DNA of 64,000 nt, taken from positions 1,302,001-1,366,000 of the forward strand of contig NZ_CP104965.1 in NCBI RefSeq assembly GCF_025452235.1, in the 5' to 3' direction. Every line of letters begins with the position of its first letter. The stretch's first letter is position 1. The notes beneath the pieces were generated by a model. That model was not told the DNA's origin. It worked only from the letters and a program-made list of their open reading frames with translations, and ran no database searches. This DNA comes from Devosia neptuniae. GTDB taxonomy: Bacteria > Pseudomonadota > Alphaproteobacteria > Rhizobiales > Devosiaceae. Position numbers and translations under genes: made by a program. This document shows positions 1 through 64,000 of the stretch, one piece after another.

Positions 1-791
1 GGCTGTGCCGCCAGCGCGTCGCCATAGAGCTTCTCCGCCTCAAGCGAAATGCGCAGGAACCGCGCGACTTCCACCGCGTCCGCTTCCGGCAGTCCGTAAT
101 AGCCCGCCTCCACGCGGCCCAGAATCACGGTCTTGCTGGCGATCATTCCCGCCGCGACATTGGCGCCATTGCTCATCGAACTCGATCGCTTGATATAATC
201 ATGCAGCGGCGTGCCCAGATGCCAGGATTGCGGCACCCCCCGATAGAGCTGCAGCAGCAATTCGAGATCGGTCATATTGCTGATGGTGGTATCATAGCGC
301 CCGTCGGTGCACCGGCGGTCCCACACGATCATCGAATCCATCGAAAGGTTCAGCCATTTATGCGCCCCGGCCCGGACCAGCCGGTCCGGCCCCATTGCGA
401 CATGGCGCAGATGCACGAAACTATCGCTCATCACATCGAGCGCCGTGCTGACAATGGCGTGATCGGCCAAAGCCGCCACGGCCAGCGCCAGTTTTTCCGG
501 CTTGAAGCGGTCGTCGGCATCCAGAATCGCCACATAGGGCGCCGAGCTGGCCTCAAGCGCCAGATTGCGGGCCGCCGAGGCCCCGCCGCCCACCACGCCG
601 CTCGAGAGCTGTAATATACGTTTATCGGCAATGCCCTGCCTGCCCAGCAATTCGGCATAGTCGACCCCGTCATCGCTGACGATCAGCAATTGGAAATGCG
701 GATAGCTTTGCGCCAGCACGCTGGCAACGCTGGACCCGATTGTATCCTGGGCCCGATAGGCCGGCATGATCACGGCGACAGTTTCAGTCAT
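1..791 (-). CDS. Family 2 glycosyltransferase, C-terminus beyond window edge
   Basis: An open minus-strand frame runs from an ATG at 789-791 to the window edge without a stop, so about 263 residues of the N-terminal part are visible. The start reads MTETVAVIMPAYRAQDT, the usual GT-A opening, followed by SVLAQSYPHFQLLIVSDDG and a DADDRF motif near residue 100 that matches the metal-binding DxD of GT2 enzymes. It should transfer a sugar from a nucleotide-sugar donor to a polysaccharide or lipid acceptor at the cytoplasmic face; the acceptor cannot be told. It is divergent from the Hsp20 gene. The family call is firm, the substrate unknown. Confidence 0.85.
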   Translation of the reverse strand, partial: MTETVAVIMPAYRAQDTIGSSVASVLAQSYPHFQLLIVSDDGVDYAELLGRQGIADKRILQLSSGVVGGGASAARNLALEASSAPYVAILDADDRFKPEKLALAVAALADHAIVSTALDVMSDSFVHLRHVAMGPDRLVRAGAHKWLNLSMDSMIVWDRRCTDGRYDTTISNMTDLELLLQLYRGVPQSWHLGTPLHDYIKRSSSMSNGANVAAGMIASKTVILGRVEAGYYGLPEADAVEVARFLRISLEAEKLYGDALAAQ

Positions 792-836
792 TTGCGCGTC
801 AGCATCCGTTCATAAACAGGACTGCATTATGCCGGA

Positions 837-865
837 CTTGAACCGGGCAGGTCATTGTCCCATAT
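837..865 (+). promoter_or_regulatory. Sigma-32 (RpoH) type promoter for hsp20
   Basis: CTTGAAC at 837-843 and CCCATAT at 859-865, separated by 15 bases, match the heat-shock sigma-factor consensus (CTTGAA, 13-15 bases, CCCCATNT). It lies about 75 bases before the Hsp20 start codon. Similar elements precede grpE and dnaK. Confidence 0.7.
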
Positions 866-938
866 CTTCGTCAGGCGCTGGATGCCACTCTCTTTGGGTC
901 CTCTGCCAAGACGTTGCTTGTGACCAAGGACGGCGTAG

Positions 939-1358
939 ATGTCGCGTATTTCGGTGTTTTCCGCCCCATTTCTCCTCGGCTTTGATGCCTTTGAGGAACG
1001 AGTTGATCGGCTGGCCAAGTCCGCCGACGGCTACCCGCCCTATAATATCGAGCGAACTCAAGATGATACGGGAACCGAACAGTTTCTCGTCTCCATCGCG
1101 GTCGCCGGTTTTGCGGTTGATGAGCTCGAAGTGATCGCCGAGGACAATCAGATCATTGTCCGTGGCCGGCAGAAGGATGAGGCTGGAAAGCAGTATCTGC
1201 ATCGCGGTATCGCCGCGCGGCAGTTCCAGCGTTCCTTCCTTCTTGCTGATGGCATGATCGTGAAAGATGCAACTTTAGGGCACGGTATGCTCGTTGTTGC
1301 TCTTGAGCGCCCGCAAGCGCCAAAGATCGCCCGACGTATCGACATTCGCTCAGTTTGA
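939..1358 (+). CDS. Hsp20 family small heat-shock protein
   Basis: This 139-aa ATP-independent holdase carries an alpha-crystallin domain (about residues 30-130), with the beta-strand segment ERTQDDTGTEQFLVSIAVAG and the EVIAEDNQIIVRGRQ stretch typical of IbpA-like proteins. Such proteins bind unfolding proteins in the cytoplasm and pass them to DnaK/DnaJ. The N-terminus SVFSAPFLLGFDAFEERVDR is the usual alphaproteobacterial class A/IbpA form. A sigma-32-like promoter lies upstream, and a DUF1150 gene follows after 15 bases, a pairing common in this class of bacteria. Confidence 0.93.
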   Translation: MSRISVFSAPFLLGFDAFEERVDRLAKSADGYPPYNIERTQDDTGTEQFLVSIAVAGFAVDELEVIAEDNQIIVRGRQKDEAGKQYLHRGIAARQFQRSFLLADGMIVKDATLGHGMLVVALERPQAPKIARRIDIRSV

Positions 1359-1373
1359 GGAAAGGGCCGACAA

Positions 1374-1661
1374 ATGTATGAAAAACGCAATGATGCGCCC
1401 GCTACGGACGCGCCCGTCCATCCCCTCAGGGGCTTGACCCCTGCCCAGTTCATGGCTCTGGGCGGCGATGCCGTCGTCTATGTGCGCCCGGTCGACGGGC
1501 AGACCCTTTCGACCATGATTGCGGACGCCCAGTTCGACGATGATGAACTCTACCAGCTGGTCATGTCGGCCGATGGAACGCCACTTCTCGTCACCGACAC
1601 GGAAGATGCCGTGGCTGATTGGCTGGGCGACAAGAATCTGGGCCTCGCCACGGTGCATTAG
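1374..1661 (+). CDS. DUF1150 family protein
   Basis: A 95-aa protein with no known biochemical function. The segment RGLTPAQFMALGGDAVVYVRPV and the later DAVADWLGDKNLGLATVH match the DUF1150 family, which is often encoded directly behind an Hsp20 gene in alphaproteobacteria. It starts 15 bases after the Hsp20 stop and ends before a strong terminator, so the two genes form one heat-shock-controlled transcript. No signal peptide or membrane segment is visible, so it is probably cytoplasmic. Any role in the heat-shock response is inferred from context only. Confidence 0.85.
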   Translation: MYEKRNDAPATDAPVHPLRGLTPAQFMALGGDAVVYVRPVDGQTLSTMIADAQFDDDELYQLVMSADGTPLLVTDTEDAVADWLGDKNLGLATVH

Positions 1662-1684
1662 CGCCGGGCCGTAGGCCAGCAAGC

Positions 1685-1716
1685 AAAAACCCCCGGAGAC
1701 GATCCGGGGGTTTTTC
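1685..1716. terminator. Bidirectional intrinsic terminator
   Basis: A hairpin with arms AAAAACCCCCGGA and TCCGGGGGTTTTT around a 5-base loop. It has an A-run before and a T-run after, so it can stop both the hsp20-DUF1150 transcript and the converging ptsN transcript. Confidence 0.88.
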
Positions 1717-1733
1717 TATTCGGACTGGCCGTT

Positions 1734-2201
1734 TCAGGCGGCGTAATGGCCTTCGAGCGGGCTGGTCAGCAATTGATAGAGCCGGTGCGGATCATCGGTT
1801 CGCCGCAGATCGTCCACCACGCTTTCGGTGCGCAACAGGCGCGCCACCCGCGACAGGGCCTTGAGGTGGTCGGCGCCGGCCCCGGCAGGGGCCAGCAGCA
1901 TCATCACGATATCCACAGGCTGGTCATCGACCGCGTCGAACTCAATGGGATCGTCCAGCCGCGCGAACACGGCAGTGACCCCATCAAGGCCCGCAATCTT
2001 GCCATGGGGAATGGCAATGCCATTGCCCAGGCCAGTGGAGCCGAGTTCTTCCCGGCTGGTGATGGCGGAACAGATGTCTTCGACCGGGCGCCCGGTCATC
2101 TCGGCTGCCTTTGCGGCAAGCTGTTCAAACAACTGGCGTTTTGATTTCAGGCTCGTGCAAGAAAGCACTGCCCGTTCCGCCAGGATATCGGACAATTCCA
2201 T
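1734..2201 (-). CDS. ptsN: PTS IIA-like nitrogen regulatory protein PtsN (EIIA-Ntr)
   Basis: This 155-aa protein is the terminal phosphoacceptor of the nitrogen phosphotransferase system and regulates potassium uptake, nitrogen and carbon functions by protein contact. It has the EIIA fold, with the phosphorylated His in GNGIAIPHGK (about residue 66) and GSTGLGNG before it. The open frame extends 26 codons upstream, but MELSDILAERAVL at 2201 gives the normal family length, so I chose that start. It lies 47 bases behind hpf on the same strand, the usual proteobacterial order. No rpoN gene is adjacent here. Confidence 0.93.
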   Translation of the reverse strand: MELSDILAERAVLSCTSLKSKRQLFEQLAAKAAEMTGRPVEDICSAITSREELGSTGLGNGIAIPHGKIAGLDGVTAVFARLDDPIEFDAVDDQPVDIVMMLLAPAGAGADHLKALSRVARLLRTESVVDDLRRTDDPHRLYQLLTSPLEGHYAA

Positions 2202-2248
2202 AAAGTCTGCCTTGACTATTGTTGGCTCAATTGTGGCGCCGGGCGCGT

Positions 2249-2824
2249 TCAATTGGTCCCGAGGGCGGGATCGATCCACCCAATATTGCCGTCGGAGCGG
2301 CGGTAAACCACATTTAGCCCGCCATGTCCAGCATGGCGGAACATCACCACCTGGCCGCCGGTCAGATCGAGCTCCATCACCGCCTCTTCCACGCTCATCT
2401 GGCGCAGGTTCTTGGTGGTCTCGGCGATCACCGGGGGCGCGTAATCGGCGTCCAATTCGTCGAACTCATCCCCCGCCCCAAACACGGTATATTGCGCGGT
2501 CACCCCGTCCGAAACGCCATTGGGTCCCTTGCGGTGGGACTTGAGCTTGCGATTGTAGCGGCGCAGCCGTTTTTCGATATTGAGCGCCATGATTTCATAG
2601 GCCGATGTGGCGTCGCCGCCCTGGGCGCTGGCCTGCAAGGTCGCGCCGGTATCCAGATGCACCACGCAATCCGCGCGGAAGCCGATGCCGTCGGGGGTAA
2701 GGGTCAGGTGGCCGTCATAGCCGCCGTCGAAATATTTCCCGACGACCGTGGCGAAATGATCCGCCGCCTTGCCGCGCAGCGCATCGCCCACATCCATGTT
2801 CTTTCCCGAAATGCGTAAGGTCAT
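2249..2824 (-). CDS. hpf: Ribosome hibernation promoting factor, long form
   Basis: A 191-aa long-form HPF/RaiA. Residues 1-105 form the S30AE domain that binds the decoding and tRNA sites of 30S and silences ribosomes (MTLRISGKNMDVGDALRGKA, then basic RRYNRKLKSHRKG). The C-terminal domain (about 130-185, ending in VVYRRSDGNIGWIDP) drives dimerisation of two ribosomes into 100S particles. It is followed by ptsN in a probable operon. The upstream 270 bases hold no recognisable gene; two copies of a CCGTTAAAGC word occur there without an obvious function. Confidence 0.93.
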   Translation of the reverse strand: MTLRISGKNMDVGDALRGKAADHFATVVGKYFDGGYDGHLTLTPDGIGFRADCVVHLDTGATLQASAQGGDATSAYEIMALNIEKRLRRYNRKLKSHRKGPNGVSDGVTAQYTVFGAGDEFDELDADYAPPVIAETTKNLRQMSVEEAVMELDLTGGQVVMFRHAGHGGLNVVYRRSDGNIGWIDPALGTN

Positions 2825-3094
2825 GGCTTCCTCTTCCTTCTTGTCGTTGTTATCGACACGAGGATCTCCGAAAGCCGGTTCCCGGATTTCGGGATCACGT
2901 CTCGCCTGTACTCAAAATGGGTACGCGACATCCATGATGCTAGCCCCGCTGGCCTTGCCCATGCAATGCGCAACTCCCCGCTTGGGACCGTTAAAGCAGA
3001 TGACTTCGCCCAAGTTTGGCCATAGCCTTCGCGGGCCGTTAAAGCGGGGCGGCGATTTGCGGCGATGTCGCAGCGGGCCAATGCGGCAGCGTGC

Positions 3095-3298
3095 CTAGTA
3101 TTTGGCGCTGGAATCGCTGGCCGGGAAGCTTTCGTCGACTGCTTCGTCCTGGTCATCCCAGTCCTTGGGCGAATCGGCCTGCGCCTCCTTGCCGGCATTG
3201 CGCACCTGGACGGGGCTATCCTTGGGTCCGGGTTTCTTGCCGTCCTTCATGGCGGCGGCATCGGGCCTTGATTTATCACGACTGGGTTTTTTGAGCAT
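3095..3298 (-). CDS. Small acidic-tail protein with DESFPASD motif
   Basis: A 67-aa hydrophilic protein of unknown function. The ATG at 3298 is preceded by a strong AGGAGGT site, which decides it over the longer open frame. The N-terminal half is lysine-rich (MLKKPSRDKSRPD) and the C-terminus is acidic, ending DWDDQDEAVDESFPASDSSAKY. The DExxDESFPASD tail recurs in many short uncharacterised alphaproteobacterial proteins. It has no signal peptide or membrane segment and is divergent from miaB. Coding status is well supported by the ribosome-binding site and the motif. Confidence 0.75.
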   Translation of the reverse strand: MLKKPSRDKSRPDAAAMKDGKKPGPKDSPVQVRNAGKEAQADSPKDWDDQDEAVDESFPASDSSAKY

Positions 3299-3414
3299 GG
3301 CGACCTCCTGTCTGCTGTCCGGTATTAACCCATGCGCGCGGTGTGGGGTTGCAAGGTCTGGCACCTGAAGTCTCGGGCTTGGAGTCTTGCCTCCACCTCT
3401 GGTAAAGAGCGGCC

Positions 3415-4812
3415 ATGACCGAGATGCGCGCCACTACCAAGAAGCTTTTCATCAAGACCTATGGCTGTCAGATGAATGTCTATGACAGCGACAGGATGGC
3501 CGACGCTTTGGCGCCGCAGGGCTATGAGCCGACCGGCGACATTGCGCAGGCGGACCTCGTGCTGCTCAATACCTGCCACATCCGCGAAAAGGCTTCGGAA
3601 AAGGTGTTTTCCGAGCTGGGGCGGCTCAAGGAATTGCAGAGCGAGCGCCGCGCTTTGGGTGGCGACATGATGATCGGCGTGGCCGGTTGCGTGGCGCAGG
3701 CCGAGGGCGAGGAAATCGCCCGCCGCGCTCCGGTAGTGGATATGGTGTTCGGCCCGCAAGCCTATCACCGCCTGCCCGCCATGCTGGCCCGCGCTGAGGC
3801 GCAGCGGCATATGCATCCCTCGCTAAAGCAAGCTGTGATCGACACCGACTTCCCCGAGGACGACAAGTTCGATCACCTGCCGGCCCCCAAAAAGGAAGTG
3901 ACGATCAAGCGCGGGCTGACCGCGTTTTTGACCGTGCAGGAAGGCTGCGATAAATTCTGCAGCTTCTGCGTGGTGCCTTATACCCGCGGCGCCGAAGTTT
4001 CCCGCCCGGTGAGCCAGGTGATTGCCGAGGCGCGCGGGCTGGTGGAAGCCGGCGTCAAGGAAATCACGCTCTTGGGCCAGAACGTCAATGCCTATCACGG
4101 CGTCGACGGCGCGGGCCGGGCGGTGGGCCTGGGTGAACTGAGCTATCTGCTGGCCGAGATTTCGGGCCTGGAACGGCTGCGCTATACGACCAGCCATCCG
4201 CGCGACATGGACGATGCCCTGATCGCAGCGCATCGCGATCTCGATATTTTGATGCCCTATCTGCATCTGCCGGTGCAGTCGGGATCGGACAGCATTTTGA
4301 AGGCGATGAACCGGCGCCACACGGCGGCCGAATACATGAAGGTCATCGAACGCATCAAGACAGCGCGGCCGGACATGGCGCTCTCGGGCGATTTCATCGT
4401 CGGCTTCCCCGGCGAGACCGATCAGGATTTCGAGGACACGCTCAAGATCATCGCCGATGTCGGCTATGCCTCGGCCTATTCGTTCAAATATTCGACCCGC
4501 CCCGGCACGCCGGGCGCCAATTTGGGCGATCAGATCACCGAAGAGGTCAAGAATGAACGCCTGTGGCGGCTGCAGGATCTGGTCAATAGCCAGACCACCG
4601 CCTTTCATGCGAGCTGCGTCGGCAAGACCCTGCCGGTGCTGATTGAGCGGCCGGGCCGCATGCCGGGGCAGGTGGGCGGGCGCTCGCCCTATCTGCAGGC
4701 CGTGCATCTGGAGGGATCGACCGATCTGATCGGGGCGATCCATCAGGTGGAGATTATCGGGACATCCACCAATTCGCTGGTGGGACGGCTCAGGCAAGCA
4801 CAGGCGGCTTGA
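3415..4812 (+). CDS. miaB: tRNA-2-methylthio-N6-dimethylallyladenosine synthase MiaB
   Basis: This 465-aa radical-SAM methylthiotransferase adds a methylthio group to i6A37 of tRNAs. The N-terminal UPF0004 domain begins [19 protein letters not shown] and supplies three cysteines for one Fe-S cluster. The radical-SAM CxxxCxxC motif is in [16 protein letters not shown] (about residues 178-190), and the C-terminus holds a TRAM domain. Length matches the family. It is followed by fabA rather than phoH, unlike the common miaB-phoH-ybeY-corC order. Confidence 0.96.
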
Positions 4813-4887
4813 AGTCCTGCCGGACACCGGCTTGCAACACCACAGCTTTGCATTACTCCTAGTGGTTTGAACCAGGAGCGCAATTGA

Positions 4888-5418
4888 GTGGCGGATCCCA
4901 TTGAATTTCACACCCCGCAATCCTCGTATTCCAAGGCCGACCTGCTGAGTTCGGCCCGTGGCGGCTATTTCGGGCCGGGCAATGCGCAATTGCCCTCGCC
5001 GCCCATGCTGATGATGGACCGGATTGTCGCGATCAGCCTTGATGGCGGGGAACACGGCAAAGGCCATATCGTGGCCGAATTGGATATTTCGCCCGAGCTT
5101 TGGTTCTTCGAGTGCCATTTTGCCGGCGATCCGGTGATGCCGGGCTGCCTGGGGCTCGACGCCATGTGGCAGATCATCGGCTATTGGCTGGGCTGGTCGG
5201 GTTCGCCCGGCAAGGGCCGCGCGATCGGGGTTGGCGAGGTCAAGTTCAAGGGCGACATTACCCCCAAGACCAAGCTCGTGCGCTATGAAGTGGACATGCA
5301 CCGGGTCAAGCGCGGCGCGCTGACACTCGGCCTGGGCGATGGCCGCGTGGTGGCGGATGGCAAGGTGATCTACACGGCCAAGGATATGAAGGTGGGCCTG
5401 ATCAGGCCGGCAAGCTAG
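4888..5418 (+). CDS. fabA: 3-hydroxyacyl-[acyl-carrier-protein] dehydratase FabA
   Basis: This 176-aa enzyme dehydrates beta-hydroxydecanoyl-ACP and isomerises trans-2 to cis-3-decenoyl-ACP, the branch point to unsaturated fatty acids. The hot-dog fold shows the catalytic His in [21 protein letters not shown] with the Asp on the following helix. The start is GTG at 4888, set by CAGGAGCG just before it. An imperfect dyad TGGTTTGAACCA (4863-4874) overlaps the leader and might be an operator, which is only a guess. The usual partner fabB is not adjacent; a toxin-antitoxin pair follows instead. Confidence 0.95.
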
Positions 5419-5453
5419 AAGCTCTCCGTTGCGGCGGCCTGGCGCCCGGAAAT

Positions 5454-5864
5454 CTATGTGCCGACAGCGGGTGCAATCAGTTCCAGGGTTGGGAAATAGG
5501 TGCGATAGCGCCCGACATCGCGGGTCAGGAGCGGCATCGCCTCGACGGCTGCGTGCGCGCCGATGAAAAAATCCGGCAACACCCCTGATCTGACGCCGCC
5601 CGCCCGCCGATATTGGGCAAACACCTTTCCAGCCAGGAATAGTGCCGATTTCGGTATCGGGGTCAGCACAAGGCCAGCCTCGCTGAGGAAAGCGTTTAGA
5701 GCCTCTATGCGCTCGTAGCGCACGGCCATTTCGGCATAGACGACGTCATTGATCAGCAGCGGTCCCTTGAGCGATGCGATTTCCAGCTGGGACAGGGACC
5801 AACCGGCCCAATCCGGATCGTCGGTCACCAGATCGAGCAGGACATTGGTATCAACCAGGATCAC
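5454..5864 (-). CDS. VapC-type PIN-domain ribonuclease toxin
   Basis: A 136-aa PIN-domain protein, the probable toxin of a type II toxin-antitoxin pair that cleaves RNA when freed. Acidic metal-binding residues are visible in MILVDTNVLLD, YAEMAVR and LPDFFIGAHA, with the common LLTRDVGRYRTYFP ending. The start is GTG at 5864, overlapping the antitoxin stop as GTGA, so translation is coupled. It lies between fabA and phoH and is transcribed against them. The RNA target is unknown. Confidence 0.9.
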   Translation of the reverse strand: MILVDTNVLLDLVTDDPDWAGWSLSQLEIASLKGPLLINDVVYAEMAVRYERIEALNAFLSEAGLVLTPIPKSALFLAGKVFAQYRRAGGVRSGVLPDFFIGAHAAVEAMPLLTRDVGRYRTYFPTLELIAPAVGT

Positions 5865-6091
5865 GTGTCGCCGCGAGTCAGCGCCATGATGGCATCGGTA
5901 CTCAATCCCTTGCCGGCGTGGCCGCGCAGCTTGGCAAAGCGGCTGGGGGGAGCGGGATCGGCGCGGACCAGAATGATCTGCCCTTGGGGCGTACGGCGGA
6001 AGTCCACGCGCGTTCCAGGTTCAATACCCAGCAGGTCGCGGACGGGCTTGGGAATGGTGACCTGCCCCTTGCTTGTTACTGTCGCGCTCAT
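5861..6091 (-). CDS. AbrB/MazE-family antitoxin (VapB type)
   Basis: A 76-aa protein with an N-terminal swapped-hairpin AbrB/SpoVT DNA-binding domain (SATVTSKGQVTIPKPVRDLL, then GIEPGTRVDF) and a short C-terminal arm (FAKLRGHAGKGLSTDAIMALTRG) that would block the PIN toxin encoded next. The antitoxin comes first and overlaps the toxin by four bases, the standard arrangement. A palindrome 31 bases upstream of its start is a likely autoregulatory operator. Confidence 0.88.
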   Translation of the reverse strand: MSATVTSKGQVTIPKPVRDLLGIEPGTRVDFRRTPQGQIILVRADPAPPSRFAKLRGHAGKGLSTDAIMALTRGDT

Positions 6092-6121
6092 CGACCTGAT
6101 CCTTGGTAAGGAATGTTTTTC

Positions 6122-6137
6122 TCAAGGTATTACTTGA
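6122..6137. promoter_or_regulatory. Candidate operator of the vapBC pair
   Basis: TCAAG-6-CTTGA is a perfect dyad 31 bases upstream of the antitoxin start. Type II antitoxins of this fold usually bind such palindromes to repress their own operon. Binding is inferred from position and symmetry only. Confidence 0.4.
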
Positions 6138-6285
6138 TGGGTCGCCGTTCAAGCACCATCTGGTGTGTGATGACCACACAGACAGTCACAATATTGCTAC
6201 AGACATCACGCGCAAATCGGCCTAGCCTTGGCCTTGTATTCGCGGTGCAAGCCCGCGCCGCGTTCCTTTCGGGAGCCACATCAGT

Positions 6286-7326
6286 TTGAGCAGGCACTTG
6301 TCACCGACCGCCGACAACGCACTCGCATCGCAACTCGAACTCGCTTTTGAAGACAATCGTCTGGCTGCACAGCTCTATGGCGATTTTGACCAGAACCTGG
6401 CCCTGATCGAACAGCGGCTCAAGGTTTCGGCCACTCCCCGCGGCAATCATGTTCTGCTTAAAGGCGCGGCCAGCTCGGTCGACCAGGCGCGGCGCGTGCT
6501 GGAATCGCTCTATGCCAGTCTCGAGGAAGGCCGCAGCGTCGACATTGCCGACGTGGACGCAGTGATCCGCATGATCGAGACCGAGGACAGCCAGCTGACC
6601 CTGCCGACGCTGGAACGCAAGGGCAAGGTGCGCATGGCCCAGATCGCCACGCGCAAATCCACCATAGTCGCCCGCACGCCCGCCCAGGACGCCTATATGC
6701 GCGCCATGGACCGGAGTGAGCTGGTGTTCGGTGTGGGTCCGGCCGGTACGGGCAAGACCTATCTGGCGGTCGCGCATGCCGCTTCGCTCCTCGAACGCGG
6801 CGATATCAATCGCATCATCCTGTCGCGGCCGGCCGTCGAAGCAGGCGAGCGGCTGGGCTTTTTGCCGGGCGATATGAAGGAAAAGGTCGATCCCTACCTG
6901 CGCCCACTCTATGACGCGCTTTACGACATGATGAAGCCGGAAAATGTCGAGCGCTGCATCACCTCGGGCATTATCGAAGTGGCGCCTCTAGCCTTTATGC
7001 GCGGCCGCACGCTGGCCAATGCCGTGGTCATTCTGGACGAAGCCCAGAACACCACCTCGATGCAGATGAAGATGTTTCTGACCCGTCTGGGCGAGAACTC
7101 CAAGATGATCGTCACCGGCGATCCGACCCAGGTCGATCTACCGCGCGGGGAGAAATCGGGGCTGGTCGAGGCAGTGCATCTGCTCGATGGCGTCGAGGGC
7201 GTGCATATCAGCCGATTTAACGATAAGGACGTGGTTCGCCATGCTCTGGTGGGTCGCATCGTGCGGGCTTACGAGGCTGATACGGCCAAGAAACTGGCTG
7301 ACAAGGCCGAAGGAAGCACGCGCTGA
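6286..7326 (+). CDS. PhoH family protein (YbeZ-like ATPase)
   Basis: A 346-aa PhoH/YbeZ protein linked to ribosome maturation and RNA metabolism as partner of YbeY. An N-terminal KH-like region (residues about 25-90) precedes the P-loop NTPase domain, with Walker A GPAGTGKTYLAVA and Walker B NAVVILDEAQN. The start is a TTG at 6286 with GGGAG about ten bases upstream; another in-frame TTG follows four codons later, so the exact start is uncertain. Its stop overlaps the proposed CTG start of ybeY. Confidence 0.93.
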   Translation: MSRHLSPTADNALASQLELAFEDNRLAAQLYGDFDQNLALIEQRLKVSATPRGNHVLLKGAASSVDQARRVLESLYASLEEGRSVDIADVDAVIRMIETEDSQLTLPTLERKGKVRMAQIATRKSTIVARTPAQDAYMRAMDRSELVFGVGPAGTGKTYLAVAHAASLLERGDINRIILSRPAVEAGERLGFLPGDMKEKVDPYLRPLYDALYDMMKPENVERCITSGIIEVAPLAFMRGRTLANAVVILDEAQNTTSMQMKMFLTRLGENSKMIVTGDPTQVDLPRGEKSGLVEAVHLLDGVEGVHISRFNDKDVVRHALVGRIVRAYEADTAKKLADKAEGSTR

Positions 7327-7796
7327 CTGCACTACCCATAGACATTGCTATTATTCGCAATGATGAAAACTGGCCGGAGGATTTCGATCCTCTGGCCGAA
7401 CGCGCCGTGTTGGAGGCGCTCAAGCATGCCAAGCCCAAGATCAAGGGGGCGGCCGAGCTGTCCATTTTGCTCACCAATGACGAGGAGCAGCACGAGCTCA
7501 ACCAGCAATGGCGCGGCAAGGACAGCTCGACCAATGTGCTGAGCTTTCCCCAGATCGAGCCCTTCGGACCGGTTGTTGGCATCCTGGGCGACATTACTTT
7601 GGCACGCGAAACGCTGGAGCGGGAAGCGACTGAACAGGACACGAGCCTGTCCGATCACTTCACCCATCTCGTGGTGCATGGATTTCTGCATATTTTAGGG
7701 TATGATCACCTTACCGACGCCGAGGCCCTTCAAATGGAGAGCCTTGAAACCCAGATATTGGCGGCATTGGGGATAGACGACCCCTATGCCGATTAG
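7323..7796 (+). CDS. ybeY: Endoribonuclease YbeY (rRNA maturation)
   Basis: A zinc-dependent single-strand endoribonuclease needed for 16S rRNA 3' end maturation and ribosome quality control. The metal site HGFLHILGYDH is intact. The only usual in-frame start, GTG at 7407, would remove the conserved first strand (PIDIAIIRNDENWPEDF). The frame has no ATG, GTG or TTG upstream of it, but a CTG at 7323 overlaps the phoH stop as CTGA, sits eight bases behind AAGGA, and gives 157 residues, the normal length. I therefore annotate a CTG start. Confidence 0.88.
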   Translation: MTALPIDIAIIRNDENWPEDFDPLAERAVLEALKHAKPKIKGAAELSILLTNDEEQHELNQQWRGKDSSTNVLSFPQIEPFGPVVGILGDITLARETLEREATEQDTSLSDHFTHLVVHGFLHILGYDHLTDAEALQMESLETQILAALGIDDPYAD

Positions 7797-7864
7797 CGCG
7801 GTGCCCCTATAATTGGGGCGCAGTTTCCCATTTGAGGATAGAAAGCCGCAATTCTTGCGGCATC

Positions 7865-8896
7865 ATGCCAATGAACGACAGCGACAGTCTGGGCCACACA
7901 GCGCCCACCAATCCCGAGCCTCCTTCTAGTCCCGCCCCCGTCCAGTCACGGGGGCCTTCGATCTGGAACCGCATCAAGGCTATGCTGGCCTTGCGCACGG
8001 TTTCCCTGCGCGACGACCTGCAGGTCGCGCTCGAAGAGCAGGGCAGCGCCGAAACCGCCGACTTTTCCGAAAGCGAGCGGACCATCCTGCAAAATGTGCT
8101 CAAGCTTTCCAATGTGTCGGTTGCCGACGTGATGGTAGAGCGCAGCGATATCCAGGCCATCGAGTTCGATATCAACCTGGGCACGCTTCTGGCCAAATTC
8201 CGCGAAGTCGGCCATTCGCGCCTGCCGGTCTATGACGATGGGCTGGACAATATTTTGGGCTTCATCCACGTCAAGGACGCCTTGGGCAAGATCACCGAGC
8301 CGGTGACGGACCCGAGCAAGGATGTGCCGGTCAAACTGGTTTCCACCGTGCTCAAGCAGAAAATCGGCAAGTTCGATCTGCTGCGCACGGCCATGTTCGT
8401 GCCCACCTTCATGCCGGTGGGCGATCTGCTGCAATCCATGCGCGCCTCCCGCGTGCATATGGCGATCGTGGTGGATGAGTATGGCGGCACGGACGGATTG
8501 GTAACCATCGAGGATCTGCTCGAAGCCGTGGTTGGCGAGATCGAGGACGAACACGACGAGCTGGCCGCAGCGCTGATCCGCAAGGTGGGGACCGATACCT
8601 ATATCGCCGATGCCCGCGCCGAGCTGAGCGATGTGCGCACGCTAATCGGGCCGGATTTCGACCCCGGCGAGTTCGGCGAGGAAGTGGAAACCATTGGCGG
8701 CTTGGTGTTCGACCTGGCCGGGCACGTGCCCAAGCGGGGCGAACGCGTCACGCGGCTCGATGGCTTCGACTTTGAAATCCTGGCCGCCGACAGCCGCCGC
8801 ATCAAGCGGCTCCGCATCCGCCGCAAACGCCCCGAAGGCGAGCCGCTGGCGATCACCGACCAGCGCAGCGAAGCCGAAAAGGCCGCAGCAGAATAA
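7865..8896 (+). CDS. CorC/HlyC-type hemolysin-family protein with CBS pair
   Basis: A roughly 343-aa cytoplasmic protein with a CBS domain pair (from about DVMVERSDIQAIEFD to EDLLEAVVGEIEDEHD) and a C-terminal CorC_HlyC domain (TIGGLVFDLAGHVPKRGE). It lacks the membrane DUF21 domain, as in CorC. Members are tied to magnesium/cobalt efflux and envelope integrity. ATG codons at 7865 and 7871 are both possible; neither has a strong ribosome-binding site, and a TTG at 7832 is also in frame. It closes the phoH-ybeY-corC group. The lnt gene that often follows is absent, and a terminator comes directly after the stop. Confidence 0.9.
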   Translation: MPMNDSDSLGHTAPTNPEPPSSPAPVQSRGPSIWNRIKAMLALRTVSLRDDLQVALEEQGSAETADFSESERTILQNVLKLSNVSVADVMVERSDIQAIEFDINLGTLLAKFREVGHSRLPVYDDGLDNILGFIHVKDALGKITEPVTDPSKDVPVKLVSTVLKQKIGKFDLLRTAMFVPTFMPVGDLLQSMRASRVHMAIVVDEYGGTDGLVTIEDLLEAVVGEIEDEHDELAAALIRKVGTDTYIADARAELSDVRTLIGPDFDPGEFGEEVETIGGLVFDLAGHVPKRGERVTRLDGFDFEILAADSRRIKRLRIRRKRPEGEPLAITDQRSEAEKAAAE

Positions 8897-8897
8897 G

Positions 8898-8927
8898 AAA
8901 AAGCCCGGAGCGATCCGGGCTTTTTTG
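8898..8927 (+). terminator. Intrinsic terminator after corC
   Basis: The arms AAGCCCGGA and TCCGGGCTT around GCGA are followed by a T-run, two bases after the corC stop codon. Confidence 0.9.
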
Positions 8928-9035
8928 GTTTTTGGGCGCAGTGGCTTTCCGGCGCAGGCCGGAATCTGTGCTGAGCAGTGCGAGGGAGCCTGCTCTTTGC
9001 TCTCCCATCACGCGCCCGAGTTCTCCCACTCACCG

Positions 9036-9113
9036 AGTCATTCCCGCGAAGGCGGGAACCTCTGTTTGCTTGTCTGACACCCGAAACGGAGGTTCCCGCC
9101 TTCGCGGGAATGA
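9036..9113. repeat. Inverted-repeat element, GTCATTCCCGCGAAGGCGGGAA type
   Basis: Perfect 26-base inverted arms lie at 9036-9061 and 9088-9113, each itself a small hairpin (TTCCCGC-GAA-GGCGGGAA). The element occupies the gap of about 350 bases between the convergent ends of corC and nfu, which has no gene. Its scaffold resembles the element at 51789-51932, with different stem bases. Confidence 0.85.
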
Positions 9114-9190
9114 CATCGTGGGGTGAGCGCATTGTGGAAACTGCGGGCACCTACGGAAGGGCCACCGAGCCAAACGGCCAAAAGTAAAAC

Positions 9191-9222
9191 AAAAGGCCCA
9201 AGGATTGCTCCCTGGGCCTTTG
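9191..9222 (-). terminator. Intrinsic terminator after nfu
   Basis: On the minus strand AAAGGCCCA and TGGGCCTTT pair around a short inner stem and are followed by a T-rich stretch, 23 bases beyond the nfu stop. Confidence 0.85.
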
Positions 9223-9244
9223 GCTTGCTGCGTAACTTTTAAGA

Positions 9245-9811
9245 TCAGACCTGCTGGACCGATTCGACGCCGGGGACGAAGTGGCGGAGCAGGTTTTCGA
9301 TGCCGCTTTTGAGCGTGGCAGTGGAGGACGGGCAACCTGAACATGCACCCTGCATGTGGAGGAACACCGTGCCTTCCTTGAAGCCCTTGAAGATGATGTC
9401 GCCGCCATCCATGGCGACGGCCGGCCGCACCCGGGTGGCCAGCAATTCCTTGATCACTTCCACGGTTTCGCTATCTTCGGTTTCGAAGAATTCCTCGACC
9501 TCGTCGAAGTCGGCCGCCGGAGCGGCGCCTTCAGCGATGACGGGCTTGCCGGACAGGAAATGGTCCATGATGACGCCGAGAATGGCCGGCTTGATATGGG
9601 CCCAATTGGTGTCATCCTTGGTGACCGAGATGAAATCGGAACCCAGAAACACGCCGGTGACGCCGGAAATCGCGAACAGGCCCGTGGCCAGCGGCGAGGC
9701 TGCGGCGGCATCGAGATTGCGGAAATCGCGCGGTTCGCCAACCAGCACATCGCGTCCGGGCAGGAATTTGAGGGTTGCCGGATTGGGCGTGGCTTCGGTC
9801 TGGATGAACAT
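9245..9811 (-). CDS. NifU-family iron-sulfur carrier (Nfu)
   Basis: A 188-aa Fe-S cluster carrier that passes clusters to apoproteins. The Nfu N-terminal domain (MFIQTEATPNPATLKFLPG) covers about residues 1-90, then an acidic linker (EVEEFFETEDSE), then the NifU C-terminal domain with the cluster-binding CSGCPSS motif at about residue 157. This two-domain form is usual in alphaproteobacteria and mitochondria. It ends the local minus-strand group and is divergent from a DUF3817 gene. Confidence 0.94.
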   Translation of the reverse strand: MFIQTEATPNPATLKFLPGRDVLVGEPRDFRNLDAAAASPLATGLFAISGVTGVFLGSDFISVTKDDTNWAHIKPAILGVIMDHFLSGKPVIAEGAAPAADFDEVEEFFETEDSETVEVIKELLATRVRPAVAMDGGDIIFKGFKEGTVFLHMQGACSGCPSSTATLKSGIENLLRHFVPGVESVQQV

Positions 9812-9937
9812 CGATGATCCTCGGACGGGCAGGTTCTACACTTAGAACGCTTCTAAAATAGTCTTTTGAGCGCGGAGTGCAAGGCCAATCGCGCATCGCG
9901 ACCATGCGCCGCGTTCACAGCGGCGCGGGCGGCCGAT

Positions 9938-10252
9938 ATGGCTTTGACCATGATCCGCTTGTTCCGTTTTATCGGCCTTATCGAAGGCATTACCACGCTG
10001 GCGCTGTTTTTGGTCGCCATGCCGCTCAAATATTGGTTCGGCATGCCAGCCCTGGTGCCGCCGGTGGGCATGATCCATGGCGCGGCGTTCCTTGCCTATA
10101 TCGTGGCGATGATTGCGTGTCTCTGGGGCCGTGGCTTTGCCCGCGGGGAATGGGCGCGCACGACTATCGCGGCCTTCGTGCCGTTCGGCACATTTCTCAA
10201 CGACCCGTTCCTGAAGCGCAAGCAATTGCTGGACGAGGCGCGGATCGCCTGA
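9938..10252 (+). CDS. DUF3817 family membrane protein
   Basis: A 104-aa integral membrane protein of unknown function, with about three hydrophobic segments (LIEGITTLALFLVAMPLKY; PPVGMIHGAAFLAYIVAMIAC; WARTTIAAFVPFGTFLNDP). The GMIHGAAFLAY and PFGTFLND motifs fit the DUF3817 family. I chose ATG 9938 (MALTMIRLF), since the residues encoded upstream lack family character; the nearby ATG at 9950 is also possible. It converges on the usp gene. Confidence 0.8.
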   Translation: MALTMIRLFRFIGLIEGITTLALFLVAMPLKYWFGMPALVPPVGMIHGAAFLAYIVAMIACLWGRGFARGEWARTTIAAFVPFGTFLNDPFLKRKQLLDEARIA

Positions 10253-10264
10253 GGCGGCTAGCCC

Positions 10265-10735
10265 TTAGCAAATCGCGATAATCTCTTCGTCGCTCATCCG
10301 CCCCGGAACAACCGTCAGCGGGATCGGCAGCGCATTGGCGCGGCCGGCGAAGTGCATGACCAGGGGACCGGGGCCATCGGTGGAGGTTGAGGCGGCGAGC
10401 ACCAGGATGGCGATGTCGCGGTCTTCCCCGATGACATTTTCGATCTGCTCGGGGCCTTCGCCCTCGCGGATCACCGACTCGACCTTGATGTCGCCAATGT
10501 CCCTGAGGCGGGCGAGGCGCGCATCAAGATTGCGCTCGGCTTCCTCGACGGCTTCGGCACGCAGCACATCTTCAACGCCCAGGCCGATGAATTCGGGCCT
10601 TTGCACCACACTCATCAGGACCACGACGCCGCCGGTGCGCTTGACGCGATAGGCGGCAAAGGTCAAGGCGCGGTCGCATTCGGGCGTCTCGTCAATGACG
10701 ACGAGGAATTTTCGCTTGTACTCGGTCTCGTACAT
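10265..10735 (-). CDS. Universal stress protein UspA family
   Basis: A 156-aa UspA-fold cytoplasmic protein. It begins with the first beta strand and loop KRKFLVVIDETPECDRALTF, has HLRAE-like helical content in the middle (GVEDVLRAEAVEEAER) and a nucleotide-binding-like stretch near the C-terminus (GDRD-type segment, then LVMHFAGRANALPIPLTVVPG). The exact G-2x-G-9x-G ATP motif is not clean, so ATP binding is uncertain. It lies 41 bases behind trpS, the end of the mutS-glnD-murJ-trpS series. Confidence 0.9.
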   Translation of the reverse strand: MYETEYKRKFLVVIDETPECDRALTFAAYRVKRTGGVVVLMSVVQRPEFIGLGVEDVLRAEAVEEAERNLDARLARLRDIGDIKVESVIREGEGPEQIENVIGEDRDIAILVLAASTSTDGPGPLVMHFAGRANALPIPLTVVPGRMSDEEIIAIC

Positions 10736-10776
10736 TGCGTTTCCTTAGCTATTGTTGCCTGGCACGCGAGCGCTTA

Positions 10777-11808
10777 TCAGCGGATAAAGCCAACGATATT
10801 GCGGACATCGTCCATGATCGGCTGGGCGATGGTGCGGGCTCGATCGGCGCCGTTGCGCAGGATGGTATCCATTTCGCCGCGATCGCTGACCAGCCGCTTC
10901 ATTTCATCGGCAATGGGGGAGAGCACGGCGACAGAAAGATCCGCCAGAGCCGGCTTGAAGGCGCCCCAGCCCTGGCCGCCGAATTCACCCAGCACGTCAT
11001 CGACGCTGCGGTTGGACAGGGCGGCATAAATGCCGACCAGGTTTTCCGCCTCAAGGCGCCCGGTAAGGCCGGCAGCCTCGCTGGGCAGGGCCTCGCCATC
11101 GGTGGTGGCGCGCTTGATCTTTTTGGCGATCATGTCGGCATCGTCCATCATATAGATGGTCGAGAGGTCCGAAGCGTCGGACTTGCTCATCTTCTTGGAC
11201 CCATCCTTGAGCGACTTGACGCGCATGGCGGGGCCGGTGGCCAGGGTTTCGGTGATGGGGAAGAAGTCGCCCTTATGGCCCAGCGATTTGATCTGCTTTT
11301 TGAAGTCGTGATTGAACTTCTTGGCGATGTCGCGCGTCAGTTCCAGATGCTGTTTCTGATCTTCGCCCACCGGCACGCCGGTGGCTTTGTAGAGCAGGAT
11401 ATCGGCGGCCATCAGTGAGGGATAGGCAAACAGGCCCAGCGAGACATTCTCGCTGTTTTCGCCGGCCTTGTCCTTGAACTGGGTCATCCGCGCCATCCAG
11501 CCCATGCGGGCGACGCAATTGAGAATCCAGCTCAGCTCGGCATGTTCCATCACCTGGGACTGGTTGAAAATGATCGACTTTTTGGGGTCGACGCCCGCCG
11601 CGATATAGGCGGCCGCGATCTCATAGGTCCAGCGCTTGAGGTCAACCGGGTCCTGCCACACGGTGATGGCATGCATATCGACCACGCAATAGATGGTCTC
11701 ATGCGTGTCCTGCAGGGGCACGAAGCGGCGGATAGCGCCGAGATAATTGCCCAGATGCAGATCGCCCGAGGGCTTGATGCCGGAAAAGACGCGAGGGGTG
11801 AAAGCCAT
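10777..11808 (-). CDS. trpS: Tryptophanyl-tRNA synthetase
   Basis: A 343-aa class I aminoacyl-tRNA synthetase that charges tRNA-Trp. The HIGH-type motif appears as [14 protein letters not shown] near the N-terminus and the KMSKS loop as [14 protein letters not shown] at about residue 205. Length and organisation match bacterial TrpS. It follows murJ on the minus strand after 78 bases. No clear Shine-Dalgarno sequence precedes the ATG, and no tRNA-like leader or T-box is evident. Confidence 0.96.
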
Positions 11809-11886
11809 AAAGGAGAGCCTAGCGGTTCAGTTACGCTTGTATTGGGGAACACTTATATCCGTTAGGCCGCGCTGTCATCCCGGCGG

Positions 11887-13449
11887 CTAGGCCCGCCTGC
11901 GGCGCAGCCGGCTAGCCAGCATACCCAGCTTTTGCGCGCCGGTGATGTGGACCAGCGTGAAATAGACCACGCAGCCGAAAACGCAGATGGCGAATAGCGC
12001 CGCAGCCTGGGTCAGGAAAGGCGCGCCGGGGGCAAAGATCGCCGTGGCGCGCTGGGCCAGCAGATAGAGCACACCGGCCATGACAAGGCTGCTGGCGATG
12101 GTCAGCAGATGTTTGCGTAGCGAAGCCGCGGGCAGGGCGAAATAGCCGCGCCGGGCGAGGAAGAGCGCCAGCAGCACCGCATTGAGCCAGGAGGAAATAG
12201 TGGTGGCCAGCGCAATGCCGACATGCTGCAAGCTGGGGAACAGCCACAGCGAAATGCCGATATTGGCGAGCACGGACAGCCCCGCGAAAATCGTCGGCGT
12301 GATGGTGTCCTTGCGCGAGAAAAAGCCCGGCTGCAACACGCGGATCAAGACGAAGGCTGGCAGGCCCCAGGCATAGCCCACCAGCGCTTCGGCGACGGGC
12401 ACGGTAGCGCTGGCATCGAAGGCGCCGCGCTCGAACAGCACCCGGACGATGGGTACTGACAATGCCGCCAGCGCCGCGGCGGCAGGCATGGAGAGCAGCA
12501 TGGAGAGCAGCAGCGACTGGTCCTGGCTTTGTGCCGCCTCGGCATTGCGACCGGCGCTGAGATGGCGGCTGAGCTCGGGCAGCAGCACCGTGCCGATGGC
12601 GATGCCGATAATGCCCAGCGGCAGCTGGTAGAGCCGGTCGGCATAGGACAGCACGGAGATGGCATTGTCGGCGCTTGAGGCAATCGCTGTACCCACCAGG
12701 ATATTGATCTGGGTGATGCCGCCGGCCAGGATTGCTGGAATGGCCAGCAGCCAGAAACGTCGGACTTCGGCATTGGGCCAGGGAATACCCAGGCGCGGCA
12801 CGAAATTGGCGCGGCGCACGGCGCCATAAACCAAAGCCAGTTGCGCAACGCCGCCCAGAAGCATGGCGATGGCGACCCAGAAGGCGATATCGGCCTTGTC
12901 CTCCAGCACCAGGATGGCCAGCGGGACGAGGGCGGCGATATTGACGATGTTGAGGATTATGGGCGCGAAGGCGGAGGCGAAAAAGCGGCCCAGCGTGTTC
13001 AGAATGCCGGCATAGGCGGCCATCAGCGACATGCAGGCCAGATAGGGGAACATGATGCGCGACAGGTAGACCGTCAGCGCGAATTTTTCCGGATCGTCGA
13101 ACCCCGGCACGAAGACCCGCATAATGGGCTCCATGAAGATTTCGGCGAGGATGGTGACGACGAGGATCGCCGCGACCAGCCAGCTCATGATGCGGCTGGC
13201 GAGCAGCTTGGCGGCGTCTTCGCCCTGGGTTTCGAGCGCGGTCGAAAACATCGGCACGAAGGCGGTGTTGAAGGCGCCTTCGGCGAATAGCCGCCGGAAC
13301 AGATTGGGAAAGCGGAAGGCGGCGTTGAAGGCGTCGGCGGCGGGGCCGATGCCAAGCACGGCGGCCATCAGCGCGTCGCGGGCAAAGCCGGCAATGCGGG
13401 AGACCAGGGTCAGCCCGCCTACGGAGAGGAAATTGCGGTAGAGGCTCAT
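11887..13449 (-). CDS. murJ: Lipid II flippase MurJ
   Basis: A 520-aa polytopic inner-membrane protein of the MOP superfamily (MviN) that flips lipid II to the periplasm for peptidoglycan synthesis. Opening features are SVGGLTLVSRIAGFARDALMA and FNAAFRFPNLFRRLFAEGAFNTAFVP, with about fourteen hydrophobic segments through to the basic tail SRLRRRRA. It stands 30 bases behind glnD and ahead of trpS, a grouping frequent in rhizobia-related bacteria. Confidence 0.96.
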   Translation of the reverse strand: MSLYRNFLSVGGLTLVSRIAGFARDALMAAVLGIGPAADAFNAAFRFPNLFRRLFAEGAFNTAFVPMFSTALETQGEDAAKLLASRIMSWLVAAILVVTILAEIFMEPIMRVFVPGFDDPEKFALTVYLSRIMFPYLACMSLMAAYAGILNTLGRFFASAFAPIILNIVNIAALVPLAILVLEDKADIAFWVAIAMLLGGVAQLALVYGAVRRANFVPRLGIPWPNAEVRRFWLLAIPAILAGGITQINILVGTAIASSADNAISVLSYADRLYQLPLGIIGIAIGTVLLPELSRHLSAGRNAEAAQSQDQSLLLSMLLSMPAAAALAALSVPIVRVLFERGAFDASATVPVAEALVGYAWGLPAFVLIRVLQPGFFSRKDTITPTIFAGLSVLANIGISLWLFPSLQHVGIALATTISSWLNAVLLALFLARRGYFALPAASLRKHLLTIASSLVMAGVLYLLAQRATAIFAPGAPFLTQAAALFAICVFGCVVYFTLVHITGAQKLGMLASRLRRRRA

Positions 13450-13479
13450 GGCGAGAGCGCAGCGCCGGCCGTGGGCGCG

Positions 13480-16278
13480 CTACCCATTGACCACCTTCTG
13501 TTCCGCCGGCTTGGGGTGGAACACATTCATCAGCGCATCATGGATTTTGCGCTGGCGCGGCTTGGACATGATCTTCTGGCCGGTCAAATCGGTGACGTAG
13601 AAGACGTCGACGGCCTTTTCGCCATAGGTGCCGATATGGGCGGAGCCGATGGTGAGGTTGAGATCGGAGATCTCGCGCGTCATGGCGTGAAGCAGGCCCA
13701 TGCGGTCGAGGCCGGACACCTCGATAACGGTGAATTTTTCGCTGAGGGCGTTGCTCACGGAGACCTGGGCGGGCAGGGCGAACGGCTTAAGGCGCTTGTT
13801 GTGGCGGCTTTCCTTGCCCAGATCGATCAGGATCTGCCGCTTGCCCTGCAGCAATTGGCGGACCGTATCGATGATGCGGGTGGCGCGGACCTTCTCGTCC
13901 TCGTCAGAGGTGAAGGAGCGGCGCAACCGGAACGTGTCGATGGCGCGGCCGTCGCGGGTCGAGAAAATCTGCGCGCCGATGATCGAAGCATCCTGCATGG
14001 TGCAGGCGCCGGCGATCAGCGAGAGCAGGCGCGGGTGGTCGGCCATGTAGAAGCTGACTTCGGTGATGCCCTCGAAGGCCTTGATGCGGATCGAGCCGGC
14101 AAAGGTTTCGCCGGAGCTATCGGCCTGGCGGATCATGCGGGCATGCTCGAACTGCAATTCGGGCTCGGCGCGCAGCCAGTAATGATCGTAATGGCGGGCC
14201 ATATAGGCTTCGACATCGGCGGGCAGCCAGGTGTCGAGCTTTTCGGCCAGCTGGCGGCGGGCAGCTTCGATGCGGTCCGATTGGGTGACCTGGCTATGCC
14301 CGCCCGACAGCAGTGGTTCGGTGGCATAGTAGAGCGCGCGCAGCAGGCTGCCCTTCCAGCCGGTCCACACGCCGGGGCCGACGGCGCGAATATCGCAGGC
14401 GGTGAGGATCATCAACAGCGCCAGGCGCTGCGGGGATTGCACCACGTCGGCAAAGGCCTTGGCGGTTTCGGGGTCCTGGATGTCGCGGGCCTGGGCGATC
14501 TCGCTCATCAGCAGGTGATGCTCGATCAGCCAGCTGACCGTATCGGTTTCTGCCGGCGTCAGGCCAAAGCGCGGGCAGAGCTTTTTGGCAATGCGCATGC
14601 CGGCAATGGAGTGATCTTCCGGCCGGCCCTTGGCGATATCGTGCAGGAACAGCGCGACATAGAGCAGGCGGGTATCGTTGAGCTGGGGCAGCAATTCGTG
14701 GGTCAGCGGCAACTGATCGCGAAGGCCGCCATTGGCGATGTCGGCCATGACGCCGACCGAGCGGATCAGATGCTCGTCCACCGTATAATGGTGGTACATG
14801 TTGAATTGCATCAGGGCGACGATCTTGCCGAAATCGGGCACAAACTTGCCCAGAACACCGCTCTCATTCATGGCGCGCAGGATGCGCTCGACCGACATGG
14901 GCGCGGTCAGGATGGTCAGGAAATAGCTGTTCGCCTTGGCGTCGTTGCGCACCTTGTTGTCGATCAGGCGCAGCGAGCGGGAGATGACCTTGATGGCATC
15001 GGGATGGAACAGCAATTCCTCGCGCCCGGCGACGAGGAAAATCTTGATCAGGTTGACCGGATCCTTCTCGAACACGTCGGGGGCGGCGATATTGAGCCGG
15101 CCGGTATCGAGCACGAAATCGCTTTCGCCCTTGATCCTGGACTTGCCGGAACGGAACGGGGCCAGCACGCGGCCCACCAGATCCATGTCCTTGGCGTGGT
15201 TGAATTCCAGAGAAGCGCAGATGATGCGGGTCAAATCCCCCACATCCTTGGCGACCAGGAAATAGCGCTTCATGAAGCGCTCGACGCCCAGCATGCCCAG
15301 GCGCTGGGCATAGCCCATGCGGTGGGCCAGTTCGGGCTGCACGTCAAAGGTCAGCTTTTCCTCGGCACGGCCGGTGAGGAAATGCAGGTGACAGCGCACC
15401 GCCCACAAAAAGTCCTCCGCCCGCGAGAACAGGCGATATTCGCCATTGGACAGCACGCCCTTGCCGACCAGCTCATGGCTGGTTTTGACCTGGTAGAAAT
15501 ATTTGCCGATCCAAAACAGGGTGTTGAGATCGCGCAACCCGCCCTTGCCGTCCTTGATATTGGGCTCGACCACATAGCGGGTATTGCCCATCGCCTTATG
15601 CCGTTCATCGCGCTCGGCCATTTTGGCGGCGATGAATTCGGGGCCCGTTTTCGGCATGATTTCGGTTTCAAAGCGCCTGACCAGCTGGTCGAACAGCGCC
15701 TTGTCGCCGGTCAGGTAACGCGCCTCGAGCGTCGCGGTACGCACGGTCATGTCGGCGCGGGCCATGCGGATGCTCTCATCGACCGAGCGGACGGCATGGC
15801 CGACCTTCTGGCCCAGATCCCAAAGCAGGTAGAGGATATATTCGGTAACCTGCTCGCCCCAGGGCGTCTGCTTATAGGGCAGGATGAACAGCAGATCGAT
15901 ATCAGAACCGGGGGCCAGGGTACCGCGGCCATAACCACCGACAGCGGAGAGCGCGATGGCCTCGGCGCCGGAAGGATTGTCGACCGGATAGACCCGGCTG
16001 GTGGCAAACAGATAGACCGCGGTGATGATCTCGTCCTGCGCGTCGGACAGATTTTGCGCGCAGCGGGTGCCCTTGCCGTTGGCGAGCAATTCTTCTTCGG
16101 CCGATTTGCGCGCGGCGGCCAGGGTCTGGCGCATATGGGCCAGGACGACGGCGCGGGCGGCGGCGCTTTTGGGCGCTTCATCGCCAATGGCGGCGTCCAG
16201 TTCAGCCAGCAGGGTTTCGGCGCTTTTCAGCGCGAACTGGGGTTTTCGCGGCTTGGCTTCAGCTTCGGCGAGCGTCAT
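13480..16278 (-). CDS. glnD: [Protein-PII] uridylyltransferase/uridylyl-removing enzyme GlnD
   Basis: A 932-aa bifunctional nitrogen sensor that uridylylates PII under nitrogen limitation and deuridylylates it under excess. In order: a nucleotidyltransferase domain with GGYGRGTLAPGSDIDLLF (about residues 115-132), a linker GlnD-type helical domain, an HD domain (YVALFLHDIAKGRPEDHS) and two C-terminal ACT domains that sense glutamine (EVSFYMADHPRLLS; TVIEVSGLDRMGLL). Its start lies inside the end of mutS (20-base overlap), suggesting coupled expression. Confidence 0.97.
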   Translation of the reverse strand: MTLAEAEAKPRKPQFALKSAETLLAELDAAIGDEAPKSAAARAVVLAHMRQTLAAARKSAEEELLANGKGTRCAQNLSDAQDEIITAVYLFATSRVYPVDNPSGAEAIALSAVGGYGRGTLAPGSDIDLLFILPYKQTPWGEQVTEYILYLLWDLGQKVGHAVRSVDESIRMARADMTVRTATLEARYLTGDKALFDQLVRRFETEIMPKTGPEFIAAKMAERDERHKAMGNTRYVVEPNIKDGKGGLRDLNTLFWIGKYFYQVKTSHELVGKGVLSNGEYRLFSRAEDFLWAVRCHLHFLTGRAEEKLTFDVQPELAHRMGYAQRLGMLGVERFMKRYFLVAKDVGDLTRIICASLEFNHAKDMDLVGRVLAPFRSGKSRIKGESDFVLDTGRLNIAAPDVFEKDPVNLIKIFLVAGREELLFHPDAIKVISRSLRLIDNKVRNDAKANSYFLTILTAPMSVERILRAMNESGVLGKFVPDFGKIVALMQFNMYHHYTVDEHLIRSVGVMADIANGGLRDQLPLTHELLPQLNDTRLLYVALFLHDIAKGRPEDHSIAGMRIAKKLCPRFGLTPAETDTVSWLIEHHLLMSEIAQARDIQDPETAKAFADVVQSPQRLALLMILTACDIRAVGPGVWTGWKGSLLRALYYATEPLLSGGHSQVTQSDRIEAARRQLAEKLDTWLPADVEAYMARHYDHYWLRAEPELQFEHARMIRQADSSGETFAGSIRIKAFEGITEVSFYMADHPRLLSLIAGACTMQDASIIGAQIFSTRDGRAIDTFRLRRSFTSDEDEKVRATRIIDTVRQLLQGKRQILIDLGKESRHNKRLKPFALPAQVSVSNALSEKFTVIEVSGLDRMGLLHAMTREISDLNLTIGSAHIGTYGEKAVDVFYVTDLTGQKIMSKPRQRKIHDALMNVFHPKPAEQKVVNG

Positions 16279-18973
16279 CGCGGAGTTTCTTTAGTTCGTA
16301 GAGGGCTTCGATCGCTTGCTTGGGGGTCATTTCGTCGGGACGAACGGCGTCGAGCGCGGCATGGACTGGGTCAGGGCCCGCCGGTTTGGCAGCAGGCTGA
16401 TGGGCAAAGAGCGGCAGATCATCTAACACGCTGGCCTTCTGGCTGGAAGAGGCCGTTCCGGCCGAGCGTTGTTCGAGAATATCAAGCACCTGGCGGGCGC
16501 GGGCAAGCACCGGTTCGGGCAGGCCGGCCAAGCGCGCCACCTGGATGCCATAGGAACGGTCGGCGGCGCCGGGTCCCACTTCGTGCAGGAACACCACCTC
16601 GCCCTCCCATTCGCGCACCTTCATGGTGACATTGGACACGCGGGAGAGGGTTTTAGCCAGGCTCGTCAATTCGTGGAAATGGGTGGCAAACAGCGCCCGG
16701 CAACCGGTGGTTTCGTGCAAAGCCTCGACGGCCGCCCAGGCGATGGAGAGACCATCAAATGTCGCGGTGCCGCGGCCGATTTCGTCCAGCACCACCAGCG
16801 AGCGCCGGGTGGCGCGATTGAGAATGGCCGAGGTTTCGACCATTTCGACCATGAAGGTCGAGCGGCCATGGGCAATGTCGTCGGATGCGCCGACGCGGGA
16901 AAAGACCCGGTCGATGACCCCGATATGGGCCGAGGCGGCGGGCACGAAACTGCCCATTTGCGCCAGAATGGCGATCAGCGCGTTCTGGCGCAGAAAGGTC
17001 GATTTACCGCCCATATTGGGGCCGGTGACCAGCCAGAGCCGGCCGCCACCGATATCGTCGGCGCCGGAGAGGTCCGCGTCATTGGCGACAAAGCTGTGGC
17101 CCTCGGCCTGCACCATATCCTCGACCACCGGATGGCGGCCGGCCTTGATCTCAAAGGCCAGGGACGTGTCGATTTCCGGCCGGGCATAATTGCGGGTGGC
17201 GGCGAGATGAGCGAGCGCGGCGGTGACGTCGAGTTCGGCCAGGGCGTCGGCGAGTTCGCGTAAGGCCTCGGTGCGGCCGAGAGCCTCGCTGCGCAGGCTC
17301 GAAAAGATCTTCAGCTCGATATCGAGCGCCGCCTCATGGGCGCGGGCAATGCGGCCTTCGAGATCGGCCAATTCGGTCGTGGTGAAGCGCATGGCATTGG
17401 CCAGCGTCTGGCGATGGATAAAGCTCTGGCGATGCGGCTCTTCGAGCAGCCTGGTGCCATGGGCGGCGGGCACTTCGACGAAATAGCCGAGCACGCCATT
17501 ATGCCGGATCTTGAGCGAGCGGACGTCGGTTTCCTCGATCAGCCTGGCCTGGAGCGCGGCGACGACAGCCCGGGTCTCGCTGGCCAGCGCGCGCTCGTCA
17601 TCGAGGGTCTGGTCATAGCCCTTGCGCACAAAGCCGCCATCGCGGCTGAACAGCGGCAATTCATCATCGAGCGCCAGCGCCAACATGGAGGCCAGCGGCG
17701 CGGGCGCAGCGGCCAGGGTCGCCGAGAGCCGGGCAAGGACCGTGGGAACGTCATCGAGCCGGGCGAAATGGCCCGAGAGCGCAAGAGCGGCACTGACCGC
17801 CTTGCCGATGGCGGCCAGATCGCGCGGGCCGCCGCGATCGAGTGCCAATCGCGTCAGGGCGCGGGCCAGATCGGGCACGGCCTTGAGATCGCTACGCAAA
17901 CGGCCATTGAGCATGGTATCGCCGGCCAGAACCGAGACGGCATCGAGCCGCTCGTTGATCGCCGCCGCATCGGCCAGCGGCGCCGCCAATCGCGCCGAGA
18001 GCAGGCGCGAGCCGGGGGCGGTGACGGTGAGATCAATGGCATTGCGCAGCGAGCCGCGTTGCTGGCCGCGCTGGGTCTGGTGCAGTTCCAAACTCGCGCG
18101 GGTAGCCTGATCGATGGCCATGCTGCGGGCAGTAGCGCCCAGCACGGGCGCGCGCAGGGCGACGCCGACGCCCTTCTGGCTGTCGCTGATATAGGCGACG
18201 ATGGCGCCCAAAGCCGAACGTGCGGCGCGGGACAGCGCGGATGGGTCAAAAGCACCGCCAGGAAAAGCGTCGCGCAAAGTGGCCGATGCCGCTTCGCTGT
18301 CAAAACTTTGCGCCGGGGCGATATGGCTGATCGGCAGCCAGGCGGGCGCGAACAGGTGCCGCTCCACCAAAGCCAGGCGCGTCGCCTCGCTCAGGATCAG
18401 CTCGGCCGGATCGATGCGGGCCAATTCGTCCTGCAATTGATCGGCGGCGAGATCGGCGGTGAAGCTTTCCCCGGTCGATACATCGGTCCAGGCGAGGGCG
18501 AAATCGGTTTCCCCATGCCGCACCATGGCGAGGGCGGCGAGGAAATTGCTGGCACGAGCGTCGAGGTGATCGTCCTCGGTCAGCGTACCGGCGGTGATCA
18601 GCCGCACGACATCGCGTTTGACCACCGATTTGGCGCCGCGCTTTTTGGCTTCCTTGGGGTCTTCCACCTGTTCGCAAATGGCGACGCGATGGCCCAGTTT
18701 GACCAGCTTGTTGAGGTAGTCGTTGGCGGCATGGATGGGCACGCCGCACATGCCTATATCCTGGCCCAGATGCTTGCCGCGCTTGGTCAGCACGATGCCC
18801 AGGGCGGCGCTGGCGATCTCGGCGTCCTCGAAGAACAGCTCGTAGAAATCGCCCATGCGGTAGAACAGCAGATAGCCCGGATTGACCGCCTTGATCTCGA
18901 AATACTGCGCCATCATCGGCGTGAGGGCCGGGGCGGGCGAGAGGGATGCGGAGTCGGGGAGCGACTGGTCCAT
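16259..18973 (-). CDS. mutS: DNA mismatch repair protein MutS
   Basis: A 904-aa mismatch-recognition ATPase. The N-terminal mismatch-binding domain has the GDFYELFFEDA motif (the Phe-x-Glu wedge), the core and clamp follow, and the ATPase carries Walker A GPNMGGKSTFLRQ, the STFMVEM switch and Walker B LVVLDEIGRGTATFDGLS. The C-terminal part ends in a helix-turn-helix tail. It is the first gene of the mutS-glnD-murJ-trpS-usp series. The chosen ATG gives MDQSLPDSAS; the conserved domain starts a little later at MMAQYFEIK. Confidence 0.97.
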   Translation of the reverse strand: MDQSLPDSASLSPAPALTPMMAQYFEIKAVNPGYLLFYRMGDFYELFFEDAEIASAALGIVLTKRGKHLGQDIGMCGVPIHAANDYLNKLVKLGHRVAICEQVEDPKEAKKRGAKSVVKRDVVRLITAGTLTEDDHLDARASNFLAALAMVRHGETDFALAWTDVSTGESFTADLAADQLQDELARIDPAELILSEATRLALVERHLFAPAWLPISHIAPAQSFDSEAASATLRDAFPGGAFDPSALSRAARSALGAIVAYISDSQKGVGVALRAPVLGATARSMAIDQATRASLELHQTQRGQQRGSLRNAIDLTVTAPGSRLLSARLAAPLADAAAINERLDAVSVLAGDTMLNGRLRSDLKAVPDLARALTRLALDRGGPRDLAAIGKAVSAALALSGHFARLDDVPTVLARLSATLAAAPAPLASMLALALDDELPLFSRDGGFVRKGYDQTLDDERALASETRAVVAALQARLIEETDVRSLKIRHNGVLGYFVEVPAAHGTRLLEEPHRQSFIHRQTLANAMRFTTTELADLEGRIARAHEAALDIELKIFSSLRSEALGRTEALRELADALAELDVTAALAHLAATRNYARPEIDTSLAFEIKAGRHPVVEDMVQAEGHSFVANDADLSGADDIGGGRLWLVTGPNMGGKSTFLRQNALIAILAQMGSFVPAASAHIGVIDRVFSRVGASDDIAHGRSTFMVEMVETSAILNRATRRSLVVLDEIGRGTATFDGLSIAWAAVEALHETTGCRALFATHFHELTSLAKTLSRVSNVTMKVREWEGEVVFLHEVGPGAADRSYGIQVARLAGLPEPVLARARQVLDILEQRSAGTASSSQKASVLDDLPLFAHQPAAKPAGPDPVHAALDAVRPDEMTPKQAIEALYELKKLRDDARRS

Positions 18974-19057
18974 GAATGCTTTAAACTATGCGGCAGGAAG
19001 CGGCCAAACTAGGGCAGGTTGCAGCCCGATACAACCGCGCAAGGCTCATTGTCCCGC

Positions 19058-19363
19058 TCAATTGCCACCCAGAATCAGCCACCAGGCAAGGCCCTGCGCG
19101 ATGACGAAACCGAGCACGGCCGACCAGCTCAGACTATCGGCGGTATGGGCGGGAAAGCGGAACCAGCCCAGATGGGCGGCGACGCGCAAAATGGCCAGGA
19201 CGATGAAGACGGTGAGATAGGCCAGCAGGGCATAAAAGCCGATGGTCCAGCCCTTGGCGTAATTATTGTCGGTGCCCGGAACGCCCAACAGCCACGGCAC
19301 GGTGGCGAGGGCACAGAGCACGGCAAGGATGATGGGTACGGCGGTGATCAGGAAGCGACGCAT
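19058..19363 (-). CDS. Small hypothetical membrane protein
   Basis: A 101-aa protein with about three hydrophobic segments (ITAVPIILAVLCALATVPWLL; GFYALLAYLTVFIVLAILRVA; WSAVLGFVIAQGLAWWLIL). I do not recognise a family. It lies between mutS and the DUF2189 gene, all on the minus strand; the terminator between it and DUF2189 shows that it has its own transcript. The mixed composition and codon use look native. Confidence 0.7.
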   Translation of the reverse strand: MRRFLITAVPIILAVLCALATVPWLLGVPGTDNNYAKGWTIGFYALLAYLTVFIVLAILRVAAHLGWFRFPAHTADSLSWSAVLGFVIAQGLAWWLILGGN

Positions 19364-19383
19364 GACAGCTCGGCCAAAGACAA

Positions 19384-19410
19384 GGGCACCGGCCAGAGGA
19401 ACCGGTGCCC
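19384..19410 (-). terminator. Hairpin terminator after the DUF2189 gene
   Basis: The arms GGGCACCGG and CCGGTGCCC form a stem downstream of the DUF2189 stop, followed on the minus strand by the moderately T-rich TTGTCTTTG. Confidence 0.65.
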
Positions 19411-19435
19411 AGGATTATGGCGGAATGTTCGGGCT

Positions 19436-20287
19436 TTAGCGAGTTTTTGCTTTGGCCATGGCTGCCCGGCGACGCGGCCGCGGCGCCATTTCGACCGGCT
19501 CGATCACCTTGCGGTAAAGGTGCCAGGTGGCATGGCCAAAAATCGGGATCACCACGGCTAGCCCGACAAACAGCGGCAGCGAGCCCAGCGCCAGTCCGAT
19601 GGCGACGATCAGGCCCCAGGCCAGCATGGGGATGGGGTTTTTCAGCACGGCACGGATCGAGGTGGTGACAGCGACATAGGCGCCGACATCGCGATCGAGC
19701 AGCAGCGGGAACGCCACGACCGTGGTGCACAGCGTGATCACGGCAAAGGCCAGGCCCAAGAGATTCCCCACGATCAGCAGCGTCCAGCCTTCCGGCGTGG
19801 TCAGCACCTGATTGATCAGTGCGCTGAGCTGGGTGGGCGCGGAAGAGCCGAAGAGGTTTTCATAAAGCCCCTGCGCCGCCGTCAGCCAGAGGGTGAAGAC
19901 GGCAAACAGGAATACCCCGATAGCGGCAATCGAGGCGATGGCGGGCGAGCGCAGCACCTCGAAAGCGTGGATCCAGGAGGTATCGAGCCCCAATTCGCGC
20001 CGGCGGCTGATTTCATACAGCCCGATGGCGGCGAAGGGGCCGATCAGGGCAAAGCCGCCCATCAGCGGATAGAGCAGGGGCCAGGTGTGATAGCCCGACA
20101 TCCACACCGCCAGCACGATACCGACAATCGGATAGATCAAAGTGAGCAGCACATAATGGGATGGTTTGGCCCAGAAATCGGACGCGCCGCGTTTGAGGGC
20201 ATCGAATAGATCGGCCAGGGTGATTTTACGAACTGTTGGGTGGTCCAGCACCTCGGTGGCGCCACCGATGACGTGAAAATTCGCCAT
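19436..20287 (-). CDS. DUF2189 domain membrane protein
   Basis: A 283-aa polytopic inner-membrane protein with about six hydrophobic segments. An N-terminal cytoplasmic stretch (VRKITLADLFDALKRGASDFWAKPSHY) leads into the first membrane segment; LIGPFAAIGLYEISRRRELG and the GHATWHLYRKVIEP ending are typical of DUF2189, often annotated as cytochrome c oxidase subunit I-like or simply membrane proteins. A very basic tail (RPRRRAAMAKAKTR) should be cytoplasmic. The function is unknown. Its 5' leader can fold into a nested hairpin (20314-20364). Confidence 0.85.
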   Translation of the reverse strand: MANFHVIGGATEVLDHPTVRKITLADLFDALKRGASDFWAKPSHYVLLTLIYPIVGIVLAVWMSGYHTWPLLYPLMGGFALIGPFAAIGLYEISRRRELGLDTSWIHAFEVLRSPAIASIAAIGVFLFAVFTLWLTAAQGLYENLFGSSAPTQLSALINQVLTTPEGWTLLIVGNLLGLAFAVITLCTTVVAFPLLLDRDVGAYVAVTTSIRAVLKNPIPMLAWGLIVAIGLALGSLPLFVGLAVVIPIFGHATWHLYRKVIEPVEMAPRPRRRAAMAKAKTR

Positions 20288-20313
20288 GAAATGTCCTCCT
20301 CCAGAACATGGGG

Positions 20314-20364
20314 AGGTCGCGTTGCATGACCGGGTAACATCGCTTCGGCCACGAAGCGCGACCT
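20314..20364 (-). promoter_or_regulatory. Nested hairpin in leader of the DUF2189 gene
   Basis: The outer arms AGGTCGCG (20314-20321) and CGCGACCT (20357-20364) enclose an inner perfect hairpin CGCTTCG-GCCA-CGAAGCG (20341-20358). The structure ends about 15 bases before the ribosome-binding site of the DUF2189 gene. It could be a regulatory leader or an operator; nothing shows which. Confidence 0.4.
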
Positions 20365-20454
20365 GCTAGACGAGGAAGAATAGCCTAGCTGCGGCAGATT
20401 GTCGCCCCCAGCTCGGAAAATTGTGAAGGGGGAGCCCCAATGGTCGAGGCTCCG

Positions 20455-20559
20455 CGTCCCCTCCCCCTTGAGGGGAGGGTTAGGGTGGGGGTCGGCGAGG
20501 ACCAGCGCCGGGGCCACAAGGCCCCCCACGCCGGCCCTCCCCTCAGGGGGGAGGGAGGG
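20455..20559. repeat. Dispersed palindromic element (CTTGA-loop type)
   Basis: The left hairpin CCCTCCCC-CTTGA-GGGGAGGG (20459-20479) and an inverted right arm of the same sort (about 20534-20555) enclose GTGGGGGTCGGCG. It fills the gap between the start of the DUF2189 gene and the end of the GH43 gene. The same loop occurs in the elements at 31393, 49081, 52003 and 61441. Confidence 0.75.
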
Positions 20560-20566
20560 CCAGACC

Positions 20567-22177
20567 CTAAATCTCGTAGCGGTCCGTCGGATCCTCGACC
20601 GGCCGATAGACAAAATAATCAAAATCAGCGGGACTCGCCGTGCCATTCAGATCATGCGCGGCCATGCCGACAAAGGCGCCGGTGAAGCTGCCATGGGCCT
20701 GATGACCCCCGCATTCATCCGAGAGGAGCGAGGCGTCGAGCACGGGGCCGATGGGCTGCAAATCCTGGCCTTCGAGTGCATAGAAGAATTGCAGCTTCGG
20801 CCCGCGAATGCGCAGGGCCAGCTTGACCTTGCCTGTGTTGGGAATCTGCACGGGATCGGCCGGGAAGCGCAGATTGCCGTCGGGCCAGCTCATTTCCGAA
20901 CTCATCAGCAGCAATTCGCGCTGGCCGTCGGAATGGGCGGTAACGGCCAGATAGAAGAAATTGTAGCGGCTGTAATAGGCCGTCAGGCCCGCCATGGTGC
21001 GCTCGTCGGTGGCCGCGAAATCGAGCACGGTTTCCGCATCATAGGAGAAATGGGTCTGGCGGCGGGCGACAAGGGATTGCTCGAACCATGAGCCGATCGA
21101 TTCGCGACCGAACAGGCGCAGCTTGTTGTCCTTGAGGGCAAAAATCCGTTCCGGCTCGGGCGTGCGCAACCATTGGAAATCCTTGTGCAGCGCGCCTTCG
21201 AACGTATAGCGCTGCTCGGACCAGTATTTGGCAGCGTCGAACGTGCCGGGCACTTCCACATGCAGCGAGGGGACCGGCCCGTGTTTCACGTGAATCCAGT
21301 CATCTTCGCCCCAATAGGCTTCCTGAATGGCGGTTTCGCGACCCAATACGCAGCGGCGGTTCTGCGTGGTGGGGCGGCCGGTCAGATGCACCAGATAGGT
21401 CTTGCCCTCGGGCGTTTCGACCAGATCGCCATGCCCGGCGCGCTGCAGGGCGGCAAAGGGCGCGTCCTTGGAGGTCAGGATGTGCTTGTCGGGATGGGTC
21501 TCGTAGGGTCCCCAGATAGTGCGCGAGCGCGCAAAGGTGACGGCGTGGTCATAGGCCGTGCCGCCCTCGGCGGTCAGCAAATAATACCACCCGTTGCGCT
21601 TATAGAGATGCGGGCCTTCGACCAGCTTGAGGTCAGTACCCTGGTAGATATTCTTGATCGGGCCGACCAGCTTGCCCTGGGCGGGATCGAATTCCTGCAA
21701 TGCAATACCGGCGAACTTCAGCGGCCGCGTGCGGTGGTCCCACAGCATGTTGACGAACCACTTCTTGCCGTCGTCATCATGGAACAGTGAGGGGTCAAAG
21801 CCCGAGGAATTGGCATAGATCGGGTCGGACCAGGGACCCTCGATGGCAGGCGCGGTGACAATGTAGTTATGCGCGTCCTTGAACGAGCCGTCCTTGCGCT
21901 TGACGTCGGTATAGACCAGCCAGAATTTTTCACCGTCATGGGTGAGGCAGGGCGCCCAGACGCCGCAGCTATCGGGATCGCCGCGCATGTCGAGCTGCGC
22001 CTTGCGCGTCAGCGGCCGGGTGACCAGGTCCCAATTGGCAAGGTCCTTCGAGTGGTGGATCTGCACGCCCGGGAACCACTCGAAGGTCGAGGTGGCGATG
22101 TAATAATCCTCGCCGACCCGCAGGATGGACGGATCGGGGTTGAAGCCGGGCAGGATGGGATTGGTGATCTGGGGCAT
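20567..22177 (-). CDS. GH43 family beta-xylosidase
   Basis: A 536-aa glycoside hydrolase that releases xylose from xylo-oligosaccharides. The five-bladed propeller starts NPILPGFNPDPSILRVGEDYYIATSTFEWFPG with the catalytic base Asp; the general acid Glu lies in LKLVEGPHLYKRNGWYYL, and the Asp that tunes it in SSGFDPSLFHDDDG. A C-terminal GH43_C2 beta-sandwich (residues about 320-530) fits intracellular bacterial xylosidases. No signal peptide is present. It follows xylA after 125 bases on the same strand. Confidence 0.95.
   Translation of the reverse strand: MPQITNPILPGFNPDPSILRVGEDYYIATSTFEWFPGVQIHHSKDLANWDLVTRPLTRKAQLDMRGDPDSCGVWAPCLTHDGEKFWLVYTDVKRKDGSFKDAHNYIVTAPAIEGPWSDPIYANSSGFDPSLFHDDDGKKWFVNMLWDHRTRPLKFAGIALQEFDPAQGKLVGPIKNIYQGTDLKLVEGPHLYKRNGWYYLLTAEGGTAYDHAVTFARSRTIWGPYETHPDKHILTSKDAPFAALQRAGHGDLVETPEGKTYLVHLTGRPTTQNRRCVLGRETAIQEAYWGEDDWIHVKHGPVPSLHVEVPGTFDAAKYWSEQRYTFEGALHKDFQWLRTPEPERIFALKDNKLRLFGRESIGSWFEQSLVARRQTHFSYDAETVLDFAATDERTMAGLTAYYSRYNFFYLAVTAHSDGQRELLLMSSEMSWPDGNLRFPADPVQIPNTGKVKLALRIRGPKLQFFYALEGQDLQPIGPVLDASLLSDECGGHQAHGSFTGAFVGMAAHDLNGTASPADFDYFVYRPVEDPTDRYEI
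21283..21296 (+). repeat. GTTTCACGTGAATC 14-mer, copy 1 (inside the GH43 gene)
   Basis: An exact copy of the repeated 14-mer. It contains a CACGTG core like parS and ends in GAATC, a GANTC methylation site. Here it encodes part of WIHVKHGP on the opposite strand. Confidence 0.7.
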
Positions 22178-22202
22178 ATTTCCTCCTCCCCGCCACCGCT
22201 TC

Positions 22203-22290
22203 CCTTCTCCCCTTGTGGGAGAGGTGGCGCGCAGCGCCGGATGAGGGGTCTGCGATGGTTGAAAGACCCCCTCCCTGGCAGGGAAGGGGT
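22203..22290. repeat. Dispersed palindromic element between xylA and the GH43 gene
   Basis: Shows the layout of the 49081 and 52003 elements: a hairpin around CTTGT, then GGCGC-GCA-GCGCC, then GGATGAGGGGTCTGC, then a GGGTC/GACCC-rich right part. The second hairpin replaces the GCCC-GAA-GGGC hairpin of the other copies, so pairing is kept while the bases differ. Confidence 0.7.
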
Positions 22291-22302
22291 CAGCGTTTTG
22301 GC

Positions 22303-23610
22303 TTAGACGAAGCGGTTGATCAGGTTTTCGAGATATTCCTGGCGGCCGGATTTGGGCTGCGGGTTGATGCCATCGGCATGCACCTTGGCGGCAATGTCAG
22401 CCAGGCTCAGCTTGCCGGCAAGGATGTCCTTGCCCAGGCCATTGTCCCAGCCGGCATAGCGGCCATCGAGCAGCTTGTCATATTCGCCATCCTCGATCAG
22501 GGCGACGGCGCCCTTGAGGCCGCGCGCCAGGGTGTCGAGACCCAGGATGTGGCCATGCAGCAGGTCTGCCGGGTCCAGCGACTGGCGGCGCACCTTGGCG
22601 TCGAAGTTGAAGCCGCCCTTGCCCAGACCGCCCTGCTTGAGGATGTAGTAGAAGGCCAGAGCCATTTCGCCCGCATTGTTGGGGAAGTGGTCGGTATCCC
22701 AGCCGGACTGCAGATCGTTGCGGTTGGCGTCGACCGAACCAAGCTGGCCCAGCGAAGAGGCAATAGCCAGTTCATGCTCGAAGGAGTGACCGGCGAGGAA
22801 GGCGTGGCCAACCTCGATATTGCACTTCACCTTCTTTTCGAGGCCGTATTTCTGCAGGAACCCAAACACCGTGGCGACGTCGAAGTCGTACTGGTGCTTG
22901 CTCGGCTCCTGCGGCTTGGGCTCGATCAGGATCTGACCGGTAAAGCCGATCTTTTCGGCATGCTCGATGACCAGGTGCAGGAAGCGGGCCATCTGGTCCT
23001 GTTCCTGGCCGATCTTGGTATTGAGCAGGGTTTCGTAGCCTTCACGGCCGCCCCAGAGCACATAGTTCTCGCCGCCCAGTTCATTGGTCAGCTCGAGCAC
23101 GGCCTTCACCTGGCCGGCGGCATAGGCGAAGATTTCGGGATCGGGATTGGTGGCGGCGCCCGCCATATAGCGGCGGTTGGAGAACAGGTTCGCCGTGCCC
23201 CAGAGCAGCTTCTTGCCGCTTTCCTGCATCTTGGATGCAAGGATATCACCGATGACGCGCAGGTTCTTGTTGCTCTCCTCGAGCGTTGCGCCTTCGGGGG
23301 CCACGTCAACGTCGTGGAAGGCGAAGAAGGGCACGTCGATCAGGTTGAAGAATTCAAAGGCCACTTCGGCCTTGAGCTTGGCGCCTTCCAGACCCTTGTC
23401 GAACCAGGGGCGGTCGAAAGTCCGGCCGCCGAACGGGTCGCCGCCTTCCTGGGCAAAGGTGTGCCAATAGGCGATGGCGGGGCGGATATGGTCTTCCATC
23501 CGCTTGCCGGCGATCACTTCGTCCTTGTTGTAATGACGATAGGCCAGCGGGTTCTTGCTGGCAGGGCCTTCATACTTGACCTGGCTCAGGCCCTTGAAAA
23601 AATCACTCAC
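22303..23610 (-). CDS. xylA: Xylose isomerase
   Basis: A 435-aa class II xylose isomerase that converts D-xylose to D-xylulose in the cytoplasm. The catalytic His-Asp pair is in [14 protein letters not shown], and metal ligands are visible in [18 protein letters not shown] and in the later [17 protein letters not shown]. The start is GTG at 23610, overlapping the xylB stop as GTGA, with GAGGAGG upstream. xylB-xylA are translationally coupled, and GH43 follows. Confidence 0.97.
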
Positions 23611-25070
23611 GAAATTGCCTCCTCGATGGCAGGGTAAAGGGCGCGGTAGCGCGCATATTGATCGGAATAGGCGGCCGACAGGGATGTGTCGGGCGCGATG
23701 ACGGTTTTGATCGGCGGCATGGTCATGACATCAGCGGGATTAGCCCCGGTGGCGGCGCAAAGGCCGAGCCGGGCAGCCCCCAGCGCCCCACCAAAATCGC
23801 CGTCCTCGGGGAGGGCGATTTCCATGTCGAGATTGGTTGCCAGCAGCTTGAGCCAGAGCGCAGATTTGGAGCCACCTCCGACCGCCAGCAGACGGTCGAT
23901 CTTGGTGCCGGCATCGGAGAGGACACGCTGGCAATCGCGCATGGCGAACGTCACGCCTTCCATCACGGCCTGGGCCAATTGCGCCGGTTCCGTGCTCTGG
24001 CTGAGGCCGGTGAAGGAGCCGCGGGCCCTAGCATTATTATGCGGGGTGCGCTCGCCCGACAGGTAGGGCAGGAAGATTTCCTCGCCCGGCCCTTTGAACT
24101 GGGCTTCGGCAGCGCGGGAGAGATCGGCCTGCTTCTGGCCGGTGATGCGCGACAGCCAATTGAGGCTATCGGTGGCGGACAGGATCACTCCCATCTGGTG
24201 CCAGGTATCGGGAATGGCGTGGCAGAAGGCGTGCACGGCGCCCTTGGTATTGGGGCGAAACTTATCGTTGGAAACGAACAGCACGCCCGACGTGCCCAGC
24301 GACACAAAGCCCTCGCCGGGCCGGATGGCGCCGATGCCGCAGGCCGAAGCGGCATTGTCGCCAGCGCCGCCGGCAATAACCACATCGCCCGACATGCCCC
24401 AACGGGCAGCGAATTCGCGCTTGAGATTGGCTGAAGGGGCCGAGCCTTCAACCAGGCGCGGCATGTGCGAGCGGTTCAGCCCGGTGACGGCCAGTAATTC
24501 ATCGGACCAATCGCGCTTGGCAACATCGAGCCAAAGCGTGCCGGCGGCGTCGGACATGTCCTCGACATGCTCGCCGCTCAGCAGCAGCCGCACATAGGCC
24601 TTGGGCAGCAGCACCTTGGCGATTCTGGCGTAAATGTCCGGCTCATGCTTGCGCACCCAGGCGATCTTGGGGGCGGTAAAGCCGGGCATGGCGATATTGC
24701 CGGCAATGTCGCGCAGGCTCGGGAGCGCGGCTTCCATCTCGAGGCATTCAGCGGCCGAGCGGCCGTCGTTCCACAGGATAGAGGGGCGCAGGATTTCGTC
24801 ACCTTTGCCCAGCAGCACCGCGCCATGCATATGGCCGGACAGGCCAATGCCGCGCACTTTGGCGAGCTCGGCCGGATGGCTGGCTTTGAGCTTGTCCACT
24901 GCGGCGAGCGTTGCCGTCCACCAATCATTGGGGTTCTGTTCGGACCAGCCGGGATGGGGGCGCACGGGCTCGACGGCGGGGGCCGAGGCGTCGCCAACGG
25001 GCTTGCCATTATCGTCGATCAGCAGCGCCTTGACGCCGGACGTGCCGATATCGATGCCGAGAAAAGTCAT
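23607..25070 (-). CDS. xylB: Xylulokinase
   Basis: A 487-aa FGGY-family sugar kinase that phosphorylates D-xylulose to xylulose 5-phosphate. The FGGY pattern begins [20 protein letters not shown], continues with SEQNPNDWW and the substrate-binding [10 protein letters not shown], and ends with the ATP-binding [14 protein letters not shown]. Start ATG at 25070. It precedes xylA with a four-base overlap and follows the LacI-type regulator after 90 bases that hold a small palindrome. Confidence 0.96.
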
Positions 25071-25119
25071 GAGGCACGTACCTCATTGGCGGTCACAAAC
25101 AACATCTGAACGTCCTCCC

Positions 25120-25134
25120 GGCCCATTTTGGGCC
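25120..25134. promoter_or_regulatory. Palindrome between the LacI regulator and xylB
   Basis: GGCCCATTTTGGGCC forms a six-base-pair hairpin with a short loop in the 90-base gap. It could be an operator or a weak attenuator. Confidence 0.3.
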
Positions 25135-25160
25135 ACGCCGGTTTGGTGATGGCGTGCTTC

Positions 25161-26204
25161 TTAGCGCAGATTGTCGCGCAGGAAAATCCCGATTTCAATG
25201 GGGGCATTGCCGGAAAGCCCATTGCCGCCCAAAGCCAGGGCTCGCGCCGCCGCAATCGCCTGGCGAATTTCGCCGTCCGGATTCTGGTCGAGCACCACGT
25301 CAATCGCCCCGCCGACCAGGCCTTGCCGCGTGGCGGCGGTCAATTCATGGGCGATGACGCGGATGGCGCCGGCGCGCCCGGAATTATCCAGCGCCTTGAC
25401 CAGCCCGGTATTGCCTGCGCCCAGATTATAGAGCCCGGCAAGATCGGGGTGCTCGACGAGGAGCGCGGCGACGATTGATTCGGTCTGGGAGGCTTCGTCA
25501 TGCCCCTCGAGCGGCCCCACCACGGTGACCGCGGGAAATTCGGCCGCCAATGCCGCATGAAAGCCAGCCAGGCGATCGGAGTGATCGCGCAGATGCAGCG
25601 AGCCGGCGATCAGTGCCACCTTGCCGCCATGCGGCAGGAAGCGACCGAGCAGGGATGCGGCCGTGCGGCCGGCCGCGACGTTGTCGATGCCGATGAAATG
25701 GCGGCGCTGCGAACCGGGCAGGTCCGACACCAAGGTGAGCACGGCAATATCGCGTCGGCTGGCAGCGTCGACGGCGGCCAGCACGGCCGGATCTTCCCCT
25801 GCCACGATCACCGCGCAATCGCAGATTTTCGCATCGAGCCCATCCAGCGCCCGGGCCAGGGCGGCGCCATCCAGCGCCTTGACCCGCAAAATCTGGATAT
25901 GCACCCGATCGCTCAGCGCCGGCGCGGTCCAGCGCTCGATCGCCTCGGCGAGGCTAGCCATGAAAGCATTGGAGCCGTCCGGGATGACGAAGGTAACGCC
26001 GATATCGCGGGCGCGGGCCAATAGCGACGCCGACAGATCGCGATGAAAGCCGATCTCGGCAATGGCCGCTTCGACCTTTTCGACGGTGGCGGCGCGTACG
26101 CCGGGACGTCCATTGAGCACGCGATCGACCGTGGCCAGCGACACGCCCGCCACCCGCGCCACGTCATGGACGGTGACGCGCCGTCTGCCAGCGATCTCAT
26201 TCAC
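25161..26204 (-). CDS. LacI-family transcriptional regulator of the xylose module
   Basis: A 347-aa regulator with an N-terminal LacI helix-turn-helix (VTVHDVARVAGVSLATVDRVLNG, residues about 9-31, with the hinge helix near LSASLLARA) and a periplasmic-binding-protein-like effector domain to the C-terminus. It starts with GTG at 26204, supported by GGAAAG. Being directly upstream of xylBA-GH43 and divergent from galM, it very likely represses the xylose genes with a sugar as inducer. The inducer identity is inferred. Confidence 0.9.
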   Translation of the reverse strand: MNEIAGRRRVTVHDVARVAGVSLATVDRVLNGRPGVRAATVEKVEAAIAEIGFHRDLSASLLARARDIGVTFVIPDGSNAFMASLAEAIERWTAPALSDRVHIQILRVKALDGAALARALDGLDAKICDCAVIVAGEDPAVLAAVDAASRRDIAVLTLVSDLPGSQRRHFIGIDNVAAGRTAASLLGRFLPHGGKVALIAGSLHLRDHSDRLAGFHAALAAEFPAVTVVGPLEGHDEASQTESIVAALLVEHPDLAGLYNLGAGNTGLVKALDNSGRAGAIRVIAHELTAATRQGLVGGAIDVVLDQNPDGEIRQAIAAARALALGGNGLSGNAPIEIGIFLRDNLR

Positions 26205-26323
26205 GGCACTTTCCTTCCCTCATTGCCCGTACACTCGACACCGCCCGAGAAAAGGTCAAGTCCGACATTGCAGGGCGCCGAGAAAGCGCGCTAGACCATA
26301 GCGCCAAAACCTGGAGGGGCAGC

Positions 26324-27334
26324 ATGACCATTGCGGTATCGACATTCGGCGAACACGCGGGCAAGCGGGTGGATCAGTTCCGCCTGGTGAGCGATACGGG
26401 CGTTGAAGTCGACCTGATCGGCTATGGCGTGGTGGTGCGCGACTGGCGCGTGCCGGTGGCCGGGGCGCCCCGCTCGGTGGTGCTGGGCTTTGATACATTC
26501 GACGCCTATCCCGCCCATAGCCCGCATTTGGGCTCGCTCGCCGGACGCGTCGCCAACCGCATCAAGAATGCCTCCTTCGATCTGGATGGAAAAACCTACA
26601 ACCTGCCCGCAAATGCCGGCAGCCTGCAATTGCATGGCGGCGAGCAGGGCCTGGGCCGGCAGGTGTGGGACGGGGAAGTCGACGAAGCTAACACGGCCGT
26701 GCGCTTCACCCATTTCAGCCCGGACGGGGCGATGGGCTATCCCGGCAATGTCAATTTCACCGCGACCTACCGGCTCAAGGGCCATCGCCTCTTGCTGGAG
26801 CTGACCGCAACGACCGATCGGGCCACCCCGATCAGCCTGGTACAGCATCAATATTTCAACCTGGGCACATCAGCCGATGTGCTCGACCACACCATCCAGG
26901 TCAATTCATCGGCCTATACCCAGCTGGGCGAAGACCTGGCGCCAACCGGAGCCATCCTGCCATCGGCCGGCACGCCTTATGACCTGCGCCAGCCGCGCAG
27001 CATGCGCGACGGCAATGGCGCGCCGGTGGATTACGACATCGGGATGGTGCTCGACACCGGCCGCAATCATGCCGATCCGATCGCCACTGTGGTCGGACCG
27101 GACCAGGCGCTGACGCTCAAGCTCTGGAGCGACCGGCCGGGCGTGCAAGTTTACAATGGCGTCTGGACCGACATTCCGGTGCCGGGCCTGAACGGCAAGC
27201 ATTATGGCAAACATGCCGGCTTCTGCCTTGAGGACCAGGCCTTTGCCGATGCGGTGCACAATCCGCATTTCCCCAATGTGATCTATTCGCCCGAACGCCC
27301 CTATAGCCATTGGTGCGAATTCGAGATCGCCTGA
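26324..27334 (+). CDS. galM: Aldose 1-epimerase (mutarotase)
   Basis: A 336-aa mutarotase that interconverts alpha and beta anomers of aldoses. The catalytic His lies in QHQYFNLGTS (about residue 177) and the catalytic Glu in GFCLEDQAFADAVHNP (about residue 306); RVANRIKNASF and LQLHGGEQGLGRQVW are family hallmarks. It is divergent from the LacI-type regulator, so it probably prepares xylose for XylA. ATG at 26324 follows GGAGGGGC. Confidence 0.94.
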   Translation: MTIAVSTFGEHAGKRVDQFRLVSDTGVEVDLIGYGVVVRDWRVPVAGAPRSVVLGFDTFDAYPAHSPHLGSLAGRVANRIKNASFDLDGKTYNLPANAGSLQLHGGEQGLGRQVWDGEVDEANTAVRFTHFSPDGAMGYPGNVNFTATYRLKGHRLLLELTATTDRATPISLVQHQYFNLGTSADVLDHTIQVNSSAYTQLGEDLAPTGAILPSAGTPYDLRQPRSMRDGNGAPVDYDIGMVLDTGRNHADPIATVVGPDQALTLKLWSDRPGVQVYNGVWTDIPVPGLNGKHYGKHAGFCLEDQAFADAVHNPHFPNVIYSPERPYSHWCEFEIA

Positions 27335-27460
27335 GCGGCACGAGCCTGCGACAGAATCTGGCAGCAGTGATACCCGAATCACTCCTGCCACGGCCTGTCA
27401 GCACGCGTGAATGAAGCTTTCCTCACGATGCCGCGTTGCTGCGACATGAGGAGAGACGAC

Positions 27461-28576
27461 ATGACCCCTTTCACCATCGCTGTTTCCGACGCCGATCTTG
27501 CCGACCTCCAGGACCGGCTCGGCCGCACCCGGTTCCCCCATGTCCTGCCGGATGCCGGCTGGGACGATGGCATAGACCAAAACTTCCTGCGCGATTTTGT
27601 CGCCTATTGGGGCACGCGCTACGATTGGCGCGCCGCCGAAGCCAGGCTCAACGCTTTTCCCCAATTCACCGAGGTGATCGCGGGCGAACTGGTGCATTTC
27701 GTGCATGTGCTCGGCCGCGGCCAGACCAATGTGCCGCTGCTGCTGGCCAATGGCTGGCCATCCAATTTCGTCGAATTGCTGCCGCTGGTGCCGTTGCTTA
27801 CCGAGCCGGTCGATGGCGTGGCCTTCGATGTGATCATTCCCTCGCTGCCCGGCTTTGGCTTTTCCGGCAAGCCCAGCCGGCCCGGCATGAACCTGACCCG
27901 GGTCGCCCCGCTCTGGGCCGAGCTGATGAGCCGGCTCGATTATCCAAAATTTCTCGTATCCGGCTCCGATCTGGGCGCTGGTGCGGTGATGGCGCTGGTG
28001 CGCGACTTTCCCGACCGGCTGATCGGAGCGCATTACATCAATGTCTATTTCGGTTTTCCCAAGCCGGACGACCTCTCGCCCGAGGAAAAGGCCTATGTCG
28101 AGCGCGGCAATTATTGGGCCTTTGCCGAGGGCGCCTATGCCATGATCCAGGCCACCAAACCCGCCACGCTGGCGGTCGGCCTCAACGATTCCCCGGCCGG
28201 GCTCGCCGCCTGGATTCTCGAAAAATATCGCACCTGGTCGGATAATGGCGGCGATATCAGCAATGCCTTCGAGTTCGAAGATCTGGCCACCATTCTCTCG
28301 GTCTATTGGTTCACCCAGACGATCGGCTCCTCCGTGCGGCTCTACAAGGAGGCTTTTGCCGATGCCGAATTGCCCAAAAAACCGCCCCGGCACGACGTGC
28401 CTCATGCCATTCTCGTGCCGCCAGCCGACAATCCGGCGCCGCGCGCCTGGGGCGAACGCAATCTCTGGAATATCGTGCGCTGGACCGAACTGAGCCAGGG
28501 CGGCCATTTCCCGGCGCTCGAAGTGCCCGAGGCGATGGCCCACGACATCCGTGCGTTTCATGGCCAGATCGCGTAA
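27461..28576 (+). CDS. Epoxide-hydrolase-family alpha/beta hydrolase
   Basis: A 371-aa protein with the N-terminal EHN domain (PFTIAVSDADLADLQDRLGR) and an alpha/beta hydrolase core. The nucleophile Asp sits in GSDLGAGAVMAL and the catalytic His in TELSQGGHFPALEVPE, so hydrolase chemistry is plausible. The usual HGWP oxyanion motif reads NGWP. ATG 27461 is chosen for its GAGGAGAG site; the open frame begins 18 codons earlier. A WYL-type regulator follows after 84 bases on the same strand. The substrate is unknown. Confidence 0.88.
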   Translation: MTPFTIAVSDADLADLQDRLGRTRFPHVLPDAGWDDGIDQNFLRDFVAYWGTRYDWRAAEARLNAFPQFTEVIAGELVHFVHVLGRGQTNVPLLLANGWPSNFVELLPLVPLLTEPVDGVAFDVIIPSLPGFGFSGKPSRPGMNLTRVAPLWAELMSRLDYPKFLVSGSDLGAGAVMALVRDFPDRLIGAHYINVYFGFPKPDDLSPEEKAYVERGNYWAFAEGAYAMIQATKPATLAVGLNDSPAGLAAWILEKYRTWSDNGGDISNAFEFEDLATILSVYWFTQTIGSSVRLYKEAFADAELPKKPPRHDVPHAILVPPADNPAPRAWGERNLWNIVRWTELSQGGHFPALEVPEAMAHDIRAFHGQIA

Positions 28577-28660
28577 TTCTGGCGCCGCGACACCCGCCAT
28601 GCAGACGCTTGGCGCCGTCCCGGGAATCTGGCATCCAAGGGCGCCAGAGGAGAACGAACC

Positions 28661-29356
28661 ATGGACAAGACCGAGCGGCTCTTTGCCGTCATGGATGCGC
28701 TGCGACGCCATCGCCGGCCGGTCACGGCTGCCGCTTTGGCCGAGGAACAGGGCGTTTCCGTGCGCACGCTTTATCGCGATGTGCAGACGCTTATCGGGCT
28801 GGGCGCGCCCATCGATGGTGAAGCCGGGGTGGGCTATATGCTGAAACCCGGCTTCTTCCTGCCGCCCCTGATGTTCACGCCCGAAGAGCTTGAGGCCCTG
28901 GTGCTGGGTGCCCGCTGGGTGGGCGCGCAGCCCGATGATGGGCTGGGCGCTGCCGCGCAGAATGCCCTGGCCAAGATCGCCACCGCCTCGCCCGAGGATT
29001 TGCGCGATCGCATCAACGATACCGGCCTATGGCCGGTGGCGGTGTGGAGCAACAAGACCCCCATGCCCGTGCTGGGCCAGGTGCGGCAGGCCATGCGCAC
29101 CGAAAAAGCGCTGCATATTTGCTATGAAGATGAAAGCGGGCGGCCCAGCGAGCGCGCCATCTGGCCGGTGCAACTGGCCTATTACGAAGGCAAACAGGTC
29201 ATCGCCGCCTGGTGTTGCCTGCGCCAGGCCTTCCGCAATTTCCGCACCGACCGCATCGTGTCGCTGCTGATGACCGAAGACCGCTATGGCAAGCGCCGCG
29301 CCATGCTGGAACGCGAATGGCGCGAGGTACTGGCCACGGAACGGCGGGGCGAGTGA
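28661..29356 (+). CDS. YafY-type HTH/WYL transcriptional regulator
   Basis: A 231-aa regulator with an N-terminal winged helix (TERLFAVMDALRRHRRPVTA, then VSVRTLYRDVQTLIGLGAPI) and a C-terminal WYL domain (about residues 140-205; ICYEDESGRPSERAIWPV). It probably controls the upstream epoxide-hydrolase-like gene, with which it is co-directional. The ligand is unknown. ATG is preceded by GGAGAACG. Confidence 0.9.
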   Translation: MDKTERLFAVMDALRRHRRPVTAAALAEEQGVSVRTLYRDVQTLIGLGAPIDGEAGVGYMLKPGFFLPPLMFTPEELEALVLGARWVGAQPDDGLGAAAQNALAKIATASPEDLRDRINDTGLWPVAVWSNKTPMPVLGQVRQAMRTEKALHICYEDESGRPSERAIWPVQLAYYEGKQVIAAWCCLRQAFRNFRTDRIVSLLMTEDRYGKRRAMLEREWREVLATERRGE

Positions 29357-29378
29357 GCCAGCGGTCTAAGCGGCACTC

Positions 29379-29392
29379 GTTTCACGTGAATC
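29379..29392 (+). repeat. GTTTCACGTGAATC 14-mer, copy 2
   Basis: Exact copy in the convergent gap after the WYL regulator gene; its last two bases fall in the stop codon of the CSD-DUF1294 gene on the other strand. Confidence 0.7.
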
Positions 29393-30041
29393 AGCCGAAC
29401 AGAGTGAGCAGGTTCGCCAGATCATCCGGCGCGATCCGGCCAATCGCTATGCCACCGAGCCAGAGCGCATGCAGGCCGGCCAGGCACCAGGTGAACAGCG
29501 CAAAGCCCGGCTTGGCCGTCTTGTGGCGAAACCGGCTTTGCGCCAATAGGCCCCCAATGATGCCAAAACCCAGATCAATGCTGTGCAGCATGGTTTCCGA
29601 AATGCGCCATTGATTGGTCCGGGCATAATGCTTGTCGGTGGCATAAAGCCCGAAGGACAAGACACCGATCCCAAGATAGCCGGCTCCCAACCAGAGCGGC
29701 GCGAGACCCAGCGCCAGGTCATAAATGAGCAAAACCAATAGACCCACAGCAAGCCAGGGCCGCGGATCGAAACGCTGCTCATTGGCGACCGGCGGCAGGC
29801 CGCGCGATCGCACGGCCCGGGTCGGGGCGGGATTGGCGCCCCGGATGCGAGCGTTAATTGCACGCGGGCGGCCTTGCGCATCAACGCCGGCGTCGAAATC
29901 GAGCTGATCGCCAATCAGCGGACGCGTGGCGATGCGGCTGATGGATTTGATGTGGACGAAATAGCGTTCGCCTTCGGCATCGCGGATGAAACCAAAGCCG
30001 CGATCATCGTTCCAATCGACCAATTGCCCGCTTTTGCGCAT
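29391..30041 (-). CDS. Cold-shock domain / DUF1294 fusion membrane protein
   Basis: A 216-aa fusion. Residues 1-68 form a cold-shock OB fold with RNP1-like DDRGFGFIRDA and RNP2-like RYFVHIKSI, expected to bind RNA or single-stranded DNA. After a basic linker comes a DUF1294 membrane part (about residues 95-216) with three to four hydrophobic segments and the family motif LYATDKHYARTNQWRISE. The nucleic-acid domain would be held at the inner membrane. This architecture is known but its role is not. Confidence 0.88.
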   Translation of the reverse strand: MRKSGQLVDWNDDRGFGFIRDAEGERYFVHIKSISRIATRPLIGDQLDFDAGVDAQGRPRAINARIRGANPAPTRAVRSRGLPPVANEQRFDPRPWLAVGLLVLLIYDLALGLAPLWLGAGYLGIGVLSFGLYATDKHYARTNQWRISETMLHSIDLGFGIIGGLLAQSRFRHKTAKPGFALFTWCLAGLHALWLGGIAIGRIAPDDLANLLTLFG

Positions 30042-30171
30042 GTTCTGCCTCCGCGCCTACCAGCATAGCAACAGGCCGGTTAAGCAGGCTTTGCAGGGCC
30101 AAAAATAGCTCGAGAAAACCATTGATCGGTAAACGACGATGGATGTAGGCTAAGGCTTCCTTCCATTTTTC

Positions 30172-31299
30172 ATGCCGTTTGTCATGTCAGATACTGCGAA
30201 GCGTTTCGTGCAAACCCAATTGGCCCGCACGGAGATCGAGATCGGGGGTTCTCATCCCTGGGACGTGCAGGTGCACAATGAACGCCTTTACGGCCGCGTG
30301 CTCAGTCAGGGCACTCTGGGCCTGGGCGAAAGCTATATGGATGGCTGGTGGGATGCCGAAGCGCTCGACCAGTTTCTGTTCAAGCTGGTCACCGCCAATA
30401 TCCAGGACAATTTCCCCAAGGACCTGGCGCTGATCGGCAGCGTGCTCAAGGGCAAGCTGCTCAATATGCAGCGCCTGCGCGTCACCGAAGTGGGCGAAAA
30501 GCATTACGATATCGGCAATGATCTCTACGCTGCCATGCTCGACAAGCGCATGATCTATTCCTGCGGCTATTGGCATAATGCGGGGGATCTCGATGCCGCC
30601 CAGGAAGCCAAGCTCGATCTGATCTGTCGCAAGGTGGGGCTGCAGCCGGGCATGCGCATTCTTGATATCGGCTCGGGCTGGGGCGGCTTTCTGCAATTTG
30701 CCGCCGAGCGTTATGGCGTGTCGGGGGTGGGCGTCACCGTCTCCAAGGAACAAGCGGCGCTCGCCAATGAACGCACGGCTCATCTGCCGGTCGAGACCAA
30801 GCTGCTCGACTATCAGGCGCTGGACGGGCAATTCGATCGCATCATCTCGATCGGCATGTTCGAGCATGTCGGCTACAAGAATTACCGCGCCTATTTCGAA
30901 AAGGCGGCGAGCCTGTTGGCGCCGGATGGGCTGATGCTGCTGCACACGATTGGCGGCCACAGCTCGACCAGTCATGGCGATCCGTGGAGCGAAAAATACA
31001 TTTTTCCCAATGGCATGCTGCCCTCCATCGCCCAGATCGGCAAGGCCATCGAGGGCCTGTTCGTGATGGAGGACTGGCACAATTTCGGCGCCGATTACGA
31101 CAAGACGCTAATGGCCTGGCATGAGCGCTTCGTCGCGGCCTGGCCGCAGCTGGAAGACCAGTATGACGAGCGCTTCTACCGAATGTGGCGCTACTATCTC
31201 AACGTCTTCGCCGCCCTGTTCCGCGCTCGCAATATCAGCCTATGGCAGGTGGTACTGTCCCCGCGCGGCGTGCCCGGCGGCTATACGAGCGTGCGGTGA
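30172..31299 (+). CDS. cfa: Cyclopropane-fatty-acyl-phospholipid synthase
   Basis: A 375-aa methyltransferase that converts unsaturated phospholipid acyl chains to cyclopropane forms using SAM. It aligns closely with E. coli Cfa throughout: YMDGWWDAEALDQF, VGEKHYDIGNDLY, the SAM motif ILDIGSGWGGFLQFA, IISIGMFEHVGYKNY, KYIFPNGMLPS and FVMEDWHNFGADYDKTLMAW. ATG codons at 30172 and 30184 are both possible and neither has a clear ribosome-binding site. With fabA this gives a route to unsaturated and cyclopropane lipids. Confidence 0.95.
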   Translation: MPFVMSDTAKRFVQTQLARTEIEIGGSHPWDVQVHNERLYGRVLSQGTLGLGESYMDGWWDAEALDQFLFKLVTANIQDNFPKDLALIGSVLKGKLLNMQRLRVTEVGEKHYDIGNDLYAAMLDKRMIYSCGYWHNAGDLDAAQEAKLDLICRKVGLQPGMRILDIGSGWGGFLQFAAERYGVSGVGVTVSKEQAALANERTAHLPVETKLLDYQALDGQFDRIISIGMFEHVGYKNYRAYFEKAASLLAPDGLMLLHTIGGHSSTSHGDPWSEKYIFPNGMLPSIAQIGKAIEGLFVMEDWHNFGADYDKTLMAWHERFVAAWPQLEDQYDERFYRMWRYYLNVFAALFRARNISLWQVVLSPRGVPGGYTSVR

Positions 31300-31303
31300 G
31301 CCG

Positions 31304-31341
31304 TGATTCACGTGGAACATTTGTCCACAGGCTTATGCACA
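31304..31341. promoter_or_regulatory. parS-like site next to two DnaA-box-like sequences
   Basis: TGATTCACGTGGAACA (31304-31319) differs at two positions from the bacterial parS consensus TGTTNCACGTGAAACA. It is followed at once by TTGTCCACA (31321-31329, one change from a DnaA box) and TTATGCACA (31333-31341, a full match to TTATNCACA). Binding by ParB or DnaA is inferred from sequence only. Confidence 0.5.
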
Positions 31342-31392
31342 GGCACGCTTAAGCGTCGGCGCTAAAACCCAGATGACGGCGGCCCGTCGCCT

Positions 31393-31413
31393 CCCTCCCC
31401 CTTGAGGGGAGGG
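31393..31413. repeat. Dispersed palindrome CCCTCCCC-CTTGA-GGGGAGGG
   Basis: A single hairpin with the same CTTGA loop as the larger elements. Further on, 31500-31540 holds a degenerate half of the GTGTCA...GGCGCAGG element. The 31300-31588 gap holds no gene. Confidence 0.65.
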
Positions 31414-31588
31414 AACGAGGGCGTGGGTCGCGGGTTTGGCACAAGGCCCACATGCACTCCACCTCAGCGGGATTGCTCACCCGGGACTCGCCCCACCCAC
31501 GGTGTCATTCCGGCGCAGGTCGAATCGCATTCTTGAAATGCGCTCAGAGTAAACCCTCCCTCAGAGCGCCGGAACCGAAAGACCCTGG

Positions 31589-32044
31589 CTAAAAAAGCAT
31601 TCGCCGTAGCGGGAGTTTGATGGGCGCGGGAAAGCCGGTCTTGAGGTCTTCCCAGAATTGGCCATCGGCCGGTCCGATAAAGACATGCCCCTTGGGCAGC
31701 TTATCGCGGGCGAACCAGCCCGCTTCGCAGATGGATTCCCCCGCGGCCGGATTGGCGGTGATGTCGAGCTCGCCCGAGACATAATCGGCCAGGAACCAGA
31801 ACTTGATCATGCGCTCGCTGTCGTCGAACAATTCGTCGATATAGGCCATGGCGCCGGCGCGTACGCGCAGGCCGGTTTCCTCGAATGTCTCCCGCTCGGC
31901 TGCGGCCGACAATTCCTCTTCGCCTTCGACGCCACCGCCCGGTGGCGCCCAGAAATCATGGATGCTGGGGCGAAAATGGCGGACCAGCAGGATTTTATTG
32001 TCGCGCAGCACCAGCGCGCCGGCGGAAATACGATGGGCCATCAT
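31589..32044 (-). CDS. NUDIX hydrolase
   Basis: A 151-aa Nudix pyrophosphohydrolase. The Nudix box fits GX5EX7REUXEEXGU: GGGVEGEEELSAAAERETFE followed by ETGL, about residues 36-59. The substrate is unknown; such proteins often cleave nucleoside diphosphate derivatives. The first ATG overlaps the comM stop (ATGA), so it is translationally coupled to comM, an arrangement seen in related genomes. The LexA box upstream of comM may therefore control it too. Confidence 0.9.
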   Translation of the reverse strand: MMAHRISAGALVLRDNKILLVRHFRPSIHDFWAPPGGGVEGEEELSAAAERETFEETGLRVRAGAMAYIDELFDDSERMIKFWFLADYVSGELDITANPAAGESICEAGWFARDKLPKGHVFIGPADGQFWEDLKTGFPAPIKLPLRRMLF

Positions 32045-33564
32045 GCCAGCCCCATATTGACGCGATAGCTCAGCGCCTCGGCGATATGCGGCCGGGCGAC
32101 GCGATCGACTCCGGCCAGATCTGCCAGGGTGCGGGCAACCTTGAGCACGCGATGATAGGCGCGGGCGGAGAGATTGAAGCGCTCGGCCGCCTGCAACAAC
32201 AGCGCCTGGCTCTCCCGGTCGGGATTGACCAGCTTTTCGATCAGCGTCGGGCCGGCGGCGGCATTGGTGAAAACGTCGGGCGCACCATGTTCGAGGAACC
32301 GCTCGCGCTGCCGTTCGCGCGCCGCATGGACGCGTTGGGCGACAATATTGGAGCTTTCACCCGCATTGGATGGGGCGATCATGTCGGCGGCGGTGACGGC
32401 GGGCACGTCGATACGGATATCGATGCGATCAAGGAATGGACCGGAAACCCGGGCCTGATAATCGCCGGCACAGGCCGCGCCGCGCTTGCAGGTATGGCCC
32501 GGCGTGCCGGCCATGCCGCATTTGCACGGATTCATCGCCGCGATCAGCTGTACCCGGCTTGGATAATTGACGCGCGCATTGGCGCGGGCAATCACCGTCT
32601 CGCCGCTTTCGAGCGGCTGGCGCAGGCTATCGAGCACCTGGGGCGCAAATTCGGGCAATTCGTCGAGAAACAGCACGCCATTATGCGCCAGGCTCACTTC
32701 CCCGGGCCGCACCCGCAGCCCACCGCCGACCAAAGCCGCCATGGAGGCCGAATGATGGGGCGCCCGGAACGGCCGCCGGTCGGAAATGGCGCCACCGGCC
32801 AATTCGCCGGCAATCGACTGGATCATCGAAATATCCAGCAATTCGCGCGGGTTGAGCGGCGGCAGTATCGAGGGCAAGCGCGCCGCCAGCATGGATTTTC
32901 CGGCGCCGGGCGGGCCGATCATCAGCATATTATGGCCACCCGCCGCCGCCACTTCGAGCGCCCGCCGCGCCACCTGCTGGCCGCGCACTTCGCTCAGATC
33001 GGGCAGGGCGCCATTGGGCAGATATTTGCGCGGCAGCGGACGCGCGGCCAATTGCCGGCCGGTCAGATGATTGACCAGCGCCAAGAGGCTCTCGGCAGCA
33101 ATGATATCGATGCCCTCTCCCGCCCAGGCCGCTTCGGGGCCGGAGGGTGCGGGACAGATAATCCCCAGATCGCGGCTTTGCGCGGCAATGGCGGCCGGCA
33201 GCACGCCGCTGACCGAGGCCAACTGTCCATCAAGGCCCAGTTCGCCCAGCACCAGAAAACCATCCAGCGCATCCTGCGGGATGGCGCCCATGGCGGCCAT
33301 CAGGCCGAGCGCGATGGGCAGATCGTAATGGCTGCCCTCCTTGGGCAGGTCGGCCGGCGCCAGATTGATGGTAATGCGCTTGGGCGGCAGGCCCAGGCCC
33401 GAGGCAATCAGCGCGGCATGGACGCGTTCGCTGGATTCCTTGACTGCCTTGTCGGGCAGCCCAACCATGAGAAATTTCGGCACGCCCGGCGCGATCTGCA
33501 CCTGCACATCGACCGGCACGGCCTCGATGCCCTGAAACGCCACGGTCGCAACGCGGGTAACCAT
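32041..33564 (-). CDS. comM: YifB/ComM family Mg-chelatase-like AAA+ ATPase
   Basis: A 507-aa AAA+ protein. ComM is a helicase that promotes branch migration during integration of transformed DNA. An N-terminal Lon-like/ChlI fold (FKGIEAVPVDVQVQIAPG-type start) is followed by the AAA core with Walker A MIGPPGAGKSMLAARL and Walker B GVLFLDELPEFAP, and a C-terminal Mg-chelatase domain holding a four-Cys cluster (CKCGMAGTPGHTCKRGAAC). A perfect LexA box lies 57 bases upstream of the start. Confidence 0.95.
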   Translation of the reverse strand: MVTRVATVAFQGIEAVPVDVQVQIAPGVPKFLMVGLPDKAVKESSERVHAALIASGLGLPPKRITINLAPADLPKEGSHYDLPIALGLMAAMGAIPQDALDGFLVLGELGLDGQLASVSGVLPAAIAAQSRDLGIICPAPSGPEAAWAGEGIDIIAAESLLALVNHLTGRQLAARPLPRKYLPNGALPDLSEVRGQQVARRALEVAAAGGHNMLMIGPPGAGKSMLAARLPSILPPLNPRELLDISMIQSIAGELAGGAISDRRPFRAPHHSASMAALVGGGLRVRPGEVSLAHNGVLFLDELPEFAPQVLDSLRQPLESGETVIARANARVNYPSRVQLIAAMNPCKCGMAGTPGHTCKRGAACAGDYQARVSGPFLDRIDIRIDVPAVTAADMIAPSNAGESSNIVAQRVHAARERQRERFLEHGAPDVFTNAAAGPTLIEKLVNPDRESQALLLQAAERFNLSARAYHRVLKVARTLADLAGVDRVARPHIAEALSYRVNMGLA

Positions 33565-33620
33565 GCCTCAAGCTCCCCTAAACCCATGGCAAGCCTAGCA
33601 GGACTCCCATGGGCCGACAA

Positions 33621-33635
33621 GAACGTTTGGCGAAC
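33621..33635. promoter_or_regulatory. LexA box (GAAC-N7-GAAC) upstream of comM
   Basis: GAACGTTTGGCGAAC is a perfect match to the alphaproteobacterial SOS operator, a direct repeat GAAC-N7-GAAC (GTTC-N7-GTTC on the comM strand). It lies 57 bases upstream of the comM start. comM is a reported SOS-regulon member in this class. Confidence 0.75.
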
Positions 33636-33678
33636 AGAATATGGCTCATTAACCATGCGGGCTGCCACACTGGTTACC

Positions 33679-33694
33679 CTAATCCTCCATTAAC
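33679..33694. promoter_or_regulatory. CtrA-like site upstream of the GH25 gene
   Basis: CTAA-TCCTCCA-TTAAC matches the CtrA box TTAA-N7-TTAAC at eight of nine fixed positions, 54 bases before the start of a peptidoglycan-hydrolase gene. Confidence 0.4.
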
Positions 33695-33747
33695 CGCGCC
33701 ATGTTGAATCAAAGGCCAGATTTGTTTGTTGTATAGAGTTCCGCCCA

Positions 33748-34587
33748 ATGACCGCCAGCCGGCCATTCTTCTCGTTTTCCGCTGTTGCCAAGACCACGCT
33801 GGCCGCAGCTGTGGTGTTCATCCTGGCCGCCTGTTCCACCGGCGGAGGGCTGTACGGCGCCATCCCCGGCGACAATCGCCCGCATAAGGGCGTCGACCGC
33901 GCCCGCAATATGCCGATCCAGGGGATCGACGTGGCGCGCTATCAGGAGAATGTGGATTTCCAGGCCGCCTTTGGCGCCGGCATCCATTTCGTCTTCATGA
34001 AGGCGACCGAGGGCAAGGATTATGTCGATCCCAATTTCCGGGTGAACTGGGAGCGGGCGCGCCAGTCCGGCATGCCGCGCGGCGCCTATCATTTCATGAC
34101 CTGGTGTTCGCTGGCCTCCGAGCAGGCGGCGTGGTTTGTGGCCAATGTGCCCAACGATCCCGATGCGCTGCCGCCGGTGCTGGACCTCGAATGGAACAAT
34201 CACTCGAGCTGCAAGGTCAAGCCGAGCCGGGCCGATGCGCTGGAAAAGATCCGCGTCATGCTGGACGCCATGGAGCGCCATACCGGCAAGCTGCCGATCA
34301 TCTATACCGACATGAATTTCCATCGCGATATTCTGGAAGGCGAATATTTCCCCAATGCGTTCTGGCTGCGCTCGACCGCTGCCGAGCCGCATGAGCGCTA
34401 CAATAACCGCACCTGGACCTTCTGGCAGTGGACCCAGACCGGGGTAGTGCGTGGCGTGCGTGGGGAAGTGGACCGCAATGCCTTTTACGGCAACCAGAAC
34501 GATTGGCTGACGTTCCTGTCGACCGGTTGCGATCCGCGGGCCATTGCCGCGCTGCTGCCGACCGGACGGTGCGGATACGCCAAATAA
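33748..34587 (+). CDS. GH25 family lysozyme-like lipoprotein
   Basis: A 279-aa exported protein. The signal sequence TTLAAAVVFILAAC ends in a lipobox (LAAC, Cys about residue 29), so it should be lipid-anchored. The GH25 muramidase domain follows: IQGIDVARYQ at its first strand, FVFMKATEGKDYVDPNF, the acidic pair in PPVLDLEWNNH and FWQWTQTG near the end. It should cleave the glycan strands of peptidoglycan in the periplasm. A CtrA-like site lies upstream. Confidence 0.9.
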   Translation: MTASRPFFSFSAVAKTTLAAAVVFILAACSTGGGLYGAIPGDNRPHKGVDRARNMPIQGIDVARYQENVDFQAAFGAGIHFVFMKATEGKDYVDPNFRVNWERARQSGMPRGAYHFMTWCSLASEQAAWFVANVPNDPDALPPVLDLEWNNHSSCKVKPSRADALEKIRVMLDAMERHTGKLPIIYTDMNFHRDILEGEYFPNAFWLRSTAAEPHERYNNRTWTFWQWTQTGVVRGVRGEVDRNAFYGNQNDWLTFLSTGCDPRAIAALLPTGRCGYAK

Positions 34588-34673
34588 TTGCAGGCCTTGC
34601 CAGCCTATTGGGGCAGGATTAGCCTCACACCTGTAATTGCGGGCGGGTGCCCGACTATGAGGAGGACCATTGA

Positions 34674-34796
34674 ATGGCCAAAGGACAAATGCGCAGCAAT
34701 AAGGAAGCCAAGAAACCCAAAAAGGACAAGGTCGCTGCGGCCAAGCCCATTACGGGTCTGGGCGCCGGCAGCACCGGCAATGCGGCCAAGAAATAG
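34674..34796 (+). CDS. 40-aa lysine-rich protein (MAKGQMRSNKE family)
   Basis: The gene encodes MAKGQMRSNKEAKKPKKDK, then about 20 residues ending GNAAKK. GAGGAGGACC stands ahead of the ATG and a terminator lies downstream. Similar lysine-rich 40-60 aa proteins with the same opening occur widely in rhizobia-related bacteria, to my recollection, with no known role. The positive charge would suit nucleic-acid or ribosome binding, which is a guess. It is co-directional with the GH25 gene, 86 bases behind it. Confidence 0.75.
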   Translation: MAKGQMRSNKEAKKPKKDKVAAAKPITGLGAGSTGNAAKK

Positions 34797-34828
34797 GGCT
34801 GCGTTTCTTCTGCGCTAAGATATTTCGA

Positions 34829-34860
34829 ACGGTCGGCTCATGCCGGCCGTTTTCGTTTTA
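34829..34860 (+). terminator. Intrinsic terminator after the 40-aa gene
   Basis: ACGGTCGGC-TCAT-GCCGGCCGT is followed by TTTCGTTTTA. Confidence 0.8.
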
Positions 34861-34968
34861 TTGCGCCGTATTGAGCTGGGGTGGTGATGGTTGCGTGGCG
34901 GCAATGCCGGCCGCGCCCGAGCCGATAATGGCAAAGATCAGCAAGACGATTGCCGCGGTGATACGCAT
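34858..34968 (-). CDS. 36-aa single-span membrane peptide
   Basis: ATG 34968 opens a 36-codon frame encoding MRITAAIVLLIFAIIGSGAA followed by a short polar, proline-rich tail (PSPPQLNTAQ). The hydrophobic stretch of about 20 residues looks like one membrane span or an uncleaved signal. GGAGGGGC stands five bases before the ATG. A perfect CtrA box lies 73-88 bases upstream with no other gene between, so the peptide may be cell-cycle controlled. No family is recognised. Confidence 0.6.
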   Translation of the reverse strand: MRITAAIVLLIFAIIGSGAAGIAATQPSPPQLNTAQ

Positions 34969-35040
34969 AAAGCCCCTCCGCCTCATTCAAGGTCTTGAAG
35001 GATAGGTGCGCCCCAGCTCCTGCAGGGTCAAGACCCGTGT

Positions 35041-35056
35041 TAAGACTTGATTAACA
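35041..35056. promoter_or_regulatory. Perfect CtrA box upstream of the 36-aa gene
   Basis: TTAAGACTTGATTAAC matches TTAA-N7-TTAAC at all fixed positions. It lies between the end of marC and the start of the 36-aa gene, both on the minus strand. Confidence 0.6.
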
Positions 35057-35075
35057 TAGCAATTTTACGAAAATT

Positions 35076-35708
35076 TTAGCCGCCGAGCAGGCCGCTGGCC
35101 TTGACCCCGTCAAAGACGAACTGCACCGCCAAAGCCGCCAGCAAAATGCCGACAACGCGCGACACGACGGCCAGACCCGTGACCCCCAACAGGCGCTGGA
35201 TGGGGATAGCCACCAGCAGCGTCAGCCAGGCGAGGAACAGAATCACCACGATGGCGACCAGCACGGCCCAGAATTCGAGATCGGTCTTGGTGCCGGTGGT
35301 GAGCAGGATCACCGCCGAGATGGCGCCGGGACCGGCCAGCAGCGGCATGGCCAGCGGGAAGACGGCAATATCCTCGCGCTGACGGGCTTCGACCTCTTCC
35401 TCATCGGTCGTGCCGGTGCCGCCCGAATGGCGGGCGAACACCATGTCGATGGCGATCAAAAACAGCAGCAGACCGCCGGCGGTACGGAGCGCAGGAATGG
35501 TAATGCCGAAAACTTCAAGAATCGCGCTGCCCAATATCCCGAACAGCAGCAGGATAATGCCGGCAATGATCACGCCGCGCGTAGCAAAGGCAAAGCGCTG
35601 CTTGGCCGTATTGTGCTTGGTGAGCGCGGCAAAGATGAAAGCGATATCGGCCACGCCCACAGTGGCAAACAGGGTCGCAAAGGCGACGAAGAATGTCGTT
35701 GTGGGCAT
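35076..35708 (-). CDS. MarC family integral membrane protein
   Basis: A 210-aa protein with six hydrophobic segments, beginning FFVAFATLFATVGVADIAFIF and including LAMPLLAGPGAISAVILL, the most conserved MarC segment. A hydrophilic acidic loop (GGTGTTDEEEVEARQRED) sits mid-protein. The family was once linked to multiple antibiotic resistance, but that link was withdrawn, so transport function is unknown. It starts with ATG at 35708. Confidence 0.9.
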   Translation of the reverse strand: MPTTTFFVAFATLFATVGVADIAFIFAALTKHNTAKQRFAFATRGVIIAGIILLLFGILGSAILEVFGITIPALRTAGGLLLFLIAIDMVFARHSGGTGTTDEEEVEARQREDIAVFPLAMPLLAGPGAISAVILLTTGTKTDLEFWAVLVAIVVILFLAWLTLLVAIPIQRLLGVTGLAVVSRVVGILLAALAVQFVFDGVKASGLLGG

Positions 35709-35782
35709 TGCTGCAAGCTCCCCCGCTTTTCGCCACCAGCATTAGCGGCTTAAGCGGGCGGGGGCCAGTCCTGTGCGTGCGA

Positions 35783-36715
35783 TCACCAGGCGTCGTTCAA
35801 CGCCATTTCGACCAAGCGATCCAGTGTCTGGAATGGGCAATTGGCCGCCATGGCAACGACAGCGATGCCGCGCACAGGACAGCGCACCGCCTTGGCGACA
35901 GCGCCGGTCCATTCGCCGCCATGGATGAGCAAACGATGGCCTTGATGGGTCCGCAGACCCAGACCCCAGCCATAGGGCGTGTTCATGCCGTTGGCGAGTT
36001 GCCCTTGAGCCTCGACAATGTCGGCAATGCCCAGCGCATCCTGATTTTGCCGATGCAGCCAGAGTGCAAAGGCGCGGCTGGTTGACCAGAGCCCGCCATC
36101 ACCCTGCGTCAGGGGCAGGCATTGTCCCATATGCGCGACCTGCGGATAGGCTCTGATATCCCGCGCAAAACCCATGCCCTCGATGCCCAGCGGCACCAGC
36201 AGGCGGGCATTGACGAAGGCTGCGAATGGCTCGCCGGAAATGCTCGCCACGAGCCGGGCTAGGAGAATGTAGCCGAGATTGGAGTAGGCGTAGCTGGCAG
36301 CAGGCGGCGTTGCCAAACCCGGCAGGGCAGCCAGCGCAGCGGAGACAAAATCCTCCGTCCAATCACCCGGCGCCTGCGCTTCAAGAGCACCGCCAGCAGG
36401 CAGGCCGGCAATGTGATGAGCGAGCTGGCGCGGCGTAATGTCAGCGGCCCAAAGCGGCAGATCACGCAAATAGCGCGCGACTGGTTGGTCCGGATCAAGC
36501 TGCCCATCGCGGACGAGGATTGCCGCTGCCGCGCCGGTGAATTGTTTGGCGAGGCTGGCTCCATAGAAGCGGTCGGTCACCACAACCGCCCGGCCATTCG
36601 GCCAAGTGCCGGCGGCGAATTCCTCGATGGAACCGGACGCGGTGCAACGCGCGATACTGATCGGCGTGCCTGAGGCAAACCCCGCAAGATCAACCAGCGA
36701 TGCCAGCGTCCGCAA
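35783..36715 (-). CDS. Serine hydrolase, beta-lactamase/AmpC-like fold
   Basis: A 310-aa protein of the penicillin-binding/beta-lactamase superfamily. The nucleophile motif SxxK appears as YGASLAKQFTG (Ser about residue 54), the second motif YxN as ASYAYSNLGYIL, and HGGEWTG stands where the third motif (K/H-x-G) belongs. No signal peptide is visible, so it is probably cytoplasmic, and esterase or D-aminopeptidase activity is possible. TTG at 36715 starts five bases after the gshB stop. Confidence 0.87.
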   Translation of the reverse strand: MRTLASLVDLAGFASGTPISIARCTASGSIEEFAAGTWPNGRAVVVTDRFYGASLAKQFTGAAAAILVRDGQLDPDQPVARYLRDLPLWAADITPRQLAHHIAGLPAGGALEAQAPGDWTEDFVSAALAALPGLATPPAASYAYSNLGYILLARLVASISGEPFAAFVNARLLVPLGIEGMGFARDIRAYPQVAHMGQCLPLTQGDGGLWSTSRAFALWLHRQNQDALGIADIVEAQGQLANGMNTPYGWGLGLRTHQGHRLLIHGGEWTGAVAKAVRCPVRGIAVVAMAANCPFQTLDRLVEMALNDAW

Positions 36716-36720
36716 GGAGT

Positions 36721-37662
36721 CTAGCTCCGCCGCTTCTCGATCGCGTCCCAGATCATCACTGCGATGTCGGGGCCGCCGAAGCGTTTGATTTCGCGGATGC
36801 CGGTGGGGGAGGTGACGTTGATTTCGGTGAGGTAGTCGCCGATCACGTCGATGCCGACAAAGATCATGCCGCGCTCTTTCAGCGCCGGGGCGATCACAGC
36901 GCAGATTTCGCGCTCGCGCTCGGTGAGCGGGGAGAGTTCGGGGCGGCCGCCGACATGCATGTTGGAGCGCGCTTCGCCATCGGCGGGGATGCGGTTGAGG
37001 CCGGCCACCGGTTCGCCATCGATGATGATGATGCGTTTGTCGCCCTTGCGCACATCCGGCAGATATTTCTGGATCATGAAGGGTTCGCGGTAATTGGCCT
37101 CGAACAGCTCCAACAAGCTCGCCAGATTGTGGTCGCCCTCCTGGATGAAGAACACACCAGCCCCGCCATTGCCGTAGAGCGGCTTGACGATGATATTGCC
37201 ATGCTCCTTGCGGAATTCGTGGATCTGGGTCCGGTCGCGCGTCACCAAAGTCGGCGGCATCAGCTCGGGGAAATCGGTGACGAGGATTTTTTCGGGCGCG
37301 TTGCGCACGGCGGCGGGCGGGTTGACCACCAGCGTTTTGGGGTGGATGCGCTCGAGCAAATGCGTGAGCGTGATATAATTCATGTCAAAGGGCGGGTCCT
37401 GGCGCATCAGCACCACGTCCTGGGTGGAGAGATCAATGCGCGCCGCCTCCCCCAGAGTGAAATGCTCGCCCTTGGGCTTGTCGATCACGGTGATCGGGGC
37501 GGCCAGCGCCGAGACCACATTGCCGCGCAGCGCCAGGCTATCGGGCGTATAATGCAGCAGTTGGTGCCCGCGCTCCTGCGCCTCCAGCATCATGGCGAAG
37601 GTGGAATCGCCGCGTGGATTGATACTGGCGACATGGTCCATCTGGACGGCGACTTTGAGCAT
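36721..37662 (-). CDS. gshB: Glutathione synthetase
   Basis: A 313-aa ATP-grasp ligase that joins glycine to gamma-glutamylcysteine. It begins [20 protein letters not shown]; the [15 protein letters not shown]-binding [13 protein letters not shown] and [12 protein letters not shown] motifs are typical of GshB. ATG 37662 is chosen with AAGGG upstream; the open frame extends 21 codons further without family similarity. It lies between yraN and the serine hydrolase in a rsmI-yraN-gshB group. Confidence 0.95.
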
Positions 37663-37705
37663 GCTGTTGGCCCTTGTGTGATTCTGCCGCTCAGGCGCGA
37701 ACCCG

Positions 37706-38092
37706 TCAGCTCGCGTCGAACGCATTCACCAAATGGCGCGGCCATGTACGCGGTGCAAGGAAAATAATATCGAAGCGCAGGTCGGTATGGGCCTTGGCCG
37801 GATGGCGGCTGAGCCAATATTCGGCCGCCCGCACAATGCGCGATTGATTGACGGCGGCCAGGGCCTCTGCATGGGCGCTGGCTTTATTGCGGGTTTTGAC
37901 CTCGACAAAGACCGTCACCCCGAAGCGTTCGGCGATGAGGTCGATTTCTCCGAGTGGGGTTTTGTAGCGGACCTCTACGATCCGGTAGAGCTTGAGCCGC
38001 AGGAAAAACGCGGCCAGCGCCTCGCCGCGATGACCGCCCAGATGGGCCTGGAGTCGGGCCTTACTTTTCGGCTTTGAGGGCGAGGGCGGCAT
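37706..38092 (-). CDS. YraN family (UPF0102) endonuclease-like protein
   Basis: A 128-aa restriction-endonuclease-fold protein. The Holliday-junction-resolvase-like motif is visible: [15 protein letters not shown], then [19 protein letters not shown] and [12 protein letters not shown], giving the acidic D...ExK metal site. The function is not established. It overlaps rsmI by 32 bases. The rsmI/lpoA/yraN neighbourhood is the same as in E. coli (yraL-yraM-yraN) although the order differs. Confidence 0.9.
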
Positions 38093-38948
38093 CGTAGACT
38101 TCCTTGCGCTTCAAGCCGTATTTTTTGGTGACCTCGTCGACGGCGGCGCGCAATGGCTGGGTCGCCATTTCGGCCACAAGATCGGCTTGCCAATCGGCGG
38201 CGTCCGGAGCAGAAGCCTCGGCGGCGCCGGCGACAACGATTACGGCTTCGCCCTTGGTTTCGGTATCGGCGAATTCGGCGGCCAGAACGGGCAGGGTGCC
38301 GCGATGGACACGCTCAAAGCGCTTGGTCAGTTCCAGCGCGACGGCGGCTTGCCGCTCACCAAGGATTTCGGCCATGGCGGCCAGCGTGTCATCGAGCCGG
38401 CGAGGGCTTTCGTAAAACACCAACGTTTCACGTGAATCCTTGAGTGCCGTGATGGCATTGGCGCGGGCGCCGGCCTTGTTGGGCAAAAAGCCGTGAAAGG
38501 CAAAGGCATCGGTGGGCAGGCCCGCCACGACCAGCGCCGAGAGCAGGGCGGAAGCGCCGGGAATGGGAAAGACCGGCAGATTGGCTTCGGCCAAAGCGCG
38601 GATCAGCGGAAAGCCGGGATCGGAGAGCAGCGGCGTGCCGGCGTCGGAAATCAGCGCGATGGCCTGCCCGGCCGCGACGCGGGCGACGATGTCGTCGGCC
38701 TTGGCGCGCTCATTGTGTTCATGCAGCGCTACGCGGCGGCCCCTGATGCCGTAATGGTCGAGCAGGCGAGCGGACATGCGGGTGTCCTCGCACAGCACGA
38801 CGGAGGCAGCGGCGAGGGTTTCGAGCGCACGGATGGTGATATCGCGCAGATTGCCGATCGGCGTCGCCACGACATAAAGGCCGGGGGCGAGGGGCGGGGC
38901 GACAAAGGTGGTGCCGGCGATGAAATAGCCGGATGAAGGTTCGGTCAT
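38061..38948 (-). CDS. rsmI: 16S rRNA (cytidine-1402-2'-O)-methyltransferase RsmI
   Basis: A 295-aa SAM-dependent tetrapyrrole-methylase-fold enzyme that 2'-O-methylates C1402 in the decoding centre. The family signature GLYVVATPIGNLRDITIRAL is near the N-terminus, followed by CEDTRMSARLLDHY, ALISDAGTPLLSDPG and FPIPGASALLSAL. The start at 38948 (MTEPSSGYF) leaves a 30-residue lead-in; an upstream ATG at 38966 is less likely. It is divergent from the LpoA-like gene. Confidence 0.95.
   Translation of the reverse strand: MTEPSSGYFIAGTTFVAPPLAPGLYVVATPIGNLRDITIRALETLAAASVVLCEDTRMSARLLDHYGIRGRRVALHEHNERAKADDIVARVAAGQAIALISDAGTPLLSDPGFPLIRALAEANLPVFPIPGASALLSALVVAGLPTDAFAFHGFLPNKAGARANAITALKDSRETLVFYESPRRLDDTLAAMAEILGERQAAVALELTKRFERVHRGTLPVLAAEFADTETKGEAVIVVAGAAEASAPDAADWQADLVAEMATQPLRAAVDEVTKKYGLKRKEVYDAALALKAEK
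38425..38438 (+). repeat. GTTTCACGTGAATC 14-mer, copy 3 (inside rsmI)
   Basis: Exact copy within rsmI, coding on the minus strand for part of LKDSRETLVF. Confidence 0.7.
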
Positions 38949-38970
38949 AGCTTTGCCTTGTCGCACGTCA

Positions 38971-38986
38971 TTGACGCCGAGTTAAC
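38971..38986. promoter_or_regulatory. CtrA-like site between rsmI and the LpoA-like gene
   Basis: TTGA-CGCCGAG-TTAAC matches the CtrA box at eight of nine fixed positions in the 87-base divergent gap. A second GTTAAC occurs at 39004. Confidence 0.35.
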
Positions 38987-39035
38987 GATATCGGCGCAAG
39001 ATGTTAACCGATTGCTATCAATTCGAGGGCATGGG

Positions 39036-40292
39036 ATGCGCATTATCTTGCCATCCACGCGGCGAATCCGGCTGGCGCTGCTGACGGCGGCGCTGCTCGC
39101 CGTGTCCTCCTGCACTCCGGGCGAATACCAGATCGGCTCGCGCAGCTTCAGCTTTCCCTTTGGCGATTCGACCCCACAACAGGCGCAGCCCATCCCGATG
39201 CAGCAGGGCGGCATGATGCCCATGCCGGTCGCGACAGGCCCGTCGGAGAGTTTCGGGCGGGGGCCGGTCAAGGTGGCCTTGCTGCTACCACTGAGTGGGG
39301 ACCCGGGCACGGCTTCGGTGGGCATGGCGCTGGCCAATGCCAGCAAACTCGCCATCAGCTTTATCGAGGCCAATCCCAATATTGCCGAGAATATCACCAT
39401 CACGCTGCGCGATACCGGCACCAGTATCGAGGGCGCGACCAGCGCCGCGAGCGCTGCCGTGTCGGATGGGGCCAAGCTGATCCTGGGGCCATTGCGGGCC
39501 GATCAGGTGACGGCGGCGGGTGCGGTGGCGCGGGCGGCGGGACTGCCGCTGATCGGGTTCTCGAACAATCCCAATGCGGCCAGCCCCGGCGTTTACCTGC
39601 TGAGCGTGTTGCCCGATGCCGAGATGAAGCGCTCGCTGAGCTATGTGCGCAGCCAGGGCCGGCGCGGCATTGCCGGGATTTTCCCCAACACCGAGTTCGG
39701 GCAGGCGCAACAGGCCGCGTTCCGGCAACAGGCCTCCGTGGCGGGCTATCAGCCGCAGGCGGTTTATGGCTTTTCTGGCGCGGGAGAGGTGCAGCAGGTC
39801 ATCAGCCAGGCGCTGCCGCTGATCCAGAGCGGGGTGATCGATACGCTCTTTTTGCCCGATCGGGCCAGTGCACCGGGTTTTGCCGCAGCCTTGCAGCAAG
39901 CCGGAGTGGCGCCAGGCCGGGTGCTGCTGGTGGGCTCGGCCGACTGGCAGGGCGACATGGCGATATTGCAATCCCTGTCACTGAGCGGCGCGGTCTATCC
40001 CAGCGTCGACGATGGCGGGCTCAATGCCATTGCCGGCGAGTACCAGGCTCGGTTCGGCACCCAGCCGCACCCGCTATCGACCATCGCCTATACGGCAACC
40101 ATCCTGGCCAATGTGAACACGTTGTCTATGGCCAACCCGCCCTATAGTCCGAGCCTGATGCTGGCCGCATCGGGCTTCAACGGGCGCGACGGGATATTCC
40201 GCTTCCTGGGCAATGGCCGCAGCGAATATGGGCTGGTGATCAAAAAGCTCGCGCCGGGCGGCGGGGTGACGATTGACGGCGTAAAACTCTAA
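39036..40292 (+). CDS. Penicillin-binding protein activator (LpoA/LppC family) lipoprotein
   Basis: A 418-aa periplasmic lipoprotein. A basic N-terminus and hydrophobic core end in the lipobox AVSSC; the mature part is a periplasmic-binding-protein-type domain (KVALLLPLSGDPGTASVGMA; LILGPLRADQVTAAGAVAR) as in LpoA/LppC, which stimulates a class A PBP in E. coli. GAGGGC sets the ATG at 39036. It converges on hemW with a four-base overlap of stops. A CtrA-like site (TTGA-N7-TTAAC, 38971-38986) lies upstream. Confidence 0.9.
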   Translation: MRIILPSTRRIRLALLTAALLAVSSCTPGEYQIGSRSFSFPFGDSTPQQAQPIPMQQGGMMPMPVATGPSESFGRGPVKVALLLPLSGDPGTASVGMALANASKLAISFIEANPNIAENITITLRDTGTSIEGATSAASAAVSDGAKLILGPLRADQVTAAGAVARAAGLPLIGFSNNPNAASPGVYLLSVLPDAEMKRSLSYVRSQGRRGIAGIFPNTEFGQAQQAAFRQQASVAGYQPQAVYGFSGAGEVQQVISQALPLIQSGVIDTLFLPDRASAPGFAAALQQAGVAPGRVLLVGSADWQGDMAILQSLSLSGAVYPSVDDGGLNAIAGEYQARFGTQPHPLSTIAYTATILANVNTLSMANPPYSPSLMLAASGFNGRDGIFRFLGNGRSEYGLVIKKLAPGGGVTIDGVKL

Positions 40293-41446
40293 GCCGCCAA
40301 ATCCGCCACCACGGCATCCAGCACCGGCCAACCCCGGTCCGTCACCCTGATATTGCCATTGGGCAGCGTCTCGACAAACCCATAGCCCTTCAAGTCATCA
40401 ATCTGCCGCTGGTTGATCTTGCGGCCGGATATCGCGGTGAAGCGAGACGGCGAAATGCCTTCCTTGAGCCGCAGGCCCATGACGAGGAATTCGTCGCCCT
40501 GTTCTTCCCAAGTCAGCACATCGTCCACCACCATGCCGTGGCCGGCCGCATTGACCTTTTTCTGCCAGTCGAAGGGCATTTTTTCAGCCGCAGTGGCGTG
40601 GCGCTGATTGTTGATCATCAACCGACCATGGGCGCCCGGACCAATGCCGGCATATTCGCCATAGCGCCAATAGAGCATATTGTGCTGGCTTTCCTGGCCG
40701 GGGCGGGCGTGGTTGGAAATCTCGTAGGCGGGCAGGCCGGCGGCAGCGGTCAATTCCTGGGTCAGCTCATAGAAATCGGCCGAGAGATCCTCGTCCGGCA
40801 TCTTGAGCTTGCCGGCCTTGTGCAGGTCGAAATAGCGCGTGCCCTGCTCGATGGTCAGCTGGTAGAGGCTGATATGGCCGCGCGCTATCCAAAGCGCTTC
40901 CTTGAGCTCGTCTTCCCAATCTTCCAGCGTCTGGTGGGGACGGGCATAAATCAGATCAAAGCTTGAGCGCTCGAATACCGATTGGGCGATACGCACCGCC
41001 GTAATGGCTTCGTCCACCGTGTGGCGGCGACCCAGTTCGGCCAGCGGCTTGTCGCGCAAAGATTGCACGCCCAGCGAGACGCGGTTGACCCCGGCGGTGC
41101 GGAACCCCTTGAAGCGGTCGACCTCGACGCTGGTCGGATTGGCCTCAAGCGTGATCTCGGCATGGCGTTCGACGGTCCAGTGCTTGGCAATGGCGTCGAT
41201 GATCTTGCCGGTGGCCCAGGGGCTCATCAGCGAGGGCGTGCCGCCGCCGAAAAAGATCGACTGTACAACCCGGCCGGGCGCCAGCTGGGCGGCATGGGCG
41301 ATCTCGCGTTCATAGGCCGCGACATAGCCTTCCTCGTCAAAGGGGCCGCGATGGACGTGGGAATTGAAGTCGCAATAGGGGCATTTGGACGCGCAGAACG
41401 GCCAATGCACATAGACGCCGAACAGGTCATTGCTGGATTGCGGCAT
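40289..41446 (-). CDS. hemW: Radical SAM heme chaperone HemW
   Basis: A 385-aa HemN-like protein, HemW, that carries heme and is often misnamed coproporphyrinogen III oxidase. The radical-SAM motif CxxxCxxC is in WPFCASKCPYCDFNSH, and SIFFGGGTPSLMSP and NRVSLGVQSLRD are further signatures. It lacks the extra N-terminal region of true HemN. The chosen start (MPQSSNDLFG) has GGGAG upstream. It is 35 bases behind rdgB in the rph-rdgB-hemW group. Confidence 0.94.
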   Translation of the reverse strand: MPQSSNDLFGVYVHWPFCASKCPYCDFNSHVHRGPFDEEGYVAAYEREIAHAAQLAPGRVVQSIFFGGGTPSLMSPWATGKIIDAIAKHWTVERHAEITLEANPTSVEVDRFKGFRTAGVNRVSLGVQSLRDKPLAELGRRHTVDEAITAVRIAQSVFERSSFDLIYARPHQTLEDWEDELKEALWIARGHISLYQLTIEQGTRYFDLHKAGKLKMPDEDLSADFYELTQELTAAAGLPAYEISNHARPGQESQHNMLYWRYGEYAGIGPGAHGRLMINNQRHATAAEKMPFDWQKKVNAAGHGMVVDDVLTWEEQGDEFLVMGLRLKEGISPSRFTAISGRKINQRQIDDLKGYGFVETLPNGNIRVTDRGWPVLDAVVADLAA

Positions 41447-41481
41447 TCCCTGCTCCCAATAATGGCTGCCACATGATGCGG

Positions 41482-42129
41482 TCAGTCCTTGGCAATCTGA
41501 TCCTCGACGAATTTCGAAAAGGCACGGGCGCGGTGGCTGAGGCCCTGCTGGCCCGGGGCCCAACTATGCTTGGCTTCGGCCGCCATCTGCCCAAAGGTGA
41601 TGTCATAGCCATCGGGCATGAAAACCGGATCATAGCCATGGCCGCGCTCGCCGCGCGGCGGCCAGACCAGGGTGCCATCGCAGCGGCCGACAAACAGTTC
41701 GTCGCGGCCATCGGGATGGGCGAGGCATAGCGTGGCGTTGAAATAGCCGCGGCGCTGATTGGGCGAGGTGGCATTGGCGGCCTGCAAGGCATCTTCGACG
41801 CGCTTCATGGCATGCTCGAAATTGCGCGGCACGCCGGCCCAATCGGCTGTATAGACGCCGGGATCGCCGCCCAGCGCATCAACGCAAAGGCCCGAATCAT
41901 CGCTCAGCGCCAGCATGCCGGAGGCTTGCGCCGCAGCATGGGCCTTGATGCGCGCATTTTCGGCAAAGGTGGTGCCGGTTTCCTCGGGCTCGGGCAGGTC
42001 GAGCTCGGCCGCCGAAATGATCTCGAGGCCAAAGGGCTCGAACAATTCCTGGAATTCGACCAGCTTGCCCTTGTTGTGGGAGGCCAGAACCAGGCGGTCG
42101 CCATCGCGCAGGCGGGGTATCGAGGTCAT
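41482..42129 (-). CDS. rdgB: dITP/XTP pyrophosphatase (RdgB/HAM1 family)
   Basis: A 215-aa house-cleaning enzyme that hydrolyses dITP, ITP and XTP to monophosphates. The motif LVLASHNKGKLVEFQELFEP opens the protein, with ALSDDSGLCVDALGGDPGVY and TLVWPPRGERGHGYDPVFMP as expected for HAM1. ATG overlaps the stop of an upstream 54-aa gene as ATGA. Confidence 0.96.
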   Translation of the reverse strand: MTSIPRLRDGDRLVLASHNKGKLVEFQELFEPFGLEIISAAELDLPEPEETGTTFAENARIKAHAAAQASGMLALSDDSGLCVDALGGDPGVYTADWAGVPRNFEHAMKRVEDALQAANATSPNQRRGYFNATLCLAHPDGRDELFVGRCDGTLVWPPRGERGHGYDPVFMPDGYDITFGQMAAEAKHSWAPGQQGLSHRARAFSKFVEDQIAKD

Positions 42130-42290
42130 CGTGCTGCCCCCTTGGCCTTGCGTTCGCGGGCGGCACGGGCCGATTGGTCGAGCGCCCGGCTCACGTCATG
42201 CCAGAGGGCGCAATTTTCGCCCGGCGTGGAGCGGATGGGCTCGGGCGCGGGCTGATTGCCGGCGAGTTTTTTGAGAATCCAGCCGATCAT
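42126..42290 (-). CDS. 54-aa gene between rph and rdgB
   Basis: A short frame overlooked by usual length cut-offs. It begins [18 protein letters not shown] and ends in a basic helix [11 protein letters not shown], with [13 protein letters not shown] in the middle. Its ATG overlaps the rph stop (ATGA), and its own stop overlaps the rdgB ATG (ATGA), so it fills the gap exactly. The translational coupling on both sides is strong support for coding. No family is recognised. Confidence 0.65.
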
Positions 42291-43003
42291 GAGGCGAGCG
42301 CCGCTTGTTGGAGCAGGGTCAGTTCGCCAATGCCCTGTTCGGCCAGCGCCATGAGCGCGTTAAGCTCGTCGCGGCTGAAGGGGACCTGTTCGGCCGTGCC
42401 CTGGATTTCAACGAACTTGCCCGAGCCGGTCATGACGAAATTGGCGTCGGTATGGGCTTCGACATCCTCGAGGTAGTCCAGATCAAGCACCGGCGCGCCG
42501 CGATAGATGCCGCAGGAGACCGCAGCCACCGATTCGCGCAGCGCATTGCCCTTGGTCAGCTTGCGCTCGCCCATCCAGCTCAGCGCATCGGCCAGCGCGA
42601 TATAGGCGCCGGTGATCGAGGCGGTGCGGGTGCCGCCATCGGCTTCGAGCACGTCGCAATCGACGGTGATCTGATTTTCGCCCAGCAATTGCAGGTCGAC
42701 CACCGCACGCAGCGAGCGGCCGATCAGGCGCTGGATTTCCTGGGTGCGGCCCGATTGCTTGCCGGCGGTGGCCTCGCGGCGGGTGCGGCTGCCGGTGGCG
42801 CGGGGCAGCATGCCATATTCGGCGGTGACCCAGCCCTGGCCCTTGCCGCGCAGCCAGCTGGGAATGCTGGTCTCCACCGATGCCGTCACCAGCACCTTGG
42901 TATTGCCGAAGCTGACGAGGCACGAGCCTTCCGCCTTTTGGGCGACACCGCGCTCGATTTTTACGGCGCGCATCTGGTTGGGCTCACGTCCGGAAGGCCG
43001 CAT
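42287..43003 (-). CDS. rph: Ribonuclease PH
   Basis: A 238-aa phosphorolytic 3'-5' exoribonuclease that trims tRNA 3' ends. The opening [19 protein letters not shown] is the canonical start, followed by [20 protein letters not shown] and [21 protein letters not shown] 43003 is preferred over the longer frame at 43024. It is first in a coupled chain rph-54aa-rdgB-hemW and divergent from hrcA. Confidence 0.95.
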
Positions 43004-43041
43004 GGGCAAATCACCTGAAGACAAGTCAAAGAAAAGGGCTG

Positions 43042-43133
43042 TTAACCGCCTCTTAACCCTGATGGGCCTCGCTCACAAGTCGCGGACGCTTGGCGAGAGG
43101 CAGCAATGCCCTTAAATGAGAGCTCAGGGTTAA
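43042..43133. promoter_or_regulatory. CtrA box and inverted repeat in the rph/hrcA divergent region
   Basis: TTAACCGCCTCTTAAC (43042-43057) is a perfect TTAA-N7-TTAAC box. Its second half starts a perfect 10-base inverted repeat, TTAACCCTGA (43053-43062) and TCAGGGTTAA (43124-43133). No CIRCE element was seen, so hrcA autoregulation through that operator is not supported here. Confidence 0.6.
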
Positions 43134-43156
43134 AGGGATAATTTGAATCTTTTCTC

Positions 43157-44227
43157 ATGACAAAGCCCCCGGAAGACTTTCTCAGCGTCCTCAATGCCCG
43201 TAGCCAGGACATCTTCAAGAAGATCGTCGAGCGCTATCTCGATACCGGCATGCCGGTGGGCTCGCGCGATCTCAGCCGCATGCTGCAGGTGGGGCTGTCG
43301 CCCGCTTCGGTGCGCAATGTCATGGCGGACCTCGAAGATCTGGGGCTGATCGCGGCCCCGCATACCTCGGCCGGCCGCGCCCCGACGCAGGAAGGCCTGC
43401 GGTTTTTCGTCGATGCCATGCTCGAAGTGGGCGCGGTCGATGAACGCGAGCGCAGCCAGATCGCCAGCCATATCGAAGGACGGCAGGGGCAGGTTGAGGA
43501 TTTTCTGACCGAGGCCAGCCAGCTGTTGAGCGGCCTCAGCCAGGGGGCAGGGGTGGTGATCGCTGCCAAGGCCGACATGGTGCTGCGCCATATCGAATTC
43601 GTACGGCTCGACGCCAGCCGCGCCATGGCCGTGTTGGTGGGGCAGGACGGGCAGGTGGAAAACCGCATCCTCGACCTGCCGCCGGGCCTTGCCGCCAGCA
43701 CCTTGACCCAGGCCAGCAATTATCTGGCCCATCACGTGGTGGGCCGTACCATTGCCGAGGCGCGCAAGGTTTTGGCCGAGCAACGCGCCGAACAGCGGGC
43801 CGAACTCGATGAGCTGACGCAAAAGCTGGTCGATGCGGGGATTGCCACGCTCAGCCAGCCCTCGGCCTCGAGCCAACCCACGGTGATCGTGCGCGGCCGG
43901 GCCAATTTGATCAATGACGCCATGGCCTCCGAAGATCTGGCGCGGATGCGGCAGCTGTTCGACGAGCTCGAGAGCAAGGATGGCTTGCTGGACCTGTTGG
44001 GTGACGCCGAAAAAGCGCAGGGCGTGCGCATCTTTATCGGCTCGGAAAACAAGCTGTTCTCACTCTCCGGCTCCTCGGTGATCCTGAGCCCCTATAAGGA
44101 CGCCAATGACAAGGTAGTCGGCGTGTTGGGCGTGATCGGGCCGACCCGGCTCAACTACGCCCGCATCGTGCCGGTGGTGGATTATACCGCCAATGTGATT
44201 TCCGCGATGATGGCGCGGAAGCGCTAG
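43157..44227 (+). CDS. hrcA: Heat-inducible transcription repressor HrcA
   Basis: A 356-aa repressor that controls groESL through CIRCE operators. An N-terminal winged helix (IFKKIVERYLDTGMPVGSRD, SRMLQVGLSPASVRNVMADL) is followed by the HrcA core with GAF-like fold (LGVIGPTRLNYARIVPVVDY at the end). The ATG lacks a clear ribosome-binding site. grpE follows after 84 bases with its own heat-shock promoter. Confidence 0.95.
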   Translation: MTKPPEDFLSVLNARSQDIFKKIVERYLDTGMPVGSRDLSRMLQVGLSPASVRNVMADLEDLGLIAAPHTSAGRAPTQEGLRFFVDAMLEVGAVDERERSQIASHIEGRQGQVEDFLTEASQLLSGLSQGAGVVIAAKADMVLRHIEFVRLDASRAMAVLVGQDGQVENRILDLPPGLAASTLTQASNYLAHHVVGRTIAEARKVLAEQRAEQRAELDELTQKLVDAGIATLSQPSASSQPTVIVRGRANLINDAMASEDLARMRQLFDELESKDGLLDLLGDAEKAQGVRIFIGSENKLFSLSGSSVILSPYKDANDKVVGVLGVIGPTRLNYARIVPVVDYTANVISAMMARKR

Positions 44228-44243
44228 TGCGGCGTTCCCAAGG

Positions 44244-44272
44244 CTTGAAAAAGCGCCATGTTTGGCCGATAT
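44244..44272 (+). promoter_or_regulatory. Sigma-32 type promoter for grpE
   Basis: CTTGAAA (44244-44250) and GGCCGATAT (44264-44272) with a 13-base spacer match the heat-shock promoter, 40 bases upstream of grpE. Confidence 0.65.
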
Positions 44273-44311
44273 GGCTGACTAAATCCCGAACTCTCTGCGG
44301 AACCCAAATTC

Positions 44312-44896
44312 ATGATGAGCGACGAAAACGCCGCCAATGGCGAAACGCCCGAAGTCGAAACCCCTGAAGCGACCCCTGAGATCGACCCGATCGAAGCGCT
44401 GCGCGCCGAGAATGCCGAGCTCAAGGACCGGGTGTTGCGGACCATTGCGGAGATGGAAAACCTGCGCAAGCGCACCGAGCGCGATGTCGCCGATACGCGT
44501 TCCTACGCCATTGCCGGCTTTGCCCGCGACATGCTCTCGGCCACCGATGCACTGAGCCGGGCCCTGCTGGTGCTGCCGCCCGAAGCCCGCGAATCGGGCG
44601 ACGCGACCACCAAGAGCCTGATCGAAGGCATCGAAATGACCGAGCGCGAAATGCAGCGCCTGCTGGCCAAGCACGGCGTCAAGCCGATCGAGGCCGAAGG
44701 CCAGAAATTCGATCCGCACAAGCATCAGGCCATGTTCGAAGTCCCCGATCCCAGCCGCCCCGAAGGCACGGTCGTGCAGGTCGTGCAGGCGGGCTTTGCC
44801 ATCGGCGACCGCGTGCTGCGCCCCGCCATGGTCGGCGTCGCCAAAGGCGGCCCCAGCCACGCCCCGGCGGACGAAACGGTGGATAAGAGCGTTTGA
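44312..44896 (+). CDS. grpE: Nucleotide exchange factor GrpE
   Basis: A 194-aa co-chaperone that releases ADP from DnaK. An acidic N-terminal tail leads into the long dimerising coiled coil ([39 protein letters not shown]) and the beta-wing domain ([19 protein letters not shown]). A terminator follows the stop after 26 bases. dnaK is 2.2 kb further on, separated by three genes. Confidence 0.96.
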
Positions 44897-44922
44897 CGGC
44901 CTGAGGCCAGCTCACCACTCTA

Positions 44923-44952
44923 GGGGCGCCAGCAATGGCGCCCTTGTTGTTT
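44923..44952 (+). terminator. Intrinsic terminator after grpE
   Basis: GGGGCGCCA-GCAA-TGGCGCCC is followed by TTGTTGTTT. Confidence 0.8.
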
Positions 44953-44968
44953 GGAGAGGAACACGACC

Positions 44969-45715
44969 TTGGCAGAGGATCTCTATGAGCGGCCCGAGCT
45001 TTACGATCTGGTCTCGCCGCCCGATCCGGACATGGAGCGCTTCTATGTCGAGGCAGCGGGCGGGTCCGGCCGGCAGGTGTTGGAACTGGCCTGCGGCACC
45101 GGGCGGCTCACCCTGCCGCTCCTGCGCTCAGGCGCCGATGTCACGGGCGGGGATCTCTCCCCGGCCATGCTCGATGCAGCGCGGCAGCGGGCGAGCATGG
45201 AGGGACTGGCACCCAATCTGGTGCCGCTCGACATGCGCGATTTCGCGCTGGGGCGACGCTTTGACACGATTATCGTGGCGGCCAATTCCCTGCTGCATCT
45301 TACCCAGGCCGCGGACCAGCTGGCTTTCCTTGCCAGCGCGGCGAGGCATTTAAAGCCGGATGGCCGGCTCATCTTCGATATTTTCGTGCCCAGCGCGTGG
45401 ATACTCAGCCGGCCCGGCGATGAGCGCCAGCTATTGGGGCTGTTCGCGCATCCCGAATTGGGAGAGGTCCGTATCGAGGAAACCATCGCCTATGATCCGA
45501 TCGCTCAGATCAGCCATATCGATTGGTATTGGTCACATCCGGCGGAGCAGGACTTCCGCCATACCAGACTGGCGATGCGGCAAATCTATCCGCAGGAACT
45601 GCTGCTCTTGCTGGAGCGCGGCGGGTTCGCGGTGATCGAGCGCTTTGGTGGGTTTGATCATAGCCCGCTCACGCCCACCAGCATGCGGCAGGTGGTGATC
45701 TGTGCGGTGAGATAG
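44969..45715 (+). CDS. Class I SAM-dependent methyltransferase
   Basis: A 248-aa methyltransferase-fold protein. Motif I is VLELACGTGRLTLPLLRSG with GGDLSPAMLDAAR after it, both typical of SAM binding; the C-terminal part has a beta-rich extension. The substrate is unknown. Starts at TTG 44969 (GGAGAGGA ten bases upstream); another TTG at 44951 lies within the ribosome-binding site region and is rejected. It converges on pncA with adjacent stops. Confidence 0.85.
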   Translation: MAEDLYERPELYDLVSPPDPDMERFYVEAAGGSGRQVLELACGTGRLTLPLLRSGADVTGGDLSPAMLDAARQRASMEGLAPNLVPLDMRDFALGRRFDTIIVAANSLLHLTQAADQLAFLASAARHLKPDGRLIFDIFVPSAWILSRPGDERQLLGLFAHPELGEVRIEETIAYDPIAQISHIDWYWSHPAEQDFRHTRLAMRQIYPQELLLLLERGGFAVIERFGGFDHSPLTPTSMRQVVICAVR

Positions 45716-46351
45716 CTACCCTAGAATATCCTTGCTCAGCACCCGTTCCACGCCGCCCTCTGCCATATCGGCCCAGGCCCGTTCCAGGCTCCCCGCATTG
45801 TCGATCGCCCGGGTGGCGTCCTCGATGATTGTCACGTCATAGCCGGCGGCGGCGCCATCGATGGCGGTCCAGCCGACGCAGAAATCGGTGGCGAGGCCGA
45901 CCATATAGAGCCGGTCCACATCGCGCTCGTTGAGATAGCCGGCCAGGCCCGTCAGCGTTTCGCGATCGGCTTCCTGGAAGCCGGAATAGCTGTCGATCCG
46001 GGGATTATAGCCCTTGCGGATGATCAGTTGCGCCTGGGGGATGTCGAGATCGGCCGAAATCTGGGCGCCGTGGCTCATCCAGACGCAATGGTCGGGCCAC
46101 AGCACCTGATTGCCATAAGGCAGTTCAATCGTCTCGAACGGGTTCTTGCCGGGATGATTGCTGGCAAAGGAAATGTGATTGGCCGGGTGCCAGTCCTGGG
46201 TCAGCACGACATTGGTGAATTTTTTGGCCAGGGTGTTGATCAGCGGCACGATCTCGTCGCCGCCGGCCACCGCCAGATTGCCGCCGGGCAGGAAGTCATA
46301 TTGCATGTCGACGACGATCAGCACGTCCTGGGGGGTGATGGCGATCGGCAT
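45716..46351 (-). CDS. pncA: Nicotinamidase
   Basis: A 211-aa isochorismatase-fold amidase that hydrolyses nicotinamide to nicotinate in NAD salvage. The catalytic Asp is in IVVDMQYDFLPGGNLAV, metal-binding residues in TQDWHPANHISFAS, the Lys in IIRKGYNP and the nucleophile Cys in VGLATDFCVGWTA. Length is standard. It is divergent from a small secreted protein. Confidence 0.95.
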   Translation of the reverse strand: MPIAITPQDVLIVVDMQYDFLPGGNLAVAGGDEIVPLINTLAKKFTNVVLTQDWHPANHISFASNHPGKNPFETIELPYGNQVLWPDHCVWMSHGAQISADLDIPQAQLIIRKGYNPRIDSYSGFQEADRETLTGLAGYLNERDVDRLYMVGLATDFCVGWTAIDGAAAGYDVTIIEDATRAIDNAGSLERAWADMAEGGVERVLSKDILG

Positions 46352-46386
46352 GGCAGCGACTCCTCAAATGAACCGTGATGAGACTG

Positions 46387-46412
46387 CCTTGCCCCGGGCC
46401 GTCCGGGCAAGG
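46387..46412. other. Strong hairpin in the pncA / secreted-protein gap
   Basis: CCTTGCCC (46387-46394) and GGGCAAGG (46405-46412) form an eight-base stem around a GC-rich loop, in the divergent region. It lacks a T-run. Role unknown; it may be an operator for either gene. Confidence 0.35.
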
Positions 46413-46515
46413 GGGGCCACGTTCACCAGCGCCATGGAATTGCGCTTGGCGGCGGCACGTCCGCGTGCCATCTATCTCGCCCGGCCGCAGCAGACGGCCG
46501 GTTTGGGGACAATCC

Positions 46516-46848
46516 ATGCATAATCTTCTCAAGGGCGGTCTTGCCGCCCTGGCCCTTGTGGGCGGCGCAGCGCCGGCCCTGGCACAGAATGTCGAATTCA
46601 CGCTGATCAATGCCAGCTCGCAATCGCTGCATTATTTCTACACCACGCCCAGCGCCGAGAATAATTGGGGCGAGGACCTGCTGGGCCCCGATGGCACGCT
46701 GGAAGCGGGCATGCAGGGCACGGTAAGCATTGGCGACGGCTCGGACCAGTGCCTCTATGATTTCCGCTTCGAGACCGGTGAAGGCGCCACGCTCGAGGTG
46801 AACGAAGTCGATATCTGCACGCTGGACGAATATACGCTGACCGACTAA
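46516..46848 (+). CDS. Small secreted protein of unknown function
   Basis: A 110-aa protein with an N-terminal signal peptide (MHNLLKGGLAALALVGGAAP, cleavage likely after ALAQ-type AxA). The mature part is a small beta-rich domain with two Cys (QCLYDFRFE and VDICTLDEY) that may form a disulfide in the periplasm; NASSQSLHYFYTTPSAENNW and GEDLLGP are its most distinctive stretch. Similar small exported proteins occur in rhizobia-related genomes, to my recollection, under misleading names. The longer frame upstream of 46516 is non-coding in character. Confidence 0.75.
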   Translation: MHNLLKGGLAALALVGGAAPALAQNVEFTLINASSQSLHYFYTTPSAENNWGEDLLGPDGTLEAGMQGTVSIGDGSDQCLYDFRFETGEGATLEVNEVDICTLDEYTLTD

Positions 46849-46950
46849 TTGGCTGGCCCGATCATGGCAGCGCGGCGGGAACGGCGCCGCGCACCTGTCG
46901 GGCCGCGTACAACAATGAATCAAACCCAAGGCAAATCCGGGCTCTGCGCG

Positions 46951-46979
46951 CTTGAAGCGCCATGCTCACCCCCTATATA
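46951..46979 (+). promoter_or_regulatory. Sigma-32 type promoter for dnaK
   Basis: CTTGAAG (46951-46957), a 13-base spacer and CCCTATATA (46971-46979) give a close match to the heat-shock promoter, 117 bases upstream of the dnaK start, leaving a leader of about 110 bases. Confidence 0.75.
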
Positions 46980-47095
46980 CGCCCAAGGCCCAGCAATGGG
47001 CACATTCCAGTTGCAAGGAACCCGGCCTGCGCGGCCACGGGGCTGCTTCGCAAGGAGGGCTCCTCAATGGGTTTGCTGAAAGAGAGGCTAGAGTA

Positions 47096-49009
47096 ATGGC
47101 TAAAGTTATCGGTATCGATCTGGGCACCACCAATAGCTGCGTTGCAGTGATGGACGGCGCCAATCCCAAGGTCATCGAAAACGCGGAAGGGGCCCGCACC
47201 ACCCCCTCGATGGTCGCCTTCAGTAAGGATGGCGAACGTCTCGTGGGCCAGCCGGCCAAGCGCCAGGCGGTCACCAATCCCGAAGGCACGCTGTTTGCCG
47301 TCAAGCGCCTGATCGGGCGCCGCTTTGACGATGGCGTCGTCGCCAAGGACAAGAATCTGGTCCCCTTCAAGATCGTCAAGGCGGACAATGGCGATGCATG
47401 GGTGGAAGCCTCGGGCGAAAAGTATTCGCCCTCGCAGGTTTCGGCCATGATCCTGCAGAAGATGAAGGAAACCGCCGAATCGTATCTGGGTGAAAACGTC
47501 ACCCAGGCCGTGATCACGGTTCCCGCCTATTTCAACGACAGCCAGCGCCAGGCCACCAAGGATGCCGGCCGCATTGCCGGGCTTGAAGTGCTGCGCATCA
47601 TCAACGAGCCGACGGCTGCCGCGCTTGCCTATGGCCTCGACAAGAAGGCCGCCGGCACCATCGCCGTCTATGACCTTGGCGGCGGCACGTTCGACGTTTC
47701 GGTGCTGGAAATCGGCGATGGCGTGTTCGAAGTGAAGTCGACCAATGGCGACACCTTCCTGGGCGGCGAAGACTTCGACATGCGTCTGGTCGATTACTTT
47801 GCCGACGAGTTCAAGAAAGAGCAGGGCATCGACCTGCGCAATGACAAGCTCGCTCTGCAGCGCCTCAAGGAAGCTGCCGAAAAGGCCAAGATCGAACTCT
47901 CCAGCTCGACCCAGACCGAAATCAACCTGCCCTTCATCACGGCAGACGCTTCGGGCCCCAAGCATTTGACGCTCAAACTGAGCCGTTCCAAGTTCGAATC
48001 GCTGGTCGATGACCTGATCCAGAAGACCGTCGAGCCCTGCAAGCAGGCGCTCAAGGATGCCGGCCTCACCGCGGCCCAGATCGACGAAGTCGTGCTGGTC
48101 GGTGGCATGAGCCGCATGCCCAAGGTGCAGGAAGTCGTCAAGCAACTGTTCGGCAAGGAACCCCATAAGGGCGTCAATCCGGACGAAGTCGTAGCGCTCG
48201 GCGCCGCCATTCAGGCCGGCGTGCTGCAGGGCGACGTCAAGGACGTGCTGCTGCTCGACGTGACGCCATTGTCGCTCGGTATCGAAACGCTGGGTGGCGT
48301 GTTCACCCGCCTGATCGATCGCAACACGACCATCCCGACCAAAAAGAGCCAGACCTTCTCGACCGCCGAGGACAGCCAGAGCGCCGTGACCATCCGCGTG
48401 TTCCAGGGCGAACGCGAAATGGCCGCCAACAACAAGCTGTTGGGCAATTTCGACCTGACCGGCATTCCGCCCGCACCGCGCGGCGTGCCGCAGATCGAAG
48501 TGACCTTCGACATCGATGCCAACGGCATCGTGCAGGTTTCGGCCAAGGACAAGGGCACCGGCAAGGAGCAGCAGATCCGCATCCAGGCTTCGGGTGGCCT
48601 CAGCGACGCCGACATCGAAAAGATGGTCAAGGAAGCCGAGCAGAATGCCGAGGCCGACAAGGCCAAGCGCGAAGCTGTGGAAGCCAAGAACCAGGGCGAA
48701 AGCCTGATCCACTCGACCGAAAAGTCGCTCAAGGAATATGGCGACAAGGTCTCGGCTGAGGACAAGACCGCCATCGAAACCGCGATCACCGACCTCAAGG
48801 GCGTGATCGACGGCGAAGACGGCGAAGCGATCAAGGAAAAGACCGCGGCTTTGGCCGAAGCCTCGATGAAGCTGGGCGAAGCCATGTACAAGGCCAGCCA
48901 GGCGGAAGCCGAAGCCAAGGCCAATGGCACTGCCGATGAGGACGAAGACGATGTCGTCGACGCCGACTTCGAAGAGGTCAAGGACGACGACGATAAGAAG
49001 TCGGCTTAA
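47096..49009 (+). CDS. dnaK: Molecular chaperone DnaK
   Basis: A 637-aa Hsp70. The nucleotide-binding domain begins [20 protein letters not shown] with [20 protein letters not shown] and the phosphate loop [14 protein letters not shown]; the substrate-binding domain follows from about residue 390, and the lid ends in the acidic tail [19 protein letters not shown] typical of alphaproteobacteria. ATG 47096 is chosen over the longer frame by homology and GAGAGG. dnaJ is separated from it by an inactive hydrolase gene. Confidence 0.98.
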
Positions 49010-49030
49010 GTCTTAAGCCAAAGTTATGAA

Positions 49031-49065
49031 AGGGTCCGGCACAAGCCGGGCCTTTTTTGTTTTTG
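49031..49065 (+). terminator. Intrinsic terminator after dnaK
   Basis: AAGGGTCCGGC-ACAA-GCCGGGCC is followed by TTTTTTGTTTTT, 22 bases after the dnaK stop, so dnaJ needs its own transcript. Confidence 0.88.
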
Positions 49066-49080
49066 AGCCGGACGTTCTCA

Positions 49081-49223
49081 CCTTCTCCCCTTGAGGGAGA
49101 AGGTGCCCGAAGGGCGGATGAGGGGTCTCTTTCTGCGCTTCTGGCATGAGATGACGCAGAACCCCTCACCCTGTCATTTCTGCTGAACGCAGAAATGCCG
49201 TCCCTCTCCCTCAAGGGGAGAGG
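49081..49223. repeat. Dispersed modular palindromic element between dnaK and the hydrolase gene
   Basis: Left hairpin CCTTCTCCC-CTTGA-GGGAGAAGG (49081-49103), then GCCC-GAA-GGGC, GGATGAGGGG, TTCTGGCAT, CCCCTCACCC, nested hairpin CATTTCTGC-TGAAC-GCAGAAATG and right hairpin CCTCTCCCTCAAGGGGAGAGG. Near-identical to 52003-52150 and, in reverse, 61441-61626. It fills most of the 350-base gap with no gene. Confidence 0.85.
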
Positions 49224-49261
49224 TAGGGTTGTGACCACATTGCACCAATGCCAGCCATTCC

Positions 49262-49275
49262 GTTTCACGTGAATC
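49262..49275 (+). repeat. GTTTCACGTGAATC 14-mer, copy 4
   Basis: Exact copy in the gap between dnaK and the hydrolase gene, 85 bases before the latter's start. Confidence 0.7.
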
Positions 49276-49359
49276 ACCCGCCGCAAAAACAGCACGATTG
49301 GGCCTAAATCCCGGCCGAATGGGGGGATCAAACAGAGGCACCAAGAACGAGGTGGCTCG

Positions 49360-50427
49360 ATGAGCGATTCCAGCGCGACTATTCCTGAGCCGGCCCACCA
49401 GGCCGATACGATCGGGCGCATTGCCGAATTGATCGGTGGCGATCCGATGAGCCGGCTCGATACCGATATGAAGCATGTGCTCGACGCCCTGGCCGAACTC
49501 GGCGCGCGGCCGCTGGAGCAGGCGACGCCCGCCTCGGCCCGGCGCCAGCCCAAAGCCGCCGACGCCATTGCCGGTATTCTGGCGCTGCAGACCCGTGAGG
49601 CCGCTGACGATGGCGTGAGTGCCGAGGATATTGCCGTCGAGACCGGCGAGGACACGAGCCTGCCTGCGCGCCTCTATCGCCCCTTAGGCCTGCTCAGCCG
49701 ACTCAATCCGATGATCCTCTATTTCCACGGCGGCGGCTTTGTCACCGGCGACCTCGATACCCATGACGCCTCGGCCCGTGCCCTGGCGCGGCGCACCGGC
49801 GCCATCGTGGTCTCGGTCGCCTATCGTCTCGCCCCCGAGCACAAATTTCCCGCCGCCCATGACGATGCCTGGGCCTCCTGGCGCTGGCTGATTGCCAAGG
49901 CGCGCGAGCTGGGCGGTGACCCGCGCCGGCTGGCGATTGCCGGGGAAGATGCCGGAGCAAACCTCGCCGCCAATGTGGCATTGCGCGCCCGCAAGGAACG
50001 CATCACCCAGCCACTGCATCAATTGCTGATCCACCCCATTGCAGGGAGTGACCTGACCACCCCCTCCTATGGCGCGACCCTAAGGGTCCGCCCGATCGGG
50101 CTGGCCGCCATGCGCTGGCGCTTCCGGCACCTGTTCGAGGATGCCGAGCAGATCAAGGACACGCGGATTGATCTGGTCGCCCGCGACGACTGGCGCGGCG
50201 TGGCCCCGGCCACCATCGTGCTGGCCGAGATCGATCCACTGCGTTCGGAAGGCGAGGCCTTGGCCGAAGCGCTGGAAGCCGCGCATGTGCCGGTCAATTG
50301 CTGGGTTTATGACGGGGTAACGCAGGGCTTTTTCGGGCTGGGCGTCCTGGTCACCAAGGCGCTGTTCGCCCAGGGCGACGCCGCCGATGCGCTGAGCAAG
50401 GCCTTCATGTCCGACCGGCGCGGGTGA
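49360..50427 (+). CDS. Alpha/beta hydrolase-fold protein lacking catalytic Ser and His
   Basis: A 355-aa protein of the hormone-sensitive-lipase-like family with a long N-terminal region (residues 1-100). The oxyanion motif is intact (MILYFHGGGFVTGDLDTHDA), and SVAYRLAPEHKFPAAHDD and EIDPLRSEGEALAE are typical. But the nucleophile elbow, normally GDSAGG, reads AGEDAGAN (Asp in place of Ser), and the expected HGF near the end reads TQGFFG (Gln in place of His). The fold is kept but hydrolysis is unlikely. It lies between dnaK and dnaJ, so a binding role in stress is possible, without proof. Confidence 0.85.
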   Translation: MSDSSATIPEPAHQADTIGRIAELIGGDPMSRLDTDMKHVLDALAELGARPLEQATPASARRQPKAADAIAGILALQTREAADDGVSAEDIAVETGEDTSLPARLYRPLGLLSRLNPMILYFHGGGFVTGDLDTHDASARALARRTGAIVVSVAYRLAPEHKFPAAHDDAWASWRWLIAKARELGGDPRRLAIAGEDAGANLAANVALRARKERITQPLHQLLIHPIAGSDLTTPSYGATLRVRPIGLAAMRWRFRHLFEDAEQIKDTRIDLVARDDWRGVAPATIVLAEIDPLRSEGEALAEALEAAHVPVNCWVYDGVTQGFFGLGVLVTKALFAQGDAADALSKAFMSDRRG

Positions 50428-50580
50428 TCGCCGCAAAATCTGCCGAATCAGCAATGTTGAACCGACCGCCGTCGCTTGCTAAGAGCGGCGGCGATGGTTT
50501 TGCCCGTTAAGCGACCCCAGCCCCTTGCGGGGAGCGGGGTCGATTGCCATCTAGGGCGAGACGTGGGGCTGGTTTGATCA

Positions 50581-50597
50581 GGGGCGTATGCGCCCCC
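50581..50597. promoter_or_regulatory. Hairpin just upstream of the dnaJ ribosome-binding site
   Basis: GGGGCG-TATG-CGCCCC stands 12 bases before the GGAG preceding the dnaJ TTG start. It might affect dnaJ translation; no heat-shock promoter was found in this gap. Confidence 0.35.
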
Positions 50598-50619
50598 AAA
50601 ATGCATTCGGAGTTGTTTC

Positions 50620-51758
50620 TTGGCCAAACGGGATTTCTATGAGGTGCTTGGCGTGGCCAAGGGCGCCGACGATGCAGCGCTGAAAAGTGCCTATCGCAAG
50701 CTCGCCATGCAACACCACCCCGATCGCAATCCCGGCAATGCCGACGCCGAGGCCAAGTTCAAGGAAATCAACGAAGCCTACGACACGCTCAAGGACGGCC
50801 AGAAGCGCGCCGCCTATGACCGGTTCGGCCATGCCGCCTTCGAAAACGGCGGCGGGCGTGGTCCCGGTCCCGGTTTCGGCAGCGACTTCAATTCCTCCAT
50901 GTCCGATATTTTCGAGGACATCTTTGGCGACTTCATGGGCGGCGGCCGCCGCGGCGGGGGCGGGGTGGCGCCGCCAAGCTGCGGGGCGCCGACCTGCGCT
51001 ACAATCTTGAAATCAGCCTCGAAGAAAGCTTTGCCGGCCGCACCGTCGAAATCGACGTGCCCACTTTGGTGGGCTGCACCACCTGCGACGGCTCGGGCGC
51101 CAAGCCGGGCACTGGCACTCACACCTGTCGCCAGTGCAATGGCCATGGCAAGGTGCGCGCGGCCCAGGGCTTTTTCACCATTGAACGCACCTGCCCGGTC
51201 TGCCAGGGCCGCGGCCAGATGATGGACCAGCCCTGCACCGATTGCGGGGGCCAGGGCCGCCGCCAGGAAAACCGCAAACTTTCGGTCGATATCCCCAAAG
51301 GCATCGAGGACGGCACCCGCATTCGCCTCGCCAATGAGGGCGAGGCTGGCCTGCGCGGTGGCCCGCCGGGCGATCTCTACATTTTCATCTCGATCCGCCC
51401 GCATGAGCTGTTCCAGCGCGACGGGGCCGATCTTTATGCCCGCGTCCCCATCGCCATGACCACAGCCGCCCTGGGTGGGGAATTTGAAGTGCCCACGCTC
51501 GACGCCACCCGCGCCAAGGTCAAGGTCGCCGCCGGCACCCAGCCGGGCCAGCGCGTCCGCCTCAAGGGCAAGGGCATGCCGGTGCTGCGCAGCAAGGATG
51601 TCGGCGATCTCTATGTGCAGCTCGATATCGAAACGCCCCAAGCCCTGAGCCGCAAGCAGCGCGAACTGCTCGAAGAATTCGCCCGGCTCGAGACCGAAGA
51701 AAACAGCCCGACCTCAGGCGGCTTCTTCGACAAGCTCAAGAAGATGTTTGAGGCTTAG
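50620..51758 (+). pseudogene. dnaJ: Chaperone DnaJ, one-base frameshift as written
   Basis: DnaJ, the J-domain co-chaperone of DnaK, split between two frames. Frame one (TTG start at 50620, GGAG before it) gives the J domain with HPD in [15 protein letters not shown] and the Gly/Phe region, then runs out of frame to 51222. Frame two resumes near 50966 with [20 protein letters not shown] and carries all four zinc motifs ([32 protein letters not shown]) and the C-terminal domains to 51758. One base is missing in the G-rich stretch 50951-50966. All domains are otherwise intact, so either a sequencing slip or a recent mutation is likely. Confidence 0.9.
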
Positions 51759-51788
51759 GGGAACACGCGGCGCTACCCACAAACTCGG

Positions 51789-51932
51789 TGTCACCCCGGC
51801 GCAGGCCGGGGCCCATCTCGAGATCGTGGAACACGCCGCCAGACCGCCTGTTGAGGCTTGCCGGGGCTAACACACACACCTTGCGGCCGATATGGCACCT
51901 CAAGATGGGCCCCGGCCTGCGCCGGGGTGACA
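51789..51932. repeat. Inverted-repeat element with perfect 30-base arms
   Basis: The arms at 51789-51818 and 51903-51932 are exact reverse complements, each starting or ending in the TGTCACCCCGGC/GCCGGGGTGACA form. The arm repeats the scaffold of the 9036-9113 element (GTCA, stem, three-base loop, stem, CC) with other stem bases. It lies in the 480-base gap after dnaJ, which has no gene. Confidence 0.88.
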
Positions 51933-52002
51933 TCGTGGTGGGGGCAGCCTCACACCTCACCCCTGCACACAGCTAGAGCACGAAGATCGGGAGCCACGGT
52001 CT

Positions 52003-52150
52003 TCCCTTCTCCCCTTGAGGGAGAAGGTGCCCGAAGGGCGGATGAGGGGTTTCTTTCTGCACTTCTGGCATAGGCGAACGCAGCACCCCTCACCCTGTCA
52101 TTTCTGCTGAACGCAGAAATGCCGTCCCTCTCCCTCAAGGGGAGAGGGGA
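52003..52150. repeat. Dispersed modular palindromic element downstream of dnaJ
   Basis: Almost identical to the 49081-49223 element over about 145 bases, including GAAGGTGCCCGAAGGGCGGA, CATTTCTGC-TGAAC-GCAGAAATG and the closing CCTCTCCCTCAAGGGGAGAGG. The few differences lie mainly in the short middle part. Confidence 0.85.
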
Positions 52151-52237
52151 AGAGTGATCACGGCTCAAGTCCGGCCCCTTGCCGAATATGGGGCACGCAG
52201 GCACAGTCACTGCACCGCAGCAGGAACTCCCCCGACC

Positions 52238-52783
52238 ATGCCGACCGCCCTTACCCTTTCCGGCTCCATCCGCACCGGATCGTATAATCGCCTGTTGCAG
52301 GCTCATATCGGCCGCAAGCTCGAAGCCGCCGGCGTCACTGTCACCGCGCTCGATCTCGCCGATTTCGACATGCCGATCTTCAATGAGGATCTGGAACCCG
52401 ACAATGTGCCCGAAGCCGCGGTGCGCCTGGCCGAGCTGTGGCGCAGCCATGACATCATCTTCATCGCCAGCCCCGAATATAATGGCGGCGCCTCCCCGCT
52501 GATCATCAACACGCTGGCCTGGGTCAGCCGGCAGCGGCCCAGCCCGTTTCAGCACGCCATATTTGGCATTGGCGGGGTCAGCTCGGGCAAATATGGCACC
52601 ATCTGGGGCCTCAGCCATTTGCGCGAATCGCTGACCAAGGTGGGCGCATTGGTGGTGCCGACGCTGTTGGGCATCGGGCCGGCCAGCGAAGCCTTTGACG
52701 AGACCGGTGCGCCTATCGAGCCCGCCATCATCCGCAAGGTCGACAGCATGGTCAAAGAGCTGACCCACTTCTCACGGGGCTGA
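52238..52783 (+). CDS. NADPH-dependent FMN reductase family protein
   Basis: A 181-aa flavodoxin-fold protein. The start TALTLSGSIRTGSYNRLLQ matches the phosphate-binding loop of the FMN_red family; IFIASPEYNGGASPLIINTLAW is the second flavin-contact motif and SSGKYGTIWGLSHLRESL follows. It should reduce FMN, quinones or azo compounds with NAD(P)H. ATG 52238 is preferred over the GTG at 52154, whose extra residues look non-coding. A histidine-phosphatase gene follows after four bases. Confidence 0.92.
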   Translation: MPTALTLSGSIRTGSYNRLLQAHIGRKLEAAGVTVTALDLADFDMPIFNEDLEPDNVPEAAVRLAELWRSHDIIFIASPEYNGGASPLIINTLAWVSRQRPSPFQHAIFGIGGVSSGKYGTIWGLSHLRESLTKVGALVVPTLLGIGPASEAFDETGAPIEPAIIRKVDSMVKELTHFSRG

Positions 52784-52787
52784 AACC

Positions 52788-53396
52788 ATGCTGGCGCTCT
52801 ATGTGACCCATCCCCAAGTCAGGATGGACCCCAATGTGCCGGTGCCGCTCTGGGGGCTGTCCGAGGAGGGCGGGCGCCGTGCTGAGGCCTTTGCCGCCCG
52901 TGGTGTGATCCCGTCCGGCGCGCCGATCTTTTCCAGCAGTGAGCGCAAGGCGGTGGAACTGGCCGAGATCATCGCCGCTGTCACCGGCAGCGTCATCGTC
53001 TGTGAACACGCCATGGGCGAGAATGATCGCAGCGCCACCGGCTTCCTGCCGCCCGAGCTGTTCGAGGCCACCGCCGACCGCTTCTTTGGTGCGCCAGACA
53101 CCAGCGTGGATGGCTGGGAGCGGGCGATCGATGCCCAGGCCCGTATCGTAGACGCGGTCGAGACCGCATTGGCCGGCGTGTCCGGCGATGGGCCGGTGGT
53201 GCTTTGCGGCCATGGCGCGGTGGGCACATTGCTCAAATGCCATGTTGCTGGCCGCACCATCAGCCGCGCCGAAGACCAGGGCCGGACGGGCGGCCCGGGT
53301 GGGGGCAATGGCTTCGTGTTCGACTTTGCCGCAAGCCAATTGCACAGCGAATGGACCCGCATCGAGGACATTGCTGCCGGCTGGCATCAGCGCTGA
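52788..53396 (+). CDS. Histidine phosphatase family protein
   Basis: A 202-aa phosphoglycerate-mutase-fold protein. The first catalytic motif, usually RHG, reads YVTHPQVRMDP, so His is kept but Arg is replaced; the second His is in VVLCGHGAVGTLL. WGLSEEGGRRAEAFA and FSSSERKAVELA are typical. This THP variant forms a recognisable subgroup in rhizobia-related genomes. The substrate is unknown, and it starts four bases after the FMN reductase gene. Confidence 0.88.
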   Translation: MLALYVTHPQVRMDPNVPVPLWGLSEEGGRRAEAFAARGVIPSGAPIFSSSERKAVELAEIIAAVTGSVIVCEHAMGENDRSATGFLPPELFEATADRFFGAPDTSVDGWERAIDAQARIVDAVETALAGVSGDGPVVLCGHGAVGTLLKCHVAGRTISRAEDQGRTGGPGGGNGFVFDFAASQLHSEWTRIEDIAAGWHQR

Positions 53397-53459
53397 GGCT
53401 TGCGGCGCAGCCGGATTTGCGTTAACGCCACAGCAATAGCGACATCGGAGGGAAACACC

Positions 53460-54158
53460 ATGACTGGCCAGTTAATCGTGGGCCTCGACGTTTCGTCACG
53501 CGCGCGCGCCGAGGAAATCGTCTCCCTGCTGGGCGATAGCGTGGATTTCTACAAGATCGGCTATCAGTGTTTTTACGGCGCCGATGGCTATGCGCTGGGC
53601 CGCGACCTGCTCAAGGCCGGCAAGAAAGTGTTCTTCGATCTCAAGCTGCTCGACATCGACAACACGGTCGAAAAGGGCGTCGCCGCCATTGCCGAAACCG
53701 GCGCGACCATGCTCACCGTGCACGCCTACCCCAAGACCATGCAGGCCGCCGCCAAGGCCGCCAAGGGCTCGGATCTCTGCGTGCTCGGCGTCACCGTGCT
53801 GACCTCGATGGACGATGCCGATGTCAAAGATGCCGGCTATGCCCGCGATGCGGCGGGGTTGGTGGCCCTGCGGGCGCAGCAGGCGCGCGATGCGGGCATT
53901 GGCGGGGTGGTGACCTCCCCGCACGAGGCAGAAATGGTGCGCACAATTCTGGGGCACAAGATGTTCATCGTCACCCCGGGCATTCGTCCGGCCGGTACGG
54001 CCCTGGGCGATCAGAAGCGCGTCATGGCTCCCGGCGAGGCGCTGGCCCTGGGGGCGACGCATCTGGTAGTCGGCCGTCCGATCATCACGGCGCCCGATCC
54101 CAAGGCTGCAGCCTTGGGCATTCTCAACGAAATGAACAGCGGCACGCGGCTGGCATGA
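53460..54158 (+). CDS. pyrF: Orotidine 5'-phosphate decarboxylase
   Basis: A 232-aa TIM-barrel decarboxylase giving UMP, the last step of pyrimidine synthesis. The catalytic K/D set is seen as [15 protein letters not shown] (with FF before it), [16 protein letters not shown] is the first strand and [20 protein letters not shown] the phosphate-binding region. ATG 53460 has CGGAGGGA upstream. The stop overlaps the hyi start as ATGA. Confidence 0.96.
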
Positions 54159-54925
54159 AGGGCTATTCGGCCTGCATCGACATGCTCTTCGTGCCGGAAA
54201 CGGCCGATGTGGCGCAGCGCATTCACCTCGCCAAGGCGGCCGGGATGGATGCGGTGGAATTCTGGCTCTGGTCCAACAAGGACCTCAACGCCATTGAAGA
54301 CGCGCTGGGCCAGACCGGGCTGGCATTGGCGGGGATCGTTGCCGAACCCTTTGCCGAACTGACCCGTACCAGCGACCACAACCGCTTCCTCGACGGGCTG
54401 GCGCAAAGCCTTGCCGTCGCCCAGCGCTTGGGCACCAAGGTGATGATCGCCCAGGCCGGCCCGCTCCTAGATGGAGTATCCCGCGAGAGCCAGCATGATG
54501 CGCTGGTGGAAGCCATGGCGCGCTCCGCCGATGTGCTCAAGGGCTCGGGCGTGCAGTTGGCGCTGGAGCCGCTCAATACGCTGGTCGACCACGCCGGCTA
54601 CTTTTTGCATTCGACGGCTGAAGGTCTCGACATCGTGGAAGCCGTCAATCGCCCCGAAATCGCACTGCTCTACGATCTCTACCATTCCATGGTGATGGGC
54701 GAAGTCCCCCAGGACGTGCTGGCGGGCCGGGTCGAGCGCATCGCCCATATCCACGTCGCCGACCACCCCGGCCGCAACCAGCCCGGCACCGGCGGCTTGC
54801 CGCTGGCCCCGACCCTCGATTGGCTCGCCGCCAATGGCTATGCCGGCTATATCGGCCTGGAATTCAAGCCGACCGGCGAGACGGCCGTGGCGCTGGATGA
54901 GACGCGGGCAGAACTGGGGCGGTAA
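54155..54925 (+). CDS. Hydroxypyruvate isomerase family TIM-barrel protein
   Basis: A 256-aa AP-endonuclease-2-like TIM barrel. It begins [15 protein letters not shown]; metal ligands and catalytic residues fall in [51 protein letters not shown] and [12 protein letters not shown], as in hydroxypyruvate isomerase (hydroxypyruvate to tartronate semialdehyde). Other sugar isomerases share these motifs, so the substrate is not certain. It is translationally coupled to pyrF and ends next to the convergent kinase stop. Confidence 0.85.
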
Positions 54926-55930
54926 CTACCCCGCCAGCCCGTGCGCCTCGGCCAGCCCGGTCAAGTCCACCAGCGGCCGGGCGCCGATATGGCTGATTAC
55001 TTCCGATGCCGCGAGGCACCCGGTCTTGAGGGCTGATTCCATGGTCTGCCCGCGCGCCATGCCCAGCAGGAACCCCGAGGCAAACAAATCGCCCGCGCCG
55101 GTGGCATCGACCACCTTGTCGACCGGGAAAGCCGGCACCGAGGTGATCTCACCATTATAGATCGCCATGGCCCCATCGGCGCCCATGGTGATGGCGGCAA
55201 GCTCGGCATCCTTGGCGATTTCGCGCACGGCTTCGCCCAGATCGTCGGTCTGGTACAGCGATTTGAGCTCATGCACATTGGCAAAGACATAGTCGATGGT
55301 CTTGGAACGGATCAGGTCCAGGAATTCGGCGCGGTAACGATCGACGCAGAACGGGTCGCTCAGCGTAAAGGCCGCGGCGCGTTCATTCTTGTGCGCGTAA
55401 TGGGCCGCCAGCACGAAGGCCTTCTTGGCTTCGACCGGATCCCACAAGAAGCCTTCCATATAAGTGATGGCGGCGGCGCCGATCTCGTCGGGGCGGATAT
55501 CGGCCTCGGTCAATTGGTGGCAAGCGCCGAGATAAGTGTTCATAGTGCGCTCGCCATCTTCGCTGAGGAAGATCATCGAGCGAGCCGTCAGCGCGCCATT
55601 CTTGAGCCGGCTGGTGCTGTAATGCACGCCGATGGCGTCCAGATCGCTTTCAAACACATCGCCCAACGGATCATCGGCCACCTTGCCGACAAAGGCGGCG
55701 CGGCCACCCAAGGAGGCGACGCCGGCCGCGGTATTGGCGGCGCTGCCGCCCGAAATCTGCTGCCGGGTGAGCGGCATCTTGCCGTAAAGGTCCTCGGCCC
55801 GATCGGTATCGATCAGGTGCATGATGCCCTCGCTCATGCCTTCGCGTTCGATAAACCCGGCCTCGACCGGCGCGATGATGTCGACAATCGCATTGCCGAT
55901 GGTGAGGACGTCAAAACGGGAATGGGACAT
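54926..55930 (-). CDS. PfkB-family sugar/adenosine kinase
   Basis: A 334-aa ribokinase-superfamily enzyme. The N-terminal SRFDVLTIGNAIVDIIAPVE, the mid GGSAANTAAGVASLGG and the C-terminal active site VDATGAGDLFASGFLLG (catalytic Asp) define the family. Close alphaproteobacterial relatives are called adenosine kinase; I cannot prove the substrate. ATG 55930 (MSHSRFDV) is chosen over the longer frame. The stop abuts the hyi stop. Confidence 0.9.
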   Translation of the reverse strand: MSHSRFDVLTIGNAIVDIIAPVEAGFIEREGMSEGIMHLIDTDRAEDLYGKMPLTRQQISGGSAANTAAGVASLGGRAAFVGKVADDPLGDVFESDLDAIGVHYSTSRLKNGALTARSMIFLSEDGERTMNTYLGACHQLTEADIRPDEIGAAAITYMEGFLWDPVEAKKAFVLAAHYAHKNERAAAFTLSDPFCVDRYRAEFLDLIRSKTIDYVFANVHELKSLYQTDDLGEAVREIAKDAELAAITMGADGAMAIYNGEITSVPAFPVDKVVDATGAGDLFASGFLLGMARGQTMESALKTGCLAASEVISHIGARPLVDLTGLAEAHGLAG

Positions 55931-56000
55931 GAAGGGGGTCCGCCGGTGAGGAAATTTTCCGACGCCCGGTTTAGACGGGCAGCGGCGCCGGGGCAAGTCT

Positions 56001-56145
56001 TAGGACCAATCGCCATTCATCTCAGGCTGAGCCGAAAATGGTGGTTTTCGAGAACCGGAGCGGAGCGTACATAAGTACGTGAGCACCGGAAGCGCAGAAA
56101 ACTGCCATTTGCAGGCCAGCATCAGATGAATGCCGGTTGGTCCTA
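56001..56145. mobile_element. 145-base imperfect palindrome, MITE-like
   Basis: The 22-base terminal arms at 56001-56022 and 56124-56145 pair at 20 of 22 positions (TAGGACCAATCGCCATTCAT versus the complement). Inside, ACCGGAGCGGAGCGTAC and CGTACATAAGTACG form a second palindrome and AAATGG...TTTTC parts pair as well. The right end supplies the stop codon of the TetR gene. No transposase is encoded, so it would move only with help in trans. Confidence 0.75.
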
Positions 56146-56703
56146 GAGGTGCTCCACGATCTCGGCGATTAGCGCTTCGGTATCTTCGCCAGCCCGTATC
56201 GCGATCTGGCCATCGAGCAGCAGCACCGCCAGGCCGTGCACCCTTGCCCAGGCGGCTAGTGCGGCAATACGGCCGGTTTTGGCGTCGCCGCCGCTGATAT
56301 GGCGCAGCGTGTCGAAGGCCGCGTCGGCGGCCATGCGCAGGCCGGGGCGGCCATCCTTTTTGAGCTGGGGCGAGAACATCAGCCGGAAGAGATTGGCGTT
56401 GTCGAGCGCGAACAGCACATAGGTCTTGCCCATCGCCGCCATCAGATCGGGCGGATTGGTCGGGGGTATGGCCTCCATCGCCGCGGTGAAACGCTGGAAG
56501 CCGGTGACCGCCAAAGCCTCGAGCAAAGCCGCCCGGCTGTCGAAATGCCGATAAGGCGCCGCCGCCGAGACGCCCACGGCGCGGGCCAGGTCGCGCAGCC
56601 CTAGCCCCGCCTCGCCATCGCGCTCGAGAATAATCAGCGCCGCTTCGAGCAGAGCCTGGCGCAGATTGCCGTGATGATAGGGCGCATTTGATGATGTTGA
56701 CAT
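56143..56703 (-). CDS. TetR/AcrR family transcriptional regulator
   Basis: A 186-aa regulator with the TetR helix-turn-helix (LRQALLEAALIILERDGEAG, then LGLRDLARAVGVSAAAPYRH and FDSRAALL) and a C-terminal domain of the WHG type. It is divergent from a DUF2214 gene and most likely represses it. Two similar 17-base sites overlap its own start and lie in the gap. The stop codon is provided by a palindromic element. No signal for ligand identity. Confidence 0.9.
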   Translation of the reverse strand: MSTSSNAPYHHGNLRQALLEAALIILERDGEAGLGLRDLARAVGVSAAAPYRHFDSRAALLEALAVTGFQRFTAAMEAIPPTNPPDLMAAMGKTYVLFALDNANLFRLMFSPQLKKDGRPGLRMAADAAFDTLRHISGGDAKTGRIAALAAWARVHGLAVLLLDGQIAIRAGEDTEALIAEIVEHL

Positions 56704-56742
56704 TGATCACATGAAGGAGCAGATATGTGAGCATTGATAACA
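56695..56742. promoter_or_regulatory. Paired operator sites between the TetR and DUF2214 genes
   Basis: TGTTGACATTGATCACA (56695-56711) and TGTGAGCATTGATAACA (56726-56742) are similar, match at 13 of 17 positions when aligned, and have centres 31 bases apart (three helical turns). One covers the TetR start codon. Confidence 0.5.
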
Positions 56743-56763
56743 TAGAGCGTTGAGGGCTCGCAA

Positions 56764-57219
56764 ATGGATATCGGACTGATCCTGGCCATCGCGCACCATC
56801 TGGCGGTGTTCACCCTCGTCGGCATCATCGCCGCCGAATTTGCCCTGCTGCGACCAGGCATTGCCGGCACCCGCCTCAGCCAGCTGGCCAAGATTGACGG
56901 CGCCTATGGCGGCGTGGCCACGCTGGTGATCATTGTCGGCTTCACCCGCGTCTTCTTCGGCGGCGTGGAGGCAAGCTATTACCTGACCAATTTCGCCTTC
57001 TGGGCCAAGATGGCGGCCTTTGTCGTCGTGGGTCTGCTCTCGATCCAGCCGACCCTGTCGCTGCTGCGCTGGCGCAAGCGCCTGGCCAGCGAACCGGATT
57101 TCACGCCACCTGCCGGCGAAATCGCCGCAAGTCGCAAGTTCCTGCATGGCGAAGTGGCCATCCTGGTGCTGATCCCGATTTTCGCGGCGGCCATGGCGCG
57201 GGGCTATGGCGTGGCCTAG
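56764..57219 (+). CDS. DUF2214 family membrane protein
   Basis: A 151-aa inner-membrane protein with four hydrophobic segments (LILAIAHHLAVFTLVGIIAA; YGGVATLVIIVGFTRVFFGG; FWAKMAAFVVVGLLSIQPTL; HGEVAILVLIPIFAAAMARG). The HHLAVFTLVG start and RVFFGG motif match DUF2214. The function is unknown. It is divergent from the TetR gene, which probably controls it, and its stop overlaps the nth stop. Confidence 0.88.
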   Translation: MDIGLILAIAHHLAVFTLVGIIAAEFALLRPGIAGTRLSQLAKIDGAYGGVATLVIIVGFTRVFFGGVEASYYLTNFAFWAKMAAFVVVGLLSIQPTLSLLRWRKRLASEPDFTPPAGEIAASRKFLHGEVAILVLIPIFAAAMARGYGVA

Positions 57220-57890
57220 TTGCCCCGCGGCAGCGGCGTCTTCGGCTCGAACCGGCACCATTCGGCGATAGCGCAGCGCCAGCATTCGGGCTTGCGCGCC
57301 TTGCAGACATAGCGCCCGTGCAGGATCAGCCAATGGTGCGCATGCAACAGATATTGCGGCGGGATCACTTGGAGCAGCGCCTGTTCCACCGCCAGTGGCG
57401 TCGCGCCCGGCGCCAGTCCCGTGCGGTTGCCGACGCGGAACAGGTGGGTATCCACCGCAATGGTGGGCTGCTTGAACCAGATATTGAGCACCACATTGGC
57501 CGTCTTGCGGCCGACCCCGGGCAGGGCCTCCAGCGCCTCGCGGTCTTCCGGCACTTCGCCATTGTGCCGCTCCAGCAGCAATTGGCTCAGCGCAAAGACA
57601 TTCTTGGCCTTGGTGCGAAACAGGCCGATGGTCTTGATCTCAGCTTCGATTTGCTCCTGGCCCAAAGCCACCATGGCCGCCGGGGAGGGCGCCAGTTCGA
57701 ACAGGCGCTTGGTCGCCTTGTTCACCCCGGCGTCGGTGGCCTGAGCCGACAGCACCACGGCCACCAAAAGGGTAAAAGCGTTGATATAATCGAGCTCGCC
57801 CTTGGGCTCTGGCTCGATCTCGTGGAACCGGGCGAAGATGGCTTCGACATCGGCTTTGGGCAGGCTCTTCACTTTTTTCGCCACAGCCAT
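57216..57890 (-). CDS. nth: Endonuclease III
   Basis: A 224-aa bifunctional DNA glycosylase/AP lyase that removes oxidised pyrimidines. The helix-hairpin-helix with the catalytic Lys and Asp is LEALPGVGRKTANVVLNIWF and TIAVDTHLFRVGNRTGL; a C-x6-C-x2-C-x5-C iron-sulfur loop (CKARKPECWRCAIAEWC) closes the protein. ATG 57890 follows GAGAGA. The longer upstream frame is not homologous. DUF2244 is divergent with 46 bases between. Confidence 0.96.
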   Translation of the reverse strand: MAVAKKVKSLPKADVEAIFARFHEIEPEPKGELDYINAFTLLVAVVLSAQATDAGVNKATKRLFELAPSPAAMVALGQEQIEAEIKTIGLFRTKAKNVFALSQLLLERHNGEVPEDREALEALPGVGRKTANVVLNIWFKQPTIAVDTHLFRVGNRTGLAPGATPLAVEQALLQVIPPQYLLHAHHWLILHGRYVCKARKPECWRCAIAEWCRFEPKTPLPRGN

Positions 57891-57936
57891 TCTCTCGACA
57901 CTGATTCTGCGCCTATAGTCTTTCCCAGAGACAGCC

Positions 57937-58419
57937 ATGCCGATGCAAGCCACAACCACTTCGCCGCTGTTTGCCGCCGAGCTGACCCCCCATCGTACGC
58001 TGGGACGGGGGGGAATGCAGCTTGTCGTCGCCCTGGTGATTCTGCTGATCCTGTCGCCGCTGCTGCTGGCCCTCTCGGCCGGTGTCGGACCGCTGCTCGG
58101 CTTTATCGTGCTCGACATGATCGCCATTGGCGCGACCCTGCTGCTCTCCTCGCGCCAGGGCAAGAAGCGCGAGATCGTCCGGCTATGGTCCGATCAGCTC
58201 GAAGTGGTGAGCGTCGATGCCAAGGGCGATCGGGTGCTGCGCCGGTTCAATCCCAATGCCGTGCGGCTGGTGCTCGATCGCGACGTCAATGAAAAGACCC
58301 TGGCGCTGCGCCTGCGCGCCAATCGGGACGAAATGGAAATCGGCGCCTTTCTCAACAGTGATGACAAGGCCAGTTTTGCCAAGGCGTTCGGCACGGCCCT
58401 GCGCAAGGCGCGGGCGTGA
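57937..58419 (+). CDS. DUF2244 family membrane protein
   Basis: A 160-aa protein with two adjacent hydrophobic segments (GMQLVVALVILLILSPLLLA; LLGFIVLDMIAIGATLLLSS) and a cytoplasmic beta-rich domain (EIVRLWSDQLEVVSVDAKGD, then RLVLDRDVNEKTLALRLR) characteristic of DUF2244. The function is unknown. It is divergent from nth and co-directional with the Ada-like gene, a neighbourhood seen in related genomes. Confidence 0.87.
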   Translation: MPMQATTTSPLFAAELTPHRTLGRGGMQLVVALVILLILSPLLLALSAGVGPLLGFIVLDMIAIGATLLLSSRQGKKREIVRLWSDQLEVVSVDAKGDRVLRRFNPNAVRLVLDRDVNEKTLALRLRANRDEMEIGAFLNSDDKASFAKAFGTALRKARA

Positions 58420-58497
58420 GGCGTCAAAATCGGGTCGCTTTGGCTGATCCAAATGCCTAGATCAAGCCATGACAAAAAACCGATCATGGGTGTCCCG

Positions 58498-59367
58498 ATG
58501 AACCAGATCATGCCCCTTACGCCCGATAGTGATTACGAAACCATCCAGGCCGCCATCCGCTATCTCAGCGAGAATGGTCCGGACGTCGCCGACCTGCCCC
58601 GCTTTGCCCGCACACTGGGGCTGACCGAGCGGCAGCTGACCGACCTGTTCCGCCGCTGGTGCGGCCTCTCGCCCAAAAGCTTTGCGCAGGCCGTGGCGCT
58701 CGATCATGCCAAGAGCCTGCTGCGCGCCAGGGAAAGCGTGCTCGACACCACTTATGAAGTGGGTCTCAGCTCGACCTCGCGGCTGCATGATCTGTTCGTC
58801 GCCTATGAAGCCATGCCGCCGGGGATTTTCCGCGCCGGTGGAGCCGGGCTGGACATGGTCTGGGGCGTCGGCCCGTCGCCCTTTGGCCTCGCCGTAGTGA
58901 CCGCCACCGAATATGGCATGTCGGGCCTGGGCTTTGCCGATGCGAATACTACAGTGGAACAGGCTTTCGAAGACCTGGCCAATCGCTGGCCCAATGCTCG
59001 CTTTACCCGCAATGACCCCAAGGTCGCCCCGATGATCGCCCAGGCCTTCGATCCGGCCCGCTGGTCGGCCGACCGCCCGGTCCGGGTGGTGCTGATCGGC
59101 ACCGATTTCGAGGTCAAGGTCTGGGAGACGCTGCTCAAGATTCCAGTGGGCCAGGCCACGACCTATTCGGCGGTGGCCAACCATATCGGCCGCCCCACCG
59201 CATCGCGCGCCGTGGGCGCGGCAGTGGGCAAGAACCCGATCAGCTTTGTCGTGCCCTGCCATCGCGTGGTGGGCACGTCAGGCGCGCTGACTGGTTACCA
59301 CTGGGGCGTGCCACGCAAGCGGGCGATCCTCGGCTGGGAAGCCGGCGTGATTTCCGCCGCGCATTAG
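58498..59367 (+). CDS. AraC-type HTH plus O6-methylguanine methyltransferase fusion
   Basis: A 289-aa Ada-like protein. Residues about 15-100 are an AraC-family helix-turn-helix (FARTLGLTERQLTDLFRRWC; YEVGLSSTSRLHDLFVAYEA). The C-terminal domain is a methyltransferase with VLIGTDFEVKVWETLLKIPV, GAAVGKNPISFVVPCHRVVG (acceptor Cys) and KRAILGWE. The N-terminal zinc/phosphotriester domain of E. coli Ada is absent. The start at 58498 is my choice; ATGs at 58453 and 58486 are also in frame, all with weak ribosome-binding sites. Confidence 0.9.
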   Translation: MNQIMPLTPDSDYETIQAAIRYLSENGPDVADLPRFARTLGLTERQLTDLFRRWCGLSPKSFAQAVALDHAKSLLRARESVLDTTYEVGLSSTSRLHDLFVAYEAMPPGIFRAGGAGLDMVWGVGPSPFGLAVVTATEYGMSGLGFADANTTVEQAFEDLANRWPNARFTRNDPKVAPMIAQAFDPARWSADRPVRVVLIGTDFEVKVWETLLKIPVGQATTYSAVANHIGRPTASRAVGAAVGKNPISFVVPCHRVVGTSGALTGYHWGVPRKRAILGWEAGVISAAH

Positions 59368-59380
59368 TTTCACGTGAATC
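59367..59380 (+). repeat. GTTTCACGTGAATC 14-mer, copy 5
   Basis: Exact copy beginning at the last base of the Ada-like stop codon. Confidence 0.7.
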
Positions 59381-59406
59381 CACGGGATCGGAGTACCCCC
59401 TCCTAG

Positions 59407-59497
59407 CCTCCCCCTGATAGGGGGAGGGACCGGCCGGTGGTTGGGACTCTATCGTGTTGCAAGAGTGGAGAGATCCCTCCCCCTATCAGGGGGAGGT
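59407..59497. repeat. Dispersed palindromic element with TGATA loop
   Basis: CTCCCCC-TGATA-GGGGGAG at 59408-59426 and CCTCCCCC-TATCA-GGGGGAGG near 59475-59496 lie as inverted copies in the gap between the Ada-like and gpmA stops. The CCTAGCCTCC edges match the reversed GGAGGTTAGG edge. Same general type as the CTTGA-loop elements but a different loop. Confidence 0.7.
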
Positions 59498-59514
59498 TAG
59501 GTGGGGGTATCCCC

Positions 59515-60129
59515 CTAAATCTCGATCCGCGCTTCGAGCTGACCTTCGGTCCCGATATTATAAACCGTCGGCTGCCCCGTCGCGATTTCGCGCTTCAGGA
59601 TCTGTTCGGGCGTCAGCCCCTCTATCGCCATCACCAGCGCCCGCAGCGAATTGCCGTGAGCAGCGATCAGGATGGTCTTGCCGGCCTTCAGCAGCGGCAG
59701 GATTTCAGCCTCGTAATAGGGCAGGGTGCGGGCAGCCGTATCCTTGAGGCTCTCACCACCCGGCGGGGGCACGTCGAACGAGCGGCGCCAGATCAGCACC
59801 TGTTCCTCGCCCCATTTCTCGCGCGCATCATCCTTGTTGAGCCCCGACAGGTCGCCATAATCGCGCTCGTTCAGCGCAATATTACGGGTGATGGTGACGT
59901 TGAGAATGTCCATCTCTTCCAGCATCAGGTCCAGCGTGTGCTGAGCGCGGCGCAGGGCGGAGGTGTAATAGAGATCGGGCACGATGCCCTTGGCCTTGAG
60001 CGCCTTGCCGGTGGCGCGGGCTTCACCAATACCTTTTTCGGTTAGGTCCGGATTGCGCCAGCCGGTAAACAGGTTCTTGAGGTTCCACTCGCTTTCGCCG
60101 TGGCGCACGAGGATCAGGGTGCCGGTCAT
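59515..60129 (-). CDS. gpmA: 2,3-bisphosphoglycerate-dependent phosphoglycerate mutase
   Basis: A 204-aa dPGM that interconverts 3- and 2-phosphoglycerate. The phosphorylated His is in [20 protein letters not shown] and the second His in [36 protein letters not shown] is the family signature. The protein is shorter than E. coli GpmA (250 aa) and matches the short rhizobial form. dapB is immediately upstream in the same direction (17-base gap). Confidence 0.95.
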
Positions 60130-60146
60130 GTCAGAATTGTCCTTGT

Positions 60147-60959
60147 TCAGTCGGTAAGGCCGAGCACGTCGACCATGGAATAAAGGCCCGGCTTCTGCCC
60201 ATAGGCCCAGAGCACGGCGCGGGCGGCGCCATTGGCATAGATGGTGCGGTCTTCGGCCTTGTGGTTCAGCTCGATCCGCTCGGAGGGGCCGGCCAGGATC
60301 ACCATATGATCGCCGATCACGGTGCCACCGCGCAAAGCCGTGAAGCCAATGGTGCCGGGCTCACGCGCGCCGGTATGGCCATCGCGGCCGCTGACCTTCT
60401 TGTCCTTGAGCGACACATTGCGGCCCAGGGCTGCCGCCTCGCCCAGCATGAGTGCAGTGCCCGAAGGCGCATCGACCTTTTTGGCGTGGTGCATTTCAAA
60501 GATTTCGACATCGTAATCGGCCAGGGCCGCCGCCGCCTGGCGCACCAGATTGGCCAGCACCACCATGCCCATGGAGAAATTGCCGGACTTGACGATGCGC
60601 GCACCGGCGGCACCAGCGGCAGCAATCGCCGCATCATCGGCTTCCGAACAGCCGGTCGTGCCGATGATATGAACGAGGCCGCGTGCCGCCGCCTTTTGCG
60701 CCAGGGCAACGCTGGCGCCGGGCGCCGTGAAATCGATGATCGCATCGGCGCCATCGAGAACGGCGTCGATATCGTCGGTGATGGCGACACCCAGCGCGTC
60801 GCCACCCACGAACGAGCCGGCATCCTTGCCGATGACAGCAGAGCCCGGGCGGCCGATGGCAGCATGCAGCAGCAGATCGGGGTGATTGGCGATGGCTTTG
60901 ATATTGGCCACGCCCATGCGCCCGCCAGCACCCGCCACGATCACCTTCAGCTGCGTCAT
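60147..60959 (-). CDS. dapB: 4-hydroxy-tetrahydrodipicolinate reductase
   Basis: A 270-aa NAD(P)H-dependent enzyme of lysine and diaminopimelate synthesis. The dinucleotide fold starts [20 protein letters not shown]; the active-site segment [20 protein letters not shown] carries the catalytic His and Lys. ATG 60959 follows GGAGA; the longer frame is rejected. It feeds peptidoglycan through diaminopimelate and is first in the dapB-gpmA pair. The VOC gene diverges from it. Confidence 0.96.
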
Positions 60960-61078
60960 CGTCCATCTCCAAACAGTCACGTCGGCTATAGCAGCGGCGG
61001 ATGCAAACGCCAACACCGCTACCGGAACACAATGAGCGTGTTAGTGTTGGCAAAACGCAGACCAAATCAGGACGCGAC

Positions 61079-61429
61079 ATGACCATCACCAACGCCCTGG
61101 CCGGCATTGCCGTGGAAGACATTGGCGAGGCGATCGACTTTTACGAGCGCCTGTTCGGCCGCATGCCGGACGCCAGACCGATCAATGATGTGGCCGAATG
61201 GAAGACGCCCGGCGGCGGCTGGATCCAGGTGTTCACCGACGCCGACCGCGCCGGCGCCTCGGCCCTGACCCTGGTGGTCGACGACATTGCCGAGGAATTG
61301 GGCCGGCTGAGCTTGCACGGCATCGTGCCGGTCGCCAAGGCCATCGGCGACTTCTTCAAGACCGCCAAGTTCCGCGATCCCGATGGCAACCAGATCGTGC
61401 TGAGCCAACCCCAGCACGGGACCTATTGA
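61079..61429 (+). CDS. VOC/glyoxalase-family protein
   Basis: A 116-aa vicinal-oxygen-chelate fold protein: NALAGIAVEDIGEAIDFYER, LFGRMPDAR, WKTPGGGWIQVFTDADRAG and the typical end FRDPDGNQIVLSQP. The residues that bind metal in glyoxalase I cannot be mapped with confidence. AGGA stands seven bases before ATG 61079. The substrate is unknown. Confidence 0.85.
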   Translation: MTITNALAGIAVEDIGEAIDFYERLFGRMPDARPINDVAEWKTPGGGWIQVFTDADRAGASALTLVVDDIAEELGRLSLHGIVPVAKAIGDFFKTAKFRDPDGNQIVLSQPQHGTY

Positions 61430-61440
61430 GAGCTTTTTTT

Positions 61441-61626
61441 CCCCTCGCCCCTTGAGGGAGAGGGACAGATCATTCTTCGTTCAGAAGAATGATCAGGGTG
61501 AGGGGTGCTGCGTTCGCCCATGCCAGAAATGCAGCAGTAAGAGACCCCTCATCCCAACCGAAATTCGCCTTCGCGAATTCGGTGTCCCTCCGGGCACCTT
61601 CTCCCTCAAGGGGAGAAGGGGGAAGG
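61441..61626. repeat. Dispersed modular palindromic element, reverse orientation
   Basis: Reads on the minus strand like the 49081 and 52003 elements: CCTTCTCCC-CTTGA-GGGAGAAGG, TGCCCGGAGGG, GATGAGGGG, TTCTGGCAT, CCCCTCACCC, then a nested hairpin with loop TGAAC. That nested hairpin has different stem bases (ATCATTCTTC/GAAGAATGAT in place of CATTTCTGC/GCAGAAATG). An extra hairpin with CGAATTCG-type arms is inserted near 61556-61583. It fills the gap between the VOC and coaA stops. Confidence 0.85.
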
Positions 61627-61632
61627 TGGGAC

Positions 61633-62580
61633 CTAAACCCGGCGCAACTGCACATCCTCGATCAGATGATCCCGGCCCTTCTTGAGCACGAGATCAGCTC
61701 GCCCGCGGGTCGGCAGCACGTTCTCAAGCAGGTTGGGCAGATTGATCGTCCGCCAGATCATGCGGCCAAACGTTTCCGCCTCGGCCTCGCTCATTTCCGC
61801 GATGCGGCGGAAATAGGAGGTCGGGTCCTTGAAAGCGGTCTCGCGCAGGCGGAAGAAGCGCTCGAGATACCAGCCTTCCAGATCATCGGTATCGGCGTCG
61901 ATATAGACCGAGAAATCCAGATAATCGGAGGCAAAGACGATGGGCTTGCCATTCCTGGGGAGCTCGCCGGGCTGCAAAATGTTCAGCCCCTCGACGATCA
62001 GGATATCGGGCCGGTCGACCACGACTTCCCCGCCCGGCACCACGTCATAGACCAGGTGGGAATAGACCGGCACTTTGACATTACCCTTGCCTGATTTGAT
62101 GTCAGACAGGAAGGCCACGAACCGCCCGCGATCATAGCTTTCGGGAAAGCCTTTGCGCTCCATGATGCCGCGCTCGGTCAGCACAGCATTGGGATACAAA
62201 AACCCGTCCGTGGTAACCAGATCGACCTTGGGGCTCGAGGGCCAGCGCTGCAGCAGCGCTTGCAGGATACGCGCCGTCGTGGATTTGCCCACCGCCACCG
62301 AACCGGCCACGCCGATGATGAAGGGCACTTTCTGGTCGGGGGTTTCGAGGAACCGCGCCGATACATTATGCAGGCCCTGAATGGCCTCGACATAGAATGA
62401 CAGCAGGCGCGTCAGCGGCAGATAGACTTCCTCGGCCTCTTCCAGCGAGATCGGATCGGACAGCGTGCGCAGCCGGGCGACATCCTCGCGGGTCAGCGTC
62501 ATCGGCTCGTCGGCCCGCAAGGCGGACCACTCCGTCTTGGTGAAGTGATGGTAAGGGGCGGGCGCCTTGCGCTTGCTCAT
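61633..62580 (-). CDS. coaA: Pantothenate kinase, type I
   Basis: A 315-aa P-loop kinase that commits pantothenate to coenzyme A. The P-loop is [19 protein letters not shown], with [20 protein letters not shown] and [16 protein letters not shown] typical of CoaA. Its ATG follows the hisE stop at once (TGAATG). It ends the hisF-hisE-coaA run, a grouping usual in rhizobia-related bacteria. Confidence 0.96.
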
Positions 62581-62904
62581 TCAGTTGGAATCCTTGCGGC
62601 CGGCCTTTTCGGCGAGGCCCGATTGGGCGGTGCGGGCATCGAGTTCGGCCATGACATCGTCCAGCGCCACGCCCGAAGCGCGGAGCAGCACCAGCAGGTG
62701 GTAGAGCAAATCGGCGGCTTCCTTGGTCAATTCGGGCTTGTCGCGCGAGACGGCGGCGATCACCGCTTCGGTGGCCTCCTCGCCCAGCTTTTGCGCGCAT
62801 TTCTCGATGCCGCGGGCAATCAGCTTGGCCGTATAGCTTTCATCGGGCGAAGCCGCAGCGCGCAAAGCCAGGCGCTGGTCGAGAGTTTCAAGAGTCATGG
62901 GCAT
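62581..62904 (-). CDS. hisE: Phosphoribosyl-ATP pyrophosphatase
   Basis: A 107-aa MazG-fold enzyme for histidine biosynthesis (PR-ATP to PR-AMP). [20 protein letters not shown] and [20 protein letters not shown] hold the acidic EExxE/ExxD metal-binding residues. ATG 62904 is chosen because GGAGG lies 5-6 bases upstream; the TTG at 62925 next to the hisF stop is unlikely and ATG 62898 is also possible. Confidence 0.94.
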
Positions 62905-62925
62905 GAATGCCTCCAATGCCGTCAA

Positions 62926-63723
62926 TCAGGCCGCGCGGTCCATCCGCACATCCACGCCATGCTCGCGCAGATAGTGCTTGGCCTGGGGAATGGTGAAGGT
63001 GCCGAAGTGGAAGATCGACGCGGCCAGCACGGCGCTGGCATGGCCTTGCTTCACCCCATCGACCAGGTCCTGCAGGCTGCCGACCCCGCCCGAAGCGATG
63101 ACCGGCACTTCCACCGCATCGGCAATGGCCCGGGTCAGCGCCAGGTCGAAACCGGACTTGGTGCCGTCGCGGTCCATCGAGGTCACCAACAGTTCGCCCG
63201 CGCCGCGTTCGACCATGCGCATAGCAAATTCCACCGCGTCGAGGCCCGATGCCTTGCGCCCGCCATGGGTGAAAATTTCCCATTCACTGCGATTGTCGCC
63301 ACCGACGCGCTGGTCAAGCCGCTGCTTGGCGTCGACCGACACCACGATGCACTGGTTGCCGAACTTGTCGGCCGCCCGTTCGATGAAATCGGGATCGTTC
63401 ACCGCCGCCGAATTGATCGCAACCTTGTCGGCCCCGGCCAGCAGAAGCTTGCGGATATCCTCGATCGAGCGCACCCCGCCCCCCACCGTTACCGGCATAA
63501 AGCAATGTTCGGCCGTGCGCGCCACCACGTCGAAAATCGTGTCGCGGCCCTCGTGGCTGGCGGTGATGTCGAGAAAGGTCAGCTCGTCGGCGCCCGCCGC
63601 ATCATAGGCAATGGCGGCCGCCACCGGGTCACCGGCATCGATCAGGTCGACAAATTGCACGCCCTTGACCACGCGGCCGCCCATCACGTCGAGGCAGGGG
63701 ATCAGGCGGGTCTTGAGACTCAT
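62926..63723 (-). CDS. hisF: Imidazole glycerol phosphate synthase subunit HisF
   Basis: A 265-aa (beta-alpha)8 barrel that with HisH forms IGP synthase. The catalytic Asp pair is in [20 protein letters not shown] and [13 protein letters not shown]; phosphate-binding loops are GGVRSIEDI and [12 protein letters not shown]. Start ATG 63723 overlaps the stop of the upstream membrane-protein gene by four bases. Followed by hisE. Confidence 0.96.
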
Positions 63724-63992
63724 GATTTAGATTCCTTGGCGGCGCGGCCCCAGGCGAGGCGGTGGATGATCAATAGCACGAGCCAGACGATAAAGGCGCC
63801 GCCGCCCAGAGGCAGGCTTGCGATCATCAGCCAGCCCATCAGCGCCATGCCATAGAGCGTGGTGCCCCAGTCCGAGCCCCAGACGATGCAGGGATGGACA
63901 TCGCCTTCATCGAGCCGGCAGCCATGCGCGTCGGCAATGGCAGCAGCCAGCAGCACCGACAGCAGCGGCAGGATGGTCAGGAACAGGATCAC
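63720..63992 (-). CDS. Small membrane protein upstream of hisF, possibly cut at window edge
   Basis: A visible 90-aa frame with two hydrophobic segments ([20 protein letters not shown] and [20 protein letters not shown]) and a short Cys-containing loop between them ([20 protein letters not shown]). The only start in view is GTG at 63992, but the frame stays open to the window edge, so the true start may lie beyond it. Its stop overlaps the hisF ATG. Unknown function. Confidence 0.6.
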
Positions 63993-64000
63993 CGCCCAGA

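Follow-up and report, generated by a model that had tools for sequence, protein, structure and literature searches.

The four palindromic elements found in the window, the whole stretch of 64,000 nucleotides of the Devosia neptuniae genome analysed here, are built as the inverted pair of one two-hairpin unit, an arrangement that the earlier note on this DNA had not seen. The letters of their hairpins change and yet stay paired, a pattern suggesting that the folding of one given strand is required. The elements are probably mobile, dispersed non-coding repeats of the RIME/REP/BIME kind, and the best overall explanation, which we hold with moderate confidence, is that of dispersed paired repeats selected as a folded unit strand, more likely as DNA. 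As far as the available text of PMC3733652 and PMC2229807 goes, how small palindromic repeats spread without a known transposase, and whether they fold as DNA or RNA, are open questions. The many compensated variants within one genus, together with the strand signature and the comparison of loops with those of terminators, make both questions testable. If the DNA reading is true, it points to a putative single-strand DNA activity in a widespread bacterial order.

Elements of the window and their building block

The building block has two hairpins, outer and inner, and ends at its 3′ side in the tag GGRTGAGGGG. The features of the window are the following (bit scores are those of the covariance model, CM, R1):

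49081..49223, + strand: complete head-to-head element following the Hsp70 (dnaK) terminator (CM R1, 165.8 bits)
49081..49103, + strand: left outer hairpin, unit 1 of the 49081 element (sequence)
49105..49115, + strand: left inner hairpin GCCC-GAA-GGGC of the 49081 element, with a C(GNA)G triloop (sequence)
49116..49125, + strand: tag GGATGAGGGG of unit 1, 49081 element
49162..49171, - strand: tag of unit 2, 49081 element, CCCCTCACCC on the + strand (sequence)
49175..49197, - strand: right inner hairpin of the 49081 element, with covarying arms and the loop TGAAC (sequence and covariation)
49203..49223, - strand: right outer hairpin, unit 2 of the 49081 element (sequence)
52005..52148, + strand: complete head-to-head element behind dnaJ (CM R1, 168 bits)
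61442..61619, - strand: complete head-to-head element with an extra hairpin of about 30 nt and convergent genes on both sides (CM R1, 142 bits, and orthologous sites)
22203..22290, + strand: partial copy made of a left unit and a degenerate right part, with the tag at 22239-22248

Reading the letters bore out the four elements that the earlier note had described, three of them being complete and the 22203 copy partial, as well as their shared scaffold with the loop TGAAC, the two pairs of hairpins that differ between copies by compensated changes and the additional hairpin of the 61442 copy. The elements had also been placed at or just past gene ends. This holds for the 49081, 52005 and 61442 elements, which lie 13-247 nt from such ends: 72 nt beyond the Hsp70 stop, 247 nt beyond the dnaJ stop (both neighbours, dnaK and dnaJ, being identified by Pfam) and 13 and 14 nt from the ends of the two convergent genes. 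The 22203 copy is flanked by two minus-strand genes and lies past the end of one and also before the start of the other. Folded as DNA, the 49081 and 52005 copies gave z scores of -8.25 and -6.45, respectively, and the 61442 copy folded as RNA gave -8.0; no Rfam match at gathering score was obtained within the window.

At the loci of this genome, 104 units were detectable, forming 25 head-to-head pairs, 14 tail-to-tail pairs and 27 solos, with no direct pair within 160 nt; unit counts rest on regular expressions, and 22 of 377 units have no hairpin of at least 4 pairs. In the consensus fold, the two outer hairpins of an element are paired to one another and constitute terminal inverted repeats, as in MITEs. 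The type of the outer loop was the same at both ends in 87 of the 91 elements typed at both ends, the other 24 of the 115 elements not being typeable at both outer loops.

Family size, placement and site occupancy

Collecting the copies genome-wide with a covariance model, as had been proposed, confirmed a dispersed family with at least 69 places in this genome, a lower bound since 150 of the 2574 first-look candidates were scored; 54 places reach at least 40 bits, and 5 of the 15 places below this score overlap gene calls. The genome contains 65 occurrences of the tag GGATGAGGGG and 0 of the reversed control, part of the 65 being ordinary coding sequence without an element; together with the z scores of the fold and the covariation given below, this count sets the scaffold above chance. 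Under stricter filters, elements were present in at least 71 of the 75 genomes of the genus Devosia (at most 41 candidates scored per genome) and in at least 120 of the 297 sampled genomes of the order (at most 10 candidates scored per genome), an extent that the earlier note had not seen. Matches to the unit also occur in 139 plasmid records, from Rhizobium, Shinella, Sinorhizobium and others, and reach at most the first 56 of 143 nt among the 30 records listed. In R. leguminosarum WSM2304 the unit occurs as a tail-to-tail pair between transporter genes, and none of the 46 units read from other genera has the TGAAC hairpin. In a phage collection, a match of about 45 nt was seen in three unannotated faecal contigs.

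Gene context was derived from our own codon-usage gene caller, with a null made of loci chosen around elements. Checked in this way across the genome, the position at gene ends was upheld, none of the 52 classified places being between divergent genes (p = 8e-6 against intergenic length) and 17 of the 25 strongest copies being at most 30 nt from a stop codon. In tandem gene pairs, 17 elements run with the direction of the genes and 17 against it, so that an mRNA element of fixed orientation is unsupported. At the site of the 61442 element, compared in 29 genomes, the element is common to two (its own genome included), another genome carries an unlike two-unit element that points the opposite way, and the gap is at most 15 nt in 8 genomes, which indicates that the flanking genes need no element there. 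Gene ends differ in occupancy between related genomes; no target-site duplication was recognised by eye at the element-free sites of the relatives, and the copies inspected show no T-run where they end.

Compensated hairpins, the folded strand and competing explanations

Covariation was assessed, as the earlier note had advised, on the inner right hairpin, 121 copies of which gave 56 distinct sequences. Among these, 93.6% of the 560 cells are paired, the cells changed on both sides number 128 against 38.2 in shuffles, and the covariation score is 0.599 against 0.150 after shuffling (0 of 500 shuffles reaching it) and 0.070-0.160 in slid controls; compensatory change thus lies far above both kinds of control. 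The exchange of hairpin cassettes, which had been suggested as well, is also supported, as 4 arm types are found in elements that have the extra hairpin and in elements that lack it, and 6 of the 38 arm types combine with both types of outer loop. Exchange alone is insufficient, since there are 42 distinct arm sequences and certain hairpins differ by a single compensated pair; simultaneous changes of several pairs are also common.

Read in unit orientation, the mismatches are lopsided, with 11 G·T against 1 A·C (p = 0.006) and 14 G·A against 2 T·C (p = 0.004), sequences being treated as independent in both tests, and the counts being small and partly shared by descent (G·T in 6 position classes and A·C in 1; 6 of the 14 G·A from one tandem-mismatch lineage). 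The test reveals the folded strand because a control set from loci of the genus, made of 48 terminator-like hairpins, shows 14 G·T and 0 A·C. As it is the folding of RNA that gives this excess in terminators, mismatches cannot separate DNA from RNA, and the loop type alone does. GNA is found in 28 of the 40 distinct stem/triloop combinations of the elements and TNC in 1, against 7 GNA and 12 TNC among 231 triloop hairpins outside elements, in a comparison where stems are of at least 6 in the baseline and at least 4 in the elements and where the type-a loop is included in the search pattern. In other genera, 30 of 35 triloop units are GNA. Of the terminator-like hairpins, 21 of the 31 with a tetraloop have GNRA, and none of the 4 with a triloop has GNA. 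GNA is a stable DNA loop according to the available part of PMC6479982 and the titles cited there, and the GNA loops of the family may be partly inherited. ViennaRNA energies were discarded as a DNA-versus-RNA test of the loops, which score nearly alike with no preference for either molecule. The variable pair of the right outer hairpin, in unit orientation T-A in 171, G·A in 115 and A·A in 2 of 288 contexts, is in line with the strand reading as non-independent evidence. Taken together, these data favour strand-specific folding, DNA being more likely than RNA. The claim that folding matters is accordingly supported by the covariation, the lopsided mismatches and the loop type kept over changing stems, and between RNA and DNA the evidence leans to DNA.

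We propose that the unit strand, which runs 5′ to 3′ from the outer hairpin through the inner hairpin to the tag, would be selected in its single-stranded folded form, more likely as DNA, and that a putative factor would recognise the shape of the hairpins, the type of loop and the tag and not the letters of the stems, so that stems could drift provided that both arms change together. The paired changes may be supplied by template switching within the hairpin, spread would be by means of a putative mobilising activity, and the absence from divergent regions would reflect selection against harm to promoters. A narrower version, put forward tentatively, is that a putative activity other than Y1 would read a single strand in its DNA fold by hairpin shape, a loop of the C(GNA)G class and GGRTGAGGGG, and not by stem letters, the stems drifting in a compensated way and the hairpins, perhaps with some derived from CGTC-REPs among them, being swapped as cassettes.

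A rival reading is an RNA element located behind genes, in which the first unit met from either side would fold in the 3′ region of the mRNA as a stabiliser, processing site or attenuator, and which, owing to the inverted pairing, would work whatever its orientation. The 0 of 52 places in divergent regions (p = 8e-6 against intergenic length), the stop codon at most 30 nt away in 17 of the 25 strongest copies and the excess of G·T over A·C, which is consistent with G·U pairs, as in the terminators used as a control, agree with it, and the authors of PMC3733652, in the part available, see an indication of RNA function in the similar placement of other REPs. However, harmful insertions would also be kept out of promoters, the loop type of the elements is unlike that of the terminator-like hairpins of the genus, the copies read show no T-run at their ends and the gap at the 61442 site is at most 15 nt in 8 of 29 genomes; we regard an RNA element as possible, if rather doubtful. 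The fold could also be without function, if template switching or hairpin-templated repair by itself copied one arm onto the other, the arms then changing together as a side effect of being palindromic. The available part of PMC8794818 reports that template switching creates and repairs stems, simultaneous changes of several pairs are frequent among the hairpins and the ends of an element match each other as well, but a strand-symmetric process would predict neither GNA 28 against TNC 1 nor G·T 11 against A·C 1, and such an origin appears unlikely.

The inverted pairs and strand-specific features recall REPs, in which the transposase binds the folded form of one strand and not of the other (PMC8266576, available part), and the elements could be REP/BIME elements mobilised today by a Y1 (RAYT) transposase. 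However, PF01797, the Y1 transposase, has 0 matches in the genome itself and is present in 3 of 75 genomes of the genus; in the order it is found in 20 of the 120 genomes with elements and in 26 of the 177 without, i.e., no association, the class without elements being approximate and element counts being lower bounds. GTAG lies near the inner hairpin in 0 of 388 units. Such a present-day driver is highly improbable and largely refuted, and a lost or foreign transposase may be involved.

Comparison with known repeats

The available text of PMC12306157, judged by the terms used, mentions neither Devosia nor rhizobia. Among the matches listed, no paper on such a repeat in Devosia was recognised by title, and those listed for a literature search with the sequence letters have unrelated titles. 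RIME are Rhizobium-specific intergenic mosaic elements, reportedly described by Osteras in 1995. In the available text of other papers, RIME are mentioned as intergenic mosaic or palindromic repeats of the same order, a likeness by description only, and the Devosia family, too, is a palindromic repeat dispersed over intergenic sites of rhizobia and their relatives. The Brucella repeat Bru-RS (PMC2267715, available part), compared by description, is an intergenic stem-loop repeat of a length similar to that of the Devosia element. The CIR repeats of Caulobacter and Brucella are intergenic, about 110 nt long and made of two palindromic arms and a linker (PMC2229807, available part); both they and the Devosia family are intergenic alphaproteobacterial repeats built of palindromic arms, and membership in CIR is ruled out by the absence of GANTC from all 228 head-to-head strings, a number that includes start-variants. 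The GTAG REP/BIME with RAYT likewise have inverted pairs of hairpin units and strand-specific single-strand features, but GTAG occurs in none of the 388 units in the 6 nt that precede the inner hairpin when read on the tag strand, and is absent from the 15 commonest 6-nt stretches preceding the outer hairpin.

The available text of PMC3733652 describes the CGTC-tagged REPs as mostly alphaproteobacterial, mainly head-to-head dimers with negligible direct pairs and rare tail-to-tail pairs, located at unidirectional and convergent intergenic sites near 3′ ends and lacking a dedicated transposase. The paired arrangement, the placement at gene ends and the lack of a dedicated transposase are thus already in print for these repeats. 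The Devosia family is like them in that head-to-head pairs are commonest (25) and direct pairs number 0, yet it has 14 tail-to-tail pairs. Among the 28 type-b units, 17 have CGTC in the 6 nt on the 5′ side of the inner hairpin, and 2 combine a CGTC-REP tag (CGTC, TGTC or CCTC) at the stem foot with a stem of 8-9 bp and a loop of 4-5. Compared with the verbal description and not with a consensus, 18 of 149 TGAAC-type units fit (TGTC tag, 8-9 bp stem, loop of 5, A-T first pairs), hairpins identical to those of the 49081 and 52005 elements being among them, and 131 fall outside. The tail of the TGAAC-type unit is GCC or GTC, against CCA in the CGTC-tagged REPs, and, unlike these, the Devosia unit has two hairpins per unit and GGRTGAGGGG.

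Architecture of the paired-hairpin elements

The four elements described in the earlier note were all found at their places when the sequence was read, and they belong to a widespread paired-hairpin repeat, the stems of which swap letters while the shape is kept and strand-specific marks are carried.

Elements read in the window
22203-22290, + strand: left unit with degenerate right part
49081-49223, + strand: complete element
52005-52148, + strand: complete element
61442-61619, minus strand: complete element

The element is built from one unit in inverted pair, the unit comprising an outer hairpin, an inner hairpin and the tag GGRTGAGGGG. A regular expression detected 104 units in the loci of the own genome (that holding the window), which form 25 pairs head-to-head (22-47 nt apart) and 14 tail-to-tail (61-64 nt apart), with 27 solo units; no two units lying at most 160 nt apart pointed the same way. 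For the tag GGATGAGGGG, 65 occurrences were counted in the 4.7-Mb genome versus 0 for the reversed control, some of the 65 being coding sequence without an element. No Rfam family matched anywhere in the window. The DNA folds of the 49081 and 52005 copies were 8.25 and 6.45 standard deviations lower than those of shuffles, and the RNA fold of the 61442 copy was 8.0 standard deviations under its shuffles. According to the predicted fold, the head-to-head element could adopt a four-way structure, in which the outer hairpins would close a long stem round three hairpins. Of the 115 head-to-head elements left after de-duplication, 7 contain an extra hairpin roughly 30 nt long.

In tail-to-tail pairs (e.g., 2371-2508 of locus L020), the linker sequence is variable at a spacing held to 61-64 nt, often with GGCTC and GAGCC close to its ends. 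Weak covariance-model matches at 59406-59497 (32 bits) and 20457-20557 (27 bits) are perhaps decayed copies. The dnaJ gene (50620-51758) is split over two frames near 50960, within a G-rich run, with the J domain upstream and the central and C-terminal domains downstream (Pfam); the sequence of the close relatives L050 and L051 differs at this split, which is either a sequencing error or a real break.

Distribution, placement and turnover

The host genome, which consists of two contigs, was called Devosia-like because the closest named relatives by one window protein are Rhizobiales isolate AFS059704 (99%), Devosia sp. LC5 (96%) and Devosia sp. A8/3-2 (95%). A covariance model built from 19 copies gave, as lower bounds, at least 91 matches with E up to 0.01 in the own genome (at least 69 places once strands were merged). 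Elements were present in at least 71 of the 75 genomes examined in the genus and in at least 120 of 297 sampled genomes, or 53 of 122 genera, of the order. Plasmids supplied 139 matching records (including Rhizobium 105, Shinella 16 and Sinorhizobium 5), none of which reached 80% query coverage. The unit forms a tail-to-tail pair between transporter genes in R. leguminosarum WSM2304, and the stretch read in Sinorhizobium sp. RAC02 holds one full unit and two outer palindromes; the inner hairpin with loop TGAAC occurred in none of 46 units from other genera. On own-genome contig C2 the + strand carries 20 of the 25 complete elements with the highest scores.

At 40 bits or more, 54 places comprised 34 tandem, 18 convergent and 0 divergent cases, one gene-call overlap and one locus edge, with divergent regions representing 12,512 of 58,656 intergenic bases (0 of 52, p = 8e-6). 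Fifteen weaker places added no divergent case and five gene overlaps. In tandem pairs 17 elements run with the gene and 17 against, and a stop codon lies within 30 nt for 17 of the 25 strongest.

Both flanks of the 61442 site were present in 29 of 30 fetched loci. The element is common to the own genome and that of the same species. In L243 another two-unit element stands in the opposite direction, in three loci (L262, L263, L267) one or two tags remain within a partial or degraded context, eight have gaps of at most 15 nt, and the remaining 15 hold, by eye, lone palindromes, palindromic repeats of other kinds or unrelated-looking sequence. Among L240-L269, this convergent-gene gap is occupied in other genomes of the genus by several further classes of palindromic repeat (for instance L242/L268, L250/L254 and L258/L260), which makes it look like a common landing place. 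At the 49081 site the element is shared with L271, and is absent from LC5, and A8/3-2 has a lone outer palindrome; seven of 30 loci, own included, have a tag no more than 330 nt from where dnaK ends, and four of the seven were read in more detail. No target duplication was recognised. Behind dnaJ, the very close relative L050 (12490-12662) carries another element than that at 52005-52148, together with additional sequence.

The Y1 (RAYT) transposase family PF01797, the only one searched, is absent from the own genome and was found in three of the 75 genomes representing the genus; in the order, a hand tally from tables gives 20 carriers among the 120 genomes with elements versus 26 among the 177 without.

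Compensatory changes and strand marks

The inner right hairpins comprise 56 distinct 25-nt sequences among 121 copies, aligned without gaps, the loop having belonged to the search pattern. In these 56, 93.6% of 560 cells are paired and 8 of 10 pairs show two-sided changes. The compensatory changes described in the earlier note are borne out, with a covariation score of 0.599 versus 0.150 for shuffles (0 of 500) and 0.070-0.160 for slid pairings; neither the number of pairs with two-sided change (reached by 95 of 500 shuffles) nor that of further pair types (487 of 500) exceeded shuffles. Four arm types are found both with and without the extra hairpin, 6 of 38 are combined with both outer-loop types and 12 are seen with at least two different left inner hairpins. 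By contrast, among the 91 elements with both ends typed (the other 24 of 115 being untyped), the two outer loops agree in 87, and by eye they do so in 13 of 14 tail-to-tail pairs.

Template switching alone, as the source of these paired stem changes, appears quite improbable to us. Mismatches in the 56 hairpins, when read on the unit strand, number 11 for G·T or T·G against 1 for A·C or C·A, and 14 for G·A or A·G (six from one tandem-mismatch lineage) against 2 for T·C or C·T, with AA, GG and CC three each. Terminator-like control hairpins (n = 48) gave G·T 14 and A·C 0, so that this test shows a folded strand and cannot separate RNA from DNA. The lean towards DNA comes from the loops: GNA occupies 28 of 40 distinct stem/triloop combinations of the inner hairpins (27 closed by C-G; TNC one) and 30 of 35 triloop units in other genera, versus 7 of 231 triloop hairpins outside elements (TNC 12); stems had at least 4 pairs in elements and at least 6 outside them. 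GNRA makes up 21 of 31 tetraloops of the terminator-like hairpins, none of whose 4 triloops is GNA, and it occurs in none of 12 tetraloop combinations of the inner hairpins of elements. GNA is a stable DNA minihairpin loop according to parts of PMC6479982 and titles cited there. We prefer folding as DNA, with roughly an even chance of being right, and regard folding as RNA as unlikely.

Relation to known repeat families

CIR membership was ruled out by the absence of GANTC from the elements, as far as CIR features are described in the literature consulted, and, in contrast to GTAG REPs, none of 388 units carries GTAG at a distance of 6 nt or less from its inner hairpin. CGTC-tagged REPs, in the portions of PMC3733652 consulted, are mostly alphaproteobacterial and mainly head-to-head dimers; they lie close to 3' ends, where neighbouring genes are unidirectional or convergent, and no transposase is dedicated to them. 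Much of what is described here has therefore already been published for relatives in kind. The likeness of the tags is partial: 17 of 28 type-b units have CGTC no more than 6 nt from the inner hairpin, and TGAAC-type units agree in part, 18 of 149 fitting a TGTC tag, an 8-9 bp stem and a loop of 5, most commonly with the hairpin sequence of the 49081 and 52005 copies; these 18 differ by their tail, GCC or GTC. A captured CGTC-type REP as origin of the TGAAC hairpin is a lead. A palindrome pair at 51785-51950, with TGTCACCCCGG...CCGGGGCCCA and complement, looks like a CGTC-type REP dimer by its TGTC start and CCA end, as far as the verbal description goes. RIME1 is a two-palindrome element, and for the whole unit RIME is the likeliest candidate home.
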